Assembly (NCBI GenBank): GCA_902551155.1
Contig: CACDBG010000006.1
Span: forward strand, 1 to 49,641
Length of the DNA stretch: 49,641 nucleotides
Direction of reading: 5' to 3'
Source of the DNA: an uncultured Verrucomicrobiota bacterium
GTDB taxonomy: Bacteria; Verrucomicrobiota; Verrucomicrobiia; Limisphaerales; UBA1100
Shown piece by piece: positions 1 to 49,641 of this stretch (the first letter of the stretch is position 1; the number at the start of each line of letters is the position of its first letter). Both the position numbers and the translations under genes were made by a program. Below the pieces are notes generated by a model. The model made no database searches, was not told the DNA's origin, and saw nothing but the letters and a program-made list of their open reading frames with translations.

Positions 1-1580
1 GTCTTCTTCTGGCCGTGAGTGTAAGTTGGTGCTTCAATTAAAATAGTGTTGCTTTCCTTTTTGAACTTGGAAGGCGTGCGTACGGCGGTGATCAGAAGAT
101 TCAACCGATTTACCGAATAAAACGCAGCCATTCCGCTGGCGGCCCACTTCGGCAACGCCTTCTTTAATTCAGCCACGCCCGCATTAGTGACTTTGTGTCC
201 GAACTCTAGCCTCTCTAGCTGCTGCAACTTGGCCACGTCCTTAAGGCCCTCGTCAGTGATTTGGGTGTCGTACAAGTCAAGTTCGGTGAGCTGCTGCAAC
301 TTGGCCACCTCCTTGAGACCCGCGTCAGTGATTTGGGTGCCACGCAAGTTAAGGCTGGTGAGCTTCTGCAACTTGGCCACCTCCTTGAGACCCGCGCCAG
401 TGATTTGGGTGTCGTACAAGTCAAGTTCGGTGAGCTGCTGCAACTTGGCCACCTCTTTGAGACCCGCGTCGGTGATTTTGGTTTGGCTTAAGGAAAGACT
501 TTTGAGCTTCTGCAACTTGACCAATTCCTTGAGGCCCTCGTCAGTGATTTGGGTGTCGTACAAGTCAAGTTCGGTGAGCTGCTGCAACTTGGCCACCTCC
601 TTGAGACCCGCGCCAGTGATTTTGGTTTGGTTTAAGTAAAGACTTTTTAGATTCTGTAACTTGGTCAATAACATTAGGCCCTCGTTCGTGATTTTGGTGC
701 CGTTTAAACTGTGCTTGATGACTTTTCTCAAATCCGCCTCAGTGAGTTCGCCTTCAGGCTTCTTAAGTGATTTTCGAATCGCCCTATCAACAATAGGTCC
801 CTCGGCTGCCTCTACAGATAATCTGGATCTAACCTCAACCGAGTGGGGACTAGAAATAGAACAATTGGGCAACACTTTCTGGAGATCATAAATCTGTGAT
901 ATGGTAAGGGGCGTTCCACGCAAAGAGAGGAGCCTCAAACGTGTGAGGTTTTCTAGACCTGCTGTATTACGCAGTGGATTTTTGTCGAGAGATAACTCTT
1001 CTAATTGAGTAAGCTGCCCAAGCTCTTCAACCGAAGTTAGTGAGTTATTACTTAATTTTAATCTCTTTAGTTGGGTCAATTTAGCCAAACCCACCGGGAT
1101 TTTAGTGAGATTTTCTTCACGTAGACTAATGTCCGAAATTTTTGCATAATCACCTTCGAAATTGAGTTTGCTCTGGACCGCTTTATCTAGTGCGTTGTCA
1201 TGATATGCGTTTACATGGGCTGCAATTTCAACTGATGAGCCTTTTTTAAAAACAAGCCGCTCATTTTCTTCGATTGGTATTAATACCCCCTCATTAATCA
1301 CAGATATGCCAATTAAACTATTAGCTCCAGAAACTTTGAGCGTGGCGACATTTCCTTCCTTATCTTGAATATGAATATTCTCACCTTTCCATTCCCAAGT
1401 GCCCTGTTCGCCAGCGAGAGCACCTCCAAAAACACGGCCGTCTTTCGTAAAAGTGGCTACCCCAGGCGCGGCCTTCCCGCCCTGATACACCACATACTTA
1501 CCAGCTATTCTTGATGAGGGAGTCCCACACCCCACCAACACCGCCGCGGCCATCATCAAGAGAATCTGCTTCATGCCCAT
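1..1580 (-). CDS. Leucine-rich-repeat lipoprotein (C-terminus beyond window)
   Basis: A frame open from the ATG at 1580 to the left edge encodes at least 526 residues; the stop lies outside the window. The N-terminus is a lipoprotein signal with a lipobox LVGC (Cys18; Cys16 if the ATG at 1574 is used), so the protein is probably anchored to a membrane. Residues about 25-130 form a small beta-rich region. Leucine-rich repeats follow: irregular ones at about 160-250, then after a linker six or seven 24-residue units of the type TELDLYDTQIT-GLKEVAKLQ. These LRRs resemble the protein-interaction repeats common in Verrucomicrobiota and Planctomycetota. A non-LRR tail begins after the last repeat near residue 460. 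No enzymatic motif is visible. It is last in the minus-strand block, 252 bp after the SGNH gene. The LRR assignment is firm; the role is unknown. Confidence 0.85.
   Translation of the reverse strand, partial: MGMKQILLMMAAAVLVGCGTPSSRIAGKYVVYQGGKAAPGVATFTKDGRVFGGALAGEQGTWEWKGENIHIQDKEGNVATLKVSGANSLIGISVINEGVLIPIEENERLVFKKGSSVEIAAHVNAYHDNALDKAVQSKLNFEGDYAKISDISLREENLTKIPVGLAKLTQLKRLKLSNNSLTSVEELGQLTQLEELSLDKNPLRNTAGLENLTRLRLLSLRGTPLTISQIYDLQKVLPNCSISSPHSVEVRSRLSVEAAEGPIVDRAIRKSLKKPEGELTEADLRKVIKHSLNGTKITNEGLMLLTKLQNLKSLYLNQTKITGAGLKEVAKLQQLTELDLYDTQITDEGLKELVKLQKLKSLSLSQTKITDAGLKEVAKLQQLTELDLYDTQITGAGLKEVAKLQKLTSLNLRGTQITDAGLKEVAKLQQLTELDLYDTQITDEGLKDVAKLQQLERLEFGHKVTNAGVAELKKALPKWAASGMAAFYSVNRLNLLITAVRTPSKFKKESNTILIEAPTYTHGQKK
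199..702 (-). repeat. 72-bp tandem repeats (24-residue LRR units), about seven copies
   Basis: The core CTGCAACTTGGCCAC recurs, with small changes, near 220, 292, 364, 436, 508, 580 and 652, a regular 72-bp step. Every second unit carries the same GTGTCGTACAAGTCAAG stretch (266, 410, 554), giving a 144-bp higher-order period. The step is an exact multiple of three, so gain or loss of a unit leaves the LRR frame intact. There are no spacers, so this is not a CRISPR. Confidence 0.93.
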
Positions 1581-1641
1581 CAGCCTACGCCACCGCCCTC
1601 AACCGTCCAGCCCTTTTGCCGTTCCAGCTCTGACTTAACCG

Positions 1642-1830
1642 GTTTTGGCGAACGGCAACGCCATTGCCAAGCCCGACATTGGCATTACCGTGGCTGGCGA
1701 GGGGTTCGCCGGCCTTGGCGAAGGGGGTGCCGGTGCTGGCGCGAAGGTTTTTGTGACCGGCGATGGGGGTGCCGTGGTTAGCGATGGGGTTGCCAGAGAA
1801 GGCAATGGGCTTGCCAGCGAGGTTTTAATG
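1642..1830. repeat. Imperfect 21-bp tandem repeat tract between two genes
   Basis: About nine units of 21 bp fill most of the gap between the LRR lipoprotein and the SGNH gene. On the plus strand units have the pattern N-TTGCC or N-GTGCC, six variable bases, then GGCGATGGG or similar; boundaries fall near 1663, 1684, 1705, 1726, 1747, 1768, 1789 and 1810. On the minus strand one frame reads as a heptapeptide pattern PIAxxGN (PIAFSGN, PIANHGT, PIAGHKN). That frame is stop-free but has no ATG start, so it is not called as a gene. The minus-strand frame in phase with the upstream SGNH gene is also open after its stop codon. Confidence 0.8.
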
Positions 1831-1832
1831 AA

Positions 1833-2996
1833 TCAATCCCCCACCCCGTTACCGTCCTTGTCTTTCACGCCGGAAAGCGGATGGTTGATGACGGCTTGCC
1901 AGGCAATCTTCCGGAAGGTGCGGTCGAGGGTGCGGTTAGGAAATTCCTTATCGCCACCGAAGGCGATATCGCCCTCGATCAACTCCGGTGAGCGGCCATA
2001 AAGAGTAGCATAAAAGACGTAGCCTTCCAGCCGGTCAAAGCCCGGGCCGAGGTGGCCAAGACGATCTCGCCAGAGCGAGCGGTCCTTGCCGCCGACGGAT
2101 TTATGTAGCCCTTGCACGCCGGGGAGTTTACCCCTCAAATAATATTCGGCCGCCAACACCATGGCGTCGGAGGTCGGCATGATGAACACTGTGCCGGGAT
2201 GCTTTTTGTTCAGCAAATCAACCAGTTGTTTGGACTGCACATTTTTTTGTTTGCCCAACCGCTGCCATACTTGCGCTGTGAGCGCCTTCTCGCTCTTGGG
2301 TGGATTGGGGCCAAGTTGATAAAGCTGCGGCCAGGCATCCGATAAATAAAATTTCATGCCCGGGTTGTACTTCAGGCAAAAGTCCATCCAGCACAGGTAA
2401 TAAGCAGGCTGATCGTTGAAGTACGGCCCCCACATCATCGCCTCCCATTTCGCGTTGGCGATTGAAGGCAGCAGCACGGGGCGCGGACGTTTGTCGAACT
2501 GGAAGATACCGTTTTCCTGTTCCCACTTGTAACGAGTGCTACCGGTAATGCCGCCACCGGTGTGCAGATGCAGTGGCTGCTCGAAACCGGCCGTCTTGCA
2601 GATGGCCGGAAGAGTGCGGTAGCCGGGCATCATAAAGCTGTGCCCCGTGCCCACGACGCGCAATACGCCCTTGGTCTTAGGAAAACTGCGAATGCTCGCA
2701 AGCTCCTTCAACTCCGCCGCGCTCTTGTACATCAGCGCATGCTTGGGAAACTCTGGTGCCTTGACCCAGCCGGGGTCGACTTCAAAATTATGCGGCGCGC
2801 CGCCTTGTCGCCGCTGTTGTGCCTGTCTTTGTTTTTGGAAAGCGCGCGCCTCCTCGAGGCTCAATTTGCCATCCTTATTGGTATCTGCGACGGGAAAGCG
2901 TTTCAGCCAGTTAGCCAGCTGTTTCTCAGTCGGCTGTTGTGCCTGGAGCGGCCCTGTGACAAGCAAGCCCAACAGAAGGAGGTAAATAGATTTCAT
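1833..2996 (-). CDS. Secreted EF-hand, SGNH-hydrolase-like protein
   Basis: 387 residues with a Sec signal peptide (about 1-19). A single canonical EF-hand loop, DTNKDGKLSLEE, lies at 38-49 and should bind calcium. The main domain starts near residue 110 with GTGHSF, where Ser120 sits in the position of the SGNH nucleophile. Near residue 314 the segment HLGPGFDRLEGY followed by VFYATLYGRSP resembles the C-terminal His block of SGNH-like proteins common in Planctomycetota and Verrucomicrobiota. The protein ends in an Asp/Gly-rich KDKDGNGVGD. It follows the DUF1592 gene by 12 bp and is probably in the same operon. The fold is inferred from short motifs; substrate and activity are unknown, and a non-catalytic role is possible. 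Confidence 0.7.
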   Translation of the reverse strand: MKSIYLLLLGLLVTGPLQAQQPTEKQLANWLKRFPVADTNKDGKLSLEEARAFQKQRQAQQRRQGGAPHNFEVDPGWVKAPEFPKHALMYKSAAELKELASIRSFPKTKGVLRVVGTGHSFMMPGYRTLPAICKTAGFEQPLHLHTGGGITGSTRYKWEQENGIFQFDKRPRPVLLPSIANAKWEAMMWGPYFNDQPAYYLCWMDFCLKYNPGMKFYLSDAWPQLYQLGPNPPKSEKALTAQVWQRLGKQKNVQSKQLVDLLNKKHPGTVFIMPTSDAMVLAAEYYLRGKLPGVQGLHKSVGGKDRSLWRDRLGHLGPGFDRLEGYVFYATLYGRSPELIEGDIAFGGDKEFPNRTLDRTFRKIAWQAVINHPLSGVKDKDGNGVGD

Positions 2997-3008
2997 ATCT
3001 TAAGTGAT

Positions 3009-5306
3009 TTATTTTCGTCCAAATTCAGAATGAGCCACGATTGCGTGGATGGCGGCGCGAAGCGAGCCATTCTGTTTGGCGGCCGATTTGAAAACCGCAT
3101 CAATGTACGGGCGGTCAGCCCGGGTGACTTCTCGACCATGGGCATAGCTGATGAGTTTGCCGATGATGCCCTTAAGGATGCGTTCCTTGTCAGCCATCAA
3201 TGCAGCCTTGAGCGTTGGTAGATCACGCACCTCGCGCCCACCGGGTAATTTCATAGCAGCCTCAATCGGGACCTTGGTGAATTTAAGTTTCTTGGTAAAC
3301 ACGGTGGCTCCTCGTTCGGCCGGGACTTCTTCTACATGGCGATATTCGTTACGCTTGCGACCAACGGGATCGTAGTATTCAAGGGCGAACCCCAAGGGAT
3401 CGATCTTCGAATGACAACGGGCACAGCTTTCAAGTTGTTGATGTTTGAGAATGGCTTCACGGATGGTGGTGGTTCCTCGGATATCCGGCTCGTTGATCAA
3501 TATGTCGGCGGGTGGCTCAATTTTTTCGTTGTAGAGGTTTTTTAATATCCATGAGCCACGATGGATGGGAGAAGTGGCAAAGTCTGTAGAAGTGAGTTTG
3601 AGAAAACCGGCCTGTGCTACGAGGCCGCCGCGCTCGCTTTTATTTGGAAGCTTCACCGGCACGAAGGCATCACCTTTGACTGCGGGCAAACCGTAGAACC
3701 GGGCCAAGCGGTCATTGGCCATAACGAAATCCGAGTCGATGAAGTGTTTCATGCTCAGGCTCTTCTCGAGCATATGGCGAAAGAGCTCGCGGCCTTCGCG
3801 GCCCATGGAATCAACCGTCATGCGGCGTACGTTCTTGAATACGCGAACGTCCGGCCCGAAGTCGTCCACCTTATCACGCTGCAACCACTGACGGGTGAAG
3901 TCGTCGATGAAGCGGCCGGCTTTGGGATCCTTCAACATCCGCTCCACCTGGCCCGATGAATCCTTGCCCAGAGCGCCGGATCTGGCCGCGTTCAGAAGTG
4001 CGGTGTCCGGGGCAGAGTTCCAGAGGAAATACGACAGACGGTGGGCTCGTTCGACGTCGGTTAACTCAGGCGACTCGGCCTTGTAAATGAAATGCGGCGA
4101 GGCTAATAGCGCGATCAAAACACTGCGGGCGGTGGTGGTCATCGATGCGCCGGCCTTTTCCTGGGCTCGTGCGATTTCTACAAACGCTTTGCGATCCTCC
4201 ATCGTCAGCGGCCGCTGCGTGAGCAACAACGCAATGCGATCGACCAGTTCTGTCGGCTTCATGTCCTGCTTGGGCAAGATGGCCTTCATCGCGACGGTCG
4301 GCCACTGCTCCGTCAACGGGCCGGTCACCTTCATATGGGAGAACCGCATGGCGGGACCGTTGTGTGGTTTCTTTGCAAGACTTCTGCCCGGCACACGGGC
4401 GCTATCGAAGGTGAAGGCCAGCTGGTCGCCCGCCTTGAGAGTGAGCTCGGTCGTAAACCCTTTCGAGCCATGCGGCATGGGGATTCGGCGGATCATCTGA
4501 AAATTGGTCGGATGACGCCCATCCCCGAGATTGATCCCAATAACCTCGCCTTCTTTGGATTTCTCGGAATGCGCTTTCACTTCGAGCCGGTACACCCCGA
4601 AGGCGGGAATCACAAATTGATCATGACTCTCTAGATCGATGGAAAAATGCAGATTGCTGCGGTAAGGGCGAAAGCCCGTGAGAACATAATCGTCCCCATC
4701 GCGATAATCCCCACCGCCGCCAGTCGCAAAGTTTTTACTGCCGTGAAAATGTCGCGCATCGAATTCCCATGTCCTCGTTTTGGGTTTGGCATCCGGCAAC
4801 ACCCGCTCGGCGATGAAGCGTGCGGTCTTGAGGTAAGCCATGACTTGGTGCGGCGACATCAGGTGAGCCTCACCAAATTTGTCGAATCCGTGCTCCACGT
4901 GATCGGGCGGCAGTAAACCAGTGAGATCAAAATCCACACCGAAGAGATCACGCATGGTGTTAGTGTACTCAGCACGAGTGAGCCGCTTGAGGGGATTAGC
5001 CGGGCGCTGGTTGAGGATATGTTTCTGAATAATTTGCAAGGCATCGGCCCGAGCTGCGGCTGTGGGTTGTGGCGCCTTCTCTGGCGGCATTTCACCAGCC
5101 TCAAGCACGGCAGCGATGGTCTCCAGCAACTCCTCATTGGCGAACAAGGCACCAACTGGCCTATCAAGCCGCACCTTGCCTTTTTGTTGTTTAGGGCCGT
5201 GGCACTTGACGCAATTTTGTGCGAAGAATTGTTCCAGTTTGGGTTCCGCGCGGAGGATTGCTGGCAGGAGAAAGCTCAGCAGCAGTATTGCGAAGGGCAG
5301 ACGCAT
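3009..5306 (-). CDS. DUF1592-family protein with planctomycete-type cytochrome C domain
   Basis: 765 residues with a Sec signal peptide (1-20). A class I heme motif CVKCH at 32-36 begins a planctomycete-type cytochrome c domain with the usual HGPxKQKGxxRLD continuation. The order typical of this family follows: DUF1587 (about 100-165, LKRLTRAEYTNTMRDLFG), a long middle region, DUF1595/DUF1592 (about 350-560, HRLSYFLWNSAPD), DUF1588 (about 560-655, RGGLVAQAGFL) with a second heme motif CARCH near 628, and a C-terminal DUF1585 (about 685-765, KLISYAHGREV). Family function is not established; periplasmic electron transfer is an inference from the two CxxCH motifs. Its ATG overlaps the stop of the upstream DUF1552 gene by one base (TAATG), suggesting translational coupling. 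Confidence 0.92.
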   Translation of the reverse strand: MRLPFAILLLSFLLPAILRAEPKLEQFFAQNCVKCHGPKQQKGKVRLDRPVGALFANEELLETIAAVLEAGEMPPEKAPQPTAAARADALQIIQKHILNQRPANPLKRLTRAEYTNTMRDLFGVDFDLTGLLPPDHVEHGFDKFGEAHLMSPHQVMAYLKTARFIAERVLPDAKPKTRTWEFDARHFHGSKNFATGGGGDYRDGDDYVLTGFRPYRSNLHFSIDLESHDQFVIPAFGVYRLEVKAHSEKSKEGEVIGINLGDGRHPTNFQMIRRIPMPHGSKGFTTELTLKAGDQLAFTFDSARVPGRSLAKKPHNGPAMRFSHMKVTGPLTEQWPTVAMKAILPKQDMKPTELVDRIALLLTQRPLTMEDRKAFVEIARAQEKAGASMTTTARSVLIALLASPHFIYKAESPELTDVERAHRLSYFLWNSAPDTALLNAARSGALGKDSSGQVERMLKDPKAGRFIDDFTRQWLQRDKVDDFGPDVRVFKNVRRMTVDSMGREGRELFRHMLEKSLSMKHFIDSDFVMANDRLARFYGLPAVKGDAFVPVKLPNKSERGGLVAQAGFLKLTSTDFATSPIHRGSWILKNLYNEKIEPPADILINEPDIRGTTTIREAILKHQQLESCARCHSKIDPLGFALEYYDPVGRKRNEYRHVEEVPAERGATVFTKKLKFTKVPIEAAMKLPGGREVRDLPTLKAALMADKERILKGIIGKLISYAHGREVTRADRPYIDAVFKSAAKQNGSLRAAIHAIVAHSEFGRK

Positions 5307-6529
5307 TATGACAACACCTCGAACGCTCCGGTGCTTTCTCCGAAACGGTCGTGTTCAGCTCCAAATAGTTGGAGCAAGCCGAGGTACAGGTTGCTCATCG
5401 GCGCATCCTTCTTTTGCCAATGCCCGGCTGTCTTCACACGGCTGTCTAACACCAAAGCTGGCAGGTCGTCAAAATTGTGAGAGTTGGCACTACCCATGGA
5501 TGCGGTGATGAGCGTGGTCGTCTGATCGAACAGTGAGCTGTTACCTACTGTTCGTTCCTTCATGGTGCTGAGCGAGGTATTGATTCGCTTGAGAATTGCG
5601 TGCTCCAGCATGAGCAACTTCTTGATCTTTTCCGGCTTCTGACCGTGGTGGGAAAGGTCATGGTAGTTTCCGCTGAGGTCCGGTTCCTTGAAGCCTTCCC
5701 AGAATGGAATCTGCACCGTAACCGCACGCGTCGAATCAGTTTGAAGCGCCAGCACGGCAAGATCCATCAAGGTGCCGACGTATTCGTCCACCGACTTGCG
5801 ATCGAAATTCTCGATCTCATAATCCACTTGCGGCTTGGAGCGGTCGGCCCAGTAGGCGCGGCGTTTCACGGTCTGTTCCACTTCGCGGACTGAGGTGAGG
5901 TACTCGTCCAACTTCGCGCGGTCATTGGCGTTGAGCCGCTTCTCCATGGACTTGGCCTGCGCGAGCACCGCATCGAGAATGCTGCGGTCCTCAGCAAGCA
6001 CCTGCTGCTGAGTCTTCTCGTTTTCATCGACCTGAAAGAGCAGGTTAAAAATCTTGTGGGGCGAATCGATCTGTTTAACCGGTAAACCGTGCTTATCCCA
6101 GGAAATCTGGGAAAAGTTCAGGTTCTCGCCTGCCTGAAAAACCAGCGACTTGAAACGCGTGTCTCCACCAATCAGATCGGCGACCGCCTGATCAATGGAT
6201 AGCCGATTCTTGCGGTGCAGTTTGTTGAAGTAACCGGAAAGAATGCCGACACACGGCGTGTGGCCGAAGCCATTCTGCACCGCCGGATTGTCCAGCCCGC
6301 TGAAAATCTTAAGGTGCTTAAAATGATCGGCCAGCTCCGCCAACAAAGCCGGCGGCTTCTCAAGCGCGCCGTCCGTAGCCGGAATCAATTCCGGCTGATA
6401 AAAGCTGAGGTGATTAACAATCGTCAGCAACCGCCGCGGCGATTTCGCCTCGCCCACCTGCCCCAAACTCTCCAGTCGCGGCAGCAACAAAGCCACACCC
6501 GCTCCTTTTAAAAACGTGCGTCGCTTCAT
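5306..6529 (-). CDS. DUF1552 domain protein, Tat-exported
   Basis: 407 residues from the ATG at 6529. The reading frame extends upstream to 6580, but the ATG at 6529 places a twin-arginine signal (KRRTFLKGAGVALLLPRLESL) at the N-terminus, as in its two homologues here. The body matches the DUF1552 pattern: a start region on a paper-thin NHLSFYQP theme, GILSGYF, SIDQAVADLIG, a helical VREVEQTVKRR segment, ALQTDSTRAVTVQIPFWEG, YHDLSHHGQ and a C-terminal LFGAEHDRFGESTG. It is distantly like the DUF1501/sulfatase-type metal hydrolase superfamily, but no catalytic function is established. It is translationally coupled to the downstream DUF1592 gene, and such neighbours are the usual arrangement for the two families. 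Confidence 0.92.
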   Translation of the reverse strand: MKRRTFLKGAGVALLLPRLESLGQVGEAKSPRRLLTIVNHLSFYQPELIPATDGALEKPPALLAELADHFKHLKIFSGLDNPAVQNGFGHTPCVGILSGYFNKLHRKNRLSIDQAVADLIGGDTRFKSLVFQAGENLNFSQISWDKHGLPVKQIDSPHKIFNLLFQVDENEKTQQQVLAEDRSILDAVLAQAKSMEKRLNANDRAKLDEYLTSVREVEQTVKRRAYWADRSKPQVDYEIENFDRKSVDEYVGTLMDLAVLALQTDSTRAVTVQIPFWEGFKEPDLSGNYHDLSHHGQKPEKIKKLLMLEHAILKRINTSLSTMKERTVGNSSLFDQTTTLITASMGSANSHNFDDLPALVLDSRVKTAGHWQKKDAPMSNLYLGLLQLFGAEHDRFGESTGAFEVLS

Positions 6530-6615
6530 ATTGCTGTTTTTTAAGCCCATTGTTAGAGAATCACAACAAGTCATCAGCAAATTGTACAGCTGATAAACTC
6601 ATCAAGAGTAAAAAC

Positions 6616-9603
6616 CTACTTCGATCGGAAAATTTTGCTCTGCACGACCAAGTGGACTAGTTCTCTCAGGCGATCCTCTTTTTTAACCAGTTGAGATACA
6701 ATCTGATCCACTTCACCTCGGTCAGTCGCCTCCATTTTACGACCGACAGCATAAGTAAGCATTTTACCGGTCAAATTACGCACAATGAGTGGCTTGCGAG
6801 CTTTAAGCATCCGCTTGAATTCAACGATGTCTTTAATCTTATCGCCATTGGACATCACCGCAGAAGCATCAATGGGATTACGGTCACCGCGGTACTTATC
6901 ACGCCAGCGGCCGACCACATCAAAATTCTCAAAGGCAAACCCCATGGGGTCAATTTTCACGTGGCAACTGGCACAAGCCTCATTCTTTCTGTGTAAATCC
7001 AACCGCTCACGAATACTGGCGGCCCCACGCGTATCTGTTGGCAGAGGCTCTACATCCGGTGGCGGCGGAGCAGGCGGTGTTCCCAAAATGTTTTCCAAAA
7101 CCCAAACTCCCCGAACCACCGGTGAAGTATCCACCCCATTGGCCGTCGCAGTCATGAGTCCAGGCAAAGTAAATATTCCTCCACGCCTTGGATCATTCAA
7201 TGCAACCTTCTGTAAACCAGCACCACGAATATCTTCACGCCGATAAATCCATTTACCGAGTGCCTGATTCATATAGGTATAATCAGAATCAATAAATTCC
7301 TCGATCCTACCATTTGATTTCAAGACATTCTCAAAATAAGTGGCGACCTGCTTTGCCAGCATGGGCTCAACCCGAAGATTCTTGTAAAACTGATAGTCAC
7401 CTCCTGAGGGAGGCATCGATCCCAGTTTATCCAGCCGCAACCACGCTGCTGGAAAGTGCTGAATGAAAGCCGCACTTTTCGGATCACCAAGCATCCTGTC
7501 GACTTGACGACGTAATTCGACCGGCTGACTAAGTTTTCCTGACCGGGCCAACGCAAAAAGCGTTTCATCAGGCATGGTTGACCAAAGGAAGTAACTCAAT
7601 CTAGAAGCCAAAGCAAAGTCATCCAATTTACCTGGGCTTTCATCAAGATACAAAAACTGCGGAGAGCAAAGGATGGCCGCATATCCATCCTGCAAGGCCC
7701 GAATTAATAATGGCACCTCATCAGATTTTTTCTGGTTGTTCCTAGTGTTGCGCAAACTATCAACTGAAAGCTTTGCGTGAGCCATTCCGGCCCCACCCCA
7801 GCCAGCACGAAAACTATTGGGCTGACCGTAGGCAAAATATTCCACACGTATGGCATGCTTACCGGCCTTGAGGTTAATATTCCCCTTCTTGAGCTGCGCC
7901 CCATGAAGGCCATCATGTTCCACTGCCTTTTCACCATCGATCAAAATTCTCCCCCCATCATCTGAAGCCATCTCAAATACATACTGCCCATCTCTCGGTA
8001 CATTCAAGGTACCGGTAAACACCACGCCAAATTTTTCCTTCCTCTGGGAAACCTTCAGGTCAATAAGTCCGTTTGCAATTTTCCCGGAGATCACCGGCTT
8101 AAGTGCCTCAAAATTTGGAAGCTTATTCCATTGCCCTTCATAAACCCGGTAATTCAAATCCTGAATACCTACCGGAATAGTCACCACTGGCTCCACCTTC
8201 TGCTTTAAGACCAACTGAATGTAGGGTTCGATGAGCGCAGGCTTGATCGGTCTGCGAAAGGCGCGTTCGGCAAACGCCGACATCAACCGACGGATTTCAT
8301 TTTCCTCACCGGTGCCAGAACCATAAAGAGCAACGTGACTTTTGGGCGGCCAGGATTCAATTAAGGGTTCTATTTTCAGGCTATGCACCCGAAGAAAGGG
8401 ACCCTCAAAATTCTTAAGTAGAATAAATGACATTTGCCGCCACCACTCATTATTAGCCTTATCGTATTCCTTTTTATCAGTAATCACCTTGCGATCGGGA
8501 GCTTTGGTTACTTGGTCGGCTCGATATTTTTTCATGAGCAAATCTGCACGCAGCTCACGTTTGGTAGGTCCATTCTCCCAGTTCAGCTCCGGGACCCATT
8601 GCTGATCTATCCAAGTTTCAACCGTGTAAATAAGCTTCTGCCCATCTCCTTTCACGTTCCATTGGGTCACTGGAAGTAGTTCACGCCCTTTACGAAGCGA
8701 TAAACTCAGCTTATGTGGTTCATTCTGATTAGTGGGTAAAAGCTCACCCCAAGGATGTTTTTGATTATGTCCAGAGACCTCAACGCTAATGCGATAGCGT
8801 GCTGAAACCGGTAAACCACGACTGACGGCATCTGGCCTCAAAGGCTCATTACGATACACACCGGTAAAGCTGGGGTGAAGCTCACGACAAAAAGCCTCCA
8901 ACTCACGACCCCGGGGCTTACTTAAGTGACCTTTGAGATGCTGAATTGCAACCTTGGGCGGAGCTTCAAGGTGAGTTGCCTGCCCAAGTACTTCCTCAAC
9001 TGCCTCTAATGTAAGCTTAAGCAGAAAGTCTGACATTATGAGCTTATCGCCAAGATTGAAAAACCCATCCTCTTCTTCATCCTCTGGAAAAAAACGTAAA
9101 GGATCATTGCCGGTTCTTTCCACGCTCCCGTTACCGTTGTTATCAACCAACCGTGAACCAGAAGCATCCGGCCTATAGTCCGCACCGTTAAGGTAAAGCA
9201 AATCACGAAAAGTATTCCTTAATTCATGCCGATTAAGCCTTCGCAGTACAGTTTGCCCCCCAGTGCTGCGGGTCTTTTCATATGCCTTCGCCAATGATTG
9301 AGTCAGAAGATTAACCACTTCTTTAACTTTGAACACCTCAGGCCGGGGCTGTTTTTGGGGAGGCATCTCACCCAAATTAAGTTGATCCAGTACTCCTTGC
9401 CAGATTTCCAGCACCTCAGGGTCGGATAAATCATGTTTGAGGGTATCCAAACGAATTTCACCTTTTTGCTTATCGGGCCCGTGACACTCAACACAATGCT
9501 GCCTGATAAACGGCTTGACCTTGAACAAAGCATCATCTGCCCAAAGGACCGATATGAACATGGTCGTAAAAACCAAAAATGAAACATTACGAATTACATT
9601 CAT
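6616..9603 (-). CDS. DUF1592-family cytochrome-like protein with PA14 domain
   Basis: 995 residues from the ATG at 9603. A GGAG sequence seven bases upstream (9611-9614) and the hydrophobic signal peptide that begins here both favour this start over the longer frame to 9642. The first heme motif, CVECH, lies near residue 38 and the second, CASCH, near 876. Between them are DUF1587 (LRRLNRHELRNTFRDLL), a PA14-like beta domain at about 510-610 (GQYVFEMASDDGGRILIDG, then AGKHAIRVEYF), DUF1592 (ASRLSYFLWSTMPDE) and DUF1588; a DUF1585 closes the protein (KMLTYAVGRKM). PA14 domains are often carbohydrate-binding, so this paralogue may be tethered to a polysaccharide; that is inference. It follows the second DUF1552 gene by 43 bp. 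Confidence 0.92.
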   Translation of the reverse strand: MNVIRNVSFLVFTTMFISVLWADDALFKVKPFIRQHCVECHGPDKQKGEIRLDTLKHDLSDPEVLEIWQGVLDQLNLGEMPPQKQPRPEVFKVKEVVNLLTQSLAKAYEKTRSTGGQTVLRRLNRHELRNTFRDLLYLNGADYRPDASGSRLVDNNGNGSVERTGNDPLRFFPEDEEEDGFFNLGDKLIMSDFLLKLTLEAVEEVLGQATHLEAPPKVAIQHLKGHLSKPRGRELEAFCRELHPSFTGVYRNEPLRPDAVSRGLPVSARYRISVEVSGHNQKHPWGELLPTNQNEPHKLSLSLRKGRELLPVTQWNVKGDGQKLIYTVETWIDQQWVPELNWENGPTKRELRADLLMKKYRADQVTKAPDRKVITDKKEYDKANNEWWRQMSFILLKNFEGPFLRVHSLKIEPLIESWPPKSHVALYGSGTGEENEIRRLMSAFAERAFRRPIKPALIEPYIQLVLKQKVEPVVTIPVGIQDLNYRVYEGQWNKLPNFEALKPVISGKIANGLIDLKVSQRKEKFGVVFTGTLNVPRDGQYVFEMASDDGGRILIDGEKAVEHDGLHGAQLKKGNINLKAGKHAIRVEYFAYGQPNSFRAGWGGAGMAHAKLSVDSLRNTRNNQKKSDEVPLLIRALQDGYAAILCSPQFLYLDESPGKLDDFALASRLSYFLWSTMPDETLFALARSGKLSQPVELRRQVDRMLGDPKSAAFIQHFPAAWLRLDKLGSMPPSGGDYQFYKNLRVEPMLAKQVATYFENVLKSNGRIEEFIDSDYTYMNQALGKWIYRREDIRGAGLQKVALNDPRRGGIFTLPGLMTATANGVDTSPVVRGVWVLENILGTPPAPPPPDVEPLPTDTRGAASIRERLDLHRKNEACASCHVKIDPMGFAFENFDVVGRWRDKYRGDRNPIDASAVMSNGDKIKDIVEFKRMLKARKPLIVRNLTGKMLTYAVGRKMEATDRGEVDQIVSQLVKKEDRLRELVHLVVQSKIFRSK

Positions 9604-9610
9604 GTCGAAA

Positions 9611-9614
9611 CTCC
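9611..9614 (-). promoter_or_regulatory. Shine-Dalgarno site deciding the start of the PA14/DUF1592 gene
   Basis: On the minus strand GGAG is followed by seven bases and then the ATG at 9603. Most genes in this window lack a recognisable Shine-Dalgarno sequence, so this one helps choose the internal ATG over the longer frame. Confidence 0.6.
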
Positions 9615-9646
9615 GGCTAAAGTAAAGATCCACACTCTGCAAAAAC

Positions 9647-10972
9647 CTAGGACCACTCCAAGCCCGTCAAGGTTCCGGTACTGGAACCAAAACGATCTAT
9701 CTCTAGCCCGCAGTTTTGAAGAATGGACAGCAATAGATTAGCTGCCGGCACTTCCGAAACCCCTTCTGCCAAGCGCCGTTGCAAACTAATTAAACGTTCG
9801 GGAGCCTTCTTATCCTTACTAAGGGGCCCCGGATAAACCTTATGCTCACCGTGTTTAAACCCACCACCAGCTAGGACTAAGGGAAGGTTCCGCGTAGAAT
9901 GCCCCCCTGAAGCCATTCCACAACCATACAAAATAGAGGTATGGTCTAGAAGAGTCCCGCCATTAACCGGATCCTCTTGAGCCTTTAATAAGTCGATAAG
10001 ATAAGCCATCATTGAAATCTGATAGCTTTCGATCTTCTTTAAAGCCGCAACCGGCTCAGGGCGCTCTCCATGATGAGAAAATCCATGATAACCACCATTG
10101 AGTCCGAAATCGCCATTAGCAAAACCACTCACGCAGGTTATTGCTCTTGTTGAATCGGTTTGCAAGGCCAAGGCTATTATCTCCATCATCGCCTTAAGTT
10201 GATCCTCAGTTCGATTGCCTGGATTAGGTTCAGGCACATTGGTTTTTGGCTTAGGCCGATTAACCCATGGCTCCTGCTGTTCAATTTTTTGCTCCAACGT
10301 CCGAACTGAATCAAGATACTCACCCAATTTATGTTGATCTTGTTTGTTTAAATCCCGGCTCAAGGATTTTGCCTGTTCATTAACCACATCGAGAATGCTG
10401 TTCTGCCGTTTGAACCGCTCCGTGCGGGATACTTTTTTCTCAGGCGTATCCTCAAAAAACATCGCGCGGTAGGCTGCCCGCATATCAATTGTAGGCACCT
10501 GAACTCCGGTCCGGGTAAAACTCAATAAATTGCGCTCCCGAACACCAAGCGTCATCGAAGGAAACCTAGTTGCTGCTCCATGATGTTCAGCAAGCTTCTG
10601 ATCTAAACTAATATTTCCTTCAACATAATTATGGGCAAGGATTGGACGAACTCCACTTAGAAACACCGGTACACCTTGATGGCCTCCGGTAAACCCATGG
10701 TCAAGATTTTGGAAAAGGGTGATGTCTTTACGATGTTTCTCCAATGCCTTAAGAGTCTCAGGCATATCATACTTGGCTCCCATCTGGCTGGAGTCAGCAA
10801 AAAAAGCCTTTTGGTAAACGCCGTAGTTATTAGAAAGACAAACGAAACGTTTAACTGGTTGCTTGGCCTTTTGAGCTGCTTGCACCGAAGGCAAAGATTC
10901 CAGCATTGGAAGAGCAATAGCTACTCCCGCACCTTTCAAAAACTGACGGCGACTTGAATGGAATTTTCCCAT
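9647..10972 (-). CDS. DUF1552 domain protein, Tat-exported
   Basis: 441 residues. The N-terminus holds a twin-arginine signal (SRRQFLKGAGVAIALPMLESL) ending near SVQA. The DUF1552 landmarks are all present: a VCLSNNYGVY segment after the signal, the GGHQGVPVFLSGVRP block, NISLDQKLAEH, the VRTLEQKIEQQ helix, ALQTDSTRAITCVSGFAN, YHGFSHHGE, and the C-terminal DRFGSSTGTL. It is about 34 residues longer than the first copy, with a longer region before the C-terminus. It is first of a four-gene run DUF1552-DUF1592-DUF1552-DUF1592 and lies 47 bp after the upstream sulfatase. No Shine-Dalgarno is apparent. Function is unknown; association with the DUF1592 protein is inferred from gene pairing. Confidence 0.92.
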   Translation of the reverse strand: MGKFHSSRRQFLKGAGVAIALPMLESLPSVQAAQKAKQPVKRFVCLSNNYGVYQKAFFADSSQMGAKYDMPETLKALEKHRKDITLFQNLDHGFTGGHQGVPVFLSGVRPILAHNYVEGNISLDQKLAEHHGAATRFPSMTLGVRERNLLSFTRTGVQVPTIDMRAAYRAMFFEDTPEKKVSRTERFKRQNSILDVVNEQAKSLSRDLNKQDQHKLGEYLDSVRTLEQKIEQQEPWVNRPKPKTNVPEPNPGNRTEDQLKAMMEIIALALQTDSTRAITCVSGFANGDFGLNGGYHGFSHHGERPEPVAALKKIESYQISMMAYLIDLLKAQEDPVNGGTLLDHTSILYGCGMASGGHSTRNLPLVLAGGGFKHGEHKVYPGPLSKDKKAPERLISLQRRLAEGVSEVPAANLLLSILQNCGLEIDRFGSSTGTLTGLEWS

Positions 10973-11019
10973 GCACAGAGTGTCATAGATTATCCCTCTG
11001 GAATCAATTGTAAAGACGG

Positions 11020-12510
11020 CTACTTTTTACCTCGCAAAAACACCTCGCGTTTGTCGGCCCATTTTACATTTCGATCAAAGATCGCACCGTATTGGACATA
11101 ACCATGATAAGGTACCGAATTCTTCTTCCAGTGATTAACAGCCTCATCATACGCTTGACGCATCTTGGAAAGCGCTTCTTTAGCGTCGGTATCACCAACC
11201 ACATTACGTAATTCCAAACGGTCTTTAGCTAAATGATAAAGCTCATCAGTCGCTTCCAGTTCGCCCTCTGCATATGGCCAATAGATATATTTCCAATCCC
11301 TAGTCACCACCGAGAAACTATGAACAGCCTTGGGGCCCCATACGTTGGTAAGCGGCAATGCCTGATGAATTTGAGACTTCGGATCGCTATAAAGCTTGAG
11401 CAGGCTTTTGCCATCCATATTCCCAGGCGTCGGCAACCCGGCCAGTTCCAAGATAGTTGGGGCAAAATCCACGTTGCCAGTGAGCGATGCGCATCGCAAT
11501 CCTTTACCACTATTCTTATGACGAGGATCAAAAATTAACAAAGGCACTCGTGAAGCTTCCTCATAAGGAAGCACCTTGGAGCCGTACCCGTGCGAACCGC
11601 AAAGAAAACCGTTATCTGAGGTGTAGATGATCACAGTGTTATCTGCCACCCCGTACTTATTGAGCGCGTCGCGTATCATCCCAACCGCCACATCAATGGC
11701 ATATATTTGCTGATGATACTTGGCCATTACCCCATCATAATCCTTATCATAATTCCAACCACTGAAACGTTCATACTGACGACCCATTGTACTTTGCTTC
11801 GAGAAATGTTTACCGGCTTCACGCCCATAGTTGGCCGGTTTGGGAAATTTTTTTCCCGCATACACATGATCAAATTTCGGATCGGGTTGCACGGGCCGGT
11901 GCGGAGCCTTAAAGCTAATGGATAGACAGAATGGCGCATCATCTTTTGACATGTCGCGAATAAAATCCTGACTGAAAGCTCCATAAGACAAGGTCGCGTG
12001 CGGCCACTTTTCGGCATAACCCTTCATTGATTCATTTTGCGCCGTCTTGAAACTGGTCTGCCCTGGGCCTCCACCCCATTTATCAAAATCCTCCTTGGGC
12101 AACCGTTTGCCTTTGCTCCCAGGATTTTTACTCACCTCAAAACCAAACTTACCGGCAAACCCTGTCCGATACCCTGCCTTGCGCAACAGAACCGGATAAC
12201 TCCGCTTCCAATGAACCTCCGCCATCGTGCCGTGCTCAAAATTGCAACCGGTCTTATACTCAAACATCCCAGTCATAATATTGGCACGACTCGCCATGCA
12301 GATAGCCGTGGTGTCGTAATGGCAATCGAAAATCATTCCATCGGCACCCAACCGATCAAGGTGGGGTGTCTGCACACCGGGGGCACCATAACAGCCCATG
12401 GTGCGCACGGCCTGATCATCAGATAAGAGAAAGATAATGTTGGGCCGCTTATCCTTTGCCTGCAAAACCGCAACAAAAAGCAACAAGACCGGATAAAGAA
12501 AAATTCGCAT
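11020..12510 (-). CDS. Secreted sulfatase
   Basis: 496 residues from the ATG at 12510, chosen because a clean Sec signal peptide ([18 protein letters not shown]) starts there; ATGs at 12516 and further out add a non-signal extension. Sulfatase landmarks: [10 protein letters not shown] with the first metal-binding Asp pair, [11 protein letters not shown], then the active-site segment [11 protein letters not shown] with Cys71, the residue converted to formylglycine (C-x-A-x-R rather than the commoner C-x-P-x-R), KFGFE and a [16 protein letters not shown] block with the second metal site. The family hydrolyses sulfate esters; the natural substrate cannot be read from the sequence, though sulfated polysaccharide is likely in this context. 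It follows the esterase gene by 31 bp. Confidence 0.93.
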
Positions 12511-12541
12511 GCCCATTTGTGAAACCATAAACCGGCTCACG

Positions 12542-14362
12542 TCAATCCTCTAGCTGCCATTCTAGGCGTTTAAAGACAGGCTTAGGACCCTGCCACGGCT
12601 CTGCGGCAACTTCTATTGGCTTCGCCCCCCGAATCGTAGTTCTGGCAACGAGACCGAGCTCATCTAATTCATCCCAACTCTTTAACGGCACATCGTCAGT
12701 TACGTTTTTGAAATCGCTTAAGTCCAAAGCCACTGTTTCGGCCTTGCCGCCTTTCAGCTTAACCTCGGCCACGTAAGTGCGTTTTTTGCCGCGATAATTG
12801 CGCCATGTGTTTTCGTGCAGCACAATACCGAGCATATTGGGCTGCTGGCTTTGAATGGTGAGTGCTAACTTCGCGCCTTTGGAGCCGCGCCATTTGGGAT
12901 CGGTCACCTTACGCGTCCAGTGCTGCCAAAGTGGCCGATGGTTACCGTTAATTGTATACCAATCGTGGAAACCCCTTTTAAAATCATCAATGACTCGTTC
13001 AGTTCGACCAGAAGTTTTCACTCCAGCCTCTTCAAGTGCTCCAGGCTTTGCCTCATGTAAAAGTGAACTAATACAAACCTCCTCAACCTGTTGGTTTCGC
13101 GGCAAAGCTGCTGGCTTTGGTAATTGATAGTAAACATTGGCAAAAGCAAACAAAGGCCGCTTCAAATCCATTATCGGTAATTGCGCTTCCCAACCCTTCC
13201 CGTCCTGCTTTGCTTCTGCCCCACGCCAAAAGCGTGACCTCGAATCCGGATCAACCGAGTAGTAAATATCGACTCCATTTACAGGCAGACTCTTGGAAGG
13301 TGCTACACGCAATACCGGAATCAGCTTAAGTTTCAGCTCACTTGCCGGGGTTTCTGGCAACTTCACCCCTCCCTTAAGGTGTTGGTCCAACCATAGGATA
13401 CGAGCCACCTGTTGTTCCGGATAAAACCGATGATTAAAGTGCGGGGCAAAAACAAATCTTTGAGGAACCGAAGGTTTTACCTTTACACCCGTAGCGTAAG
13501 TTGCATCCATTTGGCCATGGAAATCGTTGCTTGCACCCAGATGTAAAAGTGGTGCTGTAATGCGTGGCGCATAAAATTGATAACCCATGGTACGACGAAA
13601 TAGTTCAAGATCTCCTTTTACCTTTCTTATCTGTGGCAGCAGCCCGTAACGAGAATAAGTACGGTAACCTGAACCGCCTACTGATGGCGAAGCCACCTTC
13701 ACACGCGGGTCTGAACCTGCCACATACATGGTAAGGTTCCCTCCCATTGAATGCCCGCGAATTCCCAATCGTTTTCCATCCAACTCCGGTTGCTGCTCCA
13801 GAAACGTCAACCCACGCCGACAACCAAGGGTAATCAGAAACCAATTGCAGTTACGCGGCGACTTCTGGGCGTCCAAAAACTTTTCACCCGGCAATAAATT
13901 GAAATAACCCGGGACATTATTTTGAGTAGGATCTACTGCTCCCCAATCAGTATTGGCCTCACCTGGTTTGGCTCCTTCCATGGGTTTACCTCCCCAGTTT
14001 ACTGACAAGGCACCGTACCCTTGGGAGGCATGGAATTTCACCAGCGTTAAGTTAGCCCGCTGCCCACCTCCGTGCATGTGCAATACACCGGGTATGCCCT
14101 TCTTACCTTTTGGCGCTGCGTAGAACGCTGCCATCCAGGCGGGCTTACTTTTGAAGGTGCCAATGTAGTAACGTAAATACCGAATCACAATTCCATCCTC
14201 CTCCCATTGCCGAACCAATTGCACCTTAAGGGGTTCAGCACGCGGATCATAGTCCCTCCATAACTCAGCCACTGTTTGCGGCACCTTCTGAAGCGGCGGC
14301 AACGAATCCGCTCCAAATATTGATCCGGACAAACAAAATAAAATGATTAATAAAAATCTCAT
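12542..14362 (-). CDS. Secreted alpha/beta-hydrolase esterase with C-terminal binding-like domain
   Basis: 606 residues with a Sec signal peptide (1-17). Residues about 80-390 form an alpha/beta hydrolase of the acetyl-xylan-esterase or dienelactone-hydrolase type: oxyanion-hole HGGG at 97-100, nucleophile elbow GHSMGG at 203-208 (Ser205), and late Asp and His candidates in SNDFHGQMD and [11 protein letters not shown]. The remaining region, about 440-606, starts with [15 protein letters not shown] and looks like a beta-sandwich carbohydrate-binding or CIA30-like module, an inference from composition. Its ATG overlaps the stop of the upstream sulfatase by four bases (ATGA at 14359-14362), so the two are probably co-translated. 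A role in removing acyl groups from a sulfated glycan is plausible but not shown. Confidence 0.85.
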
Positions 14363-15807
14363 AGTCGCTTTGGGTTAAACGGTGTCGTTGGCACCTTGCC
14401 GCTGGCTTTCTTTTCCAACGCTTTACGAAGCATCTTCATGACGGCCTTGGACCGTGCATCGGGCCTGATAGCGAGGTTATTAAACTCCATCGGATCAGTG
14501 GCATGATCATACAGTTCCACACCGGATTCGCCTTCGGCCCAATCACTGTATCGCCAACGCTCGGTACGGATACTCCGGCCCATTACCGGCTTAGGCAGCC
14601 GCTTATCAGCGGGACGTAGCACTTGAGTGATGGCCATTCCATTCCATTTAGCCAGAGGATCTGCCAGTAAAGGCTTAAGACTACGGCCTTGAAGTCCTTT
14701 AGGGTTCTTCAATCCAGTAAGATCGGTGAGTGTGGGGTAAATATCCACAAACTCCACGATGCGTGTGCTAGCGGTGCCATTACCCTTCATGCCGGGGGCC
14801 CGTATTATAAGTGGGCTTCGCGCCGACTGCTCAAAGAGCGTACGTTTTTGCCAGATACCATTGTGCTCACCGAGATGATAACCATGATCGCTCCACAGAA
14901 CCACAATGGTGTTATCAGTCAGATTAAGTTTGTCCAGTGCGCTCATTAACCGGCCCACTTGTGCATCCACAAATGAGATCGTCGCATAGTAGGCCTGCAA
15001 TGCCTTGCGCAGAGTCAATTCATCCAGTCCATAATGCGGCACGGGGCAGTTATGGGCAAAAGCGGCGGTAGGAATATCATCACGATCGCCCTGGGGCGCA
15101 TAAGGCAAACGCATCTCTTTTAAAGGGTACATTTCAAAATATTTTTTCGGAGCAACATACGGCGTATGCGGGCGGAAAAACCCAACGCCCAGAAAAAACG
15201 GTTTATCACGCTTCGCTTCCATTAACTTAATGGCTTCTGTGGCAATCATGCCATCAGTCTGCTCTTCGTCGGTTCCCTCTGCAGCCAACCAACTTAAGGC
15301 AGCACTGATCTTACGGTGAGGTTCAGCATTGAAGATAAGCGCCTCATCAGTTTTATCACGTCCTTTGGGATTCACAGTCTTTTGCCAACTGGGTGGATCA
15401 TCAAAACCATCAGTTCCAATACTGGCCGGCACATTGTAGTGATAAATTTTCCCTACACGCCCTGCCCACCAGCCATTACGCATAAAAGTTTGGGAAAGAG
15501 TCACCACTTTAGGCACTTCATCACGAAAATGACGATCCAAATCATAAACCTTGATGGTGTCGGGCCTTAAACCCGTCATCACACTGGCCCGGGTCGGGTT
15601 GCAAAGGGGCAGCTGATTATACGCACGGTCAAACCTCACGCCAGTTGCCGCGAGCCGGTCAATATGCGGTGTCTTGGCAATCAGATTACCGTAGCAACGT
15701 AATGCGGGCGCCAAATCATCAATGGCAATAAAGAGAACGTTAGGTTTCTGGGCAGCCCAACCGGAGGCACCCAAAAAAAGAAAAATAAGCAACGACAAAT
15801 GCCTCAT
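14359..15807 (-). CDS. Secreted sulfatase, iduronate-2-sulfatase-like
   Basis: 482 residues from the ATG at 15807, where the signal peptide [18 protein letters not shown] begins; a longer frame to 15909 would overlap the upstream GYF gene and lacks a signal. Active-site segment [11 protein letters not shown] with Cys69 (C-x-P-x-R) marks a formylglycine sulfatase. [48 protein letters not shown] and the late [30 protein letters not shown] block are typical of the iduronate-2-sulfatase-like branch. The stop codon overlaps the esterase start by four bases. The upstream GYF gene stop is 11 bp away, so co-transcription is likely. Confidence 0.93.
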
Positions 15808-15818
15808 GAACCTAGGGC

Positions 15819-16817
15819 CTAAAATCCAGTACTCGGAGTCCCACCCGGATTTCCACCTCCGGGAGTTCCCCCAGCACCCCCTTCCGGCGGCTTGAGTGTC
15901 ACCATGCAATTAGGCAACGCTTCCTTTAGCTTTTCAACTCCGGCTTCAGTTATACCCGTTTCAACCGCAGTCAAGGCTCCTAGAGCCTTCATATCAGAAA
16001 AATGCTCCACTCCAGCATCAGTAATATCCTTATTCCCGGTAACATCAAGAAAGCTCAACCTTTCCAACCCTTTCAATTGCGCCAAAGCCGCATCATTAAT
16101 ACCACATTTAACCAAAGAAACTCGTGTGAGAGCTTTGAGCTCTAACACCCATCCCATGTGTTGAGAAGTAAATTGAACCCCACTAATTTCAATCGAATTC
16201 ACCTGACTGTTAACGTCAAAATCCATTCTAGCCCCGAGTTTCTGCAATTCTTGCCGGGCTGAAGAAACAATCGGCTCATTGACTTCCTGCACCTCGATAT
16301 CGACAGCTTCACCATCTCCCATAAACATTGTGACGCCCACACCCACAGCCCCTACTGCCAGAACCCCCAGAACAATGAATTTACCCTTACCGGCCAATAA
16401 TTTTTGAATGCCGGCGGCCGCGCCACCTCCGGATTTTTTAACCTTGGCTTTAGCTTCCTTCTTCTCCTGCTTGGGTTGAGCCGCAACAGCCGCGCCACCT
16501 CCAGCTGATAATTGAGTCGGATCTGCCATCGGTTGAGCTGCCATCGGTTGAGCTGCCATCGGTTGAGCTGCCATCGGTTGGGCAGCAGCGGGTTGGGCGG
16601 CAGCAGGTTGAGGGACTACCGGCGCCGGTTGCGGAGCCGGAGCAGGTGCTGGAGCCTGAAGCGAAGCCACCACATCTCCCAGAGGGGCCCAGTCAGTCAT
16701 CCCTTCAGTGAAAGCCCAATCAGTAGGCAATAAAGCGCCCGAAGCAAGATGGCCGACCACTTCCTCCAGCGGATAAGGTCCATATTGCTGGCCATCTCGA
16801 TTGACAATAATCTGCAT
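15819..16817 (-). CDS. GYF_2-domain membrane protein with LRR-like C-terminus
   Basis: 332 residues from the ATG at 16817; GGAG at 16822-16825 on the minus strand lies four bases upstream and supports it over the ATG at 16853. Residues 1-55 form a GYF_2 domain ([20 protein letters not shown], then [14 protein letters not shown]), which binds proline-rich peptides. Next comes a Pro/Ala/Gln-rich region with AQPMA repeats, a Lys-rich stretch, and a single transmembrane helix at about 148-168 ([21 protein letters not shown]). The C-terminal part has about four LRR-like segments ([39 protein letters not shown]) ending in a Gly/Pro-rich tail. GYF_2 proteins often sit beside secretion or membrane-organising genes; the role here is unknown. 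Confidence 0.85.
16531..16605 (-). repeat. 15-bp tandem repeat coding for AQPMA units
   Basis: Three identical copies of GGTTGAGCTGCCATC lie at 16531-16575, followed by two degenerate copies (16576-16605) beginning GGTTGGG. They encode the AQPMA and AQPAA units of the GYF protein linker. The unit is 15 bp, so changes in copy number keep the frame. Confidence 0.9.
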
Positions 16818-17296
16818 ATGGCTCCGGATAAAAAGGAAAAGCTGATTTGACATTAAAGAGCAGTAATGAGCAAGAATTCATCAGTATTCACTCCCCTAAT
16901 TTGCAGCTACATCAAATGAAATAGGCCCCTTTCTGCGTGCGTAAAAATTTTACATAATATAAAGTATTTCACGCACCATTGAAGAGGCCCGACGTCAGAT
17001 TCGCATTCAAGCCAATTCTGCCTCAGAATAAAAACCACCTGAAAATAATAAAAAAAGGTAAAATGACTCTTTTTTAGGACTATTTGGAGTCTTATTAATC
17101 AGCCTGCAATTAAGCCCATTGGTTAATAATATCCGATCTATATATACAAATTATGGCAGATAATTTGCTATAAGGAACTCAGGCATGTGCGTTTTAACAC
17201 CCTGTAAGACATTCAATAGATCTATATTTTGTGGCACTTTGCGGCGTTATAGCCTAAATTAAGGCCGAGTTAAATTCGTCATCAGCCTACACGAAG
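16818..17296. other. 479-bp divergent intergenic region with no gene seen
   Basis: The GYF gene starts to the left on the minus strand and the pseudopilin to the right on the plus strand, so promoters for both should lie here. The region is AT-rich. It contains an imperfect inverted repeat (16937-16946 with 16967-16976), a 9-bp direct repeat GATCTATAT (17135-17143 and 17219-17227), and scattered weak promoter-like hexamers. I saw no convincing small gene or RNA structure. Confidence 0.6.
16937..16976. promoter_or_regulatory. Candidate operator: imperfect inverted repeat around an AT-rich core
   Basis: The arm GTGCGTAAAA at 16937-16946 is matched by TTTCACGCAC at 16967-16976, whose reverse complement is GTGCGTGAAA, nine of ten positions identical. 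The 20-bp core contains TATATT (minus strand, 16956-16961), a possible -10 hexamer for the GYF gene. The arm centres are 30 bp apart, about three helical turns. A regulator-binding role is inference. Confidence 0.35.
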
Positions 17297-18559
17297 ATGA
17301 AAAAAGAGAAGGCATTCACTCTGATTGAGCTACTGGTGGTAATTGCGATTATTGGCATACTGGCCAGCATCCTCCTACCCACCTTAGCCAAGGCAAAGCA
17401 AAAGGTTAATGCCATGATGGGCGCAGGTAACAAAAAACAATTACAAGCCGGCTGGACGGACTATGCCACCGACCATGATGGTGAATATGTCGGCAATCAA
17501 CCTACCGGCTGGACTTACTATCACAGTTGGGACCAGAGTGGAATTGGAGGAAGAGAATTTAAGGGTACTTGGTGCCCTCACGGGCCAGGATACCTTAGAA
17601 ATTTTGGTCAGGGATATGGGACTCTACCTGACGGTAAAATGACTGACAAAATCAAACCTAGCCCTGGAGATCTATTCAATATTGGTCAACCTACACTATG
17701 GGCCTATGGAGTCGTTGAAAAGGTGGGCCCAGAAATAGAAGATCATCAGGAGATAACCTATCAACAAAAGATTTATGATTCGACTCAAGTCCTAAAGCCG
17801 AATTTAGCGGGGCAAACGGTGGACGGCTGGAATTATGATCAAAAGGGTCGAGCATGGAAAATGGAAACACAAAAATCTCCTTACCCAAAAACCCCACTAT
17901 ATTGGGACACACCAAATAATGTTTCCAGAATCCGAGGCAAGCTGTTCATGCACGCAGAACTTGGTTCCTATATTGATGAACCAAAAGTTTTCCTTAGCCC
18001 GGGAGAAAATGTTACGGCTGGAGGTAGAGCTATATCCAGATCAGTGGCCATGAATTGTAATGTTGGAATGAACGAAGGATACTCAAAATTTTTTCACGGA
18101 ACCACCGTATGGAACCGCCCCAAAGGTGGACAGTGGGATACAAAAGCCAATGATAGAGGCATCTCACTACCTAGGAATAGTAACGGTCGTCCAAGCGGGG
18201 AGCGATGGCAGTTCTTTCAGCAAAACACCAATGAAGGGCTGGTAAATAACCCTTCTGACTTATTCGTTTTTATTGATCAGAATATGGGAGCCAATCCAAG
18301 CCCCGTTTTTAAAACACCTATTGACATGGCAGATTTTGCTTCCAATCAAAACTGGCAAAAAGCCCAAAGCTGGTTTGATATGCCCGCGCGTATTAATGGC
18401 GGACGATATTCTCTCGGCTTTGCTGACGGACATGTTGAGCAAAAGATCAATACAACTGACAAGCTCAATCAACAACCCGATGAACAAGCATGGCTTTACC
18501 TGACAACCGTGGGCAGCACAGTAGGTTCTGCAGGTGGAAATGTTGTCGGCGAATTCTAG
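17297..18559 (+). CDS. Type II secretion/type IV pilin-like pseudopilin, H-X9-DG type
   Basis: 420 residues. The N-terminus is a prepilin signal: charged MKKEKA, then FTLIELLVVIAIIGILA with the conserved Phe and Glu5 of the mature pilin. The continuation LPTLAKAKQKVNAMM is typical of Verrucomicrobiota members. The C-terminal NGGRYSLGFADGHVEQ block carries the family's DGH region. The middle is long and Gly/Trp/Tyr-rich, much longer than a typical pilin of about 150 residues, as is usual for this family in Planctomycetota and Verrucomicrobiota, where the role is unclear. No prepilin peptidase or secretion ATPase is in the window. It is the only gene of its block, between divergent and convergent neighbours. 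Confidence 0.9.
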   Translation: MKKEKAFTLIELLVVIAIIGILASILLPTLAKAKQKVNAMMGAGNKKQLQAGWTDYATDHDGEYVGNQPTGWTYYHSWDQSGIGGREFKGTWCPHGPGYLRNFGQGYGTLPDGKMTDKIKPSPGDLFNIGQPTLWAYGVVEKVGPEIEDHQEITYQQKIYDSTQVLKPNLAGQTVDGWNYDQKGRAWKMETQKSPYPKTPLYWDTPNNVSRIRGKLFMHAELGSYIDEPKVFLSPGENVTAGGRAISRSVAMNCNVGMNEGYSKFFHGTTVWNRPKGGQWDTKANDRGISLPRNSNGRPSGERWQFFQQNTNEGLVNNPSDLFVFIDQNMGANPSPVFKTPIDMADFASNQNWQKAQSWFDMPARINGGRYSLGFADGHVEQKINTTDKLNQQPDEQAWLYLTTVGSTVGSAGGNVVGEF

Positions 18560-18579
18560 GCCTGAAGGTCTCTTTTTTC
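18558..18579 (+). terminator. Possible rho-independent terminator for the pseudopilin
   Basis: A short stem AGGCC/GGTCT with loop TGAA (18558-18571) is followed by a T-rich run (18573-18578). The stem is only five pairs, one of them G-T, so this is weak. It lies in the 19-bp gap between the convergent pseudopilin and purT. Confidence 0.35.
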
Positions 18580-19766
18580 TATAGCTTTACTTCAACTGCA
18601 GCTGCTGCCCTCAGTGCTTTCTCGCGGGCTTCATCAATGGATTGCCCCCGGGCAATGGCTACACCCATACGGCGCTTGCCTTTAACCTCTGGTTTACCAA
18701 AGAACCGCAACTGGGTATCGGGCTGGGCCAGTGCTTCATTGAGGTTACCAAAGCTCACCTGCTCGCTCTCGCCTTCCACAAGAATCACCGCGCTGGCACT
18801 GGGCCCATGCTGAAGGATATTGGGGATGGGCAAACCAAGAATTGCGCGAGCGTGCAGGGCAAACTGCGAGAGATCCTGCGCAATCATGGTGACCATGCCT
18901 GTGTCATGCGGGCGGGGTGAGACTTCAGAAAAATAAACTTCATCGCCCTTAATAAAAAGCTCCACCCCAAAGATACCGCGCCCGCCGAGTGCATCAGTAA
19001 TTTTTTTGGCACAATCACGGGCATTTTCTAGGGCCGTATCACTCATGGACTGGGGCTGCCATGATTCACGGTAATCTCCATCAATCTGGATATGGCCAAT
19101 GGGATCACAGAAACTGATGCCATCCACATGCCGCACCGTGAGTTGGGTAATTTCATAATCAAAATCCACAAACCCCTCGACAATAACCTTGCCCGCACCG
19201 GCCCGGCCGCCAGCCTGCGCATATTCCCACGAGGCATCTATATCGGCCTCACTCTTCACCGTGCTCTGGCCCTTGCCTGAGCTGGACATGATGGGCTTCA
19301 CCACACACGGCATGCCAATCTTTTCAATCGCCGCAAGGTATTCCTCCCTGGTTGCCGCAAACTCATAAGGAGAAGTACGCAAACCCAGTTCCTCAGCTGC
19401 CAGTCTGCGGATGCCCTCACGGTTCATGGTGAGCTGCGTGGCGCGCGCAGTGGGAATAATCTCCACCTTGCCCTCAACCTCGATCGCCGCAAGCACGTCA
19501 GTAGCAATAGCTTCCACCTCGGGCACCACCATATCAGGCTGTTCCTTCTCGATAACACCGCGTAGGGCGTTCCCATCTAGCATGGAGATGACATGGGCCC
19601 GATCAGCCACCTGCATGGCCGGAGCATTGGCGTAGGCATCCACGGCAATTACTTCCACGCCGTAACGTTGCAGCTCAATAACGACTTCCTTGCCCAGTTC
19701 TCCTGAGCCGCACAAAAGCACGCGACGCGCGCCTTCCTTAAAGGGGGTTCCGATGGGGGTGCTCAT
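18579..19766 (-). CDS. purT: Formate-dependent phosphoribosylglycinamide formyltransferase (GAR transformylase 2)
   Basis: 395 residues from the ATG at 19766; an alternative ATG at 19781 adds five residues. The N-terminal [30 protein letters not shown] is the PurT nucleotide-binding start, and the ATP-grasp domain follows ([40 protein letters not shown], and the late [15 protein letters not shown]). Length agrees with the E. coli enzyme of 392 residues. PurT makes formyl-GAR from GAR, formate and ATP in purine synthesis in the cytoplasm. It is the last gene of a block of secreted proteins and seems a housekeeping neighbour rather than a partner of the extracellular genes. Confidence 0.96.
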
Positions 19767-19805
19767 TGAATCGAGCCGCATTAAGCGCGAAGCGCGGGGT
19801 TCAAT

Positions 19806-20357
19806 CTATTCTGAGTTTTTCACAAACTTAAAATAGTCAATATCACCAACGCTGCCAGAGGGTCCCTGCTCGTCCATCACTACACGAACAACATGCCGCC
19901 CCTTGGTGAGTTTCACGTTCTTGTGATAAAGCAGCTTGAGGATTTGCCAGCCTCCGGTGTCGGGAATGCGGATCGGACCGGTAATATCCCTACCTTTGAT
20001 CTCCAAGTGAAAAATGCCGCCCTGCTTATTGGACGCCACAGGCATCTCGATGGTGTAGGTGCCCGTTTCCGTCACTTCCACGGTATAATTGAGCCATTCC
20101 CCCTTGCGTGTCCAGCCGATGCCGTGGCCGTTGGAGGCATCGGAACGCTTTTCAATATCCACTTGAGTAGCTTTACGGTAGTCAGCCCCAAGATTTTTTT
20201 TCTCCACATCATGGTAGGCCTTGCCCGGGGCACCTTCATCATAGTGCTCAGCCTCAATTTTGCCAGGGATCTGGTGGGCCTTCCCCTTGTAGGGTTTGGA
20301 ATCGGCCAGAACAAATCCAACGACCAGAAACGATAGGGCTACTAGTTTGAATCTCAT
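19806..20357 (-). CDS. Secreted carbohydrate-binding (CBM6-like) protein
   Basis: 183 residues with a Sec signal peptide (MRFKLVALSFLVVGFVLA). Residues about 30-180 match the CBM6 pattern: PGKIEAEHYDEGAPGKAYHD, an aromatic WTRKGEWLNYTVEV core, a TYTIEMPVA strand, and the closing GRHVVRVVMDEQGPSGSVGDIDYFKF. Such modules bind beta-glycans. No catalytic domain is attached, unlike most CBM6 modules, so it is a free-standing glycan-binding protein. It sits 7 bp downstream of the S41 protease gene. The family call is moderately firm; the ligand is unknown. Confidence 0.85.
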   Translation of the reverse strand: MRFKLVALSFLVVGFVLADSKPYKGKAHQIPGKIEAEHYDEGAPGKAYHDVEKKNLGADYRKATQVDIEKRSDASNGHGIGWTRKGEWLNYTVEVTETGTYTIEMPVASNKQGGIFHLEIKGRDITGPIRIPDTGGWQILKLLYHKNVKLTKGRHVVRVVMDEQGPSGSVGDIDYFKFVKNSE

Positions 20358-20364
20358 ATTTAAT

Positions 20365-21867
20365 TTATGGTTTGGATTTACGGATTAGCTCCAAGGCAAA
20401 CTGCATCACGGTGTCATTACCGGAAATAAAATCCTTCTGGGTTTGCACAACCTGATGCTTCGGGATAATCCCGCTGCCTTTCGGGAAACTGTTTTCGGGA
20501 ATCTCATTACGATAAAGAATCATGGGCACCTCAATCTGACACAGGGTATTGGGCAGGGTGTAGAGAACCATGTTGCCGGCGGTGTAATACTTATGGCCTC
20601 CGCCGGTTTCCTGCCCAATGAAGGTCACGTTGTCATTATTCAGCGCCATCGAACAAACCACTGCACCCCCCGAATGGGTCCATCCGCTGGTTAAGATATA
20701 AATATGCCCCTTAAACCCATATCTTTTGGGCTGACTCAGCTTATTCTTTTCATCAATCAAATGAAAAAGACCATCGGGTGCTTTTTTGAATTCCTTGGCC
20801 AGAGATTTTTCTATCGCCTTTTCCACTCCCTTGAAGAATTCCTTTTTGTCCTGATATTTCTCAAGCGGAATATCAATCAACTTGGCAATAGCCGACTCAT
20901 TTTCGCGAAAAGGTTCCTGTGCCAAATACGAAAAAAGAGTTGCATCATGGCCAATGTACCCGCCCTCATTAAAACGTACATCGACAATCAAATGCTTCGC
21001 TTCTACCTGCTCCCTAATTACTTCAAAGGTTTCCTTTAGGAATTCACGATACCTTTGACGCCCCTTCTTCCGAAGGCCAAAATCAAAGGAGTTAATAGTC
21101 AATAACCCAACATTCTGCTCGATCCATTTGAACTCGAAATTCTTGAATTTACCCTTTGCAGAATGGCGGTTAACCAAACGCTGCTGGAGTTTCGAACCGG
21201 AGAGAGCCGGCAACCTGACAGTCACAGGTTCCTTTTTACCAAAGGGGATGTACTGGATTTGATACTCCTTTGAAGTCCCGAACAGCAAACGGTAATGCAG
21301 CGCAAATTCGTCGGCCAACATCCGGTATTTCATGGTCTGATTATATCCATCAGACCGAAGATAAGGCAGAAGCTTGGCAAGAACCTCTGCGGCGGGCTGC
21401 TTGTTAATGGAAATCAGCTCTGACCCCAAGGGAATATCCTCATTCTCCAAATCCACATATGCCTTGCGGTTCAAAAAGAAAACCGGCAGGGGAAAAAGCC
21501 CTTCCTCTCGGCTGAGTTGATTTAACAACTTTGGTGGAAAATCAAAATAGGTATGACCGCACTTTACCATCTCAACCACGGGCGCCACACGCAGGTAAAA
21601 TTCTTTTCGAGTTAAAGGTTTAACAAATGATTTTGTTGTCGCATCAAAAAGTTTATCAAACTTCTCCTTGGAAGTGTAAAGATAGAGGCTGGGATGCGCT
21701 TTCTCAAGGGCTTCACGTAGGACAGCAAAGTCCTCGATTAATTTAGCCGCTGCAATCTTTTCATCCAGCCGAGGAACCGACTTCTTACGCTTTGCCCCCT
21801 CACTGGAAAAAGGCAGGGCTACTATAAAGATCAACGTGCAGACACTGGCCAGTAAACGTATTTTCAT
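20365..21867 (-). CDS. Secreted S41-family (tail-specific) protease-like protein
   Basis: 500 residues with a Sec signal peptide (1-24). A GGAG four bases upstream of the ATG supports the start. The S41 core is readable: KHLIVDVRFNEGGY (the lDlRxNxGG strand), IYILTSGWTHSGGAV, in which Ser of THSGG aligns with the usual catalytic serine of TxSxGE, and FIGQETGGGHKYYTA. The N-terminal half (about 40-170) has the family's helical region with FAVLREALEKAHPSLYLYT. The Glu after the nucleophile serine seen in many S41 members is absent, so activity is uncertain. It is between a sulfatase and the CBM6 gene, with gaps of 21 and 7 bp. Confidence 0.88.
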   Translation of the reverse strand: MKIRLLASVCTLIFIVALPFSSEGAKRKKSVPRLDEKIAAAKLIEDFAVLREALEKAHPSLYLYTSKEKFDKLFDATTKSFVKPLTRKEFYLRVAPVVEMVKCGHTYFDFPPKLLNQLSREEGLFPLPVFFLNRKAYVDLENEDIPLGSELISINKQPAAEVLAKLLPYLRSDGYNQTMKYRMLADEFALHYRLLFGTSKEYQIQYIPFGKKEPVTVRLPALSGSKLQQRLVNRHSAKGKFKNFEFKWIEQNVGLLTINSFDFGLRKKGRQRYREFLKETFEVIREQVEAKHLIVDVRFNEGGYIGHDATLFSYLAQEPFRENESAIAKLIDIPLEKYQDKKEFFKGVEKAIEKSLAKEFKKAPDGLFHLIDEKNKLSQPKRYGFKGHIYILTSGWTHSGGAVVCSMALNNDNVTFIGQETGGGHKYYTAGNMVLYTLPNTLCQIEVPMILYRNEIPENSFPKGSGIIPKHQVVQTQKDFISGNDTVMQFALELIRKSKP

Positions 21868-21888
21868 CCGGCTCCAAGGTAGGTCGCC

Positions 21889-23454
21889 CTAAGGTCGGCT
21901 ACGGCCTGCATCAATAATGCCCTGCAGTTCCTTTTTCATGCGGCTAAAAACCTCAGGATGCTGATCGGCAACATTTTTCTTTTCCCGAATATCTTTACTC
22001 AGATCAAACAGGGCAAACTGTGGGGCCGCCTGATTGGCAAGTTTATTGGTCACAACAACATTACGCTTGCGCTTGGAGTCGTGACGCTGGAGTTTCCACC
22101 TACCGGCACGGTAACCGTAATTACCCCATTTTCCGTTATCCTGCTGCACCAAATGATCACGGCCCTTCGCACCTTTTTTGCCAAGGAGGGCATCAAGGAG
22201 ATTAAAGCTGTCAGGCACTGATGCCTTGGGCAATTTCACACCAGCTAGTGCAGCAAAACTGGCAGCCAAATCGATGGTGCAAACCATTTCATCAGACACC
22301 GCCGGTTTAATTTTACCGGGCCAATAGGTTATGAAAGGCGTACGAGTGCCGCCCTCGAGCACACTATATTTACCTCCACTGAAGGGGCCGTTGGGTGAGT
22401 GGTCGCCCATCTTTTCCAACGCCTCATCCTTATAACCATCATCCCCCACAGGACCATTATCCGAGCAGAAAACAATCATGGTATTTTTGGAGAGCTTTAA
22501 GCGATCCAACGTCTTGACGAGTTCCCCCACGCACCAGTCCAGTTGCACAATTACATCACCCCGATAACTCAGAGCAGATGTACCGCGAAAACGTTCATGC
22601 GGAATACGTGGCACATGCAGATCGTGCGAGGAGAAGAAGAGGAAAAAGGGGTTATCCTTATTAGCCTCAATCCACTTGTTGGATTGCTTGACCCATTCAT
22701 CGGCCAAATCTTCATCACGGAAACGTGCCTTATGACCGCCAGTATAAAAACCAATGCGACTAATTCCATTATGAATGGTGGAATTATGTCCATGACTCCA
22801 GTCCATCTTTAAAGTGTGCCGGTGCGTTTTGCCAGTGGGATGGTCCGGACTTGGCTTCTTTGTTCCGACCCACAACGGATCCTTGGGGTCCAAATTTTTA
22901 ACGCGGTGATTTTCCACATACACCTGCGGAACACGGTCATTGGTAGTAGGCAAAAGGAAATTATAATCGAACCCAATCTCGCGCGGGCCGGGTTTCAGTT
23001 CTCCATTCCAATCAGGGCCACCGGGACCGCCTAAACCCAAATGCCATTTACCAATAACCGCCGTTTTATAACCCGCCTTCTTGAGCAGACTTGGTAAAGT
23101 TTCCGGCCCCGGTTTAATAACCGCCGGACCATTGGGAGGAGCGATGCCGGTTCCCGCCTGACGAAAAGCGTATTTACCTGTAAGAAAAGAAAAGCGTGTA
23201 GGGGTGCAGGTTGAGGCAGAGCAATAACCACTGGTAAAGCGAATGCCGCCCGCAGCCAACTTATCGATGTGCGGTGTCTTTAGGTTCTTAGGCTTGGCCC
23301 CGTAGCAACCCACATCACCGTAACCAAGGTCATCAGCCATGATGACAATAATATTGGGTTTTTCTGCCGCGTTTGCAGGCACGGTAAAAAACAAACCGCC
23401 CATCAAAATAACAGCGAAACGGGTGAGAAATAAAAATACAGTTTGATGTTTCAT
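21889..23454 (-). CDS. Secreted sulfatase, arylsulfatase A-like
   Basis: 521 residues with a Sec signal peptide (cleavage near ANA, residue 29). Active-site segment STCTPTRFSFLTG with Cys83 (C-x-P-x-R) marks formylglycine formation. The first metal-binding Asp pair is in IIVIMADDLGYGDVGC and the second set in MIVFCSDNGP. Further landmarks are TPHIDKLAAGGIRF and AVIGKWHLGLG. The 521 residues fit the arylsulfatase A group. The substrate is not determinable. It sits 122 bp downstream of the giant protein gene and 21 bp upstream of the S41 gene. Confidence 0.94.
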   Translation of the reverse strand: MKHQTVFLFLTRFAVILMGGLFFTVPANAAEKPNIIVIMADDLGYGDVGCYGAKPKNLKTPHIDKLAAGGIRFTSGYCSASTCTPTRFSFLTGKYAFRQAGTGIAPPNGPAVIKPGPETLPSLLKKAGYKTAVIGKWHLGLGGPGGPDWNGELKPGPREIGFDYNFLLPTTNDRVPQVYVENHRVKNLDPKDPLWVGTKKPSPDHPTGKTHRHTLKMDWSHGHNSTIHNGISRIGFYTGGHKARFRDEDLADEWVKQSNKWIEANKDNPFFLFFSSHDLHVPRIPHERFRGTSALSYRGDVIVQLDWCVGELVKTLDRLKLSKNTMIVFCSDNGPVGDDGYKDEALEKMGDHSPNGPFSGGKYSVLEGGTRTPFITYWPGKIKPAVSDEMVCTIDLAASFAALAGVKLPKASVPDSFNLLDALLGKKGAKGRDHLVQQDNGKWGNYGYRAGRWKLQRHDSKRKRNVVVTNKLANQAAPQFALFDLSKDIREKKNVADQHPEVFSRMKKELQGIIDAGRSRP

Positions 23455-23576
23455 GGAACAGGCAAAGGATGCCGAAGGTTTACGGTCGATTCAAGATATG
23501 AGTTCAGCAAAACCACCAAACTTTTCCGATCCACAACCCAAAGTAATAACAAAACGCCAATAAAAAACGATACTAT

Positions 23577-26500
23577 CTACTGCTTCGGTGGCTTGGCCTC
23601 GCGGATAATGGCACCGTGTTCGTCATTCAATATCAGGATTGCAAAGGATTGCACGGTGTCCAATTCGCCCGTATTCAGGCTTACGTAATCAAAGCGGCCA
23701 CGCAGGTCGGTATAACCGTCCTTATAGAAGCGTACCTGACCATTGGCGAGTTTCCCGTAAACCTTCACGTAAGTCTTGGGTAATGACTTGCCCTTAGCCT
23801 GATCGGTAACACGCACCTGACCATAGTTCTCAACCATCTGCACCGCGAGCGTATTGGCATAGTAGGCCTGACTTTTACGAATGCCTTTAGCCACTATCTC
23901 CACCATTACATTACTGCTATGGAATTTTTCAGGAATGACAAAGGTGTGTGCGGTTTTCTTATCCGGCAGCTCCACAGTCTCAACAGTGTTGGGCACGATG
24001 TAAGTGAAGTGATCGGTATCCTCCTTCATGAAGGGTTTACGACTAAAGAGCAGCTCCACATCCATGGGGTAGTAGTTAACCGTGATATCCTTCAAGTTCT
24101 GGTAGCTAAGCTGTACTTGCCGATCCTCCACCTTGAATTCGAAACTGGCCTGCGTTGAAGCCAGCTGATCCTGCTTCTGGCCCCGGTCCTCCTTGTCTAC
24201 CAAAACGCCCTCCTTACCCTCTATTTCATCAAGCTGGCTACTGGCTGTGGCGAATAGGTTGCGCCATTTGTCCACCGGATGATCAGCATGGGCGGTGGCT
24301 AATTGGCGCGCCTTCTTCAGGTCACCCTGGTAAAAGGCGAGATAGAGCCCAAGATAATCATGTTGCAATTTCTCGGTAAGCTTGTCAGCGGACACGCGCC
24401 TGTGGAAAGCGATGGCATCCTCCACGCGATCCTGCAAGAGCAGGTAATAGGTAAGGCCCAAGAGATCGTTATTGGGAATCTCCTTATGGTATTTGAGCGT
24501 GGCTAACAGACTGTTGTACTGGGCCCAAAAAGCATCATTAAGAATCTTACGCGTCTTACCCAGCTGATGGGCACGTGCATTAACCAAGGGCTTATATTCA
24601 AGATGCTGATACCACTTGCGCCCAACCGGATCGACCGAAAGGATTGGGCTCTCAAAGTAAAAACCCACCCGGCCGGCCATTGGCGAACGCTCAAGATAAT
24701 CACTCATGCGCTCCTCATCCTGATGGTAGAGGGCATAACTCCATAAGGTGTGGTGATAGGTGAAACGTTCATCCAAAAGCTTCATCACCCGATTATAAAA
24801 ATCACGCCCACCGCCGCCCTCGACCTCATGGCGCAGACGAAACGCAATAAGGTTAAGATCGGTCCGGTTGAGGTTATGGTCGCGCAAATACTTGAGTACA
24901 TCCTTCTCCGTACCGTTCTGCGAAATCCATCCCCATGAGCTCTTGTCTTTCTTACTCAATTCATTAACAACCTGAAAACTGAAGTCATCGGCTGCAGCCA
25001 CGTGGCCATTGGGATTAGCCACCTGCACCGGATAAATGGCAAACTTGCCTGCTTCAGGGAAATAGAAGTAATAATCAAAGGTAGTGGTGGAGTAAGGCCC
25101 CAGCTTTGTGGAGCGCCCCTTGGAGTAGTTTCCATTTTGCAAGGGGATGGCACCTTCGGGCACCTGCACCAAAAGTTCAAACTTCTGTGGAGAAGAAGTT
25201 GGATTGGTGATCACTACCTGACACCCGTAGGCAATTTGCTTAAGAAATTCATCCTCCACAAAATTATCCAACCGTTCATTCCCCGCATGGCGATATCGCG
25301 AATCGGCGCGGAAAAAGTTTTGGCTCAGTAAAATCTTCGGTCCCTTCTTCACCGGTGCACTCGGCAAAATTTCCTGATGACAAACCACCATGTGCTCACC
25401 AGCAGTTAGCTGAAAGGAACGATCCATTGTCTCAGCCACGTGCTTGGGTTCCTCAAAAGGTAGATCAATCACTGCCAAAGCGAACATCATCTCTGCAAAA
25501 TTGCTGGTGGCATATATGAAATTACCGCTAAAGAATGGCTGGTTTGCAGGGCTGGCTGCGTAGTCATTCCAAAAGGCGTTCACCCGCATGAGGTCGGCAT
25601 TCTGCTGGGCAATAGTAAGCTTGTAATAATTATTCTCAGCCCACTCCTTGGCGGCAGGCAGCTTGCGGAATAATTGACGAACCTCTTGGCGCTTCTTTGA
25701 AGTATCCGCAAAGAAATTATTTCTGCCCTTAAATTGCTGCTCATATTGGGCTTCTCCTTCCTTTAAGCCTAAAGAATGGTCGAATGCGCGCTTAGCTTCT
25801 AAATCACCTCTTAAATCATTCAGTTCCTCCTTTGCATTTTTAGCGGCCTGTCTGCTACTGGCCTTATTTCCTGAAAATCTGGATACAGTCGAGGAGGTTG
25901 GACGAGGAGGTGCAGGCGGTGCGCCGGGCGCATTGGCATTAAACCCTCCACCCCCGATGCCACCAGTCATGGCTGCTCCGTCATCTTTTTGTGCTTGTTG
26001 AGATGAGCTGTTAATATTGGTTAACCTGCTGAGCTCGGCCTGAAACTGATTCAGTGCATTTGCTTTACCCAGCTTGATGCCCAGCTTGTCGTTATCGGCT
26101 TCGAGTTGTGAATTCATAATAGCCGCATCAAACAAACGGCTGTAACGCTCTGGGTTTGGAATAATTAGGTCATTCTTATCCTTAATATAGCGGCGCATCT
26201 TTTCCAACTCTGCGGGACCACGGCGGGCTAAAAGGATTTTCTCCACGTCATTAAGCTGGGAGAAAGCAAAGGGTTCCAGATACTTTTCAAGGTTTGCGCC
26301 CAGCAACCACTCGTCCATGAAAGTTTTATCCTTCTTATTGGCAAGGTAGGGTTTAACGACCTCGTTAAAGAATCCCAGATCCTTCTGGTGAAGGAAAAAG
26401 TTCAGCTCGTGGCAGGCGTACTTGGAATATTTTTCACGACGGTCCTTTGCCTTGAGTTTTGGCCATTCAAGAATCCAGCTGAATTCAGTCAACGTTTTGT

Positions 26501-29500
26501 TGTTACTCAGGGTAGCCATGAGCAGATACGCCTTCTGCAGAGAGTCATAGAGCTTCACATCACTGGTGGTGATATCCTGCACCTTCAATTGATCGCCCTT
26601 CTTTAGGACCGTGAAAAGTTTCTGCTCTGAATGTGCCTTGGCCACATCCAAACTTTGCACCATGCGCACCTCGCGCTTGACCAACACGGTGGATTTAATG
26701 GGCACAGGCAGGGTAACTGTATTTAAGGGGTCCACCGCCACCAGTAACATCTCCTGCTGACCCTTAAATTTGGTTAGATCAATGGATACCACGCCATCCT
26801 TGTCGGGCTTCAAATTGGCCAGCAATTCGGAGTTGTTTTTCAAAAAATCAAGACTAGAGAAATCGTTAAGCCCACCACTTGCAGAGGGCTCCGCAGGCTT
26901 TCGATACCAGGCCCCCTCCTTGGCCTCCTCTAATCTCTCGGCCAGATCCTCAAATTCACCACCCTTGGCTGCATCCTGCCTTCCAGTGCTGGTTTCACGA
27001 ATAGCCCACGGGTTTAGGAGAAGGCCCGGTCTGGCAAGCATATTGCCGGGAAACTTGGTGGCATATTTACGATCAAGGATGTAGCGATATTCCTCACCGA
27101 TATCACGCTCCTGAACATACAGCGAACGTGGTCGCGCCAATCTTTTTGCTTCAGGTGAAGGCACCCCACCAATATCCAGTGATGCGTAAGCTGGGTAACG
27201 CTGGACAAAACGCGTAGCAAACACATGGACGCGGGTGAAGGGAGTGATATTCTCCAGTTGTACCACGGCGTTTTGCTGACCCACCATCACGTCACTAATC
27301 TGCAAGGGATGCAACACACGTTGTTCCAAAATGCGACTGGCACTCATTACGTGATGATCGCGCCTGTTGCCTTCGGTTATTCGTAAGGAAATGGTTTCAC
27401 CTGTTTCCTTCAGGTAAAGCGTGTAGTCGCCCACGGCCAAATCACTAATCTCCAGAAATCCGTTACGGAAAGTGCCGGCCTTGATGTGATTGCCTACCAC
27501 CGTTCCCTGACGTAATTCAAAAAGGCTATAACTGCCAGCTTTGGCAGCGTTATTGAGCGGGCCAGCCAAGGCCACCTGAATAGTCTCACCGGTGGCCGCA
27601 TGAATGATTGAGGGCTGAGCAATCTGCCCGTAACGATCACGTGAAATTTCCCAATGATAGGTTGAGCCATCACTACCGGTTGCCCTGATCCACTGGATAT
27701 CAGCCAAAACCCCAAGATCTACGCGCCCGGATGGATCGCTCTTGAGGCTTAGGCTATGGGAGCCCTTAAAATCGCGGTGCTTAAGTTGCACACTCACGGC
27801 ACGATCAGGTTTGACCTCACCATTCTTACCCAGAATATCGAGCACATAACCGCCATTAATGCGTGCTAGATGCACATTCTCCAGTTTGAGCGTTTTATCA
27901 ATCTGGTTGAGCTCAAAGGTCCCCTGATCCGTTAAGTCCTGTTTATTGCCTGCGGCCAAATTTTCGACTCGAGCCTTCAAGGTGAACTGCAGCTTCGCCA
28001 GCTTGTCTGGCACGGTAAATTCATGAATGAAAGCCTCCCCGTCCTTGATCTCACCCACCGGCAATTCCAACATCGTAGGCACGCCATCGCGACCGGTTGA
28101 AAGAATGACCAACCGCGGATCCTCCATGACCTTTAGGGAGATGGGGTTTCCATTAAGACGAAGGACGGGACGCACTACCAACTTCGCCTGTGCGCCGATA
28201 ACCAGTGCCTCACGGTCCACGTAGATTCCTGCGTCCAGAGAATAGGTTTCTTTCTGGTGAATAAAACTGGCTAGTGCACTAAAGTTGCCATTGCGTAAAA
28301 CGATTGTCTGGCGACCCGGCCTATTACTAAAAGGCACCACGATGAGACCATCCTCGTCTGCCTTATACTCGTTACCTGAAAGCCACAGGGTTGCCTGAGG
28401 GCAGGCCTTGTTATCCTCATCTAAAACCCTAAACTCATGACCTGCGGAGCCTGTGTCTTCCAGCACACGCAGGTTCCCCTTGCTGATGAGAGCCCGACTG
28501 CTACGGCCATTCCCAATAAATTCCACCACATAAACACCGCGCTTCTTGAGTTCTGGAAAATTGAAGTTTCGCTCGATACGCCGCAAGGGACGCTCATCAT
28601 AATTATAAGCCTGCTCACGCGTAGCTGCCAAACCATCCAAATTAATGGCGGTATTGACCGGATATAGATTGCGCGAATAAAAATTAAACGTATTGATTTC
28701 AAAAACACGAACAATCAACTTTCTCACGTTCTTAACGTTGACCTTCAAGGAAACCCCCTCGCTCGACTTGTAAAACACCTTATTTACCGGCGAAAAATCC
28801 AAATCGATTCGTTCCTGCAACGCCTTAACTTGTGATGTGGAAAGCATGGAGTACCAGCGCTCGGCATCCCCAATGCCACTAACCAGCTTAGCCTCAGCAA
28901 AAGCCTGTTTCAAATAGGTATCCCTTACCAAGGGCAGGTATTGATCAAAATTGGCATCCTGCCTGAAGAAATGCAGAAAGAAATCGCGCACCAAACGTTC
29001 ATCGGGACCAATGGGCGACAAGCCTGTAATTCGACTATAATCGGCATTAAGGTTTACATCGGAAATCCCCGGGCTCTTGAGCTGCGCCTCGCGATACTTC
29101 GGGTTGATATACGCCACCGGCCGCGGCAGTTTCAGGTATTCCATGAATAATTCACGGTTATACTCACCCTGACTACACTGAAAACGCAGCAGGTTATAGA
29201 TTGCATTGGCTTTGAGGGAATTATGAGCCGCAGCCAGACGCGTGGTAAACTGATGAATACGGTTGAGGTGCTTACCGCGCTCAATGAGGTTAAAGCGCGT
29301 ATCCGTATCTTCTGAAGGGGCGAGCTTGGTCAGGTAGGTGTTTATGAAATTGGAGTTGTTGATGAGGTTCGGCTCCAGCTGTAAAAGCTCGTCCATTTGC
29401 ACCTTGGTCAACTGCCGGTGGATATTATGTGAGCCAAACCCACGGCTGTGCTTATTACGCAAATCCTTAACGATTAACTGAGGTAGATTCGCTATATCTG

Positions 29501-30050
29501 GCCGTTGTAACCGTGAGAGTAGATGGCGCAGTCGTGTGGCATTCAGTTTATCGTGATCCAATTTCTCCAGACCGCGTCCCTCCACGCCTGACAAATCTCC
29601 GGACCGAAAAGCGCGAGCCAAATACGCATCAAAACTGATCTGCTTTGGATCCAGAGCAGTCGGATGCTTCGGCTTTTGGCCTTCAATAACCCGACTATGG
29701 CTAAAGGAAAGACCCAGTTCACGCCGGAGGTGCGCCAGTGTTGCTTCCGGATTGGCTCCATAATCCAAAAGCGCCTGCCGATCCTGAATCTCCCTTACTT
29801 GCGCTGTGCGCCCATGGCGTTTGATCCATAATTCAAGGTGTTTTTTGACCGTCCCCTTATCTCCGCGTAACTGCGCGTCCAAACAGTGGTAATAATAATA
29901 GTCAGGTGTGCCCGGGATGAGCAGCTTAAGAGCCTCCTTGCGATCCGCGGATAACGCAAATTTTTCGACGAATCCTATATCTATGCCCTGAGCCACCCAG
30001 CCCAGCAGAATTACCAGCGATAAAGAGAGAGTCCGTGTCGATGTTTTCAT
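23577..30050 (-). CDS. Giant secreted MG-domain-like protein (about 2157 residues)
   Basis: 2157 residues from the ATG at 30050, chosen because a Sec signal peptide (MKTSTRTLSLSLVILLGWVAQG) begins there; the frame runs to 30083. The first 420 residues are helix-rich. From about 430 come beta-sandwich segments that look like alpha-2-macroglobulin MG domains (KVNVKNVRKLIVRVFEIN, VVRPVLRLNG). A Gly/Pro linker (GGIGGGGFNANAPG, APPAPPRP) near 1365-1390 divides the protein. The C-terminal half has a helical TPR-like region (about 1850-1910) and ends in a segment on a GQVRFYKDGYTDLRGRFDY theme. No thioester CxEQ motif is present by eye, so this is not a classical thioester macroglobulin. It heads a run with a sulfatase and an S41 protease. 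Function unknown. Confidence 0.8.
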   Translation of the reverse strand: MKTSTRTLSLSLVILLGWVAQGIDIGFVEKFALSADRKEALKLLIPGTPDYYYYHCLDAQLRGDKGTVKKHLELWIKRHGRTAQVREIQDRQALLDYGANPEATLAHLRRELGLSFSHSRVIEGQKPKHPTALDPKQISFDAYLARAFRSGDLSGVEGRGLEKLDHDKLNATRLRHLLSRLQRPDIANLPQLIVKDLRNKHSRGFGSHNIHRQLTKVQMDELLQLEPNLINNSNFINTYLTKLAPSEDTDTRFNLIERGKHLNRIHQFTTRLAAAHNSLKANAIYNLLRFQCSQGEYNRELFMEYLKLPRPVAYINPKYREAQLKSPGISDVNLNADYSRITGLSPIGPDERLVRDFFLHFFRQDANFDQYLPLVRDTYLKQAFAEAKLVSGIGDAERWYSMLSTSQVKALQERIDLDFSPVNKVFYKSSEGVSLKVNVKNVRKLIVRVFEINTFNFYSRNLYPVNTAINLDGLAATREQAYNYDERPLRRIERNFNFPELKKRGVYVVEFIGNGRSSRALISKGNLRVLEDTGSAGHEFRVLDEDNKACPQATLWLSGNEYKADEDGLIVVPFSNRPGRQTIVLRNGNFSALASFIHQKETYSLDAGIYVDREALVIGAQAKLVVRPVLRLNGNPISLKVMEDPRLVILSTGRDGVPTMLELPVGEIKDGEAFIHEFTVPDKLAKLQFTLKARVENLAAGNKQDLTDQGTFELNQIDKTLKLENVHLARINGGYVLDILGKNGEVKPDRAVSVQLKHRDFKGSHSLSLKSDPSGRVDLGVLADIQWIRATGSDGSTYHWEISRDRYGQIAQPSIIHAATGETIQVALAGPLNNAAKAGSYSLFELRQGTVVGNHIKAGTFRNGFLEISDLAVGDYTLYLKETGETISLRITEGNRRDHHVMSASRILEQRVLHPLQISDVMVGQQNAVVQLENITPFTRVHVFATRFVQRYPAYASLDIGGVPSPEAKRLARPRSLYVQERDIGEEYRYILDRKYATKFPGNMLARPGLLLNPWAIRETSTGRQDAAKGGEFEDLAERLEEAKEGAWYRKPAEPSASGGLNDFSSLDFLKNNSELLANLKPDKDGVVSIDLTKFKGQQEMLLVAVDPLNTVTLPVPIKSTVLVKREVRMVQSLDVAKAHSEQKLFTVLKKGDQLKVQDITTSDVKLYDSLQKAYLLMATLSNNKTLTEFSWILEWPKLKAKDRREKYSKYACHELNFFLHQKDLGFFNEVVKPYLANKKDKTFMDEWLLGANLEKYLEPFAFSQLNDVEKILLARRGPAELEKMRRYIKDKNDLIIPNPERYSRLFDAAIMNSQLEADNDKLGIKLGKANALNQFQAELSRLTNINSSSQQAQKDDGAAMTGGIGGGGFNANAPGAPPAPPRPTSSTVSRFSGNKASSRQAAKNAKEELNDLRGDLEAKRAFDHSLGLKEGEAQYEQQFKGRNNFFADTSKKRQEVRQLFRKLPAAKEWAENNYYKLTIAQQNADLMRVNAFWNDYAASPANQPFFSGNFIYATSNFAEMMFALAVIDLPFEEPKHVAETMDRSFQLTAGEHMVVCHQEILPSAPVKKGPKILLSQNFFRADSRYRHAGNERLDNFVEDEFLKQIAYGCQVVITNPTSSPQKFELLVQVPEGAIPLQNGNYSKGRSTKLGPYSTTTFDYYFYFPEAGKFAIYPVQVANPNGHVAAADDFSFQVVNELSKKDKSSWGWISQNGTEKDVLKYLRDHNLNRTDLNLIAFRLRHEVEGGGGRDFYNRVMKLLDERFTYHHTLWSYALYHQDEERMSDYLERSPMAGRVGFYFESPILSVDPVGRKWYQHLEYKPLVNARAHQLGKTRKILNDAFWAQYNSLLATLKYHKEIPNNDLLGLTYYLLLQDRVEDAIAFHRRVSADKLTEKLQHDYLGLYLAFYQGDLKKARQLATAHADHPVDKWRNLFATASSQLDEIEGKEGVLVDKEDRGQKQDQLASTQASFEFKVEDRQVQLSYQNLKDITVNYYPMDVELLFSRKPFMKEDTDHFTYIVPNTVETVELPDKKTAHTFVIPEKFHSSNVMVEIVAKGIRKSQAYYANTLAVQMVENYGQVRVTDQAKGKSLPKTYVKVYGKLANGQVRFYKDGYTDLRGRFDYVSLNTGELDTVQSFAILILNDEHGAIIREAKPPKQ

Positions 30051-30213
30051 GATACTCAATTTACTCAAAATAAAATGCCTCACGGGAGCCTCAGTAGGAC
30101 CCGTCCATTATTAGACGGTAAATTGACCAAATTGCCCCGCTTCAAAATCTATGGTACTCGCCCATCACACTTACACCACTGCAAAATAATTCAAAATCTG
30201 TTAACCTTTTCAC

Positions 30214-30960
30214 ATGCCTGAGAAACTCACTGAATGGATCAGAGAAGCTAACCGTATCCTTATCTTTACAGGTGCGGGTATTTCCACACCCAGCGGTATC
30301 CCGGCATTTCGTGGTGCGGGCGGTATCTGGACCACACGCCAACCTGTTCTTTATCAGGACTTCATGGCTAAGGAATCTGCCCGGACCGAATACTGGCAAT
30401 ATAAACTCGAACTTTGGGAAGAACACGGAGATGCCCAACCTAATATTATTCACGACTCCATTGTGGATCTTGAAAAATCCGGCAAGGTGGAGATGGTTGT
30501 CACCCAAAATGTGGATGGGCTACATCTTGCTGCAGGAACCAGTAGGGATTTACTTGTTGAAGTCCATGGCAATGGCACATTAGTTGAGTGCCAAAGTTGT
30601 GGTTTTGAAGAATCGGCACAGCCTAGTTTTGAAAAATTTAAAAATGAAGGGACATGCCCAATCTGCAAATGTGGCGGTTACCTAAAACCTGCCACCATCA
30701 GCTTTGGGCAAAACCTAAAAGAAGAGGATTTAAAGCGCGCACAAAAAGCTGCCAAGTGGTGTGATTTAGTAATTGCACTGGGCTCTACCTTATCGGTTAG
30801 CCCAGCTAACACCATTCCTCTTATAGCTGCTCAGGCTGACACTCCATACATCATCATCAATCGAGATGAAACCGATCATGACGGTTTAACACAAGTCACC
30901 TTACGTCTGACAGGAAATGTGGAGGACCTCTTTCCTCCAGCAGTAAAAGAAGCTTTATAA
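30214..30960 (+). CDS. Sir2-family NAD-dependent protein deacylase
   Basis: 248 residues, the length usual for bacterial sirtuins (CobB/SirA type). GAGIST at 20-25 and SGIPAFRG at 27-34 form the NAD site, TQNVDGLH is at 97-104, and EVHGN at 116-120 supplies the catalytic His118. A zinc site is formed by Cys126 and Cys129 with Cys148, Cys151 or Cys153. LGSTLSVSPANTIP and the INRDETDHD region complete the Rossmann fold. It is cytoplasmic, with no signal peptide. Its stop is two bases from the stop of the convergent sulfatase, so transcription must end inside or beyond the neighbour. It is separated from the giant gene by a 163-bp divergent region. Confidence 0.95.
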   Translation: MPEKLTEWIREANRILIFTGAGISTPSGIPAFRGAGGIWTTRQPVLYQDFMAKESARTEYWQYKLELWEEHGDAQPNIIHDSIVDLEKSGKVEMVVTQNVDGLHLAAGTSRDLLVEVHGNGTLVECQSCGFEESAQPSFEKFKNEGTCPICKCGGYLKPATISFGQNLKEEDLKRAQKAAKWCDLVIALGSTLSVSPANTIPLIAAQADTPYIIINRDETDHDGLTQVTLRLTGNVEDLFPPAVKEAL

Positions 30961-30962
30961 TT

Positions 30963-32351
30963 TTAAGGATTAACTCCGTCCTTCACCATTGGCTTTGAAT
31001 TCTTCAACGTCATCGCCGGACGTTGCTCCTTGCCTTGGCGAAGCTCGTTGCCGAGTGTCGCCTCGGCATGGGCGACTAGTTCGCGCAGCTTGGCCATTAC
31101 CTTGGGATTACCCTCAGCAACATCTATTTTTTCTGCCAAATCCGTTTTCAGATTCACCAACTTCCCCGGCCGCCCGCGACCCTTATTGTTGGGAGTAGTC
31201 CAAGCAGGGAAGGTATTCTTAAGAGGCAGATGCCACTTCCAATCACCCCAACGAACCGCCTGCAACTGCCGACGGCGATAAAAGTAAAAAGCTTCATAAG
31301 GGGAAGTCGCCCCCTTAGCTCCGGCTAGTAACGGCATAATGTCGTGCCCGTCGATTTTCTTACCGGACAGCTTACCACCACTTAAACCCGCAAAGGTCGG
31401 TAAAAAGTCCATAGTACTGGAAAGTTCATTGCAGATACCACCAGCCGGTATGCGACCAGGCCAACGGGCAATCATTGGCACACGCATACCTCCTTCCATC
31501 GTTCCACCCTTGGCGCCGAATAACGGCGCATTCGATCCTCCATTACGGCCGTTGGAACCATTATCTGAAGTGAAAATGACCAGCGTATTTTTATCCAAAT
31601 TAAATTTCTTTAGCGCATCCATAATCTGACCGGTTGACCAATCGATCTCCTCCACAGAATCGCCATAGCGCCCGTTAGCACTTTTGCCGTGAAAATTCCT
31701 GGAGGCAAACAACGGTAGGTGTGGGAAGGTATGAGGTACATACAGGAAGAAAGGTTTGGATTTGTTACGCTCGATGAATCTTACCGCCTCGCGGGTATAA
31801 CGCTGCGTAAGCGTAGCCTGATTGACTGGCGCCTCGATCACCTTAGTTTGTTTCACCAGCGGCAGCGGCGGATCACCCCGACGGCGGCTGGCCATGTCGT
31901 TGGAATACGGGATACCATAGTACTCATCAAATCCATGCGCAGTGGGCAGGTGCGGCGGCTGATCTCCAAGATGCCACTTACCGATACAGGCAGTTGCGTA
32001 ACCTTTTGCTTTTAACATTTCAGGCAACGTTTGCTCATCAGCATGTAGTCCACGCCGACTCCGAGGAATCAAAACCCAATGCCCCGTAAAATCTTCATGC
32101 ATACCCACACGCCTCGGATAAGAACCCGTCATCAGACTTGCGCGGGAAGGAGTGCACACCGGACTGGAAGAATAAAAACTTGTAAAGAGCATACCCTCCT
32201 TTCCCAATTGATCAATCCGAGGCGTGCGATTCTTTTTAGATCCGTAACATCCGAGATCACCGTATCCGAGATCATCACAAAAAATGAGAATGTAATTGGG
32301 CGCGGCACAAACCGAAGCAACTGCAATAAAGAATGCAATCAAAAACTTCAT
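30963..32351 (-). CDS. Secreted sulfatase
   Basis: 462 residues with a signal peptide (MKFLIAFFIAVASVCA). The active site SSSPVCTPSRASLMTG has Cys66 in a C-x-P-x-R context. Metal-site segments are NYILIFCDDLGYGDLGC and LVIFTSDNGSNGRNGG; TPRIDQLGKEG and ACIGKWHLGDQPPHLP are also present. At 462 residues it is slightly shorter than the other sulfatases here. It ends a run with DUF1552 (21 bp upstream) and DUF1592, so a co-transcribed DUF1592-DUF1552-sulfatase unit is likely. Substrate unknown. Confidence 0.94.
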   Translation of the reverse strand: MKFLIAFFIAVASVCAAPNYILIFCDDLGYGDLGCYGSKKNRTPRIDQLGKEGMLFTSFYSSSPVCTPSRASLMTGSYPRRVGMHEDFTGHWVLIPRSRRGLHADEQTLPEMLKAKGYATACIGKWHLGDQPPHLPTAHGFDEYYGIPYSNDMASRRRGDPPLPLVKQTKVIEAPVNQATLTQRYTREAVRFIERNKSKPFFLYVPHTFPHLPLFASRNFHGKSANGRYGDSVEEIDWSTGQIMDALKKFNLDKNTLVIFTSDNGSNGRNGGSNAPLFGAKGGTMEGGMRVPMIARWPGRIPAGGICNELSSTMDFLPTFAGLSGGKLSGKKIDGHDIMPLLAGAKGATSPYEAFYFYRRRQLQAVRWGDWKWHLPLKNTFPAWTTPNNKGRGRPGKLVNLKTDLAEKIDVAEGNPKVMAKLRELVAHAEATLGNELRQGKEQRPAMTLKNSKPMVKDGVNP

Positions 32352-32372
32352 AAATAATAACCAAGATTATCT

Positions 32373-33671
32373 CTAAGCTAGAAAACCTTTCAAGTCACCT
32401 GTACTGTCGCCAAGCTGTTTCACTGGGCAACCCATGATTTGAGCCATGGAAACCCAAAGGTTGGCAATGGGAGTCTCCTCGGGATGCTGATCATACCGAT
32501 TGGTTTTTAACAAGCCACCCGCACTACCCGCAATAACGGTGGGCAAGTTCGTGCATTCATGAAGCATGCCGCTACTCAAGCCTGAGCCATAGGTAAACAT
32601 CATATTATCAAGCAGCGTGGTTTCCCCTTCCTGAATTGCATCCATCTTTTGACAAATACGTACGAACTGACGCATATGAAAATGATCAAGCTTCTCCAAA
32701 TCAGCCAAAACCTTGGCGTTATTCTGGTTATGAGTCCATCCATGATGATCAATCGGTTTTACAAACACATCTTCAAACATCAATGGGGTAGACCAACGTT
32801 CCGGAGCAACCATCATTGTACTGACCCGAGTCAGATCAGTCTGCAATGCGAGCACCATTAAATCTCCCATGATTTGTATATATTCATCACGACGCATGGT
32901 GGTCCACAGCTTTTCAGGCTGCTCAAAATTAAGATCGCGTATATCCACCTGACTTTTGGTGATCCGTTCAATTTGCTGCTCTACAGTCCGAACCGATTCC
33001 ATATATTCATCAAGCTTGTGACGATCCAACCGCCCAAGTTTGCCATGCAAATCCTTGGCATCAGCCAAGACCAAATCCAGCACACTGGCATTAGCCTGAT
33101 GCTCCTTAACATTAAACAAACGCTGAAAGACCTTGCGAGGGTCCTTGATGGATCGGGCTACATGTCCATGGCCATACCAGGAAATATTGTCGAAATAAAC
33201 TGACTCACGATTATCTGTAAAACTATTACAGGAAAGTTCCAATGAGCGAAATGGGGTAGATTTCCCCGCCGTATCAGCAATGACCTGATCTATGGTACGT
33301 TTGAGCGGGTAACCCGCAGGTGACAATTCATCCGGGGCTGCAGTACTTAGATAACACGCCCCTGCCTGTGCATGACCATCAGTCCCTGGCACCTTTACCC
33401 GTCCCAGATTGCTAAAGAGCGAAACCTTATCCCGCACGGGTTGCAGTGGCTGCAATGTAGGGCTCAAAACAAAATCATGTCCGGCCTCTAAAGGATGCCA
33501 TGCTTTTTGTGCAACCCCATTTGGCGTATAAAAAAACGCCACGCGCTTGGGCGCCCTAGCTCCTTCCGCACCGCGCGCTTGCATAGCATCCAGAAAAGGC
33601 AGTGCCAATACTGCCCCACAACCCCGCAGGAAAGTCCGACGCGCGATTTGATTGTGCTTAAGGACGTTCAT
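32373..33671 (-). CDS. DUF1552 domain protein, Tat-exported
   Basis: 432 residues. The signal is of Tat type (ARRTFLRGCGAVLALPFLDAM). DUF1552 landmarks include VAFFYTPNGVAQKAWHP, a GHAQAGACYL segment, SFTDNRESVYFDN, the VRTVEQQIERI helix, ALQTDLTRVSTMMVAPE, HHGWTHNQ, and the C-terminal KQLGDSTGDLKGF. The ATG overlaps the stop of the upstream DUF1592 gene by four bases (33668-33671, ATGA). Unlike the first two pairs in the window, here the DUF1592 gene comes first. Function unknown. Confidence 0.92.
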   Translation of the reverse strand: MNVLKHNQIARRTFLRGCGAVLALPFLDAMQARGAEGARAPKRVAFFYTPNGVAQKAWHPLEAGHDFVLSPTLQPLQPVRDKVSLFSNLGRVKVPGTDGHAQAGACYLSTAAPDELSPAGYPLKRTIDQVIADTAGKSTPFRSLELSCNSFTDNRESVYFDNISWYGHGHVARSIKDPRKVFQRLFNVKEHQANASVLDLVLADAKDLHGKLGRLDRHKLDEYMESVRTVEQQIERITKSQVDIRDLNFEQPEKLWTTMRRDEYIQIMGDLMVLALQTDLTRVSTMMVAPERWSTPLMFEDVFVKPIDHHGWTHNQNNAKVLADLEKLDHFHMRQFVRICQKMDAIQEGETTLLDNMMFTYGSGLSSGMLHECTNLPTVIAGSAGGLLKTNRYDQHPEETPIANLWVSMAQIMGCPVKQLGDSTGDLKGFLA

Positions 33672-36226
33672 TTACGCTCGTTCTGGTTAGCTTTATGGCT
33701 GAAAGGCACACTCTTGGCAATCTCAACCACCACTGTAGAAAACCGACCATGATCGGCCACAACCCGACGCGTAATTTCATCAATAGCCGGCTTATCGGTT
33801 ACCTTCAGCTCTCTTCCAAGTGCATAACTAAGCAGATGCTCACTAAAAGCCCGCATAAATTTTTCCGGGCGATCCAAAATGGCATCCTTAAAAGCAGCAA
33901 CATTCTTAAACTCCGCCTCACCAAAGAGTTTGCCGCTGGTGTCAATAGAAAGACCACTGCGGTACTTATCACGCCAACGACCAATCGGATCATAGCTCTC
34001 TAAAACAAAACCAAGCGGATCTATTTTGGCATGACAGCTGGCACATGTTTGATCTGAAGCATGCTGCTTTAGCCGTTGGCGAATAGTTAAGCCCTTGGCT
34101 TCAATCTCAGCATCATCAGCCTCAATCTCGGGCACCACATCAGGTGGCGGTGGGGGTGGATCATTAAATATCACAGTTGCCACCCATGCCCCACGCTTGA
34201 TCGGACTGGTCCGCAAGGGAGTCGCAGTCATGGTTAATACTGCAGCGGTAGTAATCACCCCACCTTCACGACGGTCAGCCAGCTCTCTTTTACTGAAGTT
34301 CTGGGTGAAAGTGTTGAATCGACCTCGGTTTCCCTTTTTCCCAAAAGGCGTCTTAGCTTTAGTGTACCATGCTTGTAATTCATCAGACCGAAAAGAGTAA
34401 TTACTATCAACAAAAAGCATAATAGACCGATCTTCAATTTGCACACTTTCAAATAGCAATAAAGGCTCCACCATCGTTTGCAATCCGAACTTCCATTGCT
34501 CACAACCAATCCTAGAGTAGTAAATCTGAAAACGATCGAAGTCCGGGACCGCGGTAATGAGTTGATCCAACCGCAGCCATTGTCGGGCAAAGTTCTCAGC
34601 CAGCGCTCTACTTCGAGGATCATTTAACATCCGACGCACTTGCTCTTCCAATACGGATCCTTTCTTTAATTCACCATTTTTTGCCGCAATTAATAATGGT
34701 TCATCCGGAATACTGCTCCACAAAAAAAGTGCCAAGCGTTGTGCAAGTTCATAATCACTAACGGCTGTTTTATCGCCTGCTCCCATTTTCCCTTCCACCA
34801 CATAGATAAATTTTGGGGATGCTAGAATTACGGCAACAACCGACTTCATCGCCTGCTTATAAGATCCAGTTCGTTTCTTTTCTGCATTATGAAACATAAC
34901 GTAACGTTTCAAAGTCACTTCATCTACAGGTTTTCTAAAAGCGCGCTCAAGAAAGGCGCGTAAGCGCAAATCGACAGGCTTGCCATCATCAGTAAACAAG
35001 GCTTCACGCAGGCCGGTATACCCATCAAACTCAGGAGCATTCACCACCGACCGTCCTAATTTCAACAGGCTTTCAAGAAGGATTGGAGGGACGCTCAATT
35101 GCTCCCCCTGATTATTGAAACCATGCTCGGCCTGCAAATCGACAGCAAAAGGATCAACCCCTTTAAGAATCTGCTTCTCTACAATATTCTTTCCCAATGT
35201 GCGATTACCTGCATTTACCACATCAGGCATACGACCCGTGGCAGGATCAAAATAGTTTGTGGAACGAATTACCTTCTCAGGCAGAGGATAAATATCCCCT
35301 TTAAGCTCCAGTAAATCTCGAACAGCATTATTATATTCATACCGGTTTAAACGCCGCATCACCACCGGCTCCAGAGTGGTGTTGTTTGAAACATACTCAT
35401 CAACCACGTCTTCAAAAAACGTAGTCAACTTCATGCGTTCTAGGCGACCCGGCTGAAGTTCATCCTCCGGCGGCATTTCTGCTTTAGCTAACACCTCTGC
35501 TGCATGCCGTGCCAATTCCACATCCTTCAAAATATCTTTACGCCGAACCAAAGTCTCCAAGTTTACTTTTCCCTTCATCTTCTTCGTGCCATGACACCGA
35601 AAACAGTATTGCTTCATCAGCCCCTGTGCCTCTGCAAAACCCACAACTGCCACCTTAGGCTTCCTTTGCTGTTTCGGCTTCACAGGTTTTGATGAGTGAT
35701 CGGTAAGCTTCAAATAATCCAACCCATATAAATACCCCTTCCCACGATACTTTTTAGCCTTTGAATTGCCGCCTGTTAGCTTAATTAACATTCGCTGCTT
35801 GCCAGCTTTGAGTTTAAATTCTCCAAGCTGCCGTAGCTTCGCCAGCTCCACTCGGGTCGAATATAAATCAAGCGCCGGCTCAATAACCTCACCATTGAGC
35901 TGAATCTCAAAAATTCCGTAGTCGGGCGCCAATGTCCACTGCATGGCTAGCGAATAATTACCGGCTTTTTTCACCTCAAACTCTAGGACATTGACATCGC
36001 CCACTACACCATCCCAAAGCAAATGCGCATCTCCATGCCACCCGGCCCCAAACCTCCGCATTCCTTGAATACGTGCCTTGCCTTCAATTCGAAAATGAAG
36101 TTCACCCTCATAGATACCACGAGCTACAACGGCGGGTTGCTTACGAATAGAATGATAATCAAACCGGTCCGCGGCCAGAAGCGAAACCAACATAATCAAG
36201 CACACCATGGACTGCAAGGTGCGCAT
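33668..36226 (-). CDS. DUF1592-family cytochrome-like protein with N-terminal beta domain
   Basis: 852 residues from the ATG at 36226, chosen because a Sec signal peptide (MRTLQSMVCLIMLVSLLAA) starts there and this start lies just past the stop of the upstream TIM-barrel gene (36231); the longer frame would overlap it. Residues about 22-170 form a beta-rich domain (GNYSLAMQWTLAPDYGIFEIQLNG, KAGKQRMLIKLTGG) that resembles a carbohydrate-binding module. The first heme motif CFRCH lies near residue 208 with the planctomycete-type HGTKKMKGKVNLE continuation. DUF1587 (MRRLNRYEYNNAVRDLLE), DUF1592 (AQRLALFLWSSIPDE) and DUF1588 follow, with a second heme motif CASCH near 730 and DUF1585 (HLLSYALGREL). 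Family function is not established. Confidence 0.9.
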   Translation of the reverse strand: MRTLQSMVCLIMLVSLLAADRFDYHSIRKQPAVVARGIYEGELHFRIEGKARIQGMRRFGAGWHGDAHLLWDGVVGDVNVLEFEVKKAGNYSLAMQWTLAPDYGIFEIQLNGEVIEPALDLYSTRVELAKLRQLGEFKLKAGKQRMLIKLTGGNSKAKKYRGKGYLYGLDYLKLTDHSSKPVKPKQQRKPKVAVVGFAEAQGLMKQYCFRCHGTKKMKGKVNLETLVRRKDILKDVELARHAAEVLAKAEMPPEDELQPGRLERMKLTTFFEDVVDEYVSNNTTLEPVVMRRLNRYEYNNAVRDLLELKGDIYPLPEKVIRSTNYFDPATGRMPDVVNAGNRTLGKNIVEKQILKGVDPFAVDLQAEHGFNNQGEQLSVPPILLESLLKLGRSVVNAPEFDGYTGLREALFTDDGKPVDLRLRAFLERAFRKPVDEVTLKRYVMFHNAEKKRTGSYKQAMKSVVAVILASPKFIYVVEGKMGAGDKTAVSDYELAQRLALFLWSSIPDEPLLIAAKNGELKKGSVLEEQVRRMLNDPRSRALAENFARQWLRLDQLITAVPDFDRFQIYYSRIGCEQWKFGLQTMVEPLLLFESVQIEDRSIMLFVDSNYSFRSDELQAWYTKAKTPFGKKGNRGRFNTFTQNFSKRELADRREGGVITTAAVLTMTATPLRTSPIKRGAWVATVIFNDPPPPPPDVVPEIEADDAEIEAKGLTIRQRLKQHASDQTCASCHAKIDPLGFVLESYDPIGRWRDKYRSGLSIDTSGKLFGEAEFKNVAAFKDAILDRPEKFMRAFSEHLLSYALGRELKVTDKPAIDEITRRVVADHGRFSTVVVEIAKSVPFSHKANQNERK

Positions 36227-36230
36227 AAAA

Positions 36231-37124
36231 TTAGCTGACTTGATCAATGGCGGCTTGGAGTTTCTTACGGTTGGCGGTGAGATTAGCATAACCGACAACC
36301 TCGATACCGCAGTATCCACGAAAGCCAGAAGCGTGCACGAGTTTGAGCATGCGATTATAATCAAGCGCGTGCTGCTTACCCTTATCATCCCAAATACGAT
36401 CTTTCACCGATACACCCTTGGCAAAAGGTAGCAGCTTTTGCATTCCACGATAGGAGTCATAGCTTTCACCGGGCTTGATGCGGAAATTGCCAAAATCAGG
36501 CAGAGTGCCACAGTGTTTATGGCCCACTTTTTCGATCACCTGCACCAGCCAATCGGCGTTACTTGAAAGACCGCCGTGATTTTCGACGATCACATTGAGC
36601 CCCATCTTCGCGCCAATAGTTGTAAGCTGGCTGAGACCGTCAGCAGCAAGCTTTACCTGCTCATCCCAAGTACCTCGACTGCCGGCATTCACACGAATGG
36701 AATGACACCCGAGAAACTTTGCCGCATCGAGCCACTTGCGATGATTGTCGACAGTCTGCTTGCGTTTAGCGGTGTCAGGATCACCAATATTTCCCTCACG
36801 ATCGCACATGATTAGCAGACTCTTCACACCATGATCGACCGCACGCTTTTTCATTTCCCCGAGATATTTTTTGTCCTTCGCCTTATCCATGAAGAACTGA
36901 TTGACGTACTCAACTGCATGAATGCCATGTTTCGATGCCTCCTTAGCAAAATCAAGATTATCAATCTTACCCGAGCGCAATTCCGGATTGATCGCCCATT
37001 GCGCAAGGGAAATCTTGAGCGGCGCTTCAGCCTTGGCAAAGGCTGTGTCGCTCATCAGGACACCGACGGCCAAACCGGTTTGGGTCAAAAACTGTCGGCG
37101 AGAAAACTCAGAGGAAAACTGCAT
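36231..37124 (-). CDS. Sugar phosphate isomerase/epimerase-like TIM-barrel protein, Tat-exported
   Basis: 297 residues. A twin-arginine signal (SRRQFLTQTGLAVGVLMSD) with a cleavage candidate near TAFA starts the protein, an unusual placement for this enzyme group but common among Verrucomicrobiota. Residues 35-297 match an xylose-isomerase-like TIM barrel: SLAQWAINPEL, KHGIHAVEYV, LLIMCDREG, IRVNAGSRG, NVIVENHGGLSSN, GTLPDFGNF, GYCGIEVVGY, with acidic and His residues suited to a metal site. The reaction is not determinable. It is 4 bp upstream of the DUF1592 start and probably in the same operon. Confidence 0.87.
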   Translation of the reverse strand: MQFSSEFSRRQFLTQTGLAVGVLMSDTAFAKAEAPLKISLAQWAINPELRSGKIDNLDFAKEASKHGIHAVEYVNQFFMDKAKDKKYLGEMKKRAVDHGVKSLLIMCDREGNIGDPDTAKRKQTVDNHRKWLDAAKFLGCHSIRVNAGSRGTWDEQVKLAADGLSQLTTIGAKMGLNVIVENHGGLSSNADWLVQVIEKVGHKHCGTLPDFGNFRIKPGESYDSYRGMQKLLPFAKGVSVKDRIWDDKGKQHALDYNRMLKLVHASGFRGYCGIEVVGYANLTANRKKLQAAIDQVS

Positions 37125-37179
37125 GTCAAAAGCCTACGACACTAACCGCCTAATTCAATCGTAAAGGAGGATAAAAAGC

Positions 37180-38313
37180 TTATGAAGACACTAATGCAAT
37201 GCGCTTAGTTTCTGCTTTCAACCGTCTGGCCATGATATACTTGAAAGCCGGCGGTAATAACGCCAATAAAATCATCCCTGGGTAACCCGTGGGAAGTTCC
37301 GGAGCAGAATTAAAATGCCGAAGTAATGGGTAAGGCCGAGTCGGATTTGCATGGTGATCACTGTGCCGGGTAAGATCAAAAAGCAACACTCGACTCAAGG
37401 GATGATTACTATTCCAGGAATGCGCTGGATGCACGTGCTCATAAGATCCGTTATCAGTCTGATCACGCTCCAAACCATAATGCTCCAGATAGTTGACCGT
37501 TTCCAAGAGCAGAATTCCGAATATCGAAGCTAATATCCATGCTATCAGAATTTCCAAACTAAAAACAAAACCCACCAGGGCTAAAGCCGAAATTTGAATT
37601 AAGGTAAAGCGGAGCATTTCGTTCTGCAGCCCCCAGATAGAAACACCTTTTTTACTCAAACGTTTTTTCTCCAACGACCACGCCGAAAGCCAACTCCCAA
37701 AAACAGAGCGAACCCAAAACCAGTAAACCCCCTCCCCCTTACGACCCGTTGCAGGATCCTCGTATGTTCCCACTCGCTGGTGATGCCCGCGGTTATGCTC
37801 AATATAAAAGTGCATATAGAGCGAGGTTAGAAGAGTCGCCTTCGCCAAAAAACGGTTCAACTTGTCAGGCCGATGGCCTAATTCATGAGCTACATTTATT
37901 CCTAATGTTCCACACAGTATACCCATGCTGACGACCACCCCTGCAAACTCCCAACCTAAGAAATAACCTGAATAATGAAAGAACACAAAAATACTCACCC
38001 ATTGCATTAACACCATTAGGTACAATAAACCATCATAGATGACTGATGAACGACGTTTGGCTTCTTCATATGAATCCGGATTGGAACGACTCCCTGAGGA
38101 AAAGAGTTCGACCAAGGGGACAATACCAAAAATTGAAATAGGCAATGCCCAGGTCCAGGCTCCACCTATACCCATACCCAATAAAGCCAAAAGGGGCATC
38201 AGAAGAACCGTAGTGTGGGTTAAGATAAACATCCGCAATTGCCTTAACGGCCTGTAATATCCCGCAAACAGATTACGAAAACAAGAAAGTTGGGTAACTA
38301 AGCTATTTACCAA
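37180..38313 (-). CDS. alkB: AlkB-type alkane 1-monooxygenase (integral membrane diiron hydroxylase)
   Basis: 377 residues from a TTG at 38313, or 350 from the ATG at 38232; the Pseudomonas enzyme has about 401. All histidine boxes of the AlkB family are present: HELGH (143-147), EHNRGHH (172-178), NYLEHYG (274-280) and RHSDHH (316-321), so the diiron ligands seem intact. [52 protein letters not shown] and PTGYPGM also match AlkB. The hydrophobic stretches suggest about six helices, in line with a membrane protein that hydroxylates alkanes at the terminal carbon with rubredoxin as electron donor. No rubredoxin or rubredoxin reductase is in the window. The frame overlaps the upstream inositol oxygenase stop by seven bases if the TTG start is used. 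Confidence 0.9.
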
Positions 38314-39113
38314 CGTATTTTTAGCGGAAAATACTTACCAATTAGATTCTCATAAAAAGGCCTCAAAGACTTTTCATCAGGTGCTTCATGACTTTTTGTA
38401 TAAAGATCATATGAATTAAACTTATGCACCCACTTGAGCATTTCCCGATCCTGCTCATTGGTTAGGTAATTATATTCACCTTCTGTATGCCAAGGGTAGA
38501 AGGAATGATATCGCAGTATGTACTGAGCCTCAATGGGTAGATAATCTTTGGTGACATGATAGATATACTCATCATGGCCCCATGACATTAATACATTTTC
38601 CAACCCACAATGCTCCTCATAAACTCCCAAACGTGAGCTAAGTTTTTCATCCTGTGAATCAGGATTTGCTTCAAAGAATTCCGAATAAACTATCTTATCA
38701 GAAAAAGCGCATCCAACGGGAAAAGTATCACCCACCACGGCCCATTGCGGCTCCCCATACAAGCAAAGCACCTTGCCTAAATCATGAATTAAACCGACCA
38801 AAATAAACCAATCAGGATGCCCAGCTCGCCGGATTTCCTCTGAGGTTTGCAAAAGATGACCCAATTGCGAGATATCAGTATCCGGATCACTATCATCAAC
38901 CAACTGATTTAGGTACTGAGCCATTTCCCAAATACCCATCTCGGATTTTTTCAAACTGAGAAACTCCCTGCGTTTTTGACGGACAAAATCCAGAGTCTGA
39001 TTTTTATGATTCAGGCGATAAAATTCTTTTACGGATGAGCGAGCTTCAGCCTCGTAATCACGAAATTCTTCCTTCTTTTTAGTGGAAGTTAACACACAGA
39101 AACAGTAATGCAA
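38307..39113 (-). CDS. myo-Inositol oxygenase (MIOX)
   Basis: 268 residues. The sequence tracks animal and plant MIOX (human 285 residues) over its whole length: [90 protein letters not shown]. The diiron ligands are conserved as His86, His110, Asp111, His180, His203 and Asp236, and Lys114 of the substrate site is present. MIOX cleaves myo-inositol with O2 to D-glucuronate in the cytoplasm. No ATG is available: the frame begins after an in-frame stop at 39126-39128, so the start must be TTG (39113) or GTG (39095). It is followed by the overlapping alkB frame. MIOX is uncommon in bacteria. Confidence 0.93.
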
Positions 39114-39196
39114 AAGCGCCCTATTTCAAGCTCTGCAAACATCCCAAACCAATTGCTCTTTTTCATGTAAATATCATTACAATAAAGACTTACGCT

Positions 39197-40696
39197 TTAA
39201 CGGATAGACCCTTTGCGCTTCCGCACGCTCGCACCGGTCACAAGATAAGCAGCCCCTTTCCAATCAGGGCCAGACCAAGCTCCAATCAAAAAATCATCTA
39301 ATTTATCACCATCCACATCCCCAGCACTGAAAACCGCATGACCAACGTATTGCTCAGGGCTACCTCCGATAAATTTTAGATTTGCCTGAGAAAGATCAAT
39401 ACTACGACCCTTGATACTTTTGCCTAAGATTACGTAAACTGCTCCCTCAAGTTTGTGCCGACCCTGATAGCGAAGAGCCCCTATTAAAAGATCATCGCAT
39501 CCATCGCCATCAATATCTCCGGCGTGAGCCACATGAGCACCGGCATTATCTCCTTTCTTTTCCCCGATAAACTTATAGTCAGCCTGTGAAAGATCAATTA
39601 GTGAGGTCTTCCTTAAGCTCTTACCTAGAACCACGTAAGCCGCGCCCGAAGCCGATCCTCCAGAATCGTTTCCGGCGGCCCCAATCAATAGGTCATCCAA
39701 TCCATCTCCATCGACATCCCCTGATAGTGATACTTGGCTAGCATAATCATACCTCTCCTCCCCAATCAGCTTGTAATCAACCTTTGCAAGACTATAGACC
39801 CCCTTGGCTCCAAGGCTTTTACCCAATACAACATAGGACGCATGCGCCTCCTTGCCGCCCTCATTGCCGTTTGCTCCAATTATAATATCACCCAAACCAT
39901 CACCATCCACATCGCCTCCTCCCGAAATCAAATAACCTGCCCAATCACCTGCTTGCTCTCCGGTAAATTTATAATCTGCCCGTAAAAGAGAACGAACCTT
40001 CTTGGCTCCCAAGCTACTGCCCAGAATAATGTAGACCGCGCCGGCATTTTTACCCGTACTATCCTGCCCACTTGCTCCGATGATAAAATCACCCAATTTG
40101 TCGCCATCCACATCGCCGGCCATGGATACCGCATACCCAGCATAATCATCAGCGTTTTCTCCGATGAATTTATAATCTGCCTGGGATAGATCAACTGTTT
40201 TGGCGGCTCCCAAGCTCTTCCCCAGAATCAAGTAGACTGTACCCGTCTTCGGCCCCTTGTCTTTGGCACCATAAGCTCCGATCAATAAATCATCAAGGCC
40301 ATCACCATCCACGTCCCCAGCACTCGACACCTGAATTCCGGCCCAATCGCCACCAGCCTCCCCCACAAACTTGTAGTCTGCCTGAGAAAGATTTTTCCTT
40401 CTGTGTTTACCAAGGTTCTTGCCCAGAATCAAATAGGCGGCACCAGCCGAAGCCCCACCTTCATCATTATCGTACGCTCCAACCAATACGTCAGCCAGAC
40501 CATCCCCATCAATATCACCGGCACTTGAAACCCAGTACCCGGCGTAATCTCCCGCATTCTCACCCGCGAACGTGTAATCCGATGAAGAAGCCAGTGGAAA
40601 TTGCCTGCTAGGAAGTTTATTATCTAATGCTTTGGCGTCTCCTAATTGAGTGAACATGCCAAAAACGAAGAAGAGAATTTGAATCATGCCTTTCAT
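39197..40696 (-). CDS. Secreted seven-repeat FG-GAP (integrin-alpha-like) beta-propeller protein
   Basis: 499 residues from the ATG at 40696; the frame begins with a TTG at 40699. A Sec signal peptide (about 1-22) is followed by seven FG-GAP repeats of about 62 residues, starting near 42. Each has an ADYKFxGE-type strand, DYAGY or DWAG, then a calcium-binding loop such as DVDGDGLDD (DIDGDGLAD, DVDGDKLGD, DVDGDGLGD and so on), then LIGA and VLGKSLG. Seven blades make a closed propeller, as in integrin alpha subunits. A binding or adhesion role is likely for this fold; the ligand is unknown. It lies upstream of the MIOX gene on the same strand with an 83-bp gap. Confidence 0.93.
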   Translation of the reverse strand: MKGMIQILFFVFGMFTQLGDAKALDNKLPSRQFPLASSSDYTFAGENAGDYAGYWVSSAGDIDGDGLADVLVGAYDNDEGGASAGAAYLILGKNLGKHRRKNLSQADYKFVGEAGGDWAGIQVSSAGDVDGDGLDDLLIGAYGAKDKGPKTGTVYLILGKSLGAAKTVDLSQADYKFIGENADDYAGYAVSMAGDVDGDKLGDFIIGASGQDSTGKNAGAVYIILGSSLGAKKVRSLLRADYKFTGEQAGDWAGYLISGGGDVDGDGLGDIIIGANGNEGGKEAHASYVVLGKSLGAKGVYSLAKVDYKLIGEERYDYASQVSLSGDVDGDGLDDLLIGAAGNDSGGSASGAAYVVLGKSLRKTSLIDLSQADYKFIGEKKGDNAGAHVAHAGDIDGDGCDDLLIGALRYQGRHKLEGAVYVILGKSIKGRSIDLSQANLKFIGGSPEQYVGHAVFSAGDVDGDKLDDFLIGAWSGPDWKGAAYLVTGASVRKRKGSIR

Positions 40697-40810
40697 CAAG
40701 CTTGCGTAAATTAACGAGTCATTGACCGGTTGCTCAATCAGTAAAAAGATCGTTTTCGCTCCTTAATGGGGAACCCAAACCCTCAACGCTGAAGAGTCCA
40801 CGGCACATCG

Positions 40811-42238
40811 CTATTTCTTGTTAGACTTCTTGGTCGGGTTACGTCGAAAACCACCCACCAGTTGCGGGCCATTATCCGGAGGCAATGACTTATGCCAGGC
40901 AATACAGGACTTTGTAAATCCAGCAACCAACCCGGGATGCTCTTCTGCGACGTTTCTCTTTTCGCCGCGATCATTTTCCATATCAAAAAGCTCTGGCTCA
41001 GCTCCATCATATTCACAAAGGAATTTCCATTTGCCATCTCGAACAGCCAAGTCCGGCAAATCCTTATCTCCGTAAAAAGAGTCGCGATCAGGCGGACGAC
41101 GAAAAAAAATCGGCGCCTTACGCGAAGCATCCGATTTCCCTAAGAGTGTGTCCGGCAATGATTCCCCATCATAATTTACCCCTCGAGGATACGGTGAACC
41201 AGTAATGTCTAATAAAGTCGGTACCAGATCGATTGCTGAAAAAACAGAGGTGCGATTCACATAGTTTTGCTTTGCGATCAAACCGGGTCCCCAGGCAATG
41301 AGTGAAGAACGTACCCCTCCCTCGTAGAGATGTGTCTTAAACCCACGGAAAGGCCCAGCTGAACCAGCTCCCTGCTCCGGGCCGTTATCTGAACAGATAA
41401 GAACCAAGGTGTTGCCGCGCAATTCTGGATTCTGATTAATCAAGTTAAAGAGTTTACCCAATTGACTGTCCATCTCCTGCAATACCGAGTGGTACAAACC
41501 GCGTTTCCCATCCGCCCATTTGTCGACCGGAGGCCAGAAGGGGCTATGAACGTCATCAGGCCAAAGATTAATATAGAAAGGCTGTTTCGCCTTCACTGCC
41601 TTTTTAATAAAGGGAATGGCTTCATCAACAAAACCACCGGTAATTTCCGAGCGCTGCATCCAGCGCACCCCTTCCCCCAAGCGCACAGCATCCCCCCAAA
41701 TGCGCCCGGGCTTCTTTGGATCCTGCCCCGGCCTTAGTGTTAAAGGCAAAAGCTTCGGCCCCATCCCTTCAAAATTGGTCAGGGAAGCATCAAATCCATA
41801 CTCGGTAATGGCCGGAGCCTCAGACACGTCACGCTGCCCACCCATATGCCATTTACCGAAATGGCCTGTGGCATAACCGGCCTGTTTCAGAGACCGAGCC
41901 AACATTGGCGCTTTGGGGTCCAACCATTGAGCCATTCCGCGACGGTCATTGATGGCACGATGCGCTAGGTAGGAAGTAATGCGCCAGCGCTGGGGATAGT
42001 GCCCGGTGGAAATCGCCGTACGTGAAGGCGAGCAAATGGGGGAATTCACGTAAAACTGCTCAAAGCGAATACCTTCTTTAGCCATCCGGTCAATATGAGA
42101 TGTCCTAACGTCCTTGTTCCCAAAACAGGAAAAATCGCCCCAACCCATGTCATCAATAAAGACCAGTACAACGTTCGGTTGAGCTGCCTGAATGGGGGCA
42201 TGCAACAATAGAGTAAAGATAACTATAAATGACTTCAT
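40811..42238 (-). CDS. Secreted sulfatase
   Basis: 475 residues from the ATG at 42238, where a signal peptide (MKSFIVIFTLLLHAPIQA) begins; GAGAG at 42244-42248 on the minus strand lies five bases upstream and supports it, while the frame's first codon at 42250 is a TTG. The active site is SPICSPSRTAISTG with Cys69 in a C-x-P-x-R context. Metal-site segments are NVVLVFIDDMGWGDFSC and TLVLICSDNGPEQG; RTSHIDRMAKEG and GHFGKWHMGGQRD are also present. It follows the TolB-like propeller gene with an 17-bp gap. Substrate unknown. Confidence 0.93.
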   Translation of the reverse strand: MKSFIVIFTLLLHAPIQAAQPNVVLVFIDDMGWGDFSCFGNKDVRTSHIDRMAKEGIRFEQFYVNSPICSPSRTAISTGHYPQRWRITSYLAHRAINDRRGMAQWLDPKAPMLARSLKQAGYATGHFGKWHMGGQRDVSEAPAITEYGFDASLTNFEGMGPKLLPLTLRPGQDPKKPGRIWGDAVRLGEGVRWMQRSEITGGFVDEAIPFIKKAVKAKQPFYINLWPDDVHSPFWPPVDKWADGKRGLYHSVLQEMDSQLGKLFNLINQNPELRGNTLVLICSDNGPEQGAGSAGPFRGFKTHLYEGGVRSSLIAWGPGLIAKQNYVNRTSVFSAIDLVPTLLDITGSPYPRGVNYDGESLPDTLLGKSDASRKAPIFFRRPPDRDSFYGDKDLPDLAVRDGKWKFLCEYDGAEPELFDMENDRGEKRNVAEEHPGLVAGFTKSCIAWHKSLPPDNGPQLVGGFRRNPTKKSNKK

Positions 42239-42243
42239 TGATT

Positions 42244-42248
42244 CTCTC
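42244..42248 (-). promoter_or_regulatory. Shine-Dalgarno site deciding the start of the sulfatase at 42238
   Basis: On the minus strand GAGAG is followed by AATCA and then the ATG at 42238. It supports the ATG over the upstream TTG at 42250. Confidence 0.5.
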
Positions 42249-42255
42249 AAAAAAA

Positions 42256-43212
42256 CTACTTAGGAGTTGCTTCGCCGTGAGGGTAACGGTAATCGGCCTT
42301 GTCGTCAGTCGAAACCTTTTGGGTCTTCCCACTTTTTAACATGTAAAGGTAAAGCGCCCCACCCGCCTGATATACAATGGCACTTTGGTCACGGGTCCAG
42401 CGCGGATAAGCAAACCAAACCGGTTTCCCTTCCTTGTTGGCGAATGACTTGGGGTTTGTGATGGTGCGGGTCTTGGCGTCAAAATCAGCCACATACAAGA
42501 TTCGGCCGGGCACTTTCCGCTTGAACCCTCTTTGGTACTCAAAGCAAATTTTGGTCTCATCAACCGATAAACTCAGGCGATCAAGGTATCCTTGTTTTGC
42601 CAACTCACATTGAATTCGTTCAAAACGAGGTTCCTCTTTCTGTTTAGGAGTCATCAAATAATAGGCTCTGCCCTGTTTGGGATGGGCGCAATTAACCAAG
42701 ATACGGCCATCCACCAAGGCTGTATAAGCCCAGGTATGATAACGTTTGTCAGTGAGTGCCACTTCCTCACCCGGCTTACCCCCCACCTTACCAGCCATGA
42801 CATGATAACCACCACCTTTGGGATTCTTCCGGTTCCAGATGGGGGTATTGGATCCATCCCGGGTCCATGTCTGATTAAAATTAGTATGCTTCGCATCGGT
42901 GATTTGGTGAAAGCCAGTGCCATCGACATTAATAATGCAGATAGCCGTCTTCCATTTACTGACATCGGGATCATTCTTAACCCGGCGAAAAAAAACCAGC
43001 ATGTCGTCAGTCTTGGACCAGGAAGGCTTAAAATCAGAATAACCCGTGGTGAGAGGCCTGCCTTCCGGCGTGCCGAGAATATTCACATGAATTTCACCAT
43101 TTTTATAATAGGAAGACCGGTGTCGGGTTTCATTTGAAGAAGTTAATTCAGCGGCAAAAAGTGGGCCGGCTAAGGCAAAAACAAAAAGTATGGAGTTTAC
43201 CATTTTTCCCAT
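42256..43212 (-). CDS. Secreted TolB/WD40-like beta-propeller protein
   Basis: 318 residues. A Sec signal peptide covers about 1-20 from either the ATG at 43212 or the one at 43203. The rest consists of PD40-like blades: FKPSWSKTDDMLVFFRRV, AICIINVDGTGFHQITD, FNQTWTRDGSNTPIWNRK, GRILVNCAHPKQGRAYYLM, DRLSLSVDETKICFEYQRG, RILYVADFDAKTRTITNP, YPRWTRDQSAIVYQAGGALYLYML. Six-bladed TolB-like propellers bind ligands or serve as scaffolds. A relation to the oligogalacturonate lyase propeller was considered because both have such blades, but no catalytic motif is visible. It is first in the long minus-strand block E, and the divergent CotH gene lies 231 bp away. Confidence 0.8.
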   Translation of the reverse strand: MGKMVNSILFVFALAGPLFAAELTSSNETRHRSSYYKNGEIHVNILGTPEGRPLTTGYSDFKPSWSKTDDMLVFFRRVKNDPDVSKWKTAICIINVDGTGFHQITDAKHTNFNQTWTRDGSNTPIWNRKNPKGGGYHVMAGKVGGKPGEEVALTDKRYHTWAYTALVDGRILVNCAHPKQGRAYYLMTPKQKEEPRFERIQCELAKQGYLDRLSLSVDETKICFEYQRGFKRKVPGRILYVADFDAKTRTITNPKSFANKEGKPVWFAYPRWTRDQSAIVYQAGGALYLYMLKSGKTQKVSTDDKADYRYPHGEATPK

Positions 43213-43443
43213 GTCACAATAGAGTTCAATTTAAACTAAGGTTACAACTAACAATTTAATTTCAAAACACGAGTGTTTGGCACTGTAATGTGTACGTCAA
43301 GCCAACGGCGAAAATGAGATAATAAAGTGAAAAGCCAACTGGCTTGTAACTTAAGACATAAATTATCGTCTTAGTAAAAAATAAGGATAAAGAGGGCATT
43401 TTCACCTACTCACTCCACGCTAGAAAATATATAAACCAACACC
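43213..43443. promoter_or_regulatory. Divergent intergenic region with three palindromes
   Basis: The TolB-like gene (minus) and the CotH gene (plus) start at either end. Palindromes of the form six bases, two bases, six bases lie at 43265-43278 (AAACAC-GA-GTGTTT) and 43332-43345 (AAGCCA-AC-TGGCTT). A third inverted repeat TAAGAC/GTCTTA is at 43352-43373 with a 10-base loop. The 8-mer AAGCCAAC occurs at 43299-43306 and 43332-43339. These may be regulator-binding sites; no specific regulator can be named. Confidence 0.4.
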
Positions 43444-45666
43444 GTGCGTTACCTATTATTTACCGCAACTGCACTAACACTGACTTCCCTTGCCTTAGCG
43501 CAACCTGCTGAAGGGCCTTTTTCGGGAGGACGTTTCTTGCCGCCGATCGACCCATTAATTCAAAAGCTCGACGCCAACAGCGATGGTCAAATCTCAGCTG
43601 AAGAAATTGCACAAGCCCACGAAGCCCTTAAAGCACTTGATTTAAATAAAGACGGCCAGTTGACCTTCGAGGAATTGAGACCAAATTTTCCGGGAAGCAG
43701 ACCCGGTTCCGGTGGATCGGGAGGAATGGGGCCGAATCGCACGGAACAAAAACTCACCGAAAAATTTGACCTGGATAAAAACGGATACCTGGACCCAACC
43801 GAACGTCAGGAAGCCCTAAAGGTAGTTCAGGCTGGTGGACGTCCTGGAGGACCTCCGGGAAGGCGACCCAGAGGAGGCCAATCCTTGGAAGGCAGACCGG
43901 GACCGAAGGTTTCCCCTGAAGACGTGAAAAATTACCCCGAGGCAGAACTTTATGACCCGTCTGTATTACGCACAGTCTTCATCGATTTTGACACGGAAAC
44001 CTGGGAGGAGGATATGGCCAAGTTCAAGTACACCGATGTCGAAATGCCAGCAACTGTCACTGTCGATGGCCAAAAGTATCCGATGGTGGGAGTTAAATTT
44101 CGTGGTCAGTCCTCCTTTGGACATGTTCCCTCAGGATCAAAGCGTTCCCTGAATCTCTCAATGGACTTTATCAATCGCGATCAACGCCTCCACGGTTTCA
44201 AGACTATCAACCTATTAAACTGCAACGGGGATACTTCCTTTCTTAGCAGCATTTTGTATTCGCATCTAGCCGCTGACTATCTACCTGCGCCCAAGGCGAA
44301 CATCATGAAAGTGGTTATCAATGGTGAAAGCTGGGGCGTTTACTCCAATGTTCAACAATTCAACAAGGATTTCTTAAAGGAATTTTATGGCACTACGGCC
44401 GGGGCACGATGGAAAGTTTCCGGTAGTCCCCAGGCAGATGGGGGGCTTCGTTATTTAGGTGAGGACATAGCCCCCTATCGTCAACGATTTGAAATCAAGT
44501 CAAAGGACAGGGAGGATTCTTGGAAAGCCCTGATTAATCTCTGCAAAGTACTCAACGAAACGCCACTCAAGGATTTGCCCAAAGCCATTGAACCACTCCT
44601 AAATGTGGACCAGGTTTTGCGGTTCCTGGCTATTGATGTTGCGGTAGTCAATAGTGACGGTTACTGGGTCCGTGCCAGTGACTATAGTATCTACCTTGAT
44701 ACCTCCGGAATGTTCCACATTATCCCACACGATATGAATGAAGCTTTTCGGAGTGGAGGCCCTCCGAGAGGTGGACCTCCCAGGGGAGGATTTGGACGAG
44801 CTGGCAGCCCTCGAGGCGGTCATGGACATGGAGGGCCTACTCTTGACCCCTTGGTTGGAATAGAAAATGAAAGGATGCCTCTGCGTAGCAGATTGCTGGC
44901 AGTACCACAGTACCGAACGCGTTATCTCCAGTACATCCGTACCCTCGCAGAAAAAGACCTGACCCACAGAAATCTCTCGCCGTTAATCGCCCACTACCGC
45001 GAACTGATTGGGGATGAGGTGAAAATTGACACCCGCAAAAGGACTCCGTATGAAAGCTTTACTCAGGCCACATCTCCACTCCAGGAAAACGGGGCAGCTC
45101 CCGAGGGAAGTCTCAATGACTTTATCGAAAAGCGCCGTAATTTTCTGATGGCCCACGCAGAAATCAAAGATCTTGATGTAATTGATTTTGAAAAACCGAT
45201 TCTCCCCAAACAACCCACCCTGAAGAGAAACACAAAGATCACCGTAGCCATCAGCGAATTCCTCGCCTCCAACCAACGAACCAACAAGGATCCTCAAGGA
45301 GAATTTGAAGACTGGATTGAGTTATTCAACCACGGGAATACCGATATCGAACTATCGGGCATGTACCTGAGTGATGACAAAGATAACCTGTTTAAATGGA
45401 AAATCCCATCCGGGACAATAATCAAAGCGAGGGGTTATCTAATCATCTGGGCCGATGAAGATGAAGGCGATGAAGGGCTACACGCAAATTTCAAGCTATC
45501 CAAAGGCGGCGAAATAATTTCCCTCATCAAGGATAACACCATCGTGGATCAAATAGAGTTTGGCCCTCAGGTATCAGAAGTTTCCAGTGGTCGACTCGCC
45601 GGACACACGGGAAAATTGGAAAAATTGAGCCCGACCCCTGGCACCTCCAACCGAACCTATAAATAA
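43444..45666 (+). CDS. Secreted CotH-family kinase-like protein with EF-hands and a lamin-tail domain
   Basis: 740 residues from a GTG at 43444; an in-frame stop at 43432-43434 and no ATG before the signal peptide force this start. Signal peptide 1-19. Three EF-hand loops lie at 43-54 (DANSDGQISAEE), 66-77 (DLNKDGQLTFEE) and 109-120 (DLDKNGYLDPTE), then a Gly/Arg/Pro-rich linker. The CotH domain runs about 165-545: FRGQSSFGH, KRSLNLSMDF, GFKTINLLNC, WGVYSNVQQFN and IIPHDMNEAF, where the Asp is the candidate metal-binding residue. A Gly/Arg/Pro insert (about 438-470) follows directly. A lamin-tail domain spans 595-735 (ISEFLASNQ, GEFEDWIELFN). CotH proteins are atypical kinases; this activity is inferred. 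Confidence 0.92.
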   Translation: MRYLLFTATALTLTSLALAQPAEGPFSGGRFLPPIDPLIQKLDANSDGQISAEEIAQAHEALKALDLNKDGQLTFEELRPNFPGSRPGSGGSGGMGPNRTEQKLTEKFDLDKNGYLDPTERQEALKVVQAGGRPGGPPGRRPRGGQSLEGRPGPKVSPEDVKNYPEAELYDPSVLRTVFIDFDTETWEEDMAKFKYTDVEMPATVTVDGQKYPMVGVKFRGQSSFGHVPSGSKRSLNLSMDFINRDQRLHGFKTINLLNCNGDTSFLSSILYSHLAADYLPAPKANIMKVVINGESWGVYSNVQQFNKDFLKEFYGTTAGARWKVSGSPQADGGLRYLGEDIAPYRQRFEIKSKDREDSWKALINLCKVLNETPLKDLPKAIEPLLNVDQVLRFLAIDVAVVNSDGYWVRASDYSIYLDTSGMFHIIPHDMNEAFRSGGPPRGGPPRGGFGRAGSPRGGHGHGGPTLDPLVGIENERMPLRSRLLAVPQYRTRYLQYIRTLAEKDLTHRNLSPLIAHYRELIGDEVKIDTRKRTPYESFTQATSPLQENGAAPEGSLNDFIEKRRNFLMAHAEIKDLDVIDFEKPILPKQPTLKRNTKITVAISEFLASNQRTNKDPQGEFEDWIELFNHGNTDIELSGMYLSDDKDNLFKWKIPSGTIIKARGYLIIWADEDEGDEGLHANFKLSKGGEIISLIKDNTIVDQIEFGPQVSEVSSGRLAGHTGKLEKLSPTPGTSNRTYK

Positions 45667-45790
45667 ATTCTCACGTGTTCGGATTATTATTCTCATTTAA
45701 GTGACAAATCCTCGGTTTTTGATATAAACTGTTTACCGCACGTAACCTTTACGTAAATTTAGCCGTAAGTTAGCAAAGTTAATAAGATAT

Positions 45791-46594
45791 ATGACGAAAC
45801 TCATCCTCCATTTACTGTTTGCAGTTTTAATTACAATTGGTTTCCCCAACCAAGTATCGGCCGCAGAAAAGAACCTCAAAGCCAATAATCCTTCAGTAGA
45901 AAAAGGGTGGCTAGAGGGAGTAATGGACTCCTTCACCTCCCCGGAAGCCACAGATAGCTCTGTATGGGTCATGCTGGTGTACCTCATCATGGGAGGGTTA
46001 CTGGCTCTCTACATCCGATTCCTCTATCGACACTGCAATACATCGGTTTCGAATGCAGATTCAGTAGCGCGAATCTTCCCTTTACTCACCATGGTAACCG
46101 TCGGAGTCATCGCAGTTGTAAAATCATCGCTAGCACTTTCACTAGGACTGGTTGGTGCCCTTTCAATCGTCCGCTTCCGTGCCGCGATCAAGGACCCGGA
46201 GGAATTAGTCTATCTTTTTCTTTGCATTGGTATTGGTCTGGCTCTGGGTGCCGAACAACCTCTGTTGGCAATCGCCATTGTGGGAGTATCAACCGTGTTT
46301 GTTTTAGGAATCCACTTCACCACTGGAAAGAGCCGGCAACAGAATCTACTCTTAACCATCACCGGCGATGCCAACAAACACTTTGGAGATGATAAATCAG
46401 GAGTCATGAATGTGATTGAGCAACTAGTTGGCCGCTACACCTTGCAACGGTATGATTTGGAGGGAACCAGAGGGCAAGTCCGTATCGTAATCAACCAAAA
46501 GGGAGGCCAAGAAACAGCTCAATTAATTGAAAAATTGCGCACGCAACTGCCTGAGTGCGAGTTCTCATATGTCAATCTTGAGTCCACACTGTAG
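45791..46594 (+). CDS. DUF4956 integral membrane protein
   Basis: 267 residues. A signal-like helix (about 5-25) is followed by membrane helices at about 57-78 (VMLVYLIMGGLLALYIRFLY), 95-115, and two more in LVGALSIVRFRAAIKDPEELVYLFLCIGIGLALG and LLAIAIVGVSTVFVLGIHF. The motif SIVRFRAAIKDPEEL is the conserved DUF4956 signature. The C-terminal part from about 180 is soluble, likely cytoplasmic. DUF4956 proteins are found next to VTC-domain and CotH genes, as here, and may support polyphosphate or related phosphoryl chemistry; function is not established. It is 125 bp after the CotH gene and 15 bp before the VTC gene. Confidence 0.92.
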   Translation: MTKLILHLLFAVLITIGFPNQVSAAEKNLKANNPSVEKGWLEGVMDSFTSPEATDSSVWVMLVYLIMGGLLALYIRFLYRHCNTSVSNADSVARIFPLLTMVTVGVIAVVKSSLALSLGLVGALSIVRFRAAIKDPEELVYLFLCIGIGLALGAEQPLLAIAIVGVSTVFVLGIHFTTGKSRQQNLLLTITGDANKHFGDDKSGVMNVIEQLVGRYTLQRYDLEGTRGQVRIVINQKGGQETAQLIEKLRTQLPECEFSYVNLESTL

Positions 46595-46609
46595 ACCCCA
46601 AACGTGTTG

Positions 46610-47371
46610 ATGGTTCCTGATCAGAAAATTATTTCCGGCACATTTAATCTGGTGGGAGAAGATACAACCCGAAAGGATTTGGCCGTCCGCAGGGAAACAA
46701 AATACCTACTACCCCATGCAGACATAGGCAAACTCCGTAGCCTACTCAAGGGAAATACCAAACGCATCATCCACAACAAACCAGTATCAACAGTCCGTAG
46801 TATTTATTTTGATAATACATTACTATCAGATTGCCAAGCCAACTTAGATGGCATTAGTCACCGCAAGAAGGTCCGGCTGCGTTGGTATGACTCCCTAATG
46901 CCTGAGGAAGTTCTATTTTTTGAGATTAAGTGGCGAAACAACCGCGTCACGGGCAAACACCGTCTCGAACTGCAATCTCAGCAGAACCTGCGCAATCTCA
47001 GCTACTCACAAATCTATGACGGATTGATCGATATACTGCCCCCGCAACATATAGCGGACTTACTCAAGCGCAGTGACCCGGTAGTCATTGTGGAATATCA
47101 CCGCGAACATTTCATCTCAGCCGATGGCCTCCTTAGAGTCACCTTGGATTATAATCTCAAATTTTATGACCAAACCGGCAAACAATCCATCTCCACATCG
47201 TTCCCATTCCTGATGCATGATTTTTTGGTAATGGAAGTGAAAGGACCTGAGGAAACTCTTCAAGAAGTGAAGCAATTACTTCATCCTTTTGCACCCCGCA
47301 TGGGACCCTGCTCAAAGTATGTTCATGGCTGCTGCCAACTGGGATTGGTATCACCGAGAATATACCACTAA
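46610..47371 (+). CDS. VTC-domain protein (polyphosphate polymerase-like)
   Basis: 253 residues from the ATG at 46610; GTG (46604) and TTG (46607) precede it in frame. The VTC catalytic tunnel domain is recognisable: VRRETKYLLP, VRSIYFDNTLLSDCQANLDGI, RKKVRLRWYD, FEIKWRNNRVTGKHRLEL, VIVEYHREHF, LRVTLDYNL, FLVMEVKGP and the late SKYVHGCCQLG. Basic residues in RKKVRLRWY and acidic ones in FEIKW and VMEVK are the positions used in the yeast Vtc4 tunnel for polyphosphate and metal. The likely reaction is ATP-dependent polyphosphate synthesis at the membrane with the DUF4956 partner, inferred from the family. It is 12 bp upstream of the CotH-ankyrin gene. Confidence 0.92.
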   Translation: MVPDQKIISGTFNLVGEDTTRKDLAVRRETKYLLPHADIGKLRSLLKGNTKRIIHNKPVSTVRSIYFDNTLLSDCQANLDGISHRKKVRLRWYDSLMPEEVLFFEIKWRNNRVTGKHRLELQSQQNLRNLSYSQIYDGLIDILPPQHIADLLKRSDPVVIVEYHREHFISADGLLRVTLDYNLKFYDQTGKQSISTSFPFLMHDFLVMEVKGPEETLQEVKQLLHPFAPRMGPCSKYVHGCCQLGLVSPRIYH

Positions 47372-47383
47372 CCAAAAAACGAC

Positions 47384-49641
47384 ATGTCATCAGCTAATCC
47401 ATTGAAATATAAACCAAATTCTTCCCGACTCCTTCACAGTCTGGGGGATGGTGTTTACTTCTTGTTTCCTCTAATTCTAGCGTCAGGTCTCTGTCTATTG
47501 GGAGTTTACGCTCTAGATAAACAAGCAGAGATTGAGGATCAGGCCGAGTTAAACCTCTTCCCGACAAACAGGGTGCTGGAGGTAGAAATCACCTTGGAAG
47601 AGAATGACTGGGACACTATCCGTAATCAATCGCGCAATCTATTTGAGGCACTGGAAGCCAAGCGGAAAGATGGCCCAATTAAAGGGCCTTACACTTGGGT
47701 GACAGCCAAAGTGAAGATAGATGGAGAAGAATTCCCTGAGGTCGGCATACGCAAAAAAGGTTTTGTCGGATCACAAAACAAAAGCCGGCCATCACTTAAG
47801 ATTAAGCTCAACCATATCGACAAGCAGGCCCAACTAAGCGGCCTGAATATGCTTACCTTTAATAACAACCAGCAAGACATCAGCCTGATGAGTCAAGCGA
47901 TGGGTTACGCCCTATACAACGAGGCCGGCTCACCAGCTCCCCGTTGCGGTTATGCGCGAATTACCGTTAACGGCAAAAACCTAGGCGTTTATTCGCATGT
48001 AGAATCCTTACGAGAGCCGTTACTTAAACGAGAATTTGGGGATGACCGGGGAACTTTATATGAAGGAACGGTGGTAGACTTTTTTAAGGGATGGGATAAA
48101 GCCTTTGAAAAGAAAACCGGCAAAGACCGAATAGGTCGAGAAAAGATTAATGAACTCATTGATGTCCTTGAACAGGATGACTTAGACGATGTTGAAAAGG
48201 CAATTGGGAAATTAGTTGATCTTGATTCCTTCTATACCTTCTGGGCGGTCGAAGGATTGATCGGGTTCTGGGACGGGTATACAGCCAATTACAATAACTT
48301 TTTCGTATACCTAAACCCACGAACTGAAAAATTTCATTTCCTACCCTGGGGACTGGACTGTGGCTTTGAGAAATACAGTCAACTTCCTGGCGTTAGCAAA
48401 CGCGCCCCGCTTTCAGTCAAAACGAAAGGACGAGTAGCTTATCGGCTTTATCAGGTCGAATCCTGTCGAAAGCGCTATGAAAAAACCCTCAGAAAAATTC
48501 TTACTGATCATTGGAATGAAGATAAATTAATAGCTGAAACAGACCGCCGCTTTGCCATGCTTAAACCGTATCTAGCTCGAGAACAGGCGCGGAAATTCCA
48601 AGTTAAAGGAATACAGGATTTTATTCGTAACCGACGAAGTGACCTCACCAGGGAAATTGCCAGCGGTATGCCCATTTGGGCAGCTAAACCGGAACCTCCG
48701 ATAACCTTTCCGAGTTTTATGAAAATTTTTACGCCAAAGGATCAGAAGGGCAAAGAAGATGTCTGGATCGCATCAAAAAACGGCGACATAAACAGACTAA
48801 ATGAATTGACTGGTTTAGAAACCTACGTGAATGGCCAAAATATCTTTAGTGGAATCACTCCCATCTCGATGGCAGCCCTCAATGGAAAAACTGAAGCCGT
48901 TGCATTCCTTCTAAGCAAAGGCGCAAAAATCAACGGAAAGAGCCGCGATGGTGGAACCGCACTGCATGGCGCTGCGTTCCTTGGACATGCAGAAACAGTA
49001 AACCTTTTAATAAATAAGGGAGCCGACCTAAACATTCGCAATAATAAGGGCGAAACCCCCTTGGATAACTCCTCAGGTGAATGGAGCGATGGCCTGCAAG
49101 GTATTGTAGAGTTGGTCGCAGGGTTTTTGAAGATAGAAGTAAATATGGAAGAGGTTAAATCAGGCCGCCCTAAAGTTGCAGCAATCCTCCGAAAGCACGG
49201 AGGAAAACCGGGAGCATTAATTGCAAGACAGACAACAGCTAAAAATGACAATAAGGAAAAAGATATTTGGACAGCCGCCAAAAAAGGTAATCTTGACGCA
49301 GTAAAGACATTTCTAGAAAAGGGAATAAAGGTTAACAGCCTTGATCCAAGCGGCGTTACCCCACTTTCAATGACCGCACTAACTGGAGAAGTAGAAACTG
49401 CAAAGTATCTAATTAGCAAAGGGGCTGATGTAAATGTACAACACAAAGATGGAGCCACCCCCCTACACTTCGCAGCATTCTTCGGAGAAACTGAGATTGT
49501 AGAACTTCTCTTGGAGAATAATGCCGATATAAACACTCAAAACCACAAGGGGCAGACACCGTTGGATAATACTTCTGAAGATTGGAGCAAGGTTCAGTTT
49601 GCTATCGGATTGGTCGCCGGATTTTTCAAGGTTGATGTAGA
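47384..49641 (+). CDS. CotH kinase-like protein fused to ankyrin repeats (C-terminus beyond window)
   Basis: A frame open from the ATG at 47384 to the right edge encodes at least 752 residues. A single membrane anchor lies at about 24-46 (GVYFLFPLILASGLCLLGVYAL). The CotH domain covers about 65-430: RVLEVEITLEENDW, GIRKKGFVGSQNKSRPSLKIKL, LNMLTFNNNQQD, LGVYSHVESL and the candidate catalytic FLPWGLDCGF. From about 465 comes an ankyrin region: a first block (DVWIASKNGDINRL, GITPISMAAL, GGTALHGAAFLG, GETPLDNSSGEWS), a hinge on VAGFLKIEV, and a second block of near-identical layout (DIWTAAKKGNLDAV, GVTPLSMTAL, GATPLHFAAFFG, GQTPLDNTSEDWS). Ankyrin fusion to CotH is unusual. It is last of the cassette in the window. 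Confidence 0.88.
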   Translation, partial: MSSANPLKYKPNSSRLLHSLGDGVYFLFPLILASGLCLLGVYALDKQAEIEDQAELNLFPTNRVLEVEITLEENDWDTIRNQSRNLFEALEAKRKDGPIKGPYTWVTAKVKIDGEEFPEVGIRKKGFVGSQNKSRPSLKIKLNHIDKQAQLSGLNMLTFNNNQQDISLMSQAMGYALYNEAGSPAPRCGYARITVNGKNLGVYSHVESLREPLLKREFGDDRGTLYEGTVVDFFKGWDKAFEKKTGKDRIGREKINELIDVLEQDDLDDVEKAIGKLVDLDSFYTFWAVEGLIGFWDGYTANYNNFFVYLNPRTEKFHFLPWGLDCGFEKYSQLPGVSKRAPLSVKTKGRVAYRLYQVESCRKRYEKTLRKILTDHWNEDKLIAETDRRFAMLKPYLAREQARKFQVKGIQDFIRNRRSDLTREIASGMPIWAAKPEPPITFPSFMKIFTPKDQKGKEDVWIASKNGDINRLNELTGLETYVNGQNIFSGITPISMAALNGKTEAVAFLLSKGAKINGKSRDGGTALHGAAFLGHAETVNLLINKGADLNIRNNKGETPLDNSSGEWSDGLQGIVELVAGFLKIEVNMEEVKSGRPKVAAILRKHGGKPGALIARQTTAKNDNKEKDIWTAAKKGNLDAVKTFLEKGIKVNSLDPSGVTPLSMTALTGEVETAKYLISKGADVNVQHKDGATPLHFAAFFGETEIVELLLENNADINTQNHKGQTPLDNTSEDWSKVQFAIGLVAGFFKVDV
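48744..49641 (+). repeat. Duplicated ankyrin block within the CotH-ankyrin gene
   Basis: The protein segment starting GKEDVWIASKNGD (from about 48750) and that starting KEKDIWTAAKKGN (from about 49258) share order and motifs: ITPISMAAL and VTPLSMTAL, TALHGAAFLG and TPLHFAAFFG, PLDNSSGEWS and PLDNTSEDWS, VAGFLKIEV and VAGFFKVDV. Block length is about 508 bp (170 residues). The second block runs past the right edge. Confidence 0.85.

Follow-up and report, generated by a model that had tools for sequence, protein, structure and literature searches.

The window, by which we mean the whole stretch of DNA analysed, is a 49,641-nt contig from a 50%-complete MAG of the Verrucomicrobiota. It ends in a compact run of four genes, all on the plus strand. 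In order, they encode a secreted CotH-kinase protein (CotH1), a membrane protein of the DUF4956 family, a VTC domain protein and a membrane-anchored CotH protein with ankyrin repeats (CotH2). We propose that they form a membrane-spanning, polyphosphate-coupled module that would feed an extracytoplasmic pair of CotH proteins, one kinase-like and the other pseudokinase-like. The proposal is tentative, with a probability of about 0.4. The related records are Verrucomicrobiota MAGs and, going by the record names, at least some of them are marine.

Layout of the locus and its proteins

The intergenic gaps are 124 bp, 9 or 15 bp (by the VTC start chosen) and 12 bp. They bear out the 125, 15 and 12 bp given in a preliminary description, and the ORF coordinates and profile matches agree with its four genes and their domain content. 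It also described a secreted CotH1 with EF-hands and a lamin-tail domain, and an anchored CotH2 with ankyrins. Both are found, but it missed that CotH2 is truncated because the contig stops at 49641, inside this gene. The features are the following.

43444..45666, plus strand: CotH1, secreted CotH-kinase protein, 740 aa, GTG start, DxN-type active site (ORF, profiles, L066 orthologue)
43444..43503, plus strand: CotH1 signal peptide, MRYLLFTATALTLTSLALAQ (direct reading of the sequence)
43570..43803, plus strand: three EF-hand loops of CotH1, DANSDGQISAEE, DLNKDGQLTFEE and DLDKNGYLDPTE (EF-hand families and direct reading)
44092..45147, plus strand: CotH domain of CotH1 (profile)
44656..44658, plus strand: CotH1 Asp405 codon, equivalent of B. 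subtilis CotH Asp228, in VNSDGYW (alignment to 5jd9; PMC7821199)
44731..44733, plus strand: CotH1 Asp430 codon, equivalent of Asp251, in PHDMNEAF (alignment to 5jd9)
45235..45561, plus strand: lamin tail domain (LTD) of CotH1 (profile)
45791..46594, plus strand: DUF4956 protein, 267 aa, MgtC-like, with an N-terminal hydrophobic segment, five predicted membrane helices and a C-terminal ACT/ferredoxin-like domain (profile, hydropathy, fold and profile comparison)
46610..47371, plus strand: VTC domain protein, predicted cytosolic polyphosphate polymerase, ATG start with an alternative GTG at 46604 (profile, conserved residues)
47384..49641, plus strand: CotH2, membrane-anchored CotH with ankyrin repeats; 752 aa lie ahead of the contig end, which truncates it (ORF, profiles, L066 comparison)
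47459..47515, plus strand: CotH2 membrane helix, aa 26-44, basic before and acidic after, predicted N-in and C-out (hydropathy and direct reading)
47750..48637, plus strand: CotH domain of CotH2 (profile and predicted fold)
48272..48274, plus strand: CotH2 Asp297 codon, equivalent of Asp228, kept in FWDGY (alignment)
48350..48352, plus strand: CotH2 Gly323 codon at the DFG-like Asp251 position, in PWGLDCGF (alignment)
48770..49639, plus strand: CotH2 ankyrin repeats, an internally repeated block (profile and comparison)

The genes flanking the module encode a sulfatase, a TolB-like protein, an FG-GAP protein and an inositol oxygenase. No pel or polysaccharide genes are present in the flank at 38.3-43.2 kb; the opposite side is the contig end. 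Promoter and terminator scans scored no better than shuffled sequence. Further away in the window, a 2168-aa ORF occupies 23577-30083 on the minus strand.

The two CotH proteins score 132 and 136 bits against the PF08757 profile (cut-off 23.8). For CotH1, the profile E-values are 3.4e-38 (CotH), 3.5e-16 (LTD) and 1e-13 (EF-hand). It matches B. cereus CotH (5jd9) with an E-value of 1e-7, its fold being judged from sequence alone. The CotH2 profile E-values are 2.8e-39 (CotH) and 5.6e-38 (ankyrins). The structure model of CotH2 (pLDDT 83.7) aligns with 5jd9 over 336 residues at 2.3 A (Z 36.8), and its similarity to the Fam20 fold is weak (Z about 10). NCBIfam matches to effectors and XopAW were discarded as ankyrin and EF-hand cross-matches far under the cut-off. 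Two relatives of CotH1 (L219:484-2430 and L122:9124-11568) carry EF-hands in a Gly-rich loop just past the DFG-like motif, where an activation segment would lie.

The substitutions D228Q and D251A each inactivate the CotH of B. subtilis (PMC7821199). We mapped these positions through B. cereus CotH, where the NFDG Asp precedes the first PWDYD Asp by 23 residues; the numbering follows this spacing and not the B. subtilis sequence. CotH1 keeps both catalytic aspartates (VNSDG and PHDMN), and its Asp-x-Asn is a trait of the subfamily (23 readable motifs). CotH2 keeps the first (FWDG), but reads PWGLD at the second site. The same G-x-D is present in 10/10 aligned sequences of the CotH2 subfamily. 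It is also found in 24/24 readable motifs of a wider search over 30 further loci, in which seven rows were unreadable by pattern. The Gly at the Asp251 position makes two active kinases doubtful. So, the phosphorylation of two sets of targets suggested in the preliminary description cannot be assumed: CotH1 retains both of these residues, CotH2 only the Asp228 equivalent.

CotH2 is not a decaying pseudogene, with a dN/dS of 0.10 (purifying selection) and a Gly that is invariant across the subfamily. Nor are CotH1 and CotH2 recent duplicates, as they fall into separate clades of the tree. CotH2 is a conserved protein, perhaps a pseudokinase, a status that depends on one residue, or perhaps a protein in which the Asp at +2 takes over metal binding.

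The VTC protein matches PF09359 with an E-value of 1.6e-29 and is soluble by prediction, without a membrane helix. The tunnel residues (E-x-K, RLR, E-x-K and the C-terminal K) are present. Among 82 proteins, E31, K33, R91, R93, E107, K109, K118, R167, R178, D182, E211, K213 and K238 are 100% conserved, and K89, R87 and R120 are conserved at 97-98%. In yeast, joint change of R264/R266/E426 impairs Vtc4 (PMC9911596). Basic residues in Vtc4 replace the acidic patch of hydrolytic TTM proteins (PMC4641920). We read the window motifs R29-x-E31-x-K33 and E211-x-K213 as mostly polymerase-like, with one Glu retained, and the protein as a probable polyphosphate-making enzyme. In the open-licence papers searched, we found no report that a bacterial VTC of this kind is active, nor of transport by DUF4956.

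The DUF4956 protein matches PF16316 with an E-value of 9.3e-13 (48.7 bits, cut-off 30.6), and R128, F129, R130 and Y79 are invariant. It is related to MgtC in both the membrane region and the C-terminal domain: profile comparison with hhalign gives a probability of 98.1 and an E-value of 6.7e-14 over 203 columns, in one pairwise comparison of membrane proteins. The single-sequence Pfam match to MgtC is under the cut-off. The C-terminal domain is ACT-like, with Z 9.0 to the MgtC C-domain (2lqj), a value tied with many unrelated ferredoxin-like folds. For the membrane part, no structure matched over the full length in the fold search, where mainly residues 181-267 were compared. SIR_1592 of S. 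intermedius is also described as MgtC-like with an ACT domain (PMC12345266).

Conservation in the family and in a Planctomycetota MAG

The association of these genes is not random. In the same genus, the locus L066 (genome G301) has the same four genes in the same order, with CotH of 755 aa, DUF4956 of 270 aa, VTC of 254 aa and CotH-ankyrin of 784 aa. The four window proteins share 71-93% identity with it, and the tight spacing is conserved. CotH1 has its orthologue at L066:10098-12365 (90% amino acid identity). The CotH2 orthologue is complete there and extends about 28 residues beyond the window copy. The dN/dS between window and L066 is about 0.1 for CotH1, DUF4956 and CotH2. TolB-like and sulfatase flank genes are common to both. 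A third locus of the genus (L065, G300) is consistent with the four-gene order; its contig is cut at both ends.

Outside the genus the order varies. The sister genus (L067, L068) has DUF4956-VTC-CotH2, and its CotH2 contains one ankyrin block where that of the source genus contains two. In the sister-genus genome G293, a CotH1 homologue is found on a separate contig, which ends ahead of any lamin-tail domain. Two further genera of the family (L069-L071) show VTC-DUF4956-CotH, with a CotH of the CotH2 type. Thus, the four-gene order is kept in the congener, but we reject a fixed order more widely: only the VTC-DUF4956 pair, the core, is stable, and the position of CotH varies.

Between positions 46430 and 47560, the identity of window and L066 falls from about 0.90 to about 0.66 and then recovers. 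This 1.1-kb block runs across the C-domain of DUF4956, VTC and the anchor of CotH2. It could be an allele replacement by recombination or a random recombination tract. It fits a physical coupling of these three parts, and proves nothing.

Short peptide patterns, matched exactly, were used to scan 85,000 species for the window VTC and yielded five relatives. One belongs to a MAG named Planctomycetaceae (L215/L218), with the order DUF4956-VTC-CotH1 (EF-hand, CotH, LTD)-CotH2 (anchor, CotH, ankyrins). The two differently decorated CotH genes recur together with VTC and DUF4956 here as in L066. Identity to the window is 63% for DUF4956, 57% for VTC, 52% for CotH1 and 62% for CotH2. The planctomycete CotH1 groups with those of the window, L066 and G293 with a support of 99 (tree of 46 CotH1-type rows). 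We found no polysaccharide genes near this module in the stretch scanned.

Contamination of this contig is unlikely, since its ValS is closest to Planctomycetota. It shares 53-58% with the best-matched Planctomycetota and 46-50% with Verrucomicrobiota over the same N-terminal part, although two Planctomycetota are also at 46-50% and one at 28%. VTC of this kind is rare in the phylum, being present only in this MAG itself (G437) of 392 sampled genomes. The presence of all four genes in a Planctomycetota MAG, the planctomycetal ValS on the contig and the rarity of VTC there suggest that the set moved between phyla by horizontal transfer, as a mobile unit.

Partners of VTC across loci

We surveyed 82 VTC loci, in which strong matches and the own family are over-represented. 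A linked DUF4956 gene occurs in 68/82 of them (9/9 in the own family and 59/73 elsewhere). Among the 73 loci outside the family, an HlyD-type periplasmic adaptor (checked by Pfam) is the most frequent additional partner and accompanies VTC in 42, CotH in 10 and both in 2 (Fisher p 0.015, uncorrected for the relatedness of loci). The HlyD linkage is consistent with an export-like role and fits a physical coupling, without proving it. In most Verrucomicrobiota loci sampled (for example L073:4735-5838 and L088:9131-10201), an HlyD/RND-type periplasmic adaptor stands directly 3' of VTC-DUF4956 and suggests an export line. In L079, L082 and L097, from other families, a very large CotH of 1539 to 1795 aa lies upstream of VTC-DUF4956.

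CotH is present in 119/146 genomes of the source order, often in more than 10 copies, and this abundance required a chance estimate for its adjacency to VTC. By chance we estimate 0.4 to 1 loci, against 10/73 observed (for at least 9, the Poisson probability is about 1e-6 or below). Within the stretches seen, most CotH1-like and CotH2-like genes of the order do not adjoin VTC. Therefore, these classes also work without VTC, and we reject CotH subfamilies specific to VTC loci.

The same genome has a second module on another contig (L006:4160-8155, contig C4), with CotH, VTC and DUF4956 in another order. Its CotH is divergent, with His at 228 and Gly at 251. The surroundings are a low-GC (about 0.35) cluster for capsule or surface polysaccharide, including EpsG, Capsule_synth, a cytidylyltransferase and a UDP-GlcNAc epimerase.

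Possible function and relation to known systems

Sets of CotH, polyphosphate polymerase and DUF4956 are published beside Pel operons (PMC7112168, PMC12345266). A 2025 paper did not find the arrangement outside the Pel locus (PMC12345266). The loci described here, window included, are outside Pel loci as far as their flanks are seen. The accessory genes of the S. intermedius Pel locus (SIR_1592-1594) belong to the same three families, with an MgtC-like membrane protein carrying an ACT domain and a secreted CotH. Unlike them, the window has no Pel operon, and it has two CotH of different subfamilies, with ankyrins, EF-hands and a lamin-tail domain. In NELoc-2 of C. perfringens, CotH adjoins two VTC genes (PMC2879425); the gene content is otherwise different and lacks the dual CotH decoration.

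The polymerase shares its tunnel residues with the yeast VTC complex, in which Vtc4 works with a Vtc1/Vtc3 channel (PMC9911596), and here a membrane partner is encoded beside the polymerase. However, the window has no SPX and has separate polymerase and membrane genes, and its MgtC-like partner is without demonstrated homology to Vtc1. With the spore-coat kinase CotH of B. subtilis and B. cereus (5jd9, 5jda), the window proteins share the fold and Asp228, and CotH1 also Asp251. Unlike it, they are not spore proteins, CotH2 has Gly at 251, and both are predicted outside the cytoplasmic membrane.

In the module that we propose, VTC would make polyphosphate from ATP in the cytosol, as its conserved active site suggests. 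DUF4956 would be its membrane partner. By analogy with Vtc1/Vtc3, which do this for Vtc4, it may convey either the polyphosphate chain or a signal about that chain through the cytoplasmic membrane. Both CotH proteins would act outside this membrane, going by the signal peptide and the anchor. Of the two, CotH1 is probably the active kinase, to which the EF-hands may add Ca2+ control and the lamin-tail domain surface binding. CotH2 more probably serves as a scaffold or activator of the pseudokinase type, and its ankyrins may tether CotH1 or the targets of CotH1 to the membrane, much as Fam20A serves Fam20C. Fam20A and Fam20C are a pseudokinase and kinase pair of the secretory pathway. The likeness lies in the idea of an active extracytoplasmic kinase with an inactive partner and in the weak fold similarity; the family is another one, and a CotH1-CotH2 complex would be an analogy. 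One result counts against the coupling to polyphosphate: in S. intermedius, lower aggregation is reported for deletion of the DUF4956-type gene or of CotH but not of SIR_1593 (the polymerase), and the deletions do not evidently tie the polymerase to Pel levels either (PMC12345266).

Other readings account for part of these observations. The three families may control or phosphorylate an exopolysaccharide or its synthesis machinery, with proteins not the main target. Streptococci, clostridia and bifidobacteria have CotH, polyphosphate polymerase and DUF4956 beside their Pel operons (PMC7112168), deletion of SIR_1592 (DUF4956-type) or SIR_1594 (CotH) alters Pel levels as well as aggregation (PMC12345266), and the second module of this genome is in a polysaccharide island. 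However, neither the window module nor the planctomycete module has polysaccharide genes in the stretches seen, and we consider this reading possible but rather unlikely. The model of the preliminary description, two active kinases with their own targets in one polyphosphate-linked module, agrees with two conserved domains of complete CotH profile or fold and with their different accessory domains. It is improbable, as CotH2 lacks the equivalent of Asp251, needed in B. subtilis CotH.

We also doubt a role in phosphate or magnesium homeostasis, in which VTC-DUF4956 is a store or sensor, the CotH proteins are downstream reporters and the chain is not exported. The kinship of DUF4956 with MgtC, a protein that affects Salmonella phosphate and ATP homeostasis (as cited in PMC12345266), speaks for it, as does the ACT-like domain, which suggests ligand sensing; but the frequent linkage of a periplasmic adaptor and the secreted CotH point outward. 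Finally, a chance neighbourhood with no functional link is very improbable. The huge expansion of CotH in the order would favour it. Nevertheless, the same set appears in another phylum, CotH adjoins VTC far above expectation, and the tight spacing is conserved.

To our knowledge, kinase-like CotH proteins outside the cytoplasm are numerous in bacteria, but no phosphate donor is evident there. Beyond the cytoplasmic membrane ATP is scarce, and within the polyphosphate-coupled module CotH might there take its phosphoryl groups from the exported polyphosphate itself; we think this unlikely. If true, it would mean a polyphosphate-powered extracytoplasmic phosphorylation, with the HlyD adaptor of other loci as part of one and the same export line. 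The recurrent unit of a polymerase, an MgtC-like protein and paired CotH makes the donor question directly testable. It gives a physical context to DUF4956 and the bacterial VTC, and the association of CotH, VTC and DUF4956 is not confined to Pel loci. The unit suggests a link between polyphosphate and the modification of proteins or the surface outside the cell membrane.
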